A stretch of 40,503 bases of DNA from Bacteroidota bacterium (GTDB taxonomy: Bacteria; Bacteroidota; Bacteroidia; Bacteroidales; GCA-2711565): positions 1-40,503 of the forward strand of contig JAHIVC010000088.1 in the NCBI GenBank assembly GCA_018816945.1. Reading direction: 5' to 3'. Made by a program: the position numbers and the translations under genes. Under the pieces are notes generated by a model. The model ran no database searches and was not told the DNA's origin. It saw only the letters and a program-made list of their open reading frames with translations. Below are positions 1 through 40,503 of the stretch, in pieces (the stretch's first letter is position 1; every line of letters begins with the position of its first letter).

Positions 1-138
1 CGCATCTTAGCTGTAATATGCTGACTCCTGAACAAGCACATTTAACATCAGGAAAACTAAAAAGAAGATGGAAAAACTATTATAAAAAATCAGTAACTTT
101 AAATGTTTAATCTGTAAACTTTTTTTAGGACGACACAC
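1..138 (+). mobile_element. Right end of an IS3-like insertion sequence (truncated by window edge)
   Basis: The window opens inside what looks like the last codons of an IS3-type transposase. After its stop codon come about 28 bases with a run of seven T and the sequence TTTAGGACGACACA. Read on the minus strand this begins TGTCGTCC, consistent with the TG-starting terminal inverted repeats of IS3-family elements. The left end is outside the window, so the inverted repeat and any target duplication cannot be checked. The element would end about 200 bases before the DMSO-reductase-type operon. From 139 to 336 no gene is seen, only a short palindrome (ATCCTC-AA-GAGGAT) near 200. Confidence 0.5.
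3..110 (+). CDS. IS3-family transposase, C-terminal 35 residues (partial)
   Basis: One frame is open from the window edge to a TAA at 108-110. It ends with a pattern typical of the C-terminus of the IS3/IS150-type integrase core: an H-L-S segment, then 'MLTPEQAH', then the basic stretch 'LKRRWKNYY'. In that family this segment follows the last acidic residue of the DDE site, which lies outside the window. The start is not visible, so it cannot be said whether the gene is intact. The call rests only on this short C-terminal motif. Confidence 0.5.
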   Translation, partial: HLSCNMLTPEQAHLTSGKLKRRWKNYYKKSVTLNV

Positions 139-336
139 CCCAAATCACAACGCCATCCCAAACCATTGTGCTTGGCAATTCGTCAAGTAGGGCAATATCC
201 TCAAGAGGATGTCCTCCCTTAAAGAGGAAAACGGTTTGTAATTAAGAATAAGTTCATATTAGCAACCAGCATAAATTGGAATACTGTTTTTTCTAATTTT
301 ACATCTTCTTGATCAGATTTCTATTTATTAAATTGA

Positions 337-2718
337 TTGTTTGTGGAAAGGCGAAAATTTATAAAAATTAGTGCATTGGGTTCTGGTGGAATAATTGCGG
401 GTAAATCCTTGCTCGCTAAACTGATGACTTCGGAACAAATCAAGAAACTTGCCTCCACATTTTCGGGAGACGAAAAAATGGTTCGGGTAGGGTGTCCTTC
501 GCACAATTGCGGTGGCAGATGTTTGCTAAAAGTTTATGTTAAAGAGGGCGTCATCACCCGAATTGAAACGGATGATCGTCCCGGAGATGATATCAGTGAT
601 CCGCAATTAAGGGCCTGTATTCGTGGTCGTGGTTACCGTCCACGTCAGAATCATGTGGATCGTTTAAAATATCCAATGAAAAGGGTTGGAAAGCGGGGAG
701 AGGGGAAATTTGAACGTATTAGCTGGGACGAAGCTACGAATCTGATGGCTGAAAATATCAATCGAATTAAAGAGAAATACGGCAATGAAGCTTTATATAT
801 TCCATACGGAACGGGTGGATATAATCAAACTTGCGGAAAATGGCCTGCCGATCGATTACTTAATATGTACGGTGGTGCGCTTGGTTACTACAATTCGTAT
901 AGTTGGGCGTGCATTAATCAGGCTACACCAACAGTTTATGGAACCAGGGTCACCGGAAATCAGCGTCAGGACTGGCTCAACTGCAAATACATATTAATGT
1001 GGGGATGGAATCCTGCCGAGCTGCGAGACGGAACAAATACGGAATATTTTTTGCGTAAGGCCCGCGAAAATGGAGCAAAACTGGTTTGCATTGATCCACG
1101 GATGACCATGAGTGCGGTTTCGCTGGCTGATGAATGGATTCCAATTCGTCCGGGAACTGATATGGCCATGATGAGTGCGATGGCTTATGTGATGATAACG
1201 GAAGATTTATTGGATAAGCATTTTATCTCCAAATATTGCATTGGTTTTGATGAAAATCAAATGCCGGAAGGTTTCGAAAAAGAAGAAAATTATAAAGAAT
1301 ATATCCTCGGAATCCGGGATCATCATCCTAAAACTCCCGAATGGGCTGAAGAAATTACAGGTATTCCGAAGGAAACCATTGCCAGAATTGCCAGGGAATA
1401 TGCCAATACAAAACCCGCCATGCTTTATCAGGGATATGGAATGCAGCGACGTGCCTATGGCGAACAAGTTGTTCGTGGAGGTTGTGTGCTTGCTGCCATA
1501 ACCGCTAATGTCGGGATTTCAGGAGGATGGGCCAGCGGTATCGCACTTCAGGCAGATGATGGTGGCCCATTCTGGAATGTTTTCCCTACCTTGAAAAATC
1601 CTGTTAAGGCGAAAATTCCATGTTTTTTATGGTCAGAAGCTGTCATCCGTGGGAAAGGTATGGGAGCTGAAGATGGCGTGACCGGCGTTGATCGATTAAG
1701 TACGGATATTAAAATGATTTGGGCGGTTGCTTCAAATGCTATCATTAACCAGCATGGAAATATAAACCGTTCCATCGAAATAATCAAAGATGAGTCGAAA
1801 GTTGAATTTTTTGTGGTTCAGGATAATTTTTTAACAGCTACTGCGCAATTTGCTGATCTTTTACTTCCTGCCTGCACTCAGTTTGAAACCTGGGGAATGG
1901 AAGATGGCTGGAAATATGGGGATGAGTTAATTTTACAACCTCAAATTTTGGAAACACCCTGGGAAACAAAAAGTGATTATGCCATCTGTGCCGCAATTGC
2001 CGAAAAACTAGGAAATGGAGAAGAATATACTCAGGGACGCGATGAAAAACAATGGATCGAACATTTGATTGGAGTTTATAAATCATCTCGTTTTCCTGAT
2101 ATTCCAACTTTAGCAGAAATGGAAGAAAGCAATGTAGGTGTTTATTCACTTCCTGTCACTGAACCTAAAGTTGCCTTTATCGATTTCAGAAATGATCCTG
2201 AAAAATATCCTTTACAGACCGAATCCGGTAAAATTGAAATTTTTTCGAAACAGTTATTTGAGAAAAATAATCCTGCCGAAATTCCTGCTGTTCCAAAATA
2301 TATTCAGGAGTGGGAAAGTCCGTTTGGCGCTGAAGCTGAAAAATTTCCATTGCAGGTAATCGGACCTCATTATATGCCAAGGGTACATTCAACACATGAC
2401 AATAACAATTGGTTAAGCGAAGCATTTCCTCAGCGAATTTTTATCAATGAAATAGATGCAAAAACGCGAAAAGTGAAGGATGGCGACCTGTTGAAAGTTT
2501 ATAATGATAGGGGAGCGTTGGTTCTTCCTTGCCGGATTACAAGAAGAATTATGCCGGGGGTGATTTCAATCCCACAAGGTGCATGGTGGAAACCGGATAA
2601 AGATGGGAATGATGTAGGAGGATCAATAAATACATTGACTTCTGAGCGATGGACGCCAATGGCCTTTGGCAACGCACAGCATACAATCATGGCTGAGGCC
2701 GTTAAATTTAAAGCATAA
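337..2718 (+). CDS. dmsA: Molybdopterin oxidoreductase, DMSO reductase catalytic subunit (DmsA-like)
   Basis: This is the catalytic subunit of a complex-iron-sulfur molybdoenzyme. The N-terminus has a twin-arginine signal (ERRKFIK, followed by a Gly/Ala/Leu segment), so export of the folded enzyme is expected. Cys53, 58, 62 and 94 form the N-terminal [4Fe-4S] motif (CPSHNCGGRC then 'LRACIRGRG'). The run 'KYPMKRVGKRGEGKFERISW' and the 'SYSWACINQA' segment match DmsA, and Ser189 sits where the Mo-ligand serine is expected. The C-terminal part (about 660-793) fits the molybdopterin-dinucleotide binding domain. There is no ATG: TTG 337 follows an in-frame TGA directly, and GTG 343 is the other option. 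The first ATG (424) would remove the Tat motif. One base separates it from dmsB. DMSO or another S-/N-oxide as substrate is inferred from the family. No dmsD-type chaperone gene is adjacent. Confidence 0.9.
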   Translation: MFVERRKFIKISALGSGGIIAGKSLLAKLMTSEQIKKLASTFSGDEKMVRVGCPSHNCGGRCLLKVYVKEGVITRIETDDRPGDDISDPQLRACIRGRGYRPRQNHVDRLKYPMKRVGKRGEGKFERISWDEATNLMAENINRIKEKYGNEALYIPYGTGGYNQTCGKWPADRLLNMYGGALGYYNSYSWACINQATPTVYGTRVTGNQRQDWLNCKYILMWGWNPAELRDGTNTEYFLRKARENGAKLVCIDPRMTMSAVSLADEWIPIRPGTDMAMMSAMAYVMITEDLLDKHFISKYCIGFDENQMPEGFEKEENYKEYILGIRDHHPKTPEWAEEITGIPKETIARIAREYANTKPAMLYQGYGMQRRAYGEQVVRGGCVLAAITANVGISGGWASGIALQADDGGPFWNVFPTLKNPVKAKIPCFLWSEAVIRGKGMGAEDGVTGVDRLSTDIKMIWAVASNAIINQHGNINRSIEIIKDESKVEFFVVQDNFLTATAQFADLLLPACTQFETWGMEDGWKYGDELILQPQILETPWETKSDYAICAAIAEKLGNGEEYTQGRDEKQWIEHLIGVYKSSRFPDIPTLAEMEESNVGVYSLPVTEPKVAFIDFRNDPEKYPLQTESGKIEIFSKQLFEKNNPAEIPAVPKYIQEWESPFGAEAEKFPLQVIGPHYMPRVHSTHDNNNWLSEAFPQRIFINEIDAKTRKVKDGDLLKVYNDRGALVLPCRITRRIMPGVISIPQGAWWKPDKDGNDVGGSINTLTSERWTPMAFGNAQHTIMAEAVKFKA

Positions 2719-2719
2719 C

Positions 2720-3343
2720 ATGGAGAGATTATCTTTTTATTTCGATTCGCGTAATTGCTCAGGCTGCAAGACTTGTCAGGTAGCTTGTAAGGACAAGAAT
2801 GATCTTGCACTTGGCACGCTTTGGCGACGTGTTTATGAAGTAAGCGGAGGAGATTGGGAACAAAAAGGAAATGCCTGGGTACCTCATATTTATGCTTACA
2901 ATATTTCACTTTCGTGTAATCATTGCGAGGACCCGATTTGTATGAAAAATTGCCCTTCTTCAGCTATTCAGAAACGGGAAGATGGTATTGTGACGATCGA
3001 TCAAAGTATTTGTTTGGGTTGTAAATATTGTTCTTGGGTTTGTCCTTATGGGGCCCCTCAATTCAGCGAAGAAAAGGGGGTGATGGGAAAATGTGATTTA
3101 TGTATCGACTATGTTGATCAAGGAAAAACCCCAAGCTGTGTGGATGCTTGCCCGACACGAAGTCTGGATTTTGGAGAATACACGAAATTGGTTGAAAAAT
3201 ATGGAGAAAAGGAACATATCTATCCCTTACCAAATCCTGAAATCACCCGGCCATCATTTGTTATGAACCCTCATAAAGATGCCGATATGGCTAAAAAAAT
3301 AAATCCTGAAGTTGTAAATATGGAGGAAGTCAAACATGCATAA
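2720..3343 (+). CDS. dmsB: DMSO reductase-type iron-sulfur electron transfer subunit (DmsB-like)
   Basis: A 207-residue ferredoxin-like protein carries sixteen cysteines in four clusters: C13/16/19/23, C66/69/74/78, C98/101/104/108 and C125/128/140/144. This is the four [4Fe-4S] arrangement of DmsB/PhsB/NrfC-type subunits, which carry electrons from the membrane anchor to the molybdenum subunit. I chose the ATG at 2720, one base after the dmsA stop, because the protein then begins 'MERLSFYFDSRNCSGC' as the family does. A longer upstream reading would overlap dmsA. Its last eight bases overlap the anchor gene. It has no signal of its own, so co-export with DmsA by the Tat route is expected from family knowledge. 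Confidence 0.93.
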   Translation: MERLSFYFDSRNCSGCKTCQVACKDKNDLALGTLWRRVYEVSGGDWEQKGNAWVPHIYAYNISLSCNHCEDPICMKNCPSSAIQKREDGIVTIDQSICLGCKYCSWVCPYGAPQFSEEKGVMGKCDLCIDYVDQGKTPSCVDACPTRSLDFGEYTKLVEKYGEKEHIYPLPNPEITRPSFVMNPHKDADMAKKINPEVVNMEEVKHA

Positions 3344-4214
3344 TGGTGAATGGTCATTAATCTCGTTTACATTATTGAGCCAACTAAGTGTAGGCCTGGT
3401 ATTGGCTTTAGGCTTTGTGTATTTTATGCATCAATCACTTTTTTCAGGCTTTACTGCCGGTTTAAGTTTGCGATCACCCGAATTAATCATCTTAATACTG
3501 ATAGTCTTCGCGACACTAATTTCTTTTTTACACCTCGGCAGCCCGCTGCATTCTTATCATTCTCTAAATAATTTGCGAGGTTCATGGATTAGCAGGGAAA
3601 TACTTACCCTCTTCATGTTCGGATTTGGGATTCTATTATTTTTAATAAGCAGATCCATGGATTGGCCCGTTAGCCTTTCACGATTTTTTATGATTTTTAG
3701 TATGATAAGCGGAATATTGCTCGTTCTGGCCATGTCTGGGATCTATATGATTAAAACAGTTCCAAGTTGGAATACCTTTTTTACACCACTAAGTTTTATT
3801 GGTTCTGCGTTTTTATTAAGCTCGGTTGGAATGATTATGCTGATCAATTTTCTGAATTCCGATTCGATGGGACAAACTTTTTTGTCAAACATATTCCTTT
3901 TTATGCTGATCGTTGTTATCATTATTTTATTTGCGTCGGGATACCATCATTATCAATTATCTCGATACAAATTCACAGGCATCGAACAAATGGAATATAA
4001 TCATGGGGTATTCTTTATACTTTTTGTCATTAGGATGGTTTTGTTGCTTATCGCAATGTTTGGATTAATTTATCTCATTAAAATTATTTCACGGCCCGGT
4101 ATGAGTTTTGAAGAATTTAAATTAATATTCTATGTTATTTCCTTCATTATTTTATCTGCTGAAGTTATTGGTAGGTATCAGTTTTATATCAGTTACTTCA
4201 GGGTTGGAGTATAG
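3336..4214 (+). CDS. dmsC: DMSO reductase-type membrane anchor subunit (DmsC-like)
   Basis: A 292-residue, strongly hydrophobic protein with about eight predicted membrane spans. The segment 'FLHLGSPLHSYHSLNNLRGS' followed by 'WISREIL' is the characteristic DmsC motif. In this family the protein anchors the AB dimer and oxidises menaquinol. The start overlaps dmsB by eight bases, which suggests translational coupling in one dmsABC operon. The downstream gene is convergent. No clear rho-independent hairpin follows; instead there is an octamer tandem repeat from 4243. Confidence 0.9.
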   Translation: MHNGEWSLISFTLLSQLSVGLVLALGFVYFMHQSLFSGFTAGLSLRSPELIILILIVFATLISFLHLGSPLHSYHSLNNLRGSWISREILTLFMFGFGILLFLISRSMDWPVSLSRFFMIFSMISGILLVLAMSGIYMIKTVPSWNTFFTPLSFIGSAFLLSSVGMIMLINFLNSDSMGQTFLSNIFLFMLIVVIIILFASGYHHYQLSRYKFTGIEQMEYNHGVFFILFVIRMVLLLIAMFGLIYLIKIISRPGMSFEEFKLIFYVISFIILSAEVIGRYQFYISYFRVGV

Positions 4215-4242
4215 ACTGAGATTTACAGATAAGACAGTTTGA

Positions 4243-4298
4243 GTGTTAAAGTGTTAACGTGTTAAAGTGTTAACGTGTTTAAGTGTTTGAGTGTTCAT
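4243..4298. repeat. Seven tandem octamers (GTGTTAAM-type)
   Basis: Seven consecutive 8-base units read GTGTTAAA, GTGTTAAC, GTGTTAAA, GTGTTAAC, GTGTTTAA, GTGTTTGA, GTGTTCAT. The first four alternate strictly between two forms. The array lies between the convergent dmsC and hydrolase genes. The rest of 4215-4420 also contains short imperfect repeats (ACTATTGTAT twice, TACCACTTA twice, GACTACTGAA-like) and no gene. Confidence 0.9.
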
Positions 4299-4420
4299 GA
4301 TTTTACACTATTGTATTTCAATCACATAACTATTGTATTACCACTTATTACTACTGAATGACTACTGAATTACCACTTAATGACTACTATATATCAAAAT
4401 AAAACGAGTTAAAAATCATC

Positions 4421-5005
4421 CTATTTCCCCAAATAAGTTTCAGTATTCGTAATTTTAGCATAGGCTCTCAAGGTTGCCAATGCCACATAATGAACATCTT
4501 TGGCTTTAACCAAGTGATCCCCGAATTTTTGATCCTTGGTTGCGCAGGCATCTTCAATAACGGTGCATTTAAAGCCGTAGTCAGCACCGGCACGGGTTGC
4601 AGCTTCGAGGCACATGTTGGTTTGCATGCCAACCAAAACCAAATCAGTAATATTATTTTCTTTCAGATAAGCTAACAAATCGGTATCGCGAAAGCTATTT
4701 ACCTGATCTTTGCTAATCACTTTTTCTCCTTCAATAGGGGCAACATCCTTATGAATATCTCCCCCTTTTGCAGCATTATGGCGAACATGAATTACGAGAT
4801 CTCCGTTTTCCCGGAATCGCTCAAGAACTTGTCGGGCTTTTTTACCTGCTGCCTCAGGTTCGAATAATTCAGAAGATCCGCCGGGATAATAGAACTCCTG
4901 GATGTCGATAATGATAAGAGCTGTTTTATCTTTTTGCTCCTGTGAAATTAGTGAAGGTGAAAGGCTTGTTAAAAGTAACAGACTAAAAATTAAATGTATC
5001 TTCAT
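4421..5005 (-). CDS. Exported cysteine hydrolase, isochorismatase family
   Basis: A 194-residue protein has an N-terminal hydrophobic signal (about residues 1-20, before SQEQKDK) and then an isochorismatase-like domain. The family triad is visible: Asp34 in 'ALIIIDIQEF', Lys99 in 'EKVISKDQ' and Cys132 in 'VGMQTNMCLEAATRAG'. Members hydrolyse amides, imides or vinyl ethers (nicotinamidase, isochorismatase and others); the substrate cannot be told here. The signal peptide is unusual because most relatives are cytoplasmic, so this is probably a periplasmic enzyme. It is convergent with dmsC and divergent from the propeller protein gene. Confidence 0.85.
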   Translation of the reverse strand: MKIHLIFSLLLLTSLSPSLISQEQKDKTALIIIDIQEFYYPGGSSELFEPEAAGKKARQVLERFRENGDLVIHVRHNAAKGGDIHKDVAPIEGEKVISKDQVNSFRDTDLLAYLKENNITDLVLVGMQTNMCLEAATRAGADYGFKCTVIEDACATKDQKFGDHLVKAKDVHYVALATLRAYAKITNTETYLGK

Positions 5006-5329
5006 GATCTTTGATTTAGTGATTTAGTTTAAAAATAGTTTTATGAATTTTTATATTTGTTTCATCAGTGAAAAAACTTGAATTTAAGAATATGCCAGCT
5101 ATACTCAGTCGTAAAATATCTACGAAATTACATTTTTTTACAACAAATAGTGCCAGAAACAACAATGTTCTATTTTGAAAAATATTGTAACTTTCCTCCT
5201 CAAAAAATAACTTTAATATGATGAAACGAGCATATTCGTTAAACATAAATAAGGATGAAAACATCATATGCGATACGCATCCGATCAACGTGCTTGCTGC
5301 AGGCAAGTTTAATGTAAAATTATTAGCTG
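5006..5329. other. Divergent intergenic region with a possible 43-codon ORF
   Basis: This spacer lies between two divergent genes and should hold both promoters, but I see no convincing -33/-7 pair. A plus-strand ORF begins ATGATG at 5218 and ends with TAA at 5347-5349. It encodes 43 residues, starts 'MMKRAYSLNINKDEN', and runs into the first 20 bases of the next gene in another frame. It could be a leader peptide or chance; I recognise no family. A minus-strand ORF here has no family features and is not called. Confidence 0.3.
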
Positions 5330-8300
5330 ATGAAAACCTTAAAACTTAACATTTTAATTTCTTTGCTGGCCATCATGACCATTGTTCCTGTTAGTCAGGC
5401 GCAGCAAAGCAAAAAGAATAAAAAACAGGATAAAGAACAAACCGATGTCTTAAAAGACTTTTCGCTCAATACTTTTAAATTCAGGAGTATTGGGCCTGCG
5501 CTAACTTCAGGTCGACTGTCTGATTTAGCGGTTAATCCTGAAAATAACAGTGAATTTTATGTTGCAGCAGCAGCAGGTGGAGTGTGGAAAACCACAAATG
5601 GGGGAATCACTTTCACTCCCGTTTTCGACGATCAAGGTTCTTATTCCATTGGTTGTTTAGCAATGGACCCGAATAATCACAATATAGTATGGGTTGGAAC
5701 AGGTGAAAATAATAATCAGCGAAGTTTATCATATGGTGATGGGCTATATAAAACCATTGATGGAGGAGCCAGTTGGGAAAAAGTTGGTTTAGAAAAATCT
5801 GAGCATATCGGAATGATTACTATTGACCCCAATAATTCGGATATTGTTTATGTTGCAGCTTATGGCCCGGTTTGGAGTGCAGGTGGCGATCGAGGCATCT
5901 ATAAAACAATTGATGGTGGAAAAACATGGGAAAAGGTTTTAGAAGTGAGCGAGTACACCGGATTTAATGAAATCCATATGGATCCAAGAGATTCTAAAGT
6001 ACTTTATGCAACTGCTCACCAACGTCAGCGCCGCCAATGGACTTATCTTGGTGGAGGTCCTGAATCAGGAATTTATAAATCAACAGATGCAGGTAAAAAC
6101 TGGATTAAGATCAATAAAGGATTACCAAGTGGTGACAAAGGTAGAATTGGAATGGACATTTCGCCTGCCGATCCGGAAATTTTATATGCCGTGGTTGAAG
6201 CCAAAGTAGGTCAATCCGGATTTTTTAAAAGTACCAATCGGGGAGCTTCATGGGAAAAAATGAGCAATACGGTTACCAGTGGAAATTATTATCAGGAAGT
6301 AATTGCAGATCCGGTAAACCCAAATCGTGTTTACATAATGAATGTTTTCACTTTGATCTCTGATGATGGAGGTAAAACATTCAGAAACCGCGGCGAGAAA
6401 AGCAAACATTGGGATAACCATGCTTTATGGATCGACCCAAAAAACCCACTTCATACCCTTGAAGGTGGAGACGGTGGTCTTTATGAATCATTTGATGATG
6501 GGCAAAATTGGAGATTTTTCACAAATTTACCTGTAACTCAGTTCTATAAGGTACATGTCGATAATGCCCTGCCATTTTATAATGTGATGGGAGGAACCCA
6601 GGATAACTACAGTTTATTAGGCCCATCTCAAAATATTAGTGCACATGGAATCGTAACGTCCGATTGGATCGTAACATCGACCGGTGATGGTTTCGAATCA
6701 GGAGCAGACCCTATAGATCCTAATATTGTTTATACCCAATCTCAGTATGGAAATCTTGATCGATTTGATAAAAGAAGTGGTGAATCGGTGTCAATTCAAC
6801 CAAAACCGGGTAAAGGCGAAGCAGAATATAACTGGAATTGGGATGCACCATTATTGGTCAGTCCACACGGAATAACCATTTATTTTGCTGCCAATAAACT
6901 CTTTAAAAGCACAGATCGGGGTGATTCCTGGGAAGTGATTAGCGGAGAACTAGATCGGAATATAGATCGTAATTTATGGCCGGTAATGGGTAAAATTTGG
7001 CCCATGGATGCCATTGCAAAAAATGGTTCTACTTCCCGATATGGTGCTTGTGTATCACTGGATGAGTCCAGATTAAAGGCAGGATTGCTTTATGCCGGAA
7101 CTGATGACGGTCAGATCAACATTACCGATGATGATGGTAAAACCTGGAGACAAATTAACCAATTTCCCGGAGTACCTGAATATACCTATGTTTACGATCT
7201 TCTAGCATCCAAGCATGATGTAAATACTGTATATGCAGCCTTCAATAATCATAAAGCGGGCGACTTCAAACCTTATATTTATAAGAGCACAGATCAGGGC
7301 AGTACCTGGGTAAATATTTCAGCTAATCTTCCTGAAAAAGGCTCTGTTTATGCTTTAGAACAAGATCATGTTAATGCCAATATTTTATTTGCGGGAACCG
7401 AATATGGTGTTTTTGTAACGCTGGATGGCGGACAAAACTGGAAAGCGCTAAAAGCAGGCATTCCAACAGCCAATGTCAGGGATATGATGATTCAGGAACG
7501 CGAGAACGATTTGGTAGTGGCAACATTTGGAAGAGGTTTTTACATCTTGGATAACTATGCACCATTACGCGAATTAAGCCAGGAACTGGCAAGCAAAGAT
7601 GGACATTTGTTTGCAGTTAAAGATGCTTTGATGTTTAATACCTGGAAACCTTTAGGTGGTTTGGGAAGTGAAGAAAAAGGATTTCAGGGAGAAGATTATT
7701 TTAGTGCCCCAAATCCTGAAAAAGGAGCCATTTTTACTTATTGGATAAAAGAGGATGTGATTAGTTTGAAAGCAGAGCGAACCAAACGTGAAGCCAAAGC
7801 ATTCAAGGAAGGTGAGAATATCCCTTATCCAAGCATGGAAGAATTCAAAGCAGAAGGCAAGGAGTTTCCATCATACCTGATTTTTACCATCACTGATGAG
7901 GATGGAAATTTCGTTAGAGAACTAAGAAGTTCTGTTAAAAAAGGATTGAATAAAATCATTTGGGATATGCAATATCCTGCAATGAATACAGTTGATGCAA
8001 GCGATGCTGCACAAACAAAGGGATTAGAGTCATCCGGGATTTTTGTTATACCTGGAACCTATAGAGTAAGCCTGGCAAAAAATGTAAAAGGCGAAATTGC
8101 CCAACTGTCCGGCCCTATTTCATTTAAAATTAATGAATTAAATAATAGGACGCTTCCTGCAAAGGACCGAAAGGAACTGGCAGCCTTTAAACAAAAAGCA
8201 GTTAAATTGGTTGAAGCGCTTGGAGCAACTTCTGCGGTGATCAGGGAATTGAATGATCGGATTGCACCATACAAAGCTGCGACCAAAGCATTTGCAGGTG

Positions 8301-8638
8301 AAAAAGCGGTTCAGTTATTAAAAGAAGTTATCGTGCTTGAGGATAAACTCGAAGCAGTTAGGATAAAATTGAATGGTGACAGAACATACGGAGAGCTTGA
8401 TCTGGATGCACCGTACGCTTTAAACAGGAGAGCCGGAAGTGCCATTTATGATATCATCGGTTCTACATCAAACGTGCCCGGTTCATCAAAGCGTAATTAC
8501 GAAATTGCTGCCGATGAGTTTGCCCCCATTTTGGAAGAAGTAAAAGCCTTAAAAACTGAATTCGAAAAGATGGATCAAAAACTTGGAACCATGAATGCGC
8601 CAGTAACCAAAGGCCGATTGCCGGATTGGAGTAAATAA
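5330..8638 (+). CDS. Exported sortilin/VPS10-like BNR-repeat propeller protein
   Basis: A 1102-residue protein has a clear signal peptide (residues 1-25, ending VSQAQQ). Residues of about 45-750 hold many BNR/Asp-box repeats of the form 'YKTTDGGxTWE' (for example 'IYKTIDGGKTWEKV', 'YKSTDQGSTW', 'FVTLDGGQNW'), which builds the ten-bladed-type propeller of sortilin-like WD40/YVTN/BNR proteins. The C-terminal 350 residues include a beta-sandwich-like part ('NKIIWDMQYPA', 'PGTYRVSL') and a helical end. Such proteins are common in Bacteroidota and usually carry no assigned function; a glycosidase or peptidase partner role is only a guess. No type IX sorting domain is seen. Codon use looks like that of its neighbours. 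A bidirectional terminator follows. Confidence 0.9.
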   Translation: MKTLKLNILISLLAIMTIVPVSQAQQSKKNKKQDKEQTDVLKDFSLNTFKFRSIGPALTSGRLSDLAVNPENNSEFYVAAAAGGVWKTTNGGITFTPVFDDQGSYSIGCLAMDPNNHNIVWVGTGENNNQRSLSYGDGLYKTIDGGASWEKVGLEKSEHIGMITIDPNNSDIVYVAAYGPVWSAGGDRGIYKTIDGGKTWEKVLEVSEYTGFNEIHMDPRDSKVLYATAHQRQRRQWTYLGGGPESGIYKSTDAGKNWIKINKGLPSGDKGRIGMDISPADPEILYAVVEAKVGQSGFFKSTNRGASWEKMSNTVTSGNYYQEVIADPVNPNRVYIMNVFTLISDDGGKTFRNRGEKSKHWDNHALWIDPKNPLHTLEGGDGGLYESFDDGQNWRFFTNLPVTQFYKVHVDNALPFYNVMGGTQDNYSLLGPSQNISAHGIVTSDWIVTSTGDGFESGADPIDPNIVYTQSQYGNLDRFDKRSGESVSIQPKPGKGEAEYNWNWDAPLLVSPHGITIYFAANKLFKSTDRGDSWEVISGELDRNIDRNLWPVMGKIWPMDAIAKNGSTSRYGACVSLDESRLKAGLLYAGTDDGQINITDDDGKTWRQINQFPGVPEYTYVYDLLASKHDVNTVYAAFNNHKAGDFKPYIYKSTDQGSTWVNISANLPEKGSVYALEQDHVNANILFAGTEYGVFVTLDGGQNWKALKAGIPTANVRDMMIQERENDLVVATFGRGFYILDNYAPLRELSQELASKDGHLFAVKDALMFNTWKPLGGLGSEEKGFQGEDYFSAPNPEKGAIFTYWIKEDVISLKAERTKREAKAFKEGENIPYPSMEEFKAEGKEFPSYLIFTITDEDGNFVRELRSSVKKGLNKIIWDMQYPAMNTVDASDAAQTKGLESSGIFVIPGTYRVSLAKNVKGEIAQLSGPISFKINELNNRTLPAKDRKELAAFKQKAVKLVEALGATSAVIRELNDRIAPYKAATKAFAGEKAVQLLKEVIVLEDKLEAVRIKLNGDRTYGELDLDAPYALNRRAGSAIYDIIGSTSNVPGSSKRNYEIAADEFAPILEEVKALKTEFEKMDQKLGTMNAPVTKGRLPDWSK

Positions 8639-8664
8639 ACAATTTTGGTTTTGATAGTGTAAAC

Positions 8665-8708
8665 GAGGGATGGCGTCCCATTAGGGACGCCATCCCTTAT
8701 TTTTTTTT
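8665..8708. terminator. Bidirectional rho-independent terminator
   Basis: A perfect 13-bp stem GGGATGGCGTCCC / GGGACGCCATCCC (8667-8679 with 8684-8696, loop ATTA), extendable by an A-T pair, is followed by a run of T from 8700. It lies between convergent genes ending at 8638 and 8719. The minus-strand T tract is weak, so it acts mainly on the plus strand. The same core recurs elsewhere in the window. Confidence 0.85.
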
Positions 8709-8718
8709 GGAAAGTAAA

Positions 8719-10200
8719 CTAGAAACTTGCCGTTTCTTTCTCAGATGATTTGAATAGGCTGAAATTAGAAATTGCCGGAATATTATTTGCCTCAATGATT
8801 TTCAACTTTATCTTCGATACGGTAACAGGTTTAATCCTGATCAATCTTTTATAGCCAATGGTCGTCCCTTCAAATACTGTTTCCCAATTATTTTGATTAT
8901 AAACTTGAACCTCGAATTTACTGATCCGCTGTCCAAACTTAATCGGTTCCTGGATCAGTATCCGGTCAAAATCAGTTTTGTTTTTTAAATCGATGATCAG
9001 TTCGGCAGAGCTAATACTGTCATCCGTTGCCCAGTAAGTTTCCGGGTCTTCATCAAGTGCATTTTTTGGAGCAAATTTTTCATTGGTTAACCTGAAATTA
9101 TCAGCATTACATTCAGCATTCGATGCCAAATTGACTTTAAAAGTGTCATCAATAATCTTTTTAAATTCCTGAATAGCCTTCACATCATTTGATTGGATAT
9201 TACCCGTTTTATCGGGGGGCAGATTAAGCAGGAATACCGCATTTCTGCCAACCGATTTATAATAAATATCAACCAGTTCCTGAGACGATTTCACCAGAGT
9301 ATCTTCAGCTTCATGGTAAAACCATCCGGGCCGGATCGAAACATCGCACTGACCAACAATCCAATTGCTACCTTCAGACTCACCAGTGTTCAGATAATTA
9401 ACGTCAGCCGCCCCGGTTCTTATTTTATTCCGATTAATGGTCGACCAAAATGTTTCACCTGCCGATCCATTTTCATTCCCTACCCATCGAATATCCGGTC
9501 CACTGTCAGAGAATATTAAAATATTCGGTTGTAATTCTTTCACCAGTTTTATGGTTCCATCCCAATCATAGTAAGTTTTATTATCAATTTTTCTGGTCTC
9601 ATTTGCACCGCCGTAAAACCCATTACCGCCATTGGCTCCATCAAACCAGATTTCATTAATTTCACCATATTGCGTAAGTAATTCCTTTAATTGATTTCTG
9701 TAATAAGTGATGTAGGTTTGATTTCCGTAATCTTTGTGATTTCGGTCCCATGGCGAAAGATATAAGCCAATCTTAAGATCATGTTTTCTGCAGGCATCAA
9801 CGAATTCCTTTACAACATCTCCGTTGCCATTTTTGTACCCGCTGTTTTTGATACTGTGATCAGTATATTGGCTGGGCCATAAACAGAATCCGTCGTGATG
9901 TTTTGCCGTTAGGATCAGTTCCTTTATCCCACAGGATTTAGCAACTTGCACCCATTGATCCACATCAAGTTCGGTTGGATTGAATAATTGTTCATCTTCA
10001 TCGCCATATCCCCACTCTTTATTCGTGAATGTATTGATCGAAAAATGAATAAACCCGACCATCTCCATCTGTTGATATAAAATCTGCTGAGTTGATGGAA
10101 CAACTTTATTCGAACTGATATCAGGCGGCTTTTTATTAGTCGAACAAGCACTTATTAAGGTAAGTGCAAAAAAGAGTGCAAATATTCTGAATATTGTCAT
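8719..10200 (-). CDS. Alpha-L-fucosidase family (GH29) lipoprotein with C-terminal F5/8-type domain
   Basis: A 493-residue protein starts with a lipoprotein signal (lipobox LISA-Cys19). Residues of about 40-350 match GH29: 'MVGFIHFSINTFTNKEWGYG', 'ELILTAKHHDGFCLWPS', 'KIGLYLSPWDRN' and 'EIWFDGANG', where Asp187 is the expected nucleophile. The C-terminal 130 residues ('NALDEDPETYWATDD', 'FEVQVYNQNNWETVFEGTT') resemble a CBM32/discoidin domain. GH29 enzymes release alpha-linked fucose; the sequence resembles the subfamily with narrower linkage preference, but that is not certain. It is likely on the outer membrane or periplasmic face. The nucleotidase gene lies 36 bases upstream, so the two may be one transcript. 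Confidence 0.9.
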   Translation of the reverse strand: MTIFRIFALFFALTLISACSTNKKPPDISSNKVVPSTQQILYQQMEMVGFIHFSINTFTNKEWGYGDEDEQLFNPTELDVDQWVQVAKSCGIKELILTAKHHDGFCLWPSQYTDHSIKNSGYKNGNGDVVKEFVDACRKHDLKIGLYLSPWDRNHKDYGNQTYITYYRNQLKELLTQYGEINEIWFDGANGGNGFYGGANETRKIDNKTYYDWDGTIKLVKELQPNILIFSDSGPDIRWVGNENGSAGETFWSTINRNKIRTGAADVNYLNTGESEGSNWIVGQCDVSIRPGWFYHEAEDTLVKSSQELVDIYYKSVGRNAVFLLNLPPDKTGNIQSNDVKAIQEFKKIIDDTFKVNLASNAECNADNFRLTNEKFAPKNALDEDPETYWATDDSISSAELIIDLKNKTDFDRILIQEPIKFGQRISKFEVQVYNQNNWETVFEGTTIGYKRLIRIKPVTVSKIKLKIIEANNIPAISNFSLFKSSEKETASF

Positions 10201-10236
10201 TCTATCTATTTTTCGACTGTCAATTTAAAAGAATGC

Positions 10237-12006
10237 TTATTTAAAGATAAGCTTCATGTCTTTTTCTTTACCTTTTAGCCACCATTCATTCGGTATTACG
10301 CTCCAGTTGCCCGAAGCTTTAGGTGAGACAATTTTTTCCTTTTCAATCCATTTCATCAAATAGTAACGAAGATCCTTAGGCGTTGAATTGATAATTCTTC
10401 CGGTAATTGCATTCGCTGGAATTTTTGCACCAACCGTTAAATGGCCACCACCACCGTTGCCCCGATATGAATTTAAAGCTACGGTATAATTCTTTTTTAA
10501 ATCAAAGGGTTTCCCATCAGACATTGACGAGATGACTATTTTTTCACCTGCCAGTTTTGTAAGGTCAACTGTATAATTGATTCCGGCTGCGGACGAATAA
10601 TTATAATAACTTACGGCTAATTGAGGATTTCCGTGAGAGAGCGTAATTTCCCCATGCTCATCCCGCTTAAATTTAAGTAAATGATCATCAGAATTATCCA
10701 TTTGATTAAACCATTGTCCATATGAATATTCGAGATAATCCTTTATTTCTTGTCCGCTCATTTTCATGGTGTATAAAAGATTTTCGAATTTGTACAAATT
10801 AAACATATCGCTTACATAAATTTCCCCTTTTTTAATCTCGGCATTAAATGATAGTGGGGCCGCGAAGGATACATCAGCTTTAGTTAAATCAAGTTGAATG
10901 TGTTGAATAAGATCAACAAAAGGAGAGTCACCAAACATGGATTCGCGTGTTGAAATTGTTTCTGTAAATGTACCGATCGGTTTTGCTACATAAGCTTTTA
11001 CTTCTTCGATTTCGGGGGCAAATTGATTCATAAAAGCTTCATCGGGTTTAAAATCCTTAATTTGAATTACATTCCCGGTAGTTTCTTTTTCCCATTTACC
11101 GGATTCTTTGTTTTTATTTAAAATAATGGTGGCTTCGGTTGCTGTTCTGGCTGCACTAAGTGTTCCAAGTATCAAAACATCTTTTCCTTCAGAGTTTTTC
11201 ACCCAATTATTCCAACTATTATGATCATGTCCCACGAAAACCACATCAAATCCGGGCACCTGTTCGGCAACCAGCTGAGCCGCATTTTCATTTCGATCCA
11301 TATCAGCCGTTTGACCATTATAATTCGCATCTATTCCGGCATGAAAAAGACCAATTAACACATCGGGATGCTCTGTTTCATTAATTATTTTGACCCATTT
11401 GTTGGCACTTAAAATCATATCCTGGAAATCGATTCCACTCCAAATTTTTTCAGGAAGCCACATCGGAATTCCCGGGGTTATCAAACCAAGAATCGCGATT
11501 TTTATTCCCTCTCGGTTGACGATTGTATAGGGTTTGAAATAGGGGCGATTTGTTTCTGTGTTCACTGCATTAGCTGCCATCCATGGAAACTTAAATTCTT
11601 TTACCAATTTATCATATACCGGATGCCCGGCTTCTATGTCATGATTACCAACAGTGGCCGCATCATAATTCATATAATTCATGACCCGGGCACAGATGTG
11701 TTCGGCTTCTGTTTTTTCAAAATTTGAATAATATACTAATGGCTGACCCTGCAAAATATCGCCGTTATCCAGCAAAATGACAGATTGGCTCTTATCTGCT
11801 CTTTGTTCTTGCACGTAAGTATAAACCTGTGCAAGGGAAGTAGAGGTGGGCTTATTGTTGATAAAATCCCATGGAAAAAGTGCGCCATGAACATCACTGG
11901 TTTCAATCAGTTTAAGTTTTATGGTTTGAGCTTGAAGTGGAAGAAGTGTGGTGAATAAAAATAAAACCACTAAAAGAATGCGGGAATTTATAGAATTGTT
12001 TTTCAT
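10237..12006 (-). CDS. Exported 5'-nucleotidase / 2',3'-cyclic phosphodiesterase family metallophosphatase
   Basis: With the ATG at 12006 the product has 589 residues and a signal peptide ending LQAQT (cleavage near residue 26). The N-terminal calcineurin-like domain shows 'ETSDVHG' (Asp38, His40), 'LLDNGDIL', 'TVGNHDIEAG' and 'VFVGHDHN', the metal ligands of the UshA/CpdB family. The C-terminal 5'-nucleotidase domain has 'NSYRGNGGGGHL', a substrate-binding type motif. A Met nine codons upstream (12033) is possible but would add polar residues before the signal. These enzymes dephosphorylate nucleotides or cyclic nucleotides in the periplasm to salvage nucleosides and phosphate. Substrate preference is not decidable here. 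Probably co-transcribed with the downstream GH29 gene. Confidence 0.9.
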   Translation of the reverse strand: MKNNSINSRILLVVLFLFTTLLPLQAQTIKLKLIETSDVHGALFPWDFINNKPTSTSLAQVYTYVQEQRADKSQSVILLDNGDILQGQPLVYYSNFEKTEAEHICARVMNYMNYDAATVGNHDIEAGHPVYDKLVKEFKFPWMAANAVNTETNRPYFKPYTIVNREGIKIAILGLITPGIPMWLPEKIWSGIDFQDMILSANKWVKIINETEHPDVLIGLFHAGIDANYNGQTADMDRNENAAQLVAEQVPGFDVVFVGHDHNSWNNWVKNSEGKDVLILGTLSAARTATEATIILNKNKESGKWEKETTGNVIQIKDFKPDEAFMNQFAPEIEEVKAYVAKPIGTFTETISTRESMFGDSPFVDLIQHIQLDLTKADVSFAAPLSFNAEIKKGEIYVSDMFNLYKFENLLYTMKMSGQEIKDYLEYSYGQWFNQMDNSDDHLLKFKRDEHGEITLSHGNPQLAVSYYNYSSAAGINYTVDLTKLAGEKIVISSMSDGKPFDLKKNYTVALNSYRGNGGGGHLTVGAKIPANAITGRIINSTPKDLRYYLMKWIEKEKIVSPKASGNWSVIPNEWWLKGKEKDMKLIFK

Positions 12007-12184
12007 GTTTGTTGTGATAGCGTTTGAATTCAATTGAGCGTAAATTTAATAAAAAAGTGACAGGCATTGAGTGTATCGGCAAGGATGGAAATATTATTTG
12101 ATGCAAAAATGATGATAACTTCAAGTGATGCAGTAGATATAAATAACTTCAATAAAATAACGAATGTCTCACGTAAAGTAAAGT

Positions 12185-13696
12185 TTAACAAAATGCCAGC
12201 CACGAGCTTTTATCTTTATATTCCTCGATTGGTGAGATTGTGGTTTTGAATTTATAAGAACTCACCAACATTGAAATTTCATGTTTGATGCTTTCCAGGC
12301 TATCACCGATTAAATCGGACCGGAAGCCTTTTGCTCCCAAGATTGCCACATGATTTGCAGAAATTACACGACTGATAATTTTACCCAGGTCAACAATTTT
12401 TCGCTGCTGTAAGTTGATGTCGACTTTAAAATCCAACAAGGATTTAAAGTAATCGGCAATGTTTTCTGTAAGATGGTAATTTTTTAAAAATTCAGAAAGA
12501 TTAGCTATTTTATTTCGCCCCATCAGTTTGATTACCATTTCCGAAATCTGGGTATAAAGCATTTCGTTTGAGCCTTCAAAAATTTGAAAAGGCCTGGAAT
12601 CCATTATACCCCTTGAACCCACACTCTCGGTTTTATAACCATTTGCTCCCTTAAGTTGGGTCAGTGTTTGAGCTGATTCCTGCATCAAATCGGTAATGTA
12701 AGCTTTCATGCTGTTGGCTTCTACGGCCGAATCGGCCAGATTATTTTCAATACCGCTAAAACCTGCACTTCGCGAGCACATTGCTGAACTAACTGTATAA
12801 GCACTTTGAATACGCGAAACCTGATGTTTCACCTGATCCAGTGACATTAAAGATTTTCCTCCGACAAATCGCGAAGTAGTCTGATCAATAGCCTCATCTA
12901 GCATCCTGCGGATGAAACCCATCCCCATGCCCGGGAATTGGAAACGACTCCGGTGCAATAAATCCATCATCAGTTTAAGTCCGGTAGTTTCAGGTTTAAG
13001 TTTGAATTGTTCAGGCACATGTATGTCGATGATATTTTTTCCATATGGAATAGGGTAGAGTCCTATATTGTTATAATACTCAGCAACCTGAATTACTTGG
13101 TTGGGCTGTTGTTCGTCGCATATAAAGAAATCAATATCACGTGCCAGATCCCCATTATTAAATTTCTGACGTGAGGTCATGAGCCAGTAATCGGCCATTC
13201 CCGTTAAGCCTTGCCAATGCTTGGTGCCTTGTATATGATAATTCGGACCTTTTTTGACATTGGTAGTTTTCATGTTTAGTGCATCGCTTCCATGATCTGG
13301 TTCAGTAATCATGAGCCCGCCCATATTTTGCTGGGTCATGAATCGATTAAAGATATCTTTTTTAATCGACTCATCTGCATATTTTGCCACGGGTTCGAGA
13401 AACAAGCCGATGTTAATTCCAAACGCCAAAGACAATGGAAGGGATTCATAAGAAGCGGCATCCAAAACACCCAGGCATTCTTTAACTTTAACACCTCTTC
13501 CACCATACACTGTTGGGATTGCCACAGAAAATGGATTCGCGGCCATAATCTTTTTTAAAACTAAATCAGGGAAGCCTCGTTTTTGGACAAATTCTTCGAT
13601 GTTATCAATTTCGTAAAATGCACTTTTAAATGTTTGTTTTAAGGAGTTCAAGAAGCTCGTAAAAGATACTTGATTGGTCATGACAGCAATGCTCAT
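12185..13696 (-). CDS. Acyl-CoA dehydrogenase family protein
   Basis: A 503-residue flavoprotein of the acyl-CoA dehydrogenase fold. The FAD/acyl-binding region 'GGLMITEPDHGSDALNMKTT' followed by 'GTKHWQGLTGMADYWL' is typical. The C-terminal 'QIFEGSNEMLYTQISEMV' carries the Glu of the FEG motif that acts as base in many members. It is longer than the usual 380 residues and keeps an extra helical tail of about 100 residues after that motif. It would oxidise an acyl-CoA at the alpha-beta bond, but the chain type is unknown, and no electron-transfer flavoprotein gene is nearby. The start could also be the Met five codons later (13681). It is cytoplasmic and alone in its transcript direction after a 680-base spacer. 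Confidence 0.88.
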   Translation of the reverse strand: MSIAVMTNQVSFTSFLNSLKQTFKSAFYEIDNIEEFVQKRGFPDLVLKKIMAANPFSVAIPTVYGGRGVKVKECLGVLDAASYESLPLSLAFGINIGLFLEPVAKYADESIKKDIFNRFMTQQNMGGLMITEPDHGSDALNMKTTNVKKGPNYHIQGTKHWQGLTGMADYWLMTSRQKFNNGDLARDIDFFICDEQQPNQVIQVAEYYNNIGLYPIPYGKNIIDIHVPEQFKLKPETTGLKLMMDLLHRSRFQFPGMGMGFIRRMLDEAIDQTTSRFVGGKSLMSLDQVKHQVSRIQSAYTVSSAMCSRSAGFSGIENNLADSAVEANSMKAYITDLMQESAQTLTQLKGANGYKTESVGSRGIMDSRPFQIFEGSNEMLYTQISEMVIKLMGRNKIANLSEFLKNYHLTENIADYFKSLLDFKVDINLQQRKIVDLGKIISRVISANHVAILGAKGFRSDLIGDSLESIKHEISMLVSSYKFKTTISPIEEYKDKSSWLAFC

Positions 13697-13718
13697 TTCA
13701 GTTTATTTAGCAGTATGG

Positions 13719-13726
13719 CAAATTTA
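13719..13726 (-). promoter_or_regulatory. Possible -7 box (TAAATTTG) for the acyl-CoA dehydrogenase gene
   Basis: On the minus strand TAAATTTG matches the Bacteroidota -7 consensus TAnnTTTG, 22 bases before the ATG at 13696. No -33 TTTG lies at the usual distance, so this is weak. Confidence 0.25.
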
Positions 13727-13820
13727 GTGTTTGTTTCTAAGCTATTCTTATTTAGAATAAATAAAAACAAAGATAGTTATAATTAAATCGAAACAAATAA
13801 ATTGATTTAATCTTAAAATT

Positions 13821-13910
13821 CCTCGATGCTTGCATCGGGGTTTCCAAATTTTCTCCCCTACTTATAGGGGACCTGCCTTGCCGCAGGCAGGGATGCCGAA
13901 GGCAGAGGGG
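13821..13910. repeat. Cluster of four short palindromes (REP-like)
   Basis: Four hairpins lie side by side: a 9-bp stem 13821-13829/13832-13840, CCCCTA/TAGGGG (13855-13860/13865-13870), CCTGCCT/AGGCAGG (13872-13878/13885-13891) and TGCC/GGCA (13894-13897/13901-13904). The stretch is much richer in G+C than its surroundings. The CCTGCC/GGCAGG unit reappears near 36762-36785. No coding potential is seen. This is part of the 682-base gene-free spacer 13697-14378. Confidence 0.7.
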
Positions 13911-14018
13911 TTAATAAAAGAAAATTCGATTTTCAGTTTGTTAAAATAAAGTTGGCAAAACACTCTATGGCTTGCTACTGGGATTGTCAACTTTAAGAAT
14001 TTTTTTTATTACTCAAAT

Positions 14019-14211
14019 GGTAACTAATCAGTTTACAGCAAGTCAAGAAAATTAAGGTATTTGATTGATATCTTTCTTTGCTTTGTGTCTCTTTGAGCTA
14101 CTTTGGGTAACTTTGTGCAATAGCTGTGTCACGAAGAACCACAAAGAAGACACTAAGAATCACTAAGAAGATATCTTCACAACCGCTAATTCTTGACACT
14201 GATTAGTTACC
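14019..14211. repeat. MITE-like palindromic element
   Basis: GGTAACTAATCAGT at 14019-14032 is matched by its exact reverse complement at 14198-14211. Just inside, TCAAGAA (14043-14049) pairs with TTCTTGA (14190-14196). The interior has a second imperfect inverted pair: CTTTG-rich DNA on the left (14071-14125) and ACAAAG/ACTAAG-rich DNA on the right (14136-14170). The whole 193 bases could fold into one long cruciform. There is no ORF, so any mobility would need an enzyme supplied elsewhere. Confidence 0.7.
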
Positions 14212-14336
14212 TCAGATGAATATTTGTTGATATATCATTTAAATCAAGATCCGCGTGATAAAACCAGATTCTCAAACTCCATTTCTATGTTGACTCAATT
14301 AAATGCAAGGATGGGTCAGCCGAAATACAGTTTTTA

Positions 14337-14344
14337 TATCTTTG
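14337..14344 (+). promoter_or_regulatory. Possible -7 box (TATCTTTG) for the LTA-synthase-like gene
   Basis: TATCTTTG fits the Bacteroidota -7 consensus TAnnTTTG and lies 34 bases before the ATG at 14379, giving a plausible leader. No TTTG is found about 19 bases further upstream. Confidence 0.35.
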
Positions 14345-14378
14345 TAAACCTTTACACATCATAACAGGATATAACAGG

Positions 14379-16229
14379 ATGAAGTCATTATTGATATTCA
14401 ACAAACAGCTATTGAAATATTTCATATACTGGATAGCGATATTCTGGCTGGCTAAAATCCTGTTCATACTATACAATTTTGATCAATCGAAACACTTGTC
14501 ATTTGGCGAAATAGTTGGGATATTTGGATACGGATTAATAATGGATGTATCAACGGCCTGTTATCTTTTGATAATTCCGGGGCTGTTGGTCGTATTCCGA
14601 ACAATAATATCCTCAAGGTTCCTCAATCGATTTATGTGGTTTTACACTTTATTGTTTCTTTTCATCACTGCTATGCTTATCGTTCCGGATCTAGGGCTGT
14701 ATCCGCACTGGGGCACCCGTGTTAATGTGACCATTTTCAATTACCTCAAAGATTCCGTTGCCTTGCAGTCATCGTTAACCCTTTCGATTGTATTATTGGG
14801 ATTGTTTATTATAGCCGGGTTTATAGCCGGTTTTCTTTTCCTGTATCGAAAGATGTTTACATCCGGCTTATTCCCGGAGGGCAAAATAAACCTGACTGCT
14901 GCTTTGATTCAATTATTTCTGGTAGCAAGTTTAATTATCCCAATGCGTGGAGGGCTGGACACATCACCTTTGAACTTGAGTTCGGTGGCTTTTAGTTCGA
15001 AATTATACGTCAATCAGGCTGCAACTAACTTTTTATGGAATTTTGCCAAATCTGTTGAGAAGAGAGATCGGCTTTCTAATCCATGTATTTATATGTCAGA
15101 GGAAGAAAGTATCCGGTTTTTTGAAGAGTTTGTAAAAAACGACACCGTTATTACCAGACCGCAACTAATCAGACTTGATCCTGAAAAACAACCCAATGTC
15201 ATCCTGATAATTCTGGAGAGTTTCTCGAATAAAGTAATCGCTCCTTTAGGTGGATTGCAGGATATTACACCAACCCTGAATTCTCTGTGTAATACAAGTA
15301 TCGTATTCACAAATTTTTATGCTGCGGGCAACCGTTCCGATCGTGGTATTTCTGCTCTTCTTGGGGGCTACCCATCATTGCTGACTACTTCTATCATGGT
15401 TTATCCCGAAAAATCACAAAGCTTGACTTTGCTTCCGGAATATTTCAATAGAAAAAACTACCGCACATCTTTCTATTATGGAGGTGATATAAATTTTTAC
15501 AATCTAAAAACCTTCGTACTGCAGGGGAAATACGGAAAATTAACCACTAAATCTGATTTTCCGGCCGAATTGGGAAGAATGTCGAAATGGGGAGTTCCTG
15601 ATAGCTTTGTTTTTGAACGAGCCCTGGAAGACCTGAAGAGCGAGCAGGAACCTTTCATGAAAACCATTTATACCATTAGCAGTCATCCGCCTTATGATGT
15701 ACCGTACTCGAAATTCACAGGGATTTCAAACAATGAAAAATATCTGAATTCAGTGGCCTATACCGACAGTTGTTTGGGGGTATTTATCGATGAATTCAGG
15801 AAATCACCGCACTGGAAAAATACTTTGTTCATTGTAACATCCGATCACGGAAGTTTGGTGCCTGGACCAACGAATATAACAGAACCTGCATCACACCTGA
15901 TTCCATTAATCTGGACCGGAGGAGTGGTTGATTCGTTGCAAAAAATTGAAACGATCTGCCAGCAAACCGATTTTGGAACAACCCTGATTCATCAACTTGG
16001 CTGGGAAACAGATTCAGCAAAGTTTTCGAACGATTTCTTTATATCTAATCCACATGCCTTTTATATACTTGATACAGGCTGGGGTTATGTAACCTCCGAA
16101 GGGAATTACTATTTTGATCAGGGGATCCGTAATTTTGTTTTGAATCCGGCAAATGATGGGAAACCTTTTGATCCGAATTTTCCCAAGGCATTCATGCAGG
16201 TATTACACGACGATTTCAGCAACAAGTAG
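14379..16229 (+). CDS. LTA synthase family membrane protein (sulfatase/phosphoglycerol transferase fold)
   Basis: A 616-residue protein has about five membrane spans in the first 200 residues and an extracytoplasmic sulfatase-fold domain from about 275 to 530. Visible motifs are 'NVILIILESFSNK' (metal ligand Glu), 'NFYAAGNRSDRGISALLGGY', 'YTISSHPPYDVPYSKF' and 'LFIVTSDHGSLVPGP' (metal ligands Asp-His). In Gram-positive LtaS a Thr is the nucleophile; here the equivalent GNRSDRG segment offers a Ser. Relatives transfer phosphoglycerol, phosphoethanolamine or similar head groups to envelope glycans or lipids; the acceptor is unknown. The S9 peptidase gene follows after 59 bases on the same strand, probably by proximity rather than shared pathway. 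Confidence 0.88.
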   Translation: MKSLLIFNKQLLKYFIYWIAIFWLAKILFILYNFDQSKHLSFGEIVGIFGYGLIMDVSTACYLLIIPGLLVVFRTIISSRFLNRFMWFYTLLFLFITAMLIVPDLGLYPHWGTRVNVTIFNYLKDSVALQSSLTLSIVLLGLFIIAGFIAGFLFLYRKMFTSGLFPEGKINLTAALIQLFLVASLIIPMRGGLDTSPLNLSSVAFSSKLYVNQAATNFLWNFAKSVEKRDRLSNPCIYMSEEESIRFFEEFVKNDTVITRPQLIRLDPEKQPNVILIILESFSNKVIAPLGGLQDITPTLNSLCNTSIVFTNFYAAGNRSDRGISALLGGYPSLLTTSIMVYPEKSQSLTLLPEYFNRKNYRTSFYYGGDINFYNLKTFVLQGKYGKLTTKSDFPAELGRMSKWGVPDSFVFERALEDLKSEQEPFMKTIYTISSHPPYDVPYSKFTGISNNEKYLNSVAYTDSCLGVFIDEFRKSPHWKNTLFIVTSDHGSLVPGPTNITEPASHLIPLIWTGGVVDSLQKIETICQQTDFGTTLIHQLGWETDSAKFSNDFFISNPHAFYILDTGWGYVTSEGNYYFDQGIRNFVLNPANDGKPFDPNFPKAFMQVLHDDFSNK

Positions 16230-16288
16230 TATTATTTAACCCAATATTATAGACTTAAAACCTCATCATTTATTAAACCATACAAACA

Positions 16289-18793
16289 ATGAAAAAACTT
16301 AGCTTAATTCTTATTCTGACAATCACGACTCAATTTTTATGGTCTCAAAAAACCATAGAATTGAAAAAGTGGATGATTACCAATCCCCAACAAATAACTA
16401 TGCCCGCTTTTGCAGAAGTAAAAAGTGTGGATGGTAAAACTTTCAAAGTAGCAGATTTGCTTAACAAAACCCAAATTGACTTTACGAACAAATCTTTAAG
16501 CTGGACAAATATCGAAATTGCTGCCGACAGTATCGTTTTGAACCAGAAGGCAGAGAATGATTTACTTGTTCTCCAAAGCTATTTATTTGTCGATCGATGG
16601 ATGAAAGGATCGTTAAACCTTAGTTTGAACGCTGCTTACGAACTTTATCTGGATAATGAACTGATCAAAACAAGTAGCAGTTCAGATTTAAGAAGTAATA
16701 AGATCGAACTTGAACTGCAAACTGGAAATCATCAGATCAGGCTAAAGGCCCTGGCTTCGAAAGAGGTTATGAAGCTTGTTGCTAATTTTGAATATTCCGA
16801 AGGAGTTGCAAGTACGAGTTTAAATTCCGAAAGACTCTATAATATCAATGATGTTTTGGAAGCAAAAACAGTTTCTTCTGCTAAAATTTCCCCATCGGGC
16901 AAATATGTCTTGATTCGTTATTCGGAAGTTGCGCATGGAAGTGGGAAGAGTAAAAGCTATTCAGAAATTTATGATCTTGAAAACCAAAAAAACATCACAA
17001 CTATAAGGAATAAGGATATTGCGAATGTAAGCTGGTTGCCTCGAACAGATCGATTAAGTTATACGGTTAATTTTGATGAAAAATCAGAACTGTTTGTTTA
17101 TGACATTGCCAGTTCGGAGGAAACCTCCATCGCGAAAGACATCACGAATATTTCGGGTTTTACCTGGTCGCCAACCGAAGATTTTATTATTTATTCGGAT
17201 AATATCTCTGCAGAAAAACCGGGCGATTTAAAGCGAGTTTTTGGATCAGATGATCGATTGCCCTATTACAGGAATCGTTCATTCTTGCATAAAATTGACA
17301 TAAAAACAGGAAATGTCACCCAATTAACTGCAGGGAATTTTTCTGCTTATTTACACGATATCAAAGCTGATGGTTCAAAAATTCTGTTCTCGACCTCCCG
17401 AATGGATTATAATGAAGTTCCTTTCTCAAAGCAAACTCTTTATGAAATGGATATGAAAACCATGAATTTAACTACGATTTGGGAAAACAAACTTTATGGT
17501 GGGAACTGCACTTATTCTCCTGATGGATCAAAATTATTGGTACTGGGAGCTCCGGAATGTTTTGGAAATATTGGGGTAAATGTGAGTGAAGGAAGAATCC
17601 CAAACAGTTACGATGGGCAATTATACCTTTATGATTTGCAAACAAAGAGCGTAGAACCGATTACGAAAAATTTTGATCCGGCAATCAATTCGGCTTATTG
17701 GAACAATGCCAATGAAATATATTTAGATGTAGCCGAAAAAGACTATCAAAATTTGTATAAATACGATCTGAAAACAAAAACATTTACGCAGATTCCGTTA
17801 TCGGTTGAGGTATTGGGCAATATTGATATTGCTTACAGTAAACCAGTGGCAGTATATACAGGAACCAGTATTTCAACTCCCAATAAACTTTACGCATTAG
17901 ATTTAAAGAAGGGTAAGAGCACTTTGTTGTCTGATCCTTCAAAAGAACGCTTTGCAGAGGTGAAATATGGCAAAACCGAAGATTGGAATTTTGTAAATAA
18001 AAGCGGAACAACCATTTATGGCCGGGTTTATTATCCGCCAAACTACGACCAAAATAAAAAATACCCTGTGATTGTTAATTATTATGGTGGAACTTCTCCT
18101 GTTGAACGTTCATTCGGTGGGCGTTATCCTTTGAATAACTGGGCAGCTAACGGTTATATTGTTTATCTGTTGCAACCCAGTGGAGCTACAGGTTTCGGAC
18201 AGGATTTTTCAGCCTTACATGTAAATGGATGGGGTTTTGATGCCATCGATGATATTATTGACGGAACGAAAGCATTCCTGAAATCACATCCATCAGCTGA
18301 TGCTTCCAATGTAGGTTGTATTGGAGCTTCTTATGGTGGTTATACAACCATGTTGCTACAAACCAGAACCGATATTTTTAAAACTGCCATTTCGCATGCC
18401 GGAATCAGTTCTATTACCAGTTACTGGGGCGAAGGTTATTGGGGATATTCATACAGTGCAGGGGCCACAAAAAACAGTTATCCCTGGAACCGTAAGGATA
18501 TTTATGTGGGAAACAGTCCGCTATATAATGCGGATAAATTCCGGAATTCGATACTCTTACTGCATGGAAACAGTGATACCAATGTGCCAGTTGGCGAAAG
18601 TTTGCAATTTTATGCAGCCTTAAATGTGTTGGGAAAGGATGTTGAAATGGTTTTAGTTGATGGTCAGGACCACCATATTTTGGATTACAAAAAACGCATC
18701 AAATGGCATTATACCATCATTTCGTGGTTTGATAAAAAGTTGAAGAATCAACCGGAACAATGGAACAATTTATATCCGGAGAAGAATTTGTAA
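16289..18793 (+). CDS. Exported S9 family peptidase (dipeptidyl peptidase IV-like)
   Basis: An 834-residue protein with a signal peptide (residues 1-19, 'TTQFLWSQ'). After a beta-rich N-terminal segment of about 180 residues comes a DPP-IV-type propeller (about 190-560), then an alpha/beta-hydrolase domain. The catalytic Ser681 sits in GASYGGY, Asp763 in HGNSDTNVP and His795 in GQDHHI. Family members remove dipeptides or cleave short peptides in the periplasm. The double-Glu motif of true DPP-IV is not obvious to me, so strict dipeptidyl activity is uncertain. The start ATG at 16289 begins the signal peptide directly. Confidence 0.92.
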   Translation: MKKLSLILILTITTQFLWSQKTIELKKWMITNPQQITMPAFAEVKSVDGKTFKVADLLNKTQIDFTNKSLSWTNIEIAADSIVLNQKAENDLLVLQSYLFVDRWMKGSLNLSLNAAYELYLDNELIKTSSSSDLRSNKIELELQTGNHQIRLKALASKEVMKLVANFEYSEGVASTSLNSERLYNINDVLEAKTVSSAKISPSGKYVLIRYSEVAHGSGKSKSYSEIYDLENQKNITTIRNKDIANVSWLPRTDRLSYTVNFDEKSELFVYDIASSEETSIAKDITNISGFTWSPTEDFIIYSDNISAEKPGDLKRVFGSDDRLPYYRNRSFLHKIDIKTGNVTQLTAGNFSAYLHDIKADGSKILFSTSRMDYNEVPFSKQTLYEMDMKTMNLTTIWENKLYGGNCTYSPDGSKLLVLGAPECFGNIGVNVSEGRIPNSYDGQLYLYDLQTKSVEPITKNFDPAINSAYWNNANEIYLDVAEKDYQNLYKYDLKTKTFTQIPLSVEVLGNIDIAYSKPVAVYTGTSISTPNKLYALDLKKGKSTLLSDPSKERFAEVKYGKTEDWNFVNKSGTTIYGRVYYPPNYDQNKKYPVIVNYYGGTSPVERSFGGRYPLNNWAANGYIVYLLQPSGATGFGQDFSALHVNGWGFDAIDDIIDGTKAFLKSHPSADASNVGCIGASYGGYTTMLLQTRTDIFKTAISHAGISSITSYWGEGYWGYSYSAGATKNSYPWNRKDIYVGNSPLYNADKFRNSILLLHGNSDTNVPVGESLQFYAALNVLGKDVEMVLVDGQDHHILDYKKRIKWHYTIISWFDKKLKNQPEQWNNLYPEKNL

Positions 18794-18860
18794 ACTGGAA
18801 AATGATGTATAAAAGTGGATGTTTGAGAAGACTTAATAGCTGGTCAGATTGAGCTGAACA

Positions 18861-18937
18861 TTGAGCGAAGTCGAAATGTGTCGAAATCTTGTTTCGATTG
18901 GTAACCATACATCTCGACTCGTTTCGACAACGCTCAA
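18861..18937. repeat. Palindromic intergenic repeat (TTGAGCG ... CGCTCAA)
   Basis: TTGAGCG at 18861-18867 is matched by CGCTCAA at 18931-18937, and an inner hairpin TCGAAA-TCTTG-TTTCGA lies at 18881-18897. The CGAAA/TTTCG words recur through the element. It lies between the convergent S9 peptidase and mscL genes and has no coding potential. It could act as a terminator-like structure or be a REP-type repeat. Confidence 0.65.
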
Positions 18938-19011
18938 CGAACGTCTCGATGTGACAAGTTCCAAATCAATCTGTCTTTTCAGACATCCATTTTTTAAGCA
19001 CATTTATATTT

Positions 19012-19437
19012 TTATTTCTTTAATAAATCACGGATTTCGGTCAGTAGTACTTCTTCTTTGGTAGGTGCCGGAGGTATTGTCGGTGCTTCTGCTGCTTTCT
19101 TCTCCATTTTCTCTTTCATCTTGTTATAAACCTTAACAAGTAAGAAAATGGCAAATGAAACAATCAGAAAAGTGATTATTGTATTAATGAAAACGCCATA
19201 ATAAATTGCTACCTCTGCAATGCTGTCACCGGCACCTTTAACCGATTCGGCCACCCCCGGTTGAATAACAATTTTAAAGGCTGAAAAATCAATTCCTCCT
19301 AACAATATCCCAATAGGGGGCATCAGGATATCGTTAACCAACGACTTAACAATTGCGCCGAAATAGGTAGCCATGATCAAACCAACGGCTATCTCGATCA
19401 CGTTGCCTTTACTGATAAATTTTTTGAATTCGTCCAT
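19012..19437 (-). CDS. mscL: Large-conductance mechanosensitive channel
   Basis: A 141-residue protein of standard length for the family. The N-terminus 'FKKFISKGNVIEIAVGLIMA' (amphipathic helix plus first membrane span) is followed by 'VKSLVNDILMPPIGILLGGI', the hallmark of MscL TM1 and its loop. A second span lies at about 75-100, and a charged C-terminal helix follows a Pro-rich linker ('PTIPPAPTKEEVLL'). The homopentamer opens under membrane tension to release solutes after osmotic downshock. It lies on the same strand as the phosphate transporter, 121 bases downstream, and is convergent with the S9 peptidase. Confidence 0.96.
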   Translation of the reverse strand: MDEFKKFISKGNVIEIAVGLIMATYFGAIVKSLVNDILMPPIGILLGGIDFSAFKIVIQPGVAESVKGAGDSIAEVAIYYGVFINTIITFLIVSFAIFLLVKVYNKMKEKMEKKAAEAPTIPPAPTKEEVLLTEIRDLLKK

Positions 19438-19558
19438 GTTTTTAATTATTTGGTGAATAATATAGAACGAATATAATTAAATAATTGATTTAATAAATAG
19501 TTTGGGTTGAACCGATTCTGAAAATACTTCAGCTATTTGTTTCCATAAAGCATGAATC

Positions 19559-20599
19559 TTAAAGGTACCCAAATTTATCAGCAAGAAAGGTTAATAATAA
19601 GGAGAGAGAAAATGCTATCGTAGGTGAGATAATCCACATCAGAAAGAACCTTTTTACCTGTGTTTTTCTAAAAATATTCTTTGTGCCTAACTTAGCCACC
19701 CCAATGCCTAATATTGCTGCAACATTTACCTGAACTAAAGATGAAGGAATGCCATTTACAATTGAGGCAAGTAGTAATAAACTGGCTGAAACAAAGGCAA
19801 TGATAACCGCTTCAAATTTACCAAAAAGCACAATTTCTTTTCCGGTATTTTGTAAAATTTTGTTACCGAAAACAGAGCTTCCGATCCCAAAACTTGGGGC
19901 AACGATCAGAGTGGAAATAATCATGATCAATGTAAAATTTTTATCGATCGAGATGTTAAGTTCATTTGCTGTCATGGATGCGATCGGGCCGGCAGCATTG
20001 GCAACATTGTTTGCTCCAATTGCGAATGCAACATACAAGGACATGATTAAAATCAAGGCATCCCAAATGGGTTTCATGTTCTCATTTTGCGCCCTCGACA
20101 TGGTTAAACCCCTTCTGCGCATGGGGCGATAAATGTATCTGCCTAAAAATAAACTGATAAAAAATGAAATAATGGGCAGGATGAACCATGCAGGGATTAT
20201 TTCAAATAATAATTTCGCATTATTTAAACTGTTAAAGTAAATTGCCGGGGCTACGACAGCTAACACTGTAGACTGACTCGTAGATTGAGGTACTCCGGCT
20301 AAATTTGCAATTAAAAGAGAGATGGCAACAGAAAACAATATTATTGAAACAATTGTCATGGTCATCATCTCGGGTGCCAAAAGATCTTTTCCCATTGTGT
20401 TTGCGGTTTCCTTACCTGCAATAATGGCTCCTAAAAAAACCATGATCCCAAATAGACCGGGGATTAAACTTTTACGGATAATGTTTGCCCCATAAGCAGC
20501 TGAAAAGGAAGGTCCAGTTCCACTTCCACCCATGGTAATAGCCAAAAACATAGCAATAATGAAGGGAATTAAAAGATGGCTGAAAAGTGGAGAAATCAT
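19559..20599 (-). CDS. Inorganic phosphate transporter, PiT family
   Basis: A 346-residue membrane protein with about ten spans. The C-terminal half holds the PiT signature 'AIGANNVANAAGPIASM'. The first-half counterpart is degenerate ('GGSGTGPSFSAAYGANII', then 'KETANTM'). PiT carriers move metal-phosphate or phosphate with a cation across the inner membrane. I start at ATG 20599; the longer reading starts with TTG at 20626 and would place coding inside a perfect palindrome (20611-20656). No PhoU/DUF47 gene, often paired with PiT, is adjacent. The palindrome 12 bases upstream may control expression. Confidence 0.88.
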   Translation of the reverse strand: MISPLFSHLLIPFIIAMFLAITMGGSGTGPSFSAAYGANIIRKSLIPGLFGIMVFLGAIIAGKETANTMGKDLLAPEMMTMTIVSIILFSVAISLLIANLAGVPQSTSQSTVLAVVAPAIYFNSLNNAKLLFEIIPAWFILPIISFFISLFLGRYIYRPMRRRGLTMSRAQNENMKPIWDALILIMSLYVAFAIGANNVANAAGPIASMTANELNISIDKNFTLIMIISTLIVAPSFGIGSSVFGNKILQNTGKEIVLFGKFEAVIIAFVSASLLLLASIVNGIPSSLVQVNVAAILGIGVAKLGTKNIFRKTQVKRFFLMWIISPTIAFSLSLLLTFLADKFGYL

Positions 20600-20610
20600 T
20601 TTGTCAATTA

Positions 20611-20656
20611 TAGTATGAATAATCAATCAAAATATTTTGATTGATTATTCATACTA
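20611..20656. promoter_or_regulatory. 46-bp perfect palindrome before the phosphate transporter gene
   Basis: Each half reads TAGTATGAATAATCAATCAA plus AAT, and the second half is its exact reverse complement, with no loop. It ends 12 bases before the ATG at 20599. As RNA it would form a hairpin of up to about 20 pairs, AT-rich. It could be an operator for a dimeric repressor, a leader hairpin or a terminator for the upstream gene; no T-run follows. Confidence 0.75.
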
Positions 20657-20714
20657 AATTAAGATAAAAAATGAATGAGACTTTAGAGCCGGGAAAAAAT
20701 AAATTTGGCAAATA

Positions 20715-21242
20715 TTATTCTGTAGTATTACTAATTCCCCATGGATATTGTTTTCTGACCACACTATAGGATCCGCTAATATTAGATGTCAGATCCAATT
20801 CAAAAATTAATGGTGCCAGATTTGTTGCATAAGGTTCTATGAATTTAATCTGATATTTTTTGGTTTTAACGCCATCTATTTCGATTTCTAAATCATATAA
20901 ACAATCACAATGACACTGAGCAGCTTCCTCATATTCCTGAATGATAATGGTATCAGCATTCAATCTAAAAACACAGGTTAAAATTCCAGGACAACAATTG
21001 AAACCAGCATTGATATGTTTAAGCATTAGTTTATTGTTGGATGCGCTGTAATTATACTCGACACTTGATATACTATCCGGTGTGCTTGAAGTCAAGTAGT
21101 TCGATTTTAAACTTTTACATTCGGAATTGGAAATAAGCCTTCCTGAAATGATTTGATCCTCGTCTGACGCTTTTTTTTCACATGCAGCAATAAAAAACAG
21201 GGTAATTAATCCGGCAATTATTAAATAGGATGACTTTTGCAT
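20715..21242 (-). CDS. Hypothetical cysteine-rich lipoprotein
   Basis: A 175-residue protein with a lipoprotein signal (LFFIAACEKK, lipobox Cys21). The mature part has a cluster of cysteines: 'GFNCCPGIL' and 'CHCDCLYDLEIEI'. The pattern of Asn-Cys-Cys, then a beta-strand ending 'IIIQEYEEAAQC', then Cys-x-Cys-Asp-Cys-Leu-Tyr-Asp-Leu recurs in uncharacterised Bacteroidota lipoproteins, as far as I recall. The cysteines may form disulfides in the periplasm or bind metal; no function is known to me. It stands alone, 131 bases after the TIGR04076-like gene. Confidence 0.75.
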   Translation of the reverse strand: MQKSSYLIIAGLITLFFIAACEKKASDEDQIISGRLISNSECKSLKSNYLTSSTPDSISSVEYNYSASNNKLMLKHINAGFNCCPGILTCVFRLNADTIIIQEYEEAAQCHCDCLYDLEIEIDGVKTKKYQIKFIEPYATNLAPLIFELDLTSNISGSYSVVRKQYPWGISNTTE

Positions 21243-21373
21243 TGTAATGATAAATTGGTTAATAATATATCATAGATGTAAAATTACAACATATGGTTGC
21301 GTTGCATATGTGTTTCGGCAAAAATTTAATTAAACCGGAAAGATCAATATACTTCTTTACCTTAATCTCAGCC

Positions 21374-21784
21374 TTAAGCCGTGATTTCTGTGCGTGTGAT
21401 CTTAGCCACTAAATCAGAAGTTGGATCGGGACATCTTACATATTCGGTTGTAATCCCATCCTGATTAATCAGTTTTTCGTAGGGTGTCCCTTCGTATTTC
21501 CAGGTAAGGGTTACATCGTTTTCCAACAATCTTAAAAAATCGTTCAAACTCGAGCGAAGCCAGGGGCAAATTTTACCAAAATCGGCCGGATATTCAAATT
21601 TGTCGCCCTTTTTATGGCACCAGGTATCTTCCCGGGCTTCATAAATTTCGATTTCGATTTTAAATCGTTTTCGTTTTTTAGGTTGATCCTGTTCCTGAGC
21701 AATAGCACTATTGACAAGAAATGGAGCCGCTGTGAGGCCAATCATCCCACAACCGGCTTTTTTAATAAAATCGGTACGGTCCAT
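21374..21784 (-). CDS. TIGR04076-like small exported protein
   Basis: A 136-residue protein starts 'MDRTDFIKKAGCGMIGLTAA', a Tat-like signal with only one of the two arginines (D-R-T-D-F-I-K). The mature domain has the pattern of TIGR04076-type proteins: 'KIEIEIYEA', 'WCHKKGDKFEYP', 'KICPWLRSSLNDFL' and 'EYVRCPDPTSDLVAKITRTE'. Family members are usually short cytoplasmic proteins without known function; an exported form is less common. The three cysteines of the mature domain (in WCHKKG, ICPW and RCPDP) are conserved features. The start ATG is set by the signal sequence. Confidence 0.7.
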   Translation of the reverse strand: MDRTDFIKKAGCGMIGLTAAPFLVNSAIAQEQDQPKKRKRFKIEIEIYEAREDTWCHKKGDKFEYPADFGKICPWLRSSLNDFLRLLENDVTLTWKYEGTPYEKLINQDGITTEYVRCPDPTSDLVAKITRTEITA

Positions 21785-21857
21785 ATTTGTGGTTTTTTTA
21801 CGGGTTAATATAGGTAAGTGGTGAAAATCGTGAATGGAAACATATGGATGAATGGTT

Positions 21858-22040
21858 CTACATTCCCATATACTTAAAAGCTTCGTAAACCATAAAGGCC
21901 GGCCAAACTATTGCTTTAAGGAAACCAAGCACACCCATCCAAAAACCAGCGGCAGTTGAAATGAAATAAATGGCAGCACCGATAAATCCCAGTCCGTAAA
22001 CAGCTCCGGAGGAAGCATTGTTGTGAATTTCTTTTTTCAT
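21858..22040 (-). CDS. Small two-span membrane protein, 60 residues
   Basis: This short ORF is believable as a gene: it has two hydrophobic segments ('AVYGLGFIGAAIYFISTAAG' and 'GVLGFLKAIVWPAFMVYEAF'), a charged N-terminus 'MKKEIHNNASSG', and Gly/Trp/Pro residues in a pattern seen in small Bacteroidota membrane proteins. It ends after the second span with 'KYMGM'. No function is known to me. It lies 73 bases downstream of nothing coding and 123 bases from the HEPN-like gene on the same strand. Confidence 0.7.
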   Translation of the reverse strand: MKKEIHNNASSGAVYGLGFIGAAIYFISTAAGFWMGVLGFLKAIVWPAFMVYEAFKYMGM

Positions 22041-22163
22041 ACGATTGTTTTATTTAGGTTTAAAAAGGAATCTAAGATAATTAATTTTTTAAACATTTGG
22101 GTGTTTCAATGGCCGGTAAAATTGTTTGGATTTCAGCTCAGTTCTTTGTTAGGCAACGTATAT

Positions 22164-22613
22164 TTATTTATCAAATTGACCTCCTTTTCTTTGGTAGATT
22201 TCAAATAAATATTTCGAAACCAATGTCTCAATTGAAATGAATTCCTTGTGAAGTTTTTCAAAGTCAATTTCTCTTTCAGGTTTCTTTGGATCGAGAATTT
22301 TACCTTTAGATTCTTGTGTCAAAGTTTCTCCAGCATCAAATATCTCCTGATTACAATGAGCAAAGTAATTTCTAATATTCATTAATCTATTCAGATGACT
22401 TTCCATTTTCGGATCAAAGTCATTGACAATTTTTAATAAAACTCTTCTTTTTAAAGCGAAACTACAATATTCGTCATACAAAAAATCAAGTAAGAATTTC
22501 ATGTCTACACGATTAAAGTAATGTTGTGAAATTATTGAATTTATTATCCATTCAATATTGATCGCTTTCTCTATTACTTCAGATCTGTACATTGAAGTAT
22601 TGGTATCTGTCAT
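22164..22613 (-). CDS. HEPN-like domain protein (R-x4-H motif), hypothetical
   Basis: A 149-residue, mostly helical protein without signal peptide. Residues 81-86 read RNYFAH, which fits the R-x4-6-H motif of HEPN RNases, at the N-terminal end of a helix as in that superfamily. The preceding region ('ALKRRVLLKIVNDF', 'HLNRLMNI') and the acidic/basic C-terminal helix also fit. HEPN proteins often act as toxins or RNA-cleaving effectors with an MNT nucleotidyltransferase or other partner, but no such gene is next to it. It could instead be an inactive HEPN-like protein. Upstream lies a repeat-rich spacer with a 40-bp motif and a tandem array. Confidence 0.6.
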   Translation of the reverse strand: MTDTNTSMYRSEVIEKAINIEWIINSIISQHYFNRVDMKFLLDFLYDEYCSFALKRRVLLKIVNDFDPKMESHLNRLMNIRNYFAHCNQEIFDAGETLTQESKGKILDPKKPEREIDFEKLHKEFISIETLVSKYLFEIYQRKGGQFDK

Positions 22614-22720
22614 AGTTTTATTTATGTTGCCTAACTATTATATATATTCATGTTTACAGAACAATACATCCCGTATTCGCATGTATCATTCATGTTTCGT
22701 ATAATTTTATTTATAAAATT

Positions 22721-22762
22721 TTTAATCATTCATCATGATTTAAATTTTTAAACGGGGAGAAA
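22721..22762. repeat. 40-bp dispersed motif, copy A
   Basis: This AT-rich segment ends in CGGGGAGAA and contains TCATGATTTAAA. It matches 28991-29032 at 34 of the first 40 positions. It lies about 110 bases upstream of the HEPN-like gene start on the minus strand. Copy B also lies upstream of a minus-strand gene. Confidence 0.7.
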
Positions 22763-22857
22763 GTCAAATATATAAAAAATTATGATGCCTTTATTAAATG
22801 GTTTTTGATTAATGTAAGGTGATCGGTAGGAAAGTTATTTGAGTAAATTATCATTGA

Positions 22858-22970
22858 GACTTCTCAAAAATATAAATGGGAGAAGTCAAAAGCAGAAATG
22901 GGAGAAGTCAAAAGTAGAAATGGGAGAAGTCAAAAGTTGAGATGGGAGAAGTCAAAAGTTAAGAAGGGAG
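22858..22970. repeat. 22-bp tandem array (five units) with one inverted arm
   Basis: GGGAGAAG recurs with an exact 22-base period, its GGG starting at 22878, 22900, 22922, 22944 and 22966; units read GGGAGAAGTCAAAAG plus a variable tail. GACTTCTC at 22858-22865 is the reverse complement of GAGAAGTC in the units, so that arm could pair with any of the first four. The spacer 22614-23035 otherwise holds no gene. Confidence 0.85.
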
Positions 22971-23035
22971 AAGTATCAATTTAAATACCACTTATATACC
23001 TGTGTAACAGGAATTTCAGGCAAATGACAATAATT

Positions 23036-24133
23036 CTATTTTATACTGAGGTTTTCTCCCTCTTTAATCCGCTTGTAATGACAAAACAGTAAATCCCCAT
23101 TTTCTTCATTGCGAAGGTGCATGCCGTTTCCTTCACAGTATTTAAAAAATTCACAATCGGCGCATTCACCGGTCCTTGTCCAGCTTCGATCCCTGAATTT
23201 GGCGTATTTGTTTTCCCAGGTATCTTTAAAGCTATCTTGATAGATATTCCCCTGAATAAAATTGGCCCTTAAATTCGGGCAGGCTGAAATGGAACCATCG
23301 ATAAGTACGGAAGCAATATTGATACCGGCCCTGCAAAAGAACAGACTATCCCTGACTTCGGCCTCATAAGCACCTAAAAATCCTTCACAGCCATAATTAA
23401 GCTTAATGTCTCCCTTTTTACGTTCGGCTGCCATGAAATCGAAAAGTTGCTTAAACTGAACCGGATTTAATTGCAATTCTTCATATTCTTTAGCTCTTCC
23501 GATAGGAAAAACGGTAAATATGCGCCACTCTTTTAACCCTTTTGAAAGGAGCAGTTCTTTTATTTTTCCCAGTTCATGAAAGTTTTTTTGATTTACACAG
23601 GTCACCACATCGAATCTCAGGTCGGGGATTTTTGCCAGGAGCCCGATTGCATTGACTGCTTTTTCAAAACTATGTGGATTGCCCCTCAGCCAATTATGCG
23701 ATTCTTCCAGGCCATCCAGACTGATGGTAACCGACCTTAGCCCTGCTTCCAGTAAAGAGTTGATCCGGCCCGGTGTAAGATGAAGCCCGTTTGAAACCAT
23801 CCCCCAGGGAAAACCCCGGTCGTATAATTGTTTCCCGCAAACTTCCAGGTCTTTTCGCAAAAGTGGTTCACCTCCGGTAAAAACGATCATGGTATTGTTC
23901 GGTTCAACGATGCTTTTAATGTCATCAATGGCTCCGATAAAATCTTTAATGGGCATGTCTTTAACCATCGCATCTTTGGTGCAATCGCTGCCACAATGCA
24001 AACAGTTGAGGTTGCACCTAAGCGTGCATTCCCAAAAAATATAACTCAGTTGATGGGTTTTTTTTGCATTGTTCCGGTACTTTTTGAAAAGTTCCAGTGC
24101 GATTTTTTTACGCAGTGAGAGTTTTAAACTCAT
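23036..24133 (-). CDS. Radical SAM/SPASM protein of an rSAM/lipoprotein system
   Basis: A 365-residue protein. The radical SAM cluster motif is C40-x3-C44-x2-C47 ('CNLNCLHC'), with an extra Cys36. 'MIVFTGGEPLLRKDLEVCGK' is the typical GGE region and 'VSNGLHLT' the following strand. The C-terminal SPASM-type part has 'FFCRAGINIAS', 'ISACPNLR' and Cys324, 327, 333 and 351 (C-x2-C-x5-C ... C), so one or two more Fe-S clusters are expected. SPASM enzymes usually modify a peptide or protein substrate. Its ATG overlaps the stop of the upstream lipoprotein gene by one base (TAATG), and three paralogous lipoproteins precede it. From memory this matches the NCBI/TIGRFAM 'rSAM/lipoprotein system' (TIGR04133). 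It lacks a signal, so it should be cytoplasmic and act before export. The reaction is unknown. Confidence 0.9.
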   Translation of the reverse strand: MSLKLSLRKKIALELFKKYRNNAKKTHQLSYIFWECTLRCNLNCLHCGSDCTKDAMVKDMPIKDFIGAIDDIKSIVEPNNTMIVFTGGEPLLRKDLEVCGKQLYDRGFPWGMVSNGLHLTPGRINSLLEAGLRSVTISLDGLEESHNWLRGNPHSFEKAVNAIGLLAKIPDLRFDVVTCVNQKNFHELGKIKELLLSKGLKEWRIFTVFPIGRAKEYEELQLNPVQFKQLFDFMAAERKKGDIKLNYGCEGFLGAYEAEVRDSLFFCRAGINIASVLIDGSISACPNLRANFIQGNIYQDSFKDTWENKYAKFRDRSWTRTGECADCEFFKYCEGNGMHLRNEENGDLLFCHYKRIKEGENLSIK

Positions 24134-24582
24134 TATTCTTCTTTCAGTTTGATGTTCATTTCTTTGGAAGTTTCGCCTTTATACCAACTTTCTCCTCCTT
24201 CAAATACGGGGTTAATGAATTTAACGGTTGTGTCTTTTGCCTGATAGCTTCCATGAGCACTACCGTCAATATCTTTAAATTCTAAGGTATAATTATGATC
24301 ACTTGGAAAATCGGCAATACGTACTTCATAATTCCCGTAATAATCAGAAATGACCGTATCCGGCAATGGATAGATTTGTTCAGATTTCATAATAACCCTA
24401 ATTGCGGGTATATTAATGCCATTTTCAGAAGTAACCTTTCCGTAAACTTTAAAAGTTGCGTGTGGACTTCCATATTCAATTCCTGGTGAAATCTTGAATT
24501 TAGTACAAGATGCTCCAAATCCTAAAATGGATAAAAGAAATGCAATAAATAAATTGTATTTCTTTAGGGTAAATTGTTTCAT
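24133..24582 (-). CDS. rSAM-associated lipoprotein 1 (rSAM/lipoprotein system)
   Basis: A 149-residue lipoprotein (lipobox GFGAS-Cys26; the signal contains 'LFIAFLLSILGFG'). The mature part looks like a carboxypeptidase-regulatory/transthyretin-like beta-sandwich: 'FKVYGKVTSENGINIPAIRV', 'DYYGNYEVRI', 'YTLEFKDIDGS', and ends 'WYKGETSKEMNIKLKEE'. It shares this core with the two upstream paralogues and fits the family I recall as TIGR04134. It is the one directly coupled to the radical SAM gene (overlap TAATG). Unlike the other two it lacks a 10-12-residue insert and has only the lipobox cysteine. It is probably exported to the outer membrane or periplasm; whether it is the maturase substrate is inference from operon and family. 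Confidence 0.85.
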   Translation of the reverse strand: MKQFTLKKYNLFIAFLLSILGFGASCTKFKISPGIEYGSPHATFKVYGKVTSENGINIPAIRVIMKSEQIYPLPDTVISDYYGNYEVRIADFPSDHNYTLEFKDIDGSAHGSYQAKDTTVKFINPVFEGGESWYKGETSKEMNIKLKEE

Positions 24583-24632
24583 TTTAATGCATTAATTAGG
24601 TTTATAGGTTGTTAAACTGCCTGTACAATATA

Positions 24633-25112
24633 TTATTCTCCTTCTTTTTTTAGCTTGATGTTTACTTCTTTAGATGCCTCACCTACATACCATGCACCTC
24701 CATTCTCAAACTTCGGATCAACAAACTTAATGATTGTATCTTTGGTTTGATAGGATTTTAAAGCTAACCCATCTGTATCCTCAAATTTTAAATTATAATC
24801 CATTTTGCCTCTATCATCCATAAGTCTCACCTGATAATTACCATAATAATCTGCAATGCTTGTATCTGAATTTGTATAGGTGGCAAAGCTTGTGTCAGAA
24901 ATTGGATAGGAATAATCAGCCGACATAATAACCCTGATGGCTGGTATTCTCACCCCATCTTCTGAAGTGACCTTACCATAAATCCTGAATCCTGCACTTG
25001 GAGTTCCGTAACCAGGACTGACCTCTTCTTTTGAGCAGGCAGTTCCGAATCCTAAAATGGTCAAAAGAAATGCAATAAATAAATTGTATTGCTTCTGGGT
25101 AAACTGTTTCAT
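24633..25112 (-). CDS. rSAM-associated lipoprotein 2 (paralogue)
   Basis: A 159-residue paralogue of its neighbours. Its first 20 residues are nearly those of lipoprotein 1 (MKQFTQKQYNLFIAFLLTIL), with lipobox Cys26 in GFGTAC. The beta-sandwich core is kept: 'GFRIYGKVTSEDGVRIPAIR', 'ADYYGNYQVRL', 'KDTIIKFVDPKFENGGAWYV' and 'GEASKEVNIKLKKEGE'. It has the insert 'SDTSFATYTNSDTSIADYYG', in which SDTS occurs twice, as if a short unit had been duplicated. The gap to lipoprotein 1 is 50 bases. No cysteine follows the lipobox one, so any modification would target other residues. Confidence 0.85.
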   Translation of the reverse strand: MKQFTQKQYNLFIAFLLTILGFGTACSKEEVSPGYGTPSAGFRIYGKVTSEDGVRIPAIRVIMSADYSYPISDTSFATYTNSDTSIADYYGNYQVRLMDDRGKMDYNLKFEDTDGLALKSYQTKDTIIKFVDPKFENGGAWYVGEASKEVNIKLKKEGE

Positions 25113-25158
25113 TTTAATTCATGATTAGATTAACTGGTAATAGAATTGTTTATATAAT

Positions 25159-25641
25159 CTATAATTCTCCTTCTTTTTTTAGCTCGATATTCACTTCTTT
25201 AGATGCTTCACCTACAAACCAACCATCTCCATTTTCAAACTGAGGATCAACAAATTTAATAATTGTGTCTTTGGCCTGATAGGATTTTAAAGCGATCCCA
25301 TCTATATCTTTAAAACTTAAATTAAAATCCATTGTTCCTCTGTAATCAGTAAGCCTCACCTGGTAATTACCGTAAAAATCTGCATAGCACGTATCTGAAT
25401 TTGTATAGGTGGCAAAGCTAGTGTCAGAAACAGGATAGGTATAACCAGCCAACATAACAACTCTTATTGCTGGTATTCTCTCCCCATCTTCTGAGGTGAC
25501 TTTGCCATAAATCTTAAATCCTGCACTTGGCGTTCCATAAGCAACTCTGACTTCTCCTTTTGAGCAAGCTGTTCCAAACCCTAAAATTGAAAGCAGGAAG
25601 GCAATAATTATATTATGCGTTTTGATCAATTTTAGTTTCAT
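25159..25641 (-). CDS. rSAM-associated lipoprotein 3 (paralogue)
   Basis: A 160-residue first gene of the operon (lipobox GFGTA-Cys26). The signal begins differently ('MKLKLIKTHNIIIAFLLSIL') but the mature part is very close to lipoprotein 2, so these two come from the more recent duplication. The insert 'SDTSFATYTNSDTCYADFYG' carries an extra cysteine not present in the other two. The conserved tail 'WFVGEASKEVNIELKKEGEL' replaces Trp-Tyr by Trp-Phe. 46 bases separate it from lipoprotein 2 and 109 bases from the DUF2200 gene upstream, where a promoter is likely. No regulatory site is recognised. Confidence 0.85.
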   Translation of the reverse strand: MKLKLIKTHNIIIAFLLSILGFGTACSKGEVRVAYGTPSAGFKIYGKVTSEDGERIPAIRVVMLAGYTYPVSDTSFATYTNSDTCYADFYGNYQVRLTDYRGTMDFNLSFKDIDGIALKSYQAKDTIIKFVDPQFENGDGWFVGEASKEVNIELKKEGEL

Positions 25642-25750
25642 GGTAATTATGTTTATTCAATGATTCATTTTGTGGTGAAAAGGTTGCTTCCAATTTTATT
25701 TTTCCGGTATTCGATTTTCACACTATTGATTTTTGCATAAACGATTCTTT

Positions 25751-26101
25751 CTACATTCTTAAAATCTTTTCCATTGTTTTACCTTTTGCCAACTCGTCTA
25801 TCAACTTGTCTAAATATCTGATCTTCTGCATGAGTTTGTCTTCGATTTCTTCCACACGATATCCGCATATGACTCCCGTAATTTTTGAAACATTGGGATT
25901 TATTTGTGGTGCCTCTGCAAAAAAAGATTCAAAGTCGGTTTTATTATCGATTTGTTGCTGCAACATTTTTTGATTATACCCTGTTAACCAACAAATGATG
26001 GTATCTACTTCTTCCTTGCTACGGCTCTTCTTCACTGCTTTTTGAATATAATGAGGATAGACACTTGCAAATGGCATTTTAAATATTTTTGAGTTATCCA
26101 T
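25751..26101 (-). CDS. DUF2200 family protein
   Basis: A 116-residue cytoplasmic protein matching the DUF2200 pattern closely: '[20 protein letters not shown]' near the start, '[10 protein letters not shown]', '[11 protein letters not shown]', '[20 protein letters not shown]' and '[19 protein letters not shown]' at the end. Full length for the family. The function is not known; the fold is expected to be small and helical. It lies on the same strand as the rSAM operon, 109 bases upstream, but the family is usually found alone, so a link is not implied. A degraded RhuM-type gene lies behind it. Confidence 0.9.
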
Positions 26102-26131
26102 ATTTCTTAAATATTGTTACACATTTACCAT

Positions 26132-26333
26132 TTAGCCGGTACTTATTTGTAAAGAATTTGGTAAAGTTAACCCCAATTTCTGCTTTGAGCTATCTTCCCG
26201 TTTTTTCATAATTTCGGATGCTGTGTTTCCCAGTGCCTAAATTTCATTGCAACATGCGATTTTATGCGATAACCAACTGATATTATGGCATCGAGATTAT
26301 AAAACACCTGTATCCGCTGTATTTCTCTTTACC
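26132..26333 (-). pseudogene. RhuM-family (virulence protein) remnant, frameshifted and deleted
   Basis: The minus strand reads 'QVFYNLDAIISVGYRIKSHV' followed by 'AMKFRHWE', which matches the core of RhuM-family proteins ('YNLD-IISVGYR' then 'FR-W'). That frame stops at 26206. One frame over, the DNA continues 'GNTASEIMKKREDSSKQKLG', like a later RhuM segment (T-A-E-I, then R-A-D-A-E-K, then G-L-T). The pieces are joined more closely than in an intact gene, so a deletion and frameshift are implied. An in-frame stop precedes the first piece. The rest of 26102-26455 contains only a GCCCC/GGGGC hairpin near 26342-26356. Confidence 0.6.
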
Positions 26334-26455
26334 GATGTGCTGCCCCTATCGGGGCAATGCACGTTGATTTTCATTTACTCAATCTCAATTTTATCAATTT
26401 CTTTCATTCTTACAATAAATCCAATTTCTAAATTATTTTTGCTAAAAAGCCATCA

Positions 26456-28837
26456 TTATTTAGGATTTAAAACTGTTTTGGTTACAGCTACTTCTTTTAT
26501 TTTATCCAACGAATAATAAACCGGAAAGTACTGATCCCTGGCCCATGGTTCAAATAAATTACTGTAAAAAGGACTGTCAGGATTGCCCGATTGGCCCGGC
26601 CCATTTGTTCCAACAGCTGCATCCCAATCTCCTGTATTTACGATTAAACGGAAAGAGGCACCGCTACTTTGTCGGTTGCCACCACCCGTAGAGCCTGTGG
26701 TATAGGCGTTTCCTCCCCTGGGTAGCGGACCAAGGTTCAGTTTCAGCTTAAGTTCATCGTTTACCAATCCTCCCAAAGGATGAACCATGTAGGTATGTTT
26801 GTACTTTTCCTGACCGTATTGCCAACTGTTCATATCATCACCAAGCATTTTTTCGAGTGATTCAACTGCATTATTGAAAGCTTCTGTTAAAAATTGATCT
26901 CTGCCTGATATCGGTTTCGGACCGAATTTGATATCGGGATTCATTAACCAGTCAATAATTTTTGTGAGTTGGATGCCTGAAATGACATCCTTTCCATCTT
27001 CAGGGATAAATTTGTCATGGGCGAGTGATTTAATCTTGTTTTCCCAAGCCACATATATACCGGCTGCAATCGACTGCGGTTCGAGTTTGTAATCCCAGTT
27101 TGTCAAAAAATCCCTGGCTTCAGATGATGTGCCTGTCATTGAAAGATTGGCAAGTAAAGGAATTAATGTTCTGGCAGGAATTGATAAGTAATCGACCTGC
27201 AATGCTTTCATATCTTCCATATCAAATTTTTTCCCCGATCCAAGTACTTCATTTGAACGATCTCCCCGGTAAGGATCTGACCAGGAGAACCCTATGGCAT
27301 CCCAATTTTCATAATCATCAGGAACAACATATTGATTTGAAGTCGCAAAGAAACCTTTCTCCGGGTTCAACAAATGCGGTTTTTCTATGATAGGCAAATA
27401 ACCGTCCCACTCATAACTGCCATCTCCCGGAACTGGCACCAGACCACTGAAATTTCTTCGAACAGGCGCAATTCCAACGGATTGCCAGCCAATATTCCCT
27501 TTCGGATCGGCCCAGATCATGTTTTCGCCCGGGATATGGCTATAATTGCATGCAGCACGAAATTCTTCCCAGCTCTTTGCCTGATTCATTCGCAGAGATG
27601 CCAGATATGGCGCACCACCCGGTTCCAGCCATGCACATCTGATAGCGTAGGCTTTGTGGTTTAAAGAATCAATATAAGTAACCGGGCCGTGCCTTGTGTA
27701 CAATAATTCAACCTTAACATCATTCTTTCCTTTTATTTTTATGTTTTCATTAATTGAGGTCATTTCCTCCCATGAGCCTTTGTAGCTATATTGTTTCAGG
27801 TTTGCAGGGTTCAGATCATAAACATAGAGGTCTTCACCATCCGTACTGAAAATTGTTAAGCCCCATGCCCCATATTCATTATGTCCGATTGAGATACCCG
27901 GAATTTCGGGTTCCCCTCCGCCGATGACATTCCAACCGGGAGCTACCAAATGGGTCATATACCGAAGTGAAGGAACAGCAATGGTGCGATGAGGGTCATT
28001 GGCCATATAAGTGTTACCATCTTCCATCAGGGCACCACTCACTACCCAATTATTGCTCCCGATCGACAAGGGATCTTCTTTTGGATCGTCAGTTAACGCA
28101 AATGCCATTTCTTCTGAAGAATTTAAATAGGCCGAATCAATATCCTCAGACCTAAAGCGTAAGGTTCGGCGGTAGGCATTGTAAAGCTCCAATATATTGT
28201 CTGTTAATAATTCCTTATTGATCTTCGGATCAAGGTCGATGATCGGATTCTTGGGATGAAACCAATACAGGTCTTTTACACGTTCTGATCCTAATTTGGC
28301 AACGGCCTGTCCAATTTGCAGTTCAGAACCAATGTTGCCAAGTAGTCCCTGGTGCCTTGAGATTATAACTTCGGGTGTCCATTTTTCGGGAAGGATATTC
28401 AGCATTTTAAACTCGATGGGAAGTTGTTCCGGATTAGCTCTTATTTCATCTATGTAGGCATTTACACCATCAGCATAGGCAGTTATAATATCTACCCCAT
28501 CCGGATGATAATGGTTCATTTCCTCATTCATATCTCCCCTGAATTTAAAAAGCCGTGTGCCGATATCCCTTTTTAACTCACGTTCTCCCAAAATTTCTGC
28601 CACAGTTCCTGTAGCCTGCCGTCTCCAGACTTCAAATTGGAAAAGCCGGTCTTCGGCAGCAGCATATCCCTGGGCAAAAAAGAGGTCGTGCTGGTTTTTG
28701 GCATAAATGTGATTGATCCCCCATTGATCCCTCAGGATTTCAACCGGTTCAAATAAACCCATCACATCCTTCTTAGTTGTGGAAGAGTTGCAGGAAGCAA
28801 GAATGATTAAAACTGACAAGAATAGAAATTTTCTCAT
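26456..28837 (-). CDS. Penicillin acylase family (S45) lipoprotein
   Basis: A 793-residue Ntn-hydrolase precursor. It begins with a lipoprotein signal (LIILAS-Cys16). The alpha-chain region has 'DQWGINHIYAKNQHDLFFAQ' and 'GYAAAEDRLFQFE', typical of the family. The spacer ends at Gly260, and Ser261 in 'GSNNWVVSG' is the expected autocatalytic cleavage site and N-terminal nucleophile of the beta chain. 'NDPHRTIAVPSLRYMTHLVA' and 'GEPEIPGISIGHNEYGAWGL' follow as usual. These enzymes hydrolyse amide bonds of acylated amino compounds, including acyl-homoserine lactones in some members; the substrate here is unknown. It stands alone, with copy B of the 40-bp motif about 155 bases upstream. Confidence 0.92.
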   Translation of the reverse strand: MRKFLFLSVLIILASCNSSTTKKDVMGLFEPVEILRDQWGINHIYAKNQHDLFFAQGYAAAEDRLFQFEVWRRQATGTVAEILGERELKRDIGTRLFKFRGDMNEEMNHYHPDGVDIITAYADGVNAYIDEIRANPEQLPIEFKMLNILPEKWTPEVIISRHQGLLGNIGSELQIGQAVAKLGSERVKDLYWFHPKNPIIDLDPKINKELLTDNILELYNAYRRTLRFRSEDIDSAYLNSSEEMAFALTDDPKEDPLSIGSNNWVVSGALMEDGNTYMANDPHRTIAVPSLRYMTHLVAPGWNVIGGGEPEIPGISIGHNEYGAWGLTIFSTDGEDLYVYDLNPANLKQYSYKGSWEEMTSINENIKIKGKNDVKVELLYTRHGPVTYIDSLNHKAYAIRCAWLEPGGAPYLASLRMNQAKSWEEFRAACNYSHIPGENMIWADPKGNIGWQSVGIAPVRRNFSGLVPVPGDGSYEWDGYLPIIEKPHLLNPEKGFFATSNQYVVPDDYENWDAIGFSWSDPYRGDRSNEVLGSGKKFDMEDMKALQVDYLSIPARTLIPLLANLSMTGTSSEARDFLTNWDYKLEPQSIAAGIYVAWENKIKSLAHDKFIPEDGKDVISGIQLTKIIDWLMNPDIKFGPKPISGRDQFLTEAFNNAVESLEKMLGDDMNSWQYGQEKYKHTYMVHPLGGLVNDELKLKLNLGPLPRGGNAYTTGSTGGGNRQSSGASFRLIVNTGDWDAAVGTNGPGQSGNPDSPFYSNLFEPWARDQYFPVYYSLDKIKEVAVTKTVLNPK

Positions 28838-28990
28838 GGTCTAAATATTAGGTGGTTCGATGATATTATTTATCGAATTTTTATTTTTCTTTGAATCGGC
28901 AATTAATGAAAAGGCCATAAACTGAACTTTATCCCTCCATTTAGGTTTATATATCACAGCCTTTGTTTGTTTATGTATATCCTAAATATT

Positions 28991-29032
28991 TCAATCATAT
29001 CTCATGATTTAAACTTTTAAGCGGGGAGAATG
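28991..29032. repeat. 40-bp dispersed motif, copy B
   Basis: Second copy of the segment at 22721-22762 (34 of 40 positions), again with TCATGATTTAAA and GCGGGGAGAA. It lies about 155 bases upstream of the penicillin-acylase-like gene in the same orientation relative to that minus-strand gene as copy A has to the HEPN-like gene. Confidence 0.7.
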
Positions 29033-29062
29033 AAAACAAAATATTTTCACAGTAAACTTAAG

Positions 29063-29098
29063 AAAAAAAGATGACACCCCAAACTGAGATGCCATCTT
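29063..29098 (-). terminator. Possible terminator of the M14 peptidase operon
   Basis: AAGATG (29068-29073) pairs with CATCTT (29093-29098), with two further pairs after a mismatch. On the minus strand a run of seven T follows (29069-29063). It lies about 300 bases after the M14 gene's stop, beyond the heptamer arrays. Confidence 0.45.
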
Positions 29099-29156
29099 AA
29101 TTATCAACCAAATTAATTTTGTGAATCTGTATGATAATAGAAACAAGGCAAAAGAT

Positions 29157-29286
29157 ACAAGACACAAGACTCAAGACAATTCAAGTTTCAAGTTTCGAGT
29201 TTCGAGTTTCGAGTTTCAAGTTTCAAGTTTCAAGTTTCGAGTTTCAAGTTTCAAGTTTCGAGTTTCGAGTTTCAAGTTTCAAGTAA
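29157..29286. repeat. Heptamer arrays: ACAAGAC and CAAGTTT/CGAGTTT
   Basis: Three ACAAGAC-type units (29157-29177) are followed by 14 exact heptamers from 29182 to 29279. These are of two kinds only, CAAGTTT (8) and CGAGTTT (6), in the order A A G G G A A A G A A G G A, then a partial unit. All variation is A/G at the second base. No ORF is present in 28838-29397. Confidence 0.95.
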
Positions 29287-29295
29287 CAATTAAAA

Positions 29296-29344
29296 AGTAA
29301 CCAGTAACCAGTAACCAGTAACCAGTAACTAGTAACTAGTAACA
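29296..29344. repeat. Heptamer array AGTAACC (seven units)
   Basis: Four AGTAACC units, two AGTAACT and one AGTAACA run without interruption. The period is seven, as in the flanking arrays, but the unit is unrelated. Confidence 0.95.
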
Positions 29345-29362
29345 AGAAAAAGCTGTCTAGAA

Positions 29363-29396
29363 TCTAACGTCTAATATCTAATATCTAATATCTATT
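29363..29396. repeat. Heptamer array TCTAATA (about five units)
   Basis: TCTAACG, three TCTAATA and a partial TCTATTC unit end one base before the stop codon of the M14 gene at 29398. This is the fourth heptamer family in 240 bases. Confidence 0.9.
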
Positions 29397-29397
29397 C

Positions 29398-31257
29398 CTA
29401 CTTAGAGTCTATTTCAATGCGTTTATTATCTTTTCCGCCATTCACCGATTCGGTATTAAACTCAATCCACCCGGCGGCACCATTGGTTTTTACCAGATAA
29501 CGGATTCTAAGCGAATCTTCACCTCTCAATAAAAATTCCGTTTCTTTTGTCCCGGAGCTTTTGGCTTTTGCCGAACTGGTGTTGGTTGAAATTGTTGTAT
29601 TTCCATCCGAGATTTCCAGCAACTCGATATTTCCGGAAGCATTAAAGAAAATCTTGTCCTTTACATAATCCCCCAGTTTTATCGTTCGGTCGGAAACCGT
29701 TGGATAAACCTTATCGTTTTTTACGATAACATCCACCCATAAAAGGTTATGAACCGCAGGGGTTACTTCAATACTTTCAATTTCAACCTTCGGAAATTGG
29801 CTTGCGCAATACATCACGAACTGGGCATTTTTTTCGGCTTCCATTTCGATGTAACGGGCAGGTGGGGTGCGTCCGATATGTTTTTTTAAACTACCACCCA
29901 TCCATATTTCGCCCAGATCAGGATGATTGAATTGATAAGGATTGATCCAGCCTTCACCGTTCAATTCTATATCTACAAATTCAACGTACTCTTCGTCCGT
30001 AATTCGGCCATCATCGTTTTTATCGGCAGCAAATACAGGAGAACCCCACAGTTCGATGAGGTAAGCATAATTGCCCAGCATCTCGTATGAGCTGGCTTGT
30101 GCTTGTCCCTGACCTCCGGAAGGAGTGGGACGATAGTTTTTCAGGATGCGCGCTCCCATCTCGACAATCTTGGTTTGGGTTTCCATGTCGGTTTCATATC
30201 CTTTTTGAAACTGGTAATCGAAAGCCTGAGCATATTTATTCTCTTTACGGCGTTCGGCCAATTGTTGGTCGAGTCGGGTTTTTGCCTGTGCCACTTGTTC
30301 CGGAGTTCTGCTATCTCTGGCTTGTGGTGGTCTTGAAAACATGATCAACCTACCGGTATTATGAAAATGGAAACTGGCAAAAATATTGGGATGTGCCAGC
30401 TGAAATTCAAAAACATTGCGGGTTTCAGGTTCCGACATGGGATAAGGATTTCCGGCTTGTAAATTCCAATCGGAAGGAAAATTCCGGTTAGGATCAGGCC
30501 CGCCCAAATCATCTTCGTTGATGCTTCCATCGCCATCGTTATCAAAACCTTCGGAACCGATACGGTTAAATCGCATTACCTTTTCAGCTTTATCGGTTAT
30601 CATTTCAAAACGGCGTCCATCGATTGAAAGTTTGAACATCCCATTCGGATCTTCTTTGTACATGGTGGTTAATTCACCATCACCGTCCACATCTTCTGTT
30701 TGGTCCTCATCGTACAAACCATCACCATCATTGTCTTCAGGGCGGTAAGTTTCGCGTGGGTTATTTTCGGTATTCGGGAACTCGACATACGATGCATTCG
30801 CGTCAACATTCAATCCGGGCAGGATATAAAAAGTGGTTCTATTCAACATTTCATAAACGTAGGGATCGTATTCGTAACGGGTAAGTAAATACCAGGCTGT
30901 ATAAAGTGAGCACATGATCCCGTTTACTTCATTTCCGTGAATCGCACCATCAACCCACATGGCAGGTTTTTCGGTATCCTTTCCGGTTTTTTTGGCCGTG
31001 ATGGTAAGTAAGTACTGATCTCTTCCCATTCTTGATTTCCCGATACTTTCGATGCTGGCCAGGTTTGGATATTTCTTTTGCATATCGTGCATGATCTTGG
31101 TCCAATCATTGTAGGAATAATAATGCTTCCAGCTCATTACAAAATCCAATTCGCCATGATAGCCACCGGGCTGTGTTTGTTTTTTTTCCTGTGCGTTAAC
31201 GGTTAAACAAAGAGAGACTGTTAACAACATACTTGCGATAATATATTTTACTTGCAT
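29398..31257 (-). CDS. Exported M14 zinc carboxypeptidase (1)
   Basis: A 619-residue exported protein (signal peptide ending TVNAQ). The zinc site H107-x2-E110 lies in 'DGAIHGNEVNG', with 'LNVDANAS', 'DPNRNFP' and a third His in 'SFHFHNTGRL'. The catalytic Glu fits 'YAYLIELWGSPVF'. Between HxxE and DPNRNF there is an insert with three Ca-binding-like loops ('DNDGDGLYDED', 'DVDGDGELT', 'DNDGDGSINEDD') and another EF-hand-like loop later ('DKNDDGRITDEEYVEF'). The C-terminal 140 residues are a beta domain. M14 enzymes remove C-terminal amino acids; substrate preference is unclear. It lies 13 bases after its paralogue in one operon. Confidence 0.92.
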   Translation of the reverse strand: MQVKYIIASMLLTVSLCLTVNAQEKKQTQPGGYHGELDFVMSWKHYYSYNDWTKIMHDMQKKYPNLASIESIGKSRMGRDQYLLTITAKKTGKDTEKPAMWVDGAIHGNEVNGIMCSLYTAWYLLTRYEYDPYVYEMLNRTTFYILPGLNVDANASYVEFPNTENNPRETYRPEDNDGDGLYDEDQTEDVDGDGELTTMYKEDPNGMFKLSIDGRRFEMITDKAEKVMRFNRIGSEGFDNDGDGSINEDDLGGPDPNRNFPSDWNLQAGNPYPMSEPETRNVFEFQLAHPNIFASFHFHNTGRLIMFSRPPQARDSRTPEQVAQAKTRLDQQLAERRKENKYAQAFDYQFQKGYETDMETQTKIVEMGARILKNYRPTPSGGQGQAQASSYEMLGNYAYLIELWGSPVFAADKNDDGRITDEEYVEFVDIELNGEGWINPYQFNHPDLGEIWMGGSLKKHIGRTPPARYIEMEAEKNAQFVMYCASQFPKVEIESIEVTPAVHNLLWVDVIVKNDKVYPTVSDRTIKLGDYVKDKIFFNASGNIELLEISDGNTTISTNTSSAKAKSSGTKETEFLLRGEDSLRIRYLVKTNGAAGWIEFNTESVNGGKDNKRIEIDSK

Positions 31258-31270
31258 GATTTTTCCCTCC

Positions 31271-33370
31271 TTATTTAATGGTTAATGATTTTACTTGTGT
31301 ACCGCCTTTTTGTGAACTCACTACGATTTGCAGCGGACTGTTGTCTTCAACGGCAATCAACCACTTTACTTCACGCGTGGAGCCCATTTCTTTCTTTTCA
31401 GGTGTTTCCCCTCTGGGTTCTTTTGGTGCTGGCATGCCAAAAAATCTTTGTTGTTGTGAATTATCTTGGGGAGGAATGGGTCTGTAACCCGGGATTTTAA
31501 GTTTCCCTTGAATTACACCCATTTTTTGATATGCATTTCCTTGTAAGAAAGTGACTTTATCCCGATCGCCAATCAGCCAAACAACATCTTCGCGGTTTAA
31601 AGGAAGCTGTTCTCCGTTGGCACGTTGTGTGGCAAGTTTACCAATATTTTCAATGGTTGCTGTTACTTCCACAATTTTATAATTTCCTTTCGATTTTCCT
31701 TTTTTAATATTGACCTTATTGTCTTTCATCATTGCCTCAGCTTCAGCAGCATTCGCAGAATAAAGTACTCTGGCGCTTGCCTCTTTGATAACTACTTTGG
31801 GCATGAGCTGTGCCCTGAACAATTCGAATTGCCAATGGGTTTCACATACATCGATCAATGGTTGTCCTGGGAATGCATTGTTACTGCCATACATCGGGAT
31901 CCAGCCTCCAATTTCTCCTTCGCCCAATTCGGGGTGTTTGTATTTTTTCCATGGGATAAATAATTTTCCTCCGAACTTTTCGTCCTGGTATTTTAATATA
32001 GCACGTTGGGTTTTGATATAGGCATCATCGCCTGTAAACTCGGGGATACCTTTTATGTCTTTGCGGATGTTCCATAATTCGGTAGTGGTTGCATAAACAC
32101 CCCATTGCATAAATGCCCAATCTGATTGAAATCCAAACTGGATATTTTGATCCAAGATTTCATTGTAACTGGTGGTCCAGCCACGGGTAAATTCGTAACC
32201 TCGTTCTATTGCATATTTGTTTTTCGAGGTTTTCTTTAGCTCTTCTTTATAAAATTCAATTGAATCGGGGTACAGATAAGCATTAGGAATTTCTTCCCCT
32301 AATAATTCGAGGTATTTTTTCCCCATCACCATATCATAAACTGCAACATCATTTTTATGCATACTTTTGGGCGATTGGGTACCGCATGGGCGGATGGTAT
32401 AACCACCTGAGGTATGGTAAAACTGAGCCATGAAGATATTAGTGTGATTAGTAAAAAACTCTGCTAAAGCACGCGTTTCAGGTTCCGAGAAAGGATAATC
32501 TCCCTGTCCGCCTTTCATCCCATCATCTTTAAACCATTTTTCGGAGAAGTTACGGTTCAGGTCAATGCCGAATTCTGAATCTTCTCCACGTTTTCCATCA
32601 TTGTCATTGTCTTTATCTTCACGAATCACCGACCATCTTTCTTTAGTCGTTTTTTCATCTTTTCCTAATTGAATCATCAATCGGGGATCAACGTCATCCA
32701 TGATATAAATACCTTTGGGATCTTTATAACGGAATTGGGTGTAAAATCCGTCACCGTTCAAATCATCGGGACCGTCCTCATTAATTTTCCCATCCTTATC
32801 ATCATCTTTTAATTTTGAATTATAACGTTGCGGAATCCCAACCTCAACGCTATTATAAACGCCATCAGGATTAACGATGGGACAGATATAGAAAGCCTGT
32901 TCGTCGACCAACCGTGTGATGTTTTCATCATTGCCATAACCGCTTACCAATTTATCAATAATGTAAAGGCTGACCTCTGTACCCGTATATTCGTTACCAT
33001 GGGTTGCTCCCGAAATCCAGAAGCCCGGCTTACCCAAATCAGATGTCATTTTCGGAACATTGTTTATGCCCTCTTTTCGCGTATTGCGGAGTTCAACAAA
33101 TTGGTCGATGGTATTTCCCGTTTTCTGATTTGAGATAATCAGCAAACTGATGGGACGGTCAAAATTACTCCGGCCAATCTCAACCAATTGCGTGATATTG
33201 GGATATTTTTTTGCAACCTCTTTAAGATAAGTTTGGGTTTTTGTATATCCATGAAAGCTGTTGAAATCGATTGGGACTTTCTGTGAATAAAGGTTTACCC
33301 CGAAGCCGGACATGATTAAAAGACCAAATGTCAGGCAAATTGTCTTTTTGTTGGCAAAGAAAAGTTTCAT
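31271..33370 (-). CDS. Exported M14 zinc carboxypeptidase (2), paralogue of the next gene
   Basis: A 699-residue protein, first gene of a two-gene operon. The signal region is at residues 1-30 ('GLLIMSGFGVNLYSQ'). The zinc site H124-x2-E127 is in 'GATHGNEYTG', followed by 'ICPIVNPDGVY', 'GIDLNRNFSEKW', the third His in 'AQFYHTSGGY' and the Glu in 'YATTTELWNI'. As in its partner an acidic insert with Ca-binding-like loops ('DDDKDGKINEDGPDDLNGDG' and 'DNDNDGKRGED') lies between the two halves of the zinc site. The paralogues are clearly diverged outside the motifs. It probably works in the periplasm or outside the cell. The spacer 33371-33741 to the divergent M16 gene should hold its promoter. 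Confidence 0.92.
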   Translation of the reverse strand: MKLFFANKKTICLTFGLLIMSGFGVNLYSQKVPIDFNSFHGYTKTQTYLKEVAKKYPNITQLVEIGRSNFDRPISLLIISNQKTGNTIDQFVELRNTRKEGINNVPKMTSDLGKPGFWISGATHGNEYTGTEVSLYIIDKLVSGYGNDENITRLVDEQAFYICPIVNPDGVYNSVEVGIPQRYNSKLKDDDKDGKINEDGPDDLNGDGFYTQFRYKDPKGIYIMDDVDPRLMIQLGKDEKTTKERWSVIREDKDNDNDGKRGEDSEFGIDLNRNFSEKWFKDDGMKGGQGDYPFSEPETRALAEFFTNHTNIFMAQFYHTSGGYTIRPCGTQSPKSMHKNDVAVYDMVMGKKYLELLGEEIPNAYLYPDSIEFYKEELKKTSKNKYAIERGYEFTRGWTTSYNEILDQNIQFGFQSDWAFMQWGVYATTTELWNIRKDIKGIPEFTGDDAYIKTQRAILKYQDEKFGGKLFIPWKKYKHPELGEGEIGGWIPMYGSNNAFPGQPLIDVCETHWQFELFRAQLMPKVVIKEASARVLYSANAAEAEAMMKDNKVNIKKGKSKGNYKIVEVTATIENIGKLATQRANGEQLPLNREDVVWLIGDRDKVTFLQGNAYQKMGVIQGKLKIPGYRPIPPQDNSQQQRFFGMPAPKEPRGETPEKKEMGSTREVKWLIAVEDNSPLQIVVSSQKGGTQVKSLTIK

Positions 33371-33741
33371 AATTGGGTTTTAGTTTGGTTTAAGAATAGA
33401 ATACATAAACCTAGTAAAAAACTAAGTGATAATTAAATAAAATAGACGTAAAGAGCAGATTTATCGATAAGCACAGATGCTTGAAATATAGATGTGATAT
33501 TGAGGCGAAGCCTGAGCCGAACAGATTGATTGCAATTTTTGCATTATGGTACGATTAGGTTATTAGTGATTTGAAGTATAAATAGATGTTGATTCATCCA
33601 TAAGTTAAAAAATTATAAAAAATTAATTAAACCTGTTAAATGCTGAGGAGAGATTGGTTTTATTTTTAAATTTGATTTCAGGAATAAATTAAGCAAAGCA
33701 AGATAGTCTCCCCAATATTTTTTAACCTAATTCTAATAATT
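33371..33741. other. Divergent spacer, M14 and M16 peptidase genes
   Basis: This AT-rich stretch of 371 bases must carry two promoters, but I see no good -33/-7 pair. A short palindromic word (AGGCGAAGCCT, near 33503) is present. No ORF or repeat worth calling was seen. Confidence 0.5.
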
Positions 33742-36555
33742 ATGAAAATGAAAAGAAAGCTATTCAATTTAATCGTAGTGTTTTTATTAATTTTTACGGT
33801 TTCTGGTTATGGTCAGAAATACGATCTTTCTGCACCCGTAAAGCTTGATCCTAAAATCAGGACAGGAGTTCTTGATAATGGGATGAAGTATTATCTTGTT
33901 CCTAATAAATTACCTGAAAATAGAGGTGAGTTTTACATAGTCACCAATGTTGGTGCCATTCAGGAAGATGATAATCAGAATGGCCTGGCCCATTTTACCG
34001 AGCACATGGCATTTAATGGCACTAAAAATTTTCCTAAAAAAGGGATATTAGACTACCTCGAAAAGATAGGAGTGAAATTTGGAGAAAATGTGAATGCTGG
34101 AACCGGTGTTGAACAAACCATGTACATGCTATCGAGTGTACCTTTAACAAGGGAAGGAATAATCGACACCGCCTTGTTGATTTTGCATGATTGGGCACAT
34201 TACATCTCGTTTGAGGATCAGGAAATTGATCTTGAGCGTGGCGTGATTCGCGAAGAATGGCGTATGTACGGATCTGCTTCTGAAAGGATTAATAATAAAC
34301 TGGCACCAATCATATATAAAGGTTCAAAATATGCCAATCGAAATGTAATTGGAGATACTGCTGTTATTAATCATTTTAAGTACGAAACGATTAGGAATTT
34401 CTACAACAAATGGTATCGTCCCGATTTACAGGCACTGATTCTGGTCGGTGATTTTGATGTTGATGCCATGGAGTTGAAAGTGAAAAAACAATTCAACACA
34501 ATCCCGAAAGTTGAAAACTCGGCACTAAAAGAATCTTTTTTAATTCCCGATAACAAGGAAGTTCTAATTGGCATCGCAAGCGACAAGGAGGCAACCAACA
34601 CTGAAGTAAGGATATATTTCAAACACAATAATATTAAAGATGAAGATAAGAACATCGGGTATATGAGGCTTCAGTATCTCAGAAACTTCATCAATTCAAT
34701 GTTTGGACAGCGAATGAGTGAATTGTCGCGCACGGATAATGCTCCATTTATGGGTGCCATGTGCTTTTATACTGGTTTTACCAGAGCCAAGGATGCATTT
34801 ATGGGTGTTGCTTATGCAAAGCCCAACGAGGGCATAAAGGCGTTGAATTCGCTCCTTACCGAAATGGCAAGAATGAAACAATATGGTTTTACCGCTGGTG
34901 AATTTGATAGGGCTAAAGCCAATTATTTCAGAGGTCTTGAATCGAGGTATATGGATCGTGACAAGAGAAAAAACCGGGAAATTGTCTATCCGATTATGAG
35001 CTATTTTCTAACCAACAATCCAAGCCCTGGAATAGAATTTGAGTATGAGTTTGCAAAGGAAATGATCCCCACGATTACACTTGATGAAATTAATGCAGAA
35101 GCCAAAAAATATGTAACCGATGAAAATATTATAATAACTGCAACCGGTCCTGAAAAGAGTGATATTACACTTCCCACAGAAAAAGAAATACAGAATGTGT
35201 TGGCAAATTATAAATCTGCAAAAATTGATGCATATGTAGATAACCTATCCGGTAAGAAACTGCTTGAAAAACTTCCTCCTGCAGGAAAAATCACTGCCAC
35301 AAAAGAAAACAAAGATTTTGGAACCAAGGAATGGACCCTTTCCAATGGCATGAAAATTATTCTTAAACCAACCGATATTAAAGAGGACGAACTGCTGATT
35401 CGTGGTTTTAGTGAAGGCGGCTTGTCAAAATTAAACCAGGAAGACGTGATGTCGGGCATGTTTCTTGGCGGAGTTGTTTCCCAAATGGGAATTGGCGAAT
35501 TTTCATTAACCGATCTGAGTAAAATGCTTGCAGGTAAACGTGTGAATGTTTCTGTTAGTTTGGGCGAATACATTGAAAACATCAATGGACAAACTTCACC
35601 AAAAGATTTGGAAACAGCGTTACAGCTAATACACCTTTATTTTACCAGTCCGCGGTGGAATGACAACGAGTTTAAAACCTTTATGGACAGGCAGAAGGCG
35701 AACTATCAAAATGCAGATGCTGATCCTCGAAAAGCATATTTCGATACCATCAATGTGATGCTGAAAAATCATAGTCCAAGAAATATACCCGTCAATTCCA
35801 AATCATTAGAAAAAGTTTCGTTTGAAAGAATCAAATCTATATACACCGATCGGTTCTCTGATCCGGGGAACTTCACACTTCAACTGGTAGGAAAAATAAA
35901 CCCCGATGAAATTAAACCTCTGGTTGAAAAATACCTTGCATCGCTGCCAACAGTTAAACGAAATGAAAAAAGTATTAATCATGGTGCAAACCCGCCTAAA
36001 GGCAAGGTGATCAATGATTTTAAAAAGGAAAATAAAACACCGAGAACTTCAGTTTATGTTGCGTTGACAGGCAAATCGGATTTCACCTTCGATGATCGGA
36101 TAAAATGGAGCGTATTAGAGCACGTACTCAAGCTTCGTTATACAGAAACTATCCGGGAAGAACAAGGCGGCACCTATTCGATTGCCGTTAATAGTTCTGT
36201 TTCACGATTACCGGAAAAATCTTTCAGGTTGATCGTTAATTTCGACACCGATCCTTTGAAAGCCGATATGCTAAAAGATATTGTACATAAGGAAATTCAA
36301 AAGATTGCAGAAAATGGACCTTCCGAAGATGATTTGAACAAAGCTAAAGAGTTTTTCCTGAAAAAAATACAGGAAAATATGAAAGAAAATGGCTGGTGGA
36401 ATACAACACTTTTTGCCTATTACTACGATGGCCTAAACATACTTACCGGTTATGAAGAAAAAATAAAGGCATTGACTACCAAGTCTGTACACGACTATGC
36501 AAAAAAAGTACTGACACAAGGTAATGTGTTGGAAGTGGTGATGAGACCTTTGTAA
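33742..36555 (+). CDS. Exported M16 family zinc peptidase (pitrilysin/insulinase-like)
   Basis: A 937-residue protein with a signal peptide (ending SGYGQ, residue 24-25). The inverted zinc motif H84-x2-E87-H88 lies in 'GLAHFTEHMAFNGTKNFPKK', and the third ligand is in the 'ERGVIREEW' stretch (residues 166-173). The protein holds two M16 halves: the catalytic one and a C-terminal one (from about 530, 'WTLSNGMKIILKPTDIKEDE') without an HxxEH site, so it is a one-chain clamshell like pitrilysin. It would degrade peptides in the periplasm. ATG 33748 is an alternative start two codons later. Its own terminator follows at 36646. Confidence 0.93.
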   Translation: MKMKRKLFNLIVVFLLIFTVSGYGQKYDLSAPVKLDPKIRTGVLDNGMKYYLVPNKLPENRGEFYIVTNVGAIQEDDNQNGLAHFTEHMAFNGTKNFPKKGILDYLEKIGVKFGENVNAGTGVEQTMYMLSSVPLTREGIIDTALLILHDWAHYISFEDQEIDLERGVIREEWRMYGSASERINNKLAPIIYKGSKYANRNVIGDTAVINHFKYETIRNFYNKWYRPDLQALILVGDFDVDAMELKVKKQFNTIPKVENSALKESFLIPDNKEVLIGIASDKEATNTEVRIYFKHNNIKDEDKNIGYMRLQYLRNFINSMFGQRMSELSRTDNAPFMGAMCFYTGFTRAKDAFMGVAYAKPNEGIKALNSLLTEMARMKQYGFTAGEFDRAKANYFRGLESRYMDRDKRKNREIVYPIMSYFLTNNPSPGIEFEYEFAKEMIPTITLDEINAEAKKYVTDENIIITATGPEKSDITLPTEKEIQNVLANYKSAKIDAYVDNLSGKKLLEKLPPAGKITATKENKDFGTKEWTLSNGMKIILKPTDIKEDELLIRGFSEGGLSKLNQEDVMSGMFLGGVVSQMGIGEFSLTDLSKMLAGKRVNVSVSLGEYIENINGQTSPKDLETALQLIHLYFTSPRWNDNEFKTFMDRQKANYQNADADPRKAYFDTINVMLKNHSPRNIPVNSKSLEKVSFERIKSIYTDRFSDPGNFTLQLVGKINPDEIKPLVEKYLASLPTVKRNEKSINHGANPPKGKVINDFKKENKTPRTSVYVALTGKSDFTFDDRIKWSVLEHVLKLRYTETIREEQGGTYSIAVNSSVSRLPEKSFRLIVNFDTDPLKADMLKDIVHKEIQKIAENGPSEDDLNKAKEFFLKKIQENMKENGWWNTTLFAYYYDGLNILTGYEEKIKALTTKSVHDYAKKVLTQGNVLEVVMRPL

Positions 36556-36645
36556 TAGCGAACTTTCATTGTTGAAAAAGCAAAAAGAAGTTGAAATTAT
36601 TATGAAACCGAACAAATAATATCTGACAATTAAAATTTGTACAAG

Positions 36646-36680
36646 GAGGCTATCTAAATCAATAGGTAGCCTCTTTTTTT
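36646..36680 (+). terminator. Rho-independent terminator after the M16 peptidase gene
   Basis: GAGGCTATCTA (36646-36656) pairs with TAGGTAGCCTC (36663-36673), one G-U pair, loop AATCAA, followed by TTTTTTT. It ends the transcript 90 bases after the stop codon. Confidence 0.9.
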
Positions 36681-36806
36681 GTGAAACTCAGATTTCAAAA
36701 ACAGTCTGTCCCGCAGTTAATGCGGGATAGTGAATTGAAATCTGTAAGATGAACGCCTGCCTGCCTAAACAGCAGTACAGGCAGGAATCCCGATAGCCCC
36801 GCTTGA

Positions 36807-36932
36807 GCCGGGAAGTTGATTTTTTTGCTTTAACTAGCGATGCCCGCAAACAAAGCCTGCTTGTTATAGAACGACGGCGGTGCAACCGCCGCCGAACCCT
36901 TATCTGTTTTATTATTACAGCCTCAGCTTAAC
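36807..36932. repeat. 126-bp direct repeat, copy 1
   Basis: GCCGGGAAGTTGATTTTTTT at the left end and a Thr/Ala-poor, non-coding interior with a CGGCGGT-GCA-ACCGCCG hairpin. Copy 2 at 37418-37543 differs at about 14 of 126 positions (89 percent). The segment 36681-36806 before it carries TCCCGCA-GTTAA-TGCGGGA and a CCTGCC/GGCAGG palindrome. Confidence 0.85.
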
Positions 36933-36982
36933 AGGGATGGCTTCCCGAACTCGCCAAGAGCGAGTCGGGACGCCATCCCTGT
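36931..36982. repeat. Long hairpin with the GGGATGGC...GCCATCCC core
   Basis: ACAGGGATGGC pairs with GCCATCCCTGT; after a mismatch the stem goes on for six pairs and, past one bulge, five more (loop near 36955-36959). The outer core resembles the terminator at 8667-8696. It overlaps the end of copy 1 by two bases. No T-run follows. Confidence 0.8.
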
Positions 36983-36992
36983 GATCTATGAT

Positions 36993-37220
36993 GTCCTTTT
37001 GTCTTGACACAAAAGGACGAAAAAGTCAAGACTTTATAAAATTCCCAAGAAGCCCTAATCTGCGCCAAAACCCCGCGACCCCAGCCGCTATGGGTTATTT
37101 ATTATCCGGTTCGTGGATGAAAATTTTTTTGTTTTTTTGTACACGATAGAAGGAACGCTTCGGGATCGCTTAGCGCAATTCCTTCGCTTTTTGTCGCAAA
37201 AAGGTCTTCTTGGGAATTTA
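36993..37220. repeat. Inverted-repeat element and perfect hairpin
   Basis: GTCCTTTTGT (36993-37002) and ACAAAAGGAC (37009-37018) form a perfect 10-bp stem with loop CTTGAC. Further on, AAATTCCCAAGAAG (37039-37052) is repeated in reverse at 37206-37219. This encloses about 150 bases with no convincing gene and may be another small mobile or REP-type repeat. Confidence 0.6.
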
Positions 37221-37221
37221 A

Positions 37222-37430
37222 TAAGGTCGATTGAGATAAAGCCTTTTTTAATCTGCCTTCCGCTTCGGAAATAACCGAGTTTGTCGATAAATCCATAAGC
37301 ATAATTTTGAGGATCTTTGGTTCCGGTGTTTTCGCTATTGCGCCAAAGTTGCCGGATATTGCCATTAAGGTTGTAGCTGATGTCATCAATCGTGAAATGA
37401 TTGGCAGCCTGGTTAAAGCCGGGAAGTTGA
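37222..37430 (-). pseudogene. RHS-repeat protein remnant
   Basis: One minus-strand frame reads 'NQAANHFTIDDISYNLNGNI' and then 'RQLWRNSENTG' and 'YAYGFIDKLGYFRSGRQI'. The 'ISYNLNGNI-x-x-L-x-R' and 'D-L-Y-SGRQ' pattern is that of RHS/YD-repeat proteins near the end of the core, where the sequence changes to a variable toxin tip. The frame has no start. The downstream end is an inverted repeat near 37206 and the upstream end merges into copy 2 of the 126-bp repeat, so this is a displaced fragment. Confidence 0.6.
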
Positions 37431-37543
37431 TTTTTTTGCTTTAATAAGCGATGCCCGCAGGCAAAGCCTGCTTGTTATGAAACGACGGTTGTGCAACCGC
37501 CGCCGAATTCTTATCTGATTTATTGTTACAGCCTTAGCTCAAC
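37418..37543. repeat. 126-bp direct repeat, copy 2
   Basis: Second copy of 36807-36932, in the same orientation, 485 bases apart. Differences are mostly transitions. Its hairpin arm is degraded compared with copy 1 (CGGTT against AACCG). Confidence 0.85.
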
Positions 37544-38280
37544 TGGGTTCCCAATATTTGCTTGATTAAACCGCATGACGTCAATTCAGAAGATGCTGGT
37601 GCATACAACAGTGCCAACTTTGCCGGAAAATCCACCAAGGATCCATTTTGAAATTGTTCTCATGATAAAAAGATTTTTAATTAATACATTATTTAATACT
37701 CAAAATTTGTACAATAGATTGAAAGAATTTGAATCCTGTTCACTAGGAGTTAATACGGACTTAATTAGGAGAATCTCCCTTTTTACCAGATGTAATCGGC
37801 CTGAAGATTTTCGGGAATTTAGCCCTAAGAATATTCAAGACGATGGTAGAAATAATTCCGCCAATTAATGCAATTACTGTGTACTAAAAATCTGGTCGAT
37901 CAAACCAGAGTCAATGAAAATGAAACAGAGTCGATTTACGGAAATGAACAGAATGAACCATTAATCAAACCATAAACCTCCAAAAAGCGAAGTGGGGATG
38001 AATTGCAAGTCTTTTTTATGGTTTACGGTGTGTTAGCCAAAGAGCAGGCTAAATAGTAAAAAATATTGCAAGGGGGAGGGGGAATAAATTTGCTTAAGGT
38101 TTTATTACACCATCCGGATATTATTTGTTCCTTTTAAGGGAGTAAAATAAGGATAGATGGATTTGGAGTAATAAAATTTGAAGTAACCCATTAGTAACGA
38201 ATTTCACATTTAACCTTTGATTACTTTCAACCCTCCATTTAATCATTAATGTTGGCAATTCACACAGTACATAAGTATTT
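37544..38280. other. Gene-free tract with no recognised feature
   Basis: No ORF here matches a family I know. A plus-strand 97-codon ORF at 37575-37868 lacks family features. A minus-strand frame near 37750-37870 has a hydrophobic stretch ('VIALIGGIISTIVLNILRAK') but no start codon, so it might be a remnant of a membrane protein. A G-rich run (AGGGGGAGGGGG) lies at about 38071-38082. Confidence 0.4.
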
Positions 38281-38294
38281 TTGATTAAATATAA

Positions 38295-38302
38295 TATCTT
38301 TG
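38295..38302 (+). promoter_or_regulatory. Possible -7 box (TATCTTTG) just before the LytTR gene
   Basis: TATCTTTG matches TAnnTTTG but ends only five bases before the ATG at 38308. If used, transcription would start at or near the ATG and the mRNA would be leaderless. No -33 element is seen at the normal distance. Confidence 0.25.
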
Positions 38303-38307
38303 TTATA

Positions 38308-39102
38308 ATGGACACATATCAGGCTATTATAATTGACGACGAGCGCAATCTTTGCGAGGCATTAGAAATAATGTTAAAGCAAAATTGCCCTAATGTCATG
38401 CTATGTGGCATTGCCAACTCAGCAAAGGTTGGCAGACAATTATTGGCTGAAAATAAAGTTGATCTGATCTTTTTGGATATTAAGATGCCAGGTGAAGATG
38501 GTTTTGCTTTTTTAAATACAATTTCAGCAGAAGATTATGCAGTTATCTTTACGACAGCATACCAAGAATTCGCACTGAAGGCAATTAAAGCAAATGCGAT
38601 TGCTTATTTGCTAAAACCCATCAACTCAGAAGATTTACAGGTATCCGTCAATAAAGCAATTTCCTACCTTGTCCTAAGAAAAAATAAAGAAGAAGTTAAG
38701 CAATTATATAATGAATCTTTAAACAATTTAAGACTTCAGTTAAAGGATTCTTCTTTACATACTGATAAAATTACGATTTTTGAACAATCCGGATTTAGAA
38801 TTTTAGAGGTAAAATTAATTCGATATCTGGAGGCTGATGGTAACTATACCATCATACATTTATCCGGGCTTGATAAAATTGTGTCTACTAAATCGTTGGG
38901 TGAATTTGGTAAGATTTTAGATCAACCTGTGTTTTTTAGGATACATAAATCTTTCATTATAAATATGAACTACCTAAAGGGCTATTCAAATTACCAAGGA
39001 AGTTTTGCTATCATTGATGACAATACCAAACTATCGATATCCAGACGAAGGATCAACGAATTCAAACAATTAATAAATTACTTCTCAAAAAGTATAGTTT
39101 AG
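38308..39102 (+). CDS. LytTR-family response regulator
   Basis: A 264-residue two-domain regulator. The receiver domain (about 5-120) has the acidic pair Asp10/Asp11 in 'AIIIDDERN', phosphoacceptor Asp57 in 'LIFLDIKMPGEDGF' and Lys in 'YLLKPINSEDL'. A coiled linker follows, and then a LytTR DNA-binding domain (about 165-262): 'IRYLEADGNYTIIHL', 'FFRIHKSFIINMNYLKGYS', 'LSISRRRINEFK'. I chose the ATG at 38308; a TTG 27 bases upstream would add nine residues before the fold. The stop codon overlaps the GTG of the sensor gene, so the two are probably made together. LytTR regulators bind tandem direct repeats; no target was identified. Confidence 0.95.
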   Translation: MDTYQAIIIDDERNLCEALEIMLKQNCPNVMLCGIANSAKVGRQLLAENKVDLIFLDIKMPGEDGFAFLNTISAEDYAVIFTTAYQEFALKAIKANAIAYLLKPINSEDLQVSVNKAISYLVLRKNKEEVKQLYNESLNNLRLQLKDSSLHTDKITIFEQSGFRILEVKLIRYLEADGNYTIIHLSGLDKIVSTKSLGEFGKILDQPVFFRIHKSFIINMNYLKGYSNYQGSFAIIDDNTKLSISRRRINEFKQLINYFSKSIV

Positions 39103-40503
39103 TGGCCAGATGTTTTTTTATTTTCATTCTTTTTATTACTTGTGTAAATTATTTGTTTGGGCAAAGCCCTTTAATTAAAAATTATACAATTCGTGAAGGA
39201 ATGCCTACTAATACAATTTATTATTCCTTTCTAGATAGAGATAATTTTATTTGGTTCGCCACAGATGACGGAGTGGTCAGATTCGATGGTAAAGAATTTC
39301 TACATTTTAATGTCGATGATGGTTTGGATCAGAATGAAATTATCCGAATTAAACAGGATAAGTCAGGTAGGATTTGGTTCTTCAATCTATTTGGAACAGC
39401 TAATTATTATTATCAGAATAAACTTTACAGTAATAAAAATTCTGAGCTTTTAAAGAAGGTAGCGTTGCCATTTTTTATTCGTGATTTTTTCGAAGACAAT
39501 GACTCTACAATCTATCTATATGATAGTCAATATAATTTTTGTATTATCCATCCTAATCAAGATGTGTTAAAAATAAGTTTGTATAATGAGAATTTGACAG
39601 GAACAGACCTACTGCATTTCAATAAATCAGAAGAAGGAGAATTTCTGCTTTGGACTAACCAATATTTATTATCATTGGATAATTTTCATACTGATACTAA
39701 GCAAATAAAAAAGATTCAAAATACCAATAGATTATGTACTAATAAGGAGTATGAATATCTTTTGTTCAACGATGAAGAAGAATTAATACTGTTTAAGGAT
39801 ACAGAAATTCTGGAAAAAATTAATATCCATTTGGGGACGGTGAGAGTTGCTTCAGTGCTGATTGCAAAGAATGGAATAATATGGATTGCAACAATGGACA
39901 AAGGGGTGTTTTGTTTCAAAGATAAAGTGATGTTTGATCAAATAGATATTAAACAGGCGCAATCTATTATGGAGGATGCTGATGGAAATATTTGGATAAC
40001 CTCCATGAGTAATGGAGTTTATAAAATTATTACCGACTTTGACCTTATAAAATTTTACGGTAATTCTAATTTTGAAGGTAAGACCATCTCTATTTTAAGT
40101 AAAAGTGAGGATGAAGGGATGTGGGCCACGGATGGATTTTCATTTTTTTTATTAAAGAACAACATCATTTTTAAAAACACAAATTACCTTAATTTCAAAA
40201 ATATTGATTTCATCCGTCAGTTAAAAAATAAAACTTATGTATTTGCCAGTTTACACGAAGGCATATGTTTTTATTCGAATTTACTGCTTGACACTATAAA
40301 GCGAGAAGTTTTTTTTAATAGTGAAATGTTATATAAGGTAGAATCTGGAAAAGATATTATAATTAATAATGCTGAAAATAAATTAGCAAACAGATCAACT
40401 TATTCAATTACTGAATATAATCTATCTGCAGAAATAAAAGTGATGTTTACTTTAGATTTGGGAACCAGAGTATATTATCAATATTTTAATAAAGATGATG
40501 AAA
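39102..40503 (+). CDS. Two-component regulator propeller (Reg_prop) sensor, N-terminal part, partial
   Basis: A frame is open from GTG 39102 to the end of the window (467 codons so far). The GTG shares its G with the TAG of the LytTR gene (TAGTG). It gives a clear signal peptide 'MARCFFIFILFITCVNYLFG', cut before Gln-Ser. Then come Reg_prop-type blades: 'IREGMPTNTIYYSFLDRDN' with 'FIWFATDDGVVRFDG', 'IKQDKSGRIWF', 'LIAKNGIIWIATMDKGVF' and 'IMEDADGNIWITSMSNGVY'. In relatives the propeller is followed by a Y_Y_Y domain, a membrane span and a kinase; with a LytTR partner a LytS-like histidine kinase is likely, but it lies beyond the window. The ligand is unknown. Confidence 0.85.
   Translation, partial: MARCFFIFILFITCVNYLFGQSPLIKNYTIREGMPTNTIYYSFLDRDNFIWFATDDGVVRFDGKEFLHFNVDDGLDQNEIIRIKQDKSGRIWFFNLFGTANYYYQNKLYSNKNSELLKKVALPFFIRDFFEDNDSTIYLYDSQYNFCIIHPNQDVLKISLYNENLTGTDLLHFNKSEEGEFLLWTNQYLLSLDNFHTDTKQIKKIQNTNRLCTNKEYEYLLFNDEEELILFKDTEILEKINIHLGTVRVASVLIAKNGIIWIATMDKGVFCFKDKVMFDQIDIKQAQSIMEDADGNIWITSMSNGVYKIITDFDLIKFYGNSNFEGKTISILSKSEDEGMWATDGFSFFLLKNNIIFKNTNYLNFKNIDFIRQLKNKTYVFASLHEGICFYSNLLLDTIKREVFFNSEMLYKVESGKDIIINNAENKLANRSTYSITEYNLSAEIKVMFTLDLGTRVYYQYFNKDDE

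Follow-up and report, generated by a model that had tools for sequence, protein, structure and literature searches.

The closest described counterpart of the locus analyzed here is the cyanobacterial splicease PlpX from Pleurocapsa, which excises a tyramine equivalent at XYG and works with PlpY (PMC10533398, PMC11002830). GYGLPI occurs in both of the FtsZ splice tags that Table 1 of PMC10533398 marks as accepted; in the same table only 2 of 16 FtsZ constructs were spliced, and all four terminal tags failed. In Nostoc, a gene annotated as TIGR04103 is accompanied by a Nif11 precursor that ends in ALYGLPPELF, with a 71-aa ORF downstream. A further related system is that of the TIGR03913 'GDL motif' maturase, which pairs with DUF1843 peptides. 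Six of ten small peptides adjacent to GDL maturase genes (four loci) have YG near the N-terminus, none of them as YGxP, and in the remaining four its place is taken by YA or YM; unlike the substrates described below, these peptides are tiny and have no signal sequence.

The families TIGR04133 and TIGR04134 (rSAM_w_lipo and lipo_with_rSAM, hypothetical equivalogs of NCBIfam) are a catalogued pair whose names carry no assigned reaction. A literature search returned no paper naming TIGR04133, TIGR04134 or the lipoproteins as splicease substrates; a 2022 splicease survey lay outside its scope and may already include the clade. From the comparisons presented here we give a probability of roughly 60% to the reading that the TIGR04133 enzymes are splicease-like and that, by analogy with PlpX, they excise a tyramine equivalent at an XYGxP element of the lipoproteins before export, leaving a ketoamide for protease capture. 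The reading gives a pair without assigned reaction a precise prediction, which mass spectrometry can check at one specified tripeptide.

Cassette layout and family membership

The cassette is located on the minus strand of the window (the whole stretch of DNA that was analyzed, 40,503 nucleotides) and, as defined by ORF calling, it includes three paralogous lipoprotein genes tightly packed with one radical SAM/SPASM gene. The lipoprotein genes lipo3 (25159..25641, 160 aa), lipo2 (24633..25112, 159 aa) and lipo1 (24133..24582, 149 aa) are separated by gaps of 46 and 50 bases, and lipo1 adjoins the enzyme gene (23036..24133, 365 aa) with a one-base overlap at the start of the latter (TAATG at 24133); these coordinates agree with the spacing and the stop/start overlap described in a previous sequence-only reading. 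The assignment to the two families, which that reading had proposed, was confirmed with HMMs: the enzyme scores 591.5 bits against TIGR04133 (NCBIfam cut-off 425), and lipo1, lipo2 and lipo3 score 110.7, 101.9 and 106.9 bits against TIGR04134 (cut-off 39.8), so that both families are matched far over the cut-off. The window cassette is thus a member of this pair, with the usual gene order. In the whole assembly no TIGR04134 matches (E 0.001) were detected beyond these three genes, nor a second TIGR04133 gene over the cut-off.

The paralogs are 63% (lipo1 and lipo2), 56% (lipo1 and lipo3) and 77% (lipo2 and lipo3) identical. They have a signal peptide with its Cys, Cys26 being placed behind a hydrophobic helix according to the sequence and the lipo1 model, and they end in the common tail noticed earlier (WYKGETSKEMNIKLK, WYVGEASKEVNIKLK and WFVGEASKEVNIELK). 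The beta-sandwich core previously proposed for them is also present in the AlphaFold2 model of lipo1 (pLDDT 90.2). A Foldseek search with the sandwich ranked catechol dioxygenases first, with TM values of 0.4–0.55. An enzymatic role of this domain was rejected; the best matches in a second look were S-layer, carboxypeptidase transthyretin-like, teneurin and SusC N-terminal-extension domains (Z about 10).

It is very unlikely that the cassette is inactive, with the enzyme or the lipoproteins decaying. The four ORFs are intact, the invariant cluster Cys are all kept in the enzyme, and the counterparts of lipo1, lipo2 and the enzyme in HGW-Bacteroidetes-17 are 95, 97 and 96% identical, with the residue X that precedes YG in the same order as in the window (A-G-E from the 5' end); no evidence of decay was found in the window ORFs or in this comparison. 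A promoter scan gave 25 promoter-like sites versus 12.9 expected and a terminator scan found none; both were uninformative.

The YGxP element and its linkage to TIGR04133

Shortly downstream of the lipobox Cys, the three lipoproteins have in common the element X-Tyr-Gly-x-Pro, i.e., EYGSP, GYGTP and AYGTP. The predicted splice sites, all on the minus strand, are E36-Y37-G38-S39-P40 in lipo1 (24463..24477), located with the family alignment and the lipo1 model, and G34-Y35-G36-T37-P38 in lipo2 (24999..25013) and A34-Y35-G36-T37-P38 in lipo3 (25528..25542), located with the sequence and the family alignment. In a TIGR04134-like family alignment made without a YG filter from 91 of 95 HMM matches (at least 40 bits), the motif Tyr and the motif Gly are each found in 90 of the 91 rows, counts to be read with the fact that the window lipoproteins were the starting point of the HMM, which therefore favours their features. 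The preceding residue is variable among the YG cores surveyed (E, C, M, K, V, A, L and others). A Tyr and a Gly that are near-invariant next to a free X are the pattern that XYG splicing would give. A second lipoprotein alignment included the three window lipoproteins and 59 rows from a filtered set of 79 lipoprotein rows (at least 60 bits, YG present, Met found), and in a separate enzyme alignment 69 of 78 enzyme rows were aligned with the window enzyme; the invariance of Y and G in this lipoprotein alignment is not independent evidence, because it was restricted to YG-bearing rows by construction. In the predicted model of lipo1 the motif sits in a linker between the signal helix (residues 2–25) and the first strand (from residue 41), and YG is outside the folded domain.

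Candidate targets had been proposed before in the C-terminal tail and in 'YGNY'. The alignment of invariant side chains moved the attention away from both: near-invariance is seen in the N-terminal XYGxP, 'YGNY' belongs to a variable T-D-x-x-G-x-Y strand of the sandwich, and the tail is missing in a subgroup of the enzyme-linked lipoproteins as well as in enzyme-linked short lipopeptides and coiled-coil-like and repeat proteins. That the enzyme acts on residues of the tail or the sandwich seems highly unlikely; W-x2-G-E is conserved in TIGR04134 proper (W in 74 and G in 76 of 91 rows), but many enzyme-linked substrates without tail and sandwich keep YGxP, and a target in the tail is unsupported, YGxP being retained even in substrates where short lipopeptides, coiled-coil-like proteins or YG repeats take the place of the tail or of the entire beta-sandwich. 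Judging from these alignments, the near-invariant and fold-independent element of the substrates is the N-terminal XYGxP.

The element is also linked to the enzyme in the genome. Within 1 kb upstream, an ORF in which YGxP comes after a signal-like segment was found at 73 of 81 TIGR04133 loci versus 0 of 232 control genes; four further loci have YG without YGxP (77 of 81 with YG in total), and YG was present for 23 of the 232 control genes. Three of the four loci without YG are cut by the contig (L052, L083 and L047, the last at the contig start, yet with YGTP visible in the family alignment), and the other, L078, reads QYMAP and is a real exception. YG is present within 40 aa past the Cys in 66 of 66 lipoprotein-like ORFs located less than 150 nt upstream of the enzyme gene, in 18 of 26 of those located 150–2000 nt upstream, and in 5 of 64 of all others at the same loci; by inspection, four of these five are adjacent to the enzyme gene, the ORFs of L041, L042, L051 and L062 having been scored first as 'other' due to an overlap of more than 80 nt with the open enzyme frame and then reassigned. 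At two loci (L120 and L167), YG is absent from the nearest ORF and present in a more distant one.

Among 247 genomes surveyed from the order, TIGR04133 is over the cut-off in 52, with 60 genes including that of the window; 59 are evaluable and one is contig-cut. Cultured environmental hosts of TIGR04133 include Plebeiobacterium sediminum and Mariniphaga anaerophila. A linked YG-bearing ORF of the substrate kind was assigned by eye to 56 of the 59, a count that is not independent of the 81-locus set because loci are shared (L010 = G167:C109, L022 = G217:C2, L071 = G033:C169 and L074 = G039:C38). In this survey no YG substrate was found for the TIGR04133 gene of G175, none is linked to that of G174:C38, and only a lipoprotein remnant lies beside that of G132. 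Ten more TIGR04133-like genes fall between E 1e-60 and the cut-off; seven have an upstream YG ORF (G084:C8, G062, G167:C172, G056:C143, G147:C27, G033:C145 and G017), G070 is cut by the contig, and a YG substrate of this kind is missing at the most distant pair, G082 and G186 (222.7 and 241.4 bits). Conversely, G227 has a YG-bearing homolog with no TIGR04133 gene in the surrounding 14 kb, and a search of the assembly at E 1e-60 gave none either.

Lipoprotein sorting signals lie just past the Cys, a position that YGxP occupies, and the element could be structural or serve export or sorting while the enzyme acts elsewhere. We regard this as quite unlikely, since most of the other lipoprotein-like ORFs of the same loci lack YG, and YGxP is absent from all five short sandwich homologs that lie in stretches without an enzyme match, although two have YG elsewhere. 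Besides, YGxP is tandemly repeated in some substrates (L086 and L115) and is also found C-terminally in the Nif11 precursor, which has no signal peptide.

Enzyme kinship and the candidate reaction

The canonical SPASM set consists of seven Cys. In the TIGR04133 rows the radical SAM motif CX3CX2C is invariant, as are six of these seven, the one of CX3C being missing; in the window enzyme these residues are Cys 40/44/47 and Cys 267, 285, 324, 327, 333 and 351. The best PDB matches of its model (pLDDT 94.9) in a second look were peptide-modifying SPASM enzymes and anSME, with Z about 25–26; by sequence, the nearest solved radical SAM enzyme is BlsE, whose 59 bits say little. Among the models named as peptide maturases, the highest scores of the window enzyme are for TIGR04103 (128.6 bits), which we take to be the model for PlpX (WP_019503880.1), and TIGR03913 (121.5 bits). 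The former score is far under the cut-off of 725, for which reason the enzyme is not filed as a TIGR04103 member, and it is surpassed by those of heme b synthase (152.5 bits) and TIGR04053 (138.7 bits). Residues 48, 49, 178, 203, 251 and 257 are common to the TIGR04133 and the PlpX-type rows and are found in no more than two of the nine outgroup rows. In a first tree, without three of the four anSME rows and L192, the TIGR04133 and PlpX-type enzymes were joined with a support of 98/98; in a second tree with a wider outgroup, in which these rows were added and L184, L005, L006, L126 and L213 removed, the branch had a support of 63/96, with two long outgroup rows at its base.

As in the PlpX/PlpY system, the TIGR04133 enzyme is a radical SAM/SPASM protein with an XYG substrate encoded beside it, and as in the PlpX spliceotides several cores are possible within one substrate. 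The YGxP core itself resembles GYGLPI of the accepted tags and LYGLP of the Nostoc Nif11 precursor (PMC10533398, Table 1 for the tags). On the other hand, the TIGR04133 substrates are exported lipoproteins without a Nif11 or nitrile-hydratase leader, no PlpY gene was found on the TIGR04133 side, and its enzymes have one SPASM Cys fewer, with the low TIGR04103 score of the window enzyme mentioned above. Within 4 kb of the cassette at 80 loci, no PlpY-like, protease, transporter or other third gene is conserved; besides shadow frames, no gene cluster (E 1e-6) occurs in more than six of the 80 loci, a search that a very divergent short ORF could escape. Clusters found in at least 22 loci were discarded as a third gene, as by strand and offset they look like shadow frames of the enzyme or lipoprotein genes.

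SPASM enzymes carry out many peptide reactions, and XYGxP might be modified by other chemistry such as a Tyr cross-link, a link from the Tyr beta-carbon or a thioether to the nearby Cys, or an epimerization. The closest solved folds include SuiB, which forms a C–C cross-link, together with an enzyme for sactipeptide thioethers (Z about 26). A conserved Cys is found near the motif Tyr (86 of 91 rows), the PlpX-type rows have one SPASM Cys more, and 154 of 214 cores have an aromatic residue at +6/+7; these cores are an upper set in which chance ORFs and some sandwich YG (e.g., VYGKV of the window) are counted. However, cross-links leave unexplained why Y and G are near-invariant and X is free, the nearby Cys is that of the lipobox and is missing in an AAQYG subgroup, and the YGxP segment is common to the PlpX-type precursor; we consider other chemistry rather improbable.

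Returning to tyramine splicing, the earlier proposal that the maturase works on the prolipoproteins is still the best reading, with a proposed timing before export. The cassette would constitute a minimal modification system of one cytoplasmic enzyme and three prolipoprotein substrates from the same cluster. The enzyme would recognize X-Tyr-Gly-x-Pro in the flexible linker that goes from the lipobox Cys to the beta-sandwich, and the Tyr would most likely lose a tyramine equivalent (C8H9NO, −135.076 Da); export, lipidation at Cys26 and cleavage by signal peptidase II would then follow. The outcome would be an electrophilic ketoamide 8–10 residues past the lipidated Cys and ahead of the transthyretin/carboxypeptidase-regulatory-like domain, and its likely role would be to capture a protease covalently or to inhibit it, X acting as the P1-like residue. 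If this is true, backbone splicing would be a post-translational modification of cell-surface proteins, beyond small peptides, and a PlpY-independent enzyme could be a simpler tool for ketoamide labelling.

A broader and clearly tentative proposal is that Bacteroidota and some Spirochaetota display membrane-anchored proteins that bear a ribosomally encoded ketoamide and are products of a splicease clade without leader or PlpY. The specificity for target proteases may then be set by the X residue, which varies among the operon paralogs (E, G and A in the window; elsewhere E, C, M, K, A, V and others). For CYGTP substrates, it is the lipidated Cys itself that would become an alpha-keto-beta-amino acid, and lipoprotein processing would proceed from a beta-residue.

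Substrate diversity and copy number

The enzyme-linked substrates that keep the motif have unrelated bodies, i.e., tail-less sandwiches, short lipopeptides, coiled-coil-like proteins with one to three YGSPE-type units, and YG-repeat proteins; one enzyme-linked lipoprotein has five YG units. The number of lipoprotein ORFs detected with the HMM at the 81 loci is one at 56, two at 11, three at 5 and zero at 9, and the 16 loci with at least two include a few where these are short or low-scoring pieces. Of the nine loci with zero, six have substrates missed by the HMM and two (L052 and L083) are cut by the contig, whereas the zero of L051 is an artefact, as a lipoprotein is recorded for this locus. 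The presence of three paralogs in one cell allows X = E, G and A to be compared under a single enzyme. Three substrates for one enzyme had been considered unusual; this arrangement turned out to be uncommon but not unique, and the highest number in the survey corresponds to the operon of L114, with six YG-bearing ORFs.

The window cassette and its copy number

The minus strand of the window carries three paralogous lipoprotein genes, lipo3 (25641-25159), lipo2 (25112-24633) and lipo1 (24582-24133), followed by a radical SAM/SPASM gene encoding 365 residues (24133-23036). The lipoprotein genes are separated by 50 and 46 bases, and lipo1 overlaps the enzyme gene by one base in TAATG; these coordinates bear out the four-gene cassette described in the sequence-only reading. 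The family assignment made there also held in an HMM search, with all four proteins above the cut-offs: the enzyme scored 591.5 bits for TIGR04133 (cut-off 425), and lipo1, lipo2 and lipo3 scored 110.7, 101.9 and 106.9 bits for TIGR04134 (cut-off 39.8). No other gene of either family exceeded its cut-off in the 4.1 Mb assembly. The pair is already catalogued, without a reaction.

The number of lipoproteins per enzyme was counted with an iterated HMM in 81 loci, 80 from genome contigs plus the window. One linked lipoprotein ORF was found in 56 loci, two in 11, three in five and none in nine; the last group comprises a counting artefact (L051), two loci cut by contig ends and six with substrates that the HMM misses. 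In another operon (L114), six YG-bearing ORFs precede one enzyme. Because of these counts and the six-ORF operon, the idea that three substrates per enzyme are unusual stands in part: the arrangement is uncommon, not unique.

A Tyr-Gly motif as the probable site of modification

The conserved tail of the lipoproteins had been put forward as a candidate target. In an alignment of 91 lipoprotein rows, its W and G are present in 74 and 76 rows and one subgroup has no tail, whereas the Tyr and Gly (columns 41-42) of an X-Tyr-Gly-x-Pro motif (XYGxP) shortly after the lipobox Cys are each kept in 90 rows; the tail was therefore rejected. Pro follows at column 44 in 87 rows, and the lipobox Cys is present in 86. 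The X position is free: it is E, G and A in the three window lipoproteins, and the nearest relative found, HGW-Bacteroidetes-17 (enzyme identity 96%, same arrangement of three), keeps the order A-G-E, even though its first paralog shares only 66% identity with lipo3.

A script that searched up to 1 kb upstream for a same-strand ORF with a signal-like segment and then YGxP found one at 73 of the 81 TIGR04133 loci, and YG only at four more; 232 other genes of the same loci, used as a control, gave YGxP in none and YG in 23. Two of the four loci without YG are cut by contig ends, one is cut at the start and has YGTP, and L078 has QYMAP. Likewise, YG lies within the 40 residues that follow the Cys in all 66 lipoprotein-like ORFs less than 150 nt upstream of the radical SAM gene and in 18 of 26 farther upstream. 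In other positions it does so in 5 of 64 such ORFs, and inspection showed four of the five to be adjacent to a radical SAM gene.

The body of the substrate varies while the motif is retained. At the six loci with substrates missed by the HMM (L069, L071, L080, L082, L085 and L086), signal-bearing proteins of another kind precede the enzyme and keep the motif or a close variant of it: YGPVPVYGVPTAD in L069, three short lipopeptides in L071 (one with KYGGPTADY), peptides with CYGSP and CYGAP in L080 and L082, and CYGMVVP in L085. The L086 lipoprotein (5480-5977), directly before a TIGR04133-like gene, has five units (YGTGPENYD, YGPVQTDYD twice, YGPPPADYD and YGPISTKF), which looks like multiplication of the core. 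Two further kinds come from genomes of the order: coiled-coil-like proteins, in which the YGSPE-type units number one to three (L095, L101, L104, L106, L107), and proteins of the signal-peptidase-I type that carry AAQYG (L114, L147, L174). Two lipoproteins of L115 (1603-2106 and 2258-2719) bear two or three YG units in tandem within the linker (KYGGPPAEYGVLTAEYGVPHARF); their 4-kb stretch has no radical SAM match, and the enzyme is elsewhere in the same genome.

In the AlphaFold2 model of lipo1 (pLDDT 90.2), a signal helix (2-25) is joined by a low-confidence linker, where Y37-G38 fall, to a sandwich starting at residue 41 that resembles transthyretin-like and carboxypeptidase regulatory domains, among them the N-terminal extension of SusC (Z about 10). 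Eleven further stretches, nine from genomes without a TIGR04133 match, gave nine sandwich-like matches, three stretches having none. Four matches have a YG core; three adjoin a radical SAM match (L217, a contig-end fragment, L224 and L226), and L227 has AQYGAIETHY without one. The remaining five, in stretches without a radical SAM match, lack YGxP, two containing YG elsewhere; in L116, a paralog in genome G129, the sandwich is present and YG absent. Judging from these homologs, the fold does not require the motif.

Probable likeness to the spliceases

The structural matches of the predicted enzyme model (pLDDT 94.9) include SuiB, anSME, ChlB and a sactipeptide thioether enzyme, all with Z of about 25-26. 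These matches put the enzyme among SPASM enzymes that modify peptides or proteins and do not discriminate between reactions. A further comparison is offered by the splicease pair PlpX/PlpY, which excises tyramine from XYG and leaves a ketoamide. The PlpX-type model is TIGR04103, which we take to be IPR026482, the InterPro entry given for PlpX. On a Nostoc plasmid, the Nif11 precursor encoded beside a gene annotated as TIGR04103 ends in ALYGLPPELF, and a 71-residue ORF lies downstream, in a position that would suit PlpY. Its YGLPPELF and the lipoprotein YGTPSAKF are spaced alike and have Y, G, P and the final aromatic residue in common. TIGR04133 and PlpX-type rows share six residues, each of which is found in no more than two of the nine outgroup rows, and the two groups form a branch with strong support with few outgroups (98/98) and weak support with more (63/96). 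The window enzyme is not filed as a TIGR04103 member, because it falls below that cut-off and the PlpY feature was not found. From these sequence comparisons, the TIGR04133 enzyme probably works like a splicease. In the literature searched, neither a target motif nor splicease-like chemistry was found for the TIGR04133/TIGR04134 pair.

Among the constructs listed in Table 1 of PMC10533398, two FtsZ tags, both with GYGLPI, were spliced; the other 14, many of which share that core, remained unspliced. Spliceotides inhibit proteases, according to PMC10373908 and PMC11117315, which both cite Scott 2022; by analogy, a surface-tethered ketoamide could do the same, with X as a P1-like residue.

Related genes were also seen. 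In L093, an ORF with repeated KYGYP(C) units (2955-3596), possibly a multi-core substrate, adjoins a TIGR03913/TIGR04103-like radical SAM gene. Small DUF1843-type peptides lie beside GDL-motif (TIGR03913-like) radical SAM genes in L089, L190, L191 and L214; YG is near the N-terminus in six of ten such peptides, and the other four have YA or YM, contrary to a strict XYG rule.

Distribution and surroundings

Of the 247 genomes surveyed from the order, 52 have TIGR04133 over its cut-off and 33 have TIGR04134; 32 of these 33 also carry TIGR04133 (E 1e-60), the exception being G227. The survey took all 60 TIGR04133 genes over the cut-off, window included, of which 59 were evaluable (G164 is cut by a contig end). 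A YG-bearing ORF, assigned by eye, is linked to the enzyme in 56; it lies downstream in G066, G036 and G055:C8, about 2.4 kb upstream in G245, and is cut at the contig start in G236:C54, with the signal out of view. As to the misses, G132 has a lipoprotein remnant, G174:C38 has only an unlinked AQYGAPMVDY protein at another place in its genome (L204), and in G175 no YG substrate was found. Since at least four contigs are shared with the 81 loci, this survey is not an independent replicate. The cassette is accessory, because neither family was found in the genus relatives G117 and G216.

A DUF2200 gene (25751-26101, 184 bits) lies on the same strand 109 bases upstream of lipo3; it is no usual part of the cassette, and neighbour clusters outside the cassette recur in at most 6 of 80 loci. 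A scan of 22600-26200 gave no terminator-like site. Just downstream of the enzyme gene, a 22-bp sequence (TCAAAAGTAGAAATGGGAGAAG) is repeated five times in tandem (22864-22974). The protein at 21374-21784 has a weak likeness to TIGR04076 (27.3 bits, cut-off 33), and dense heptamer arrays (TTCAAGT, AGTAACC) lie between two genes at 29180-29346.
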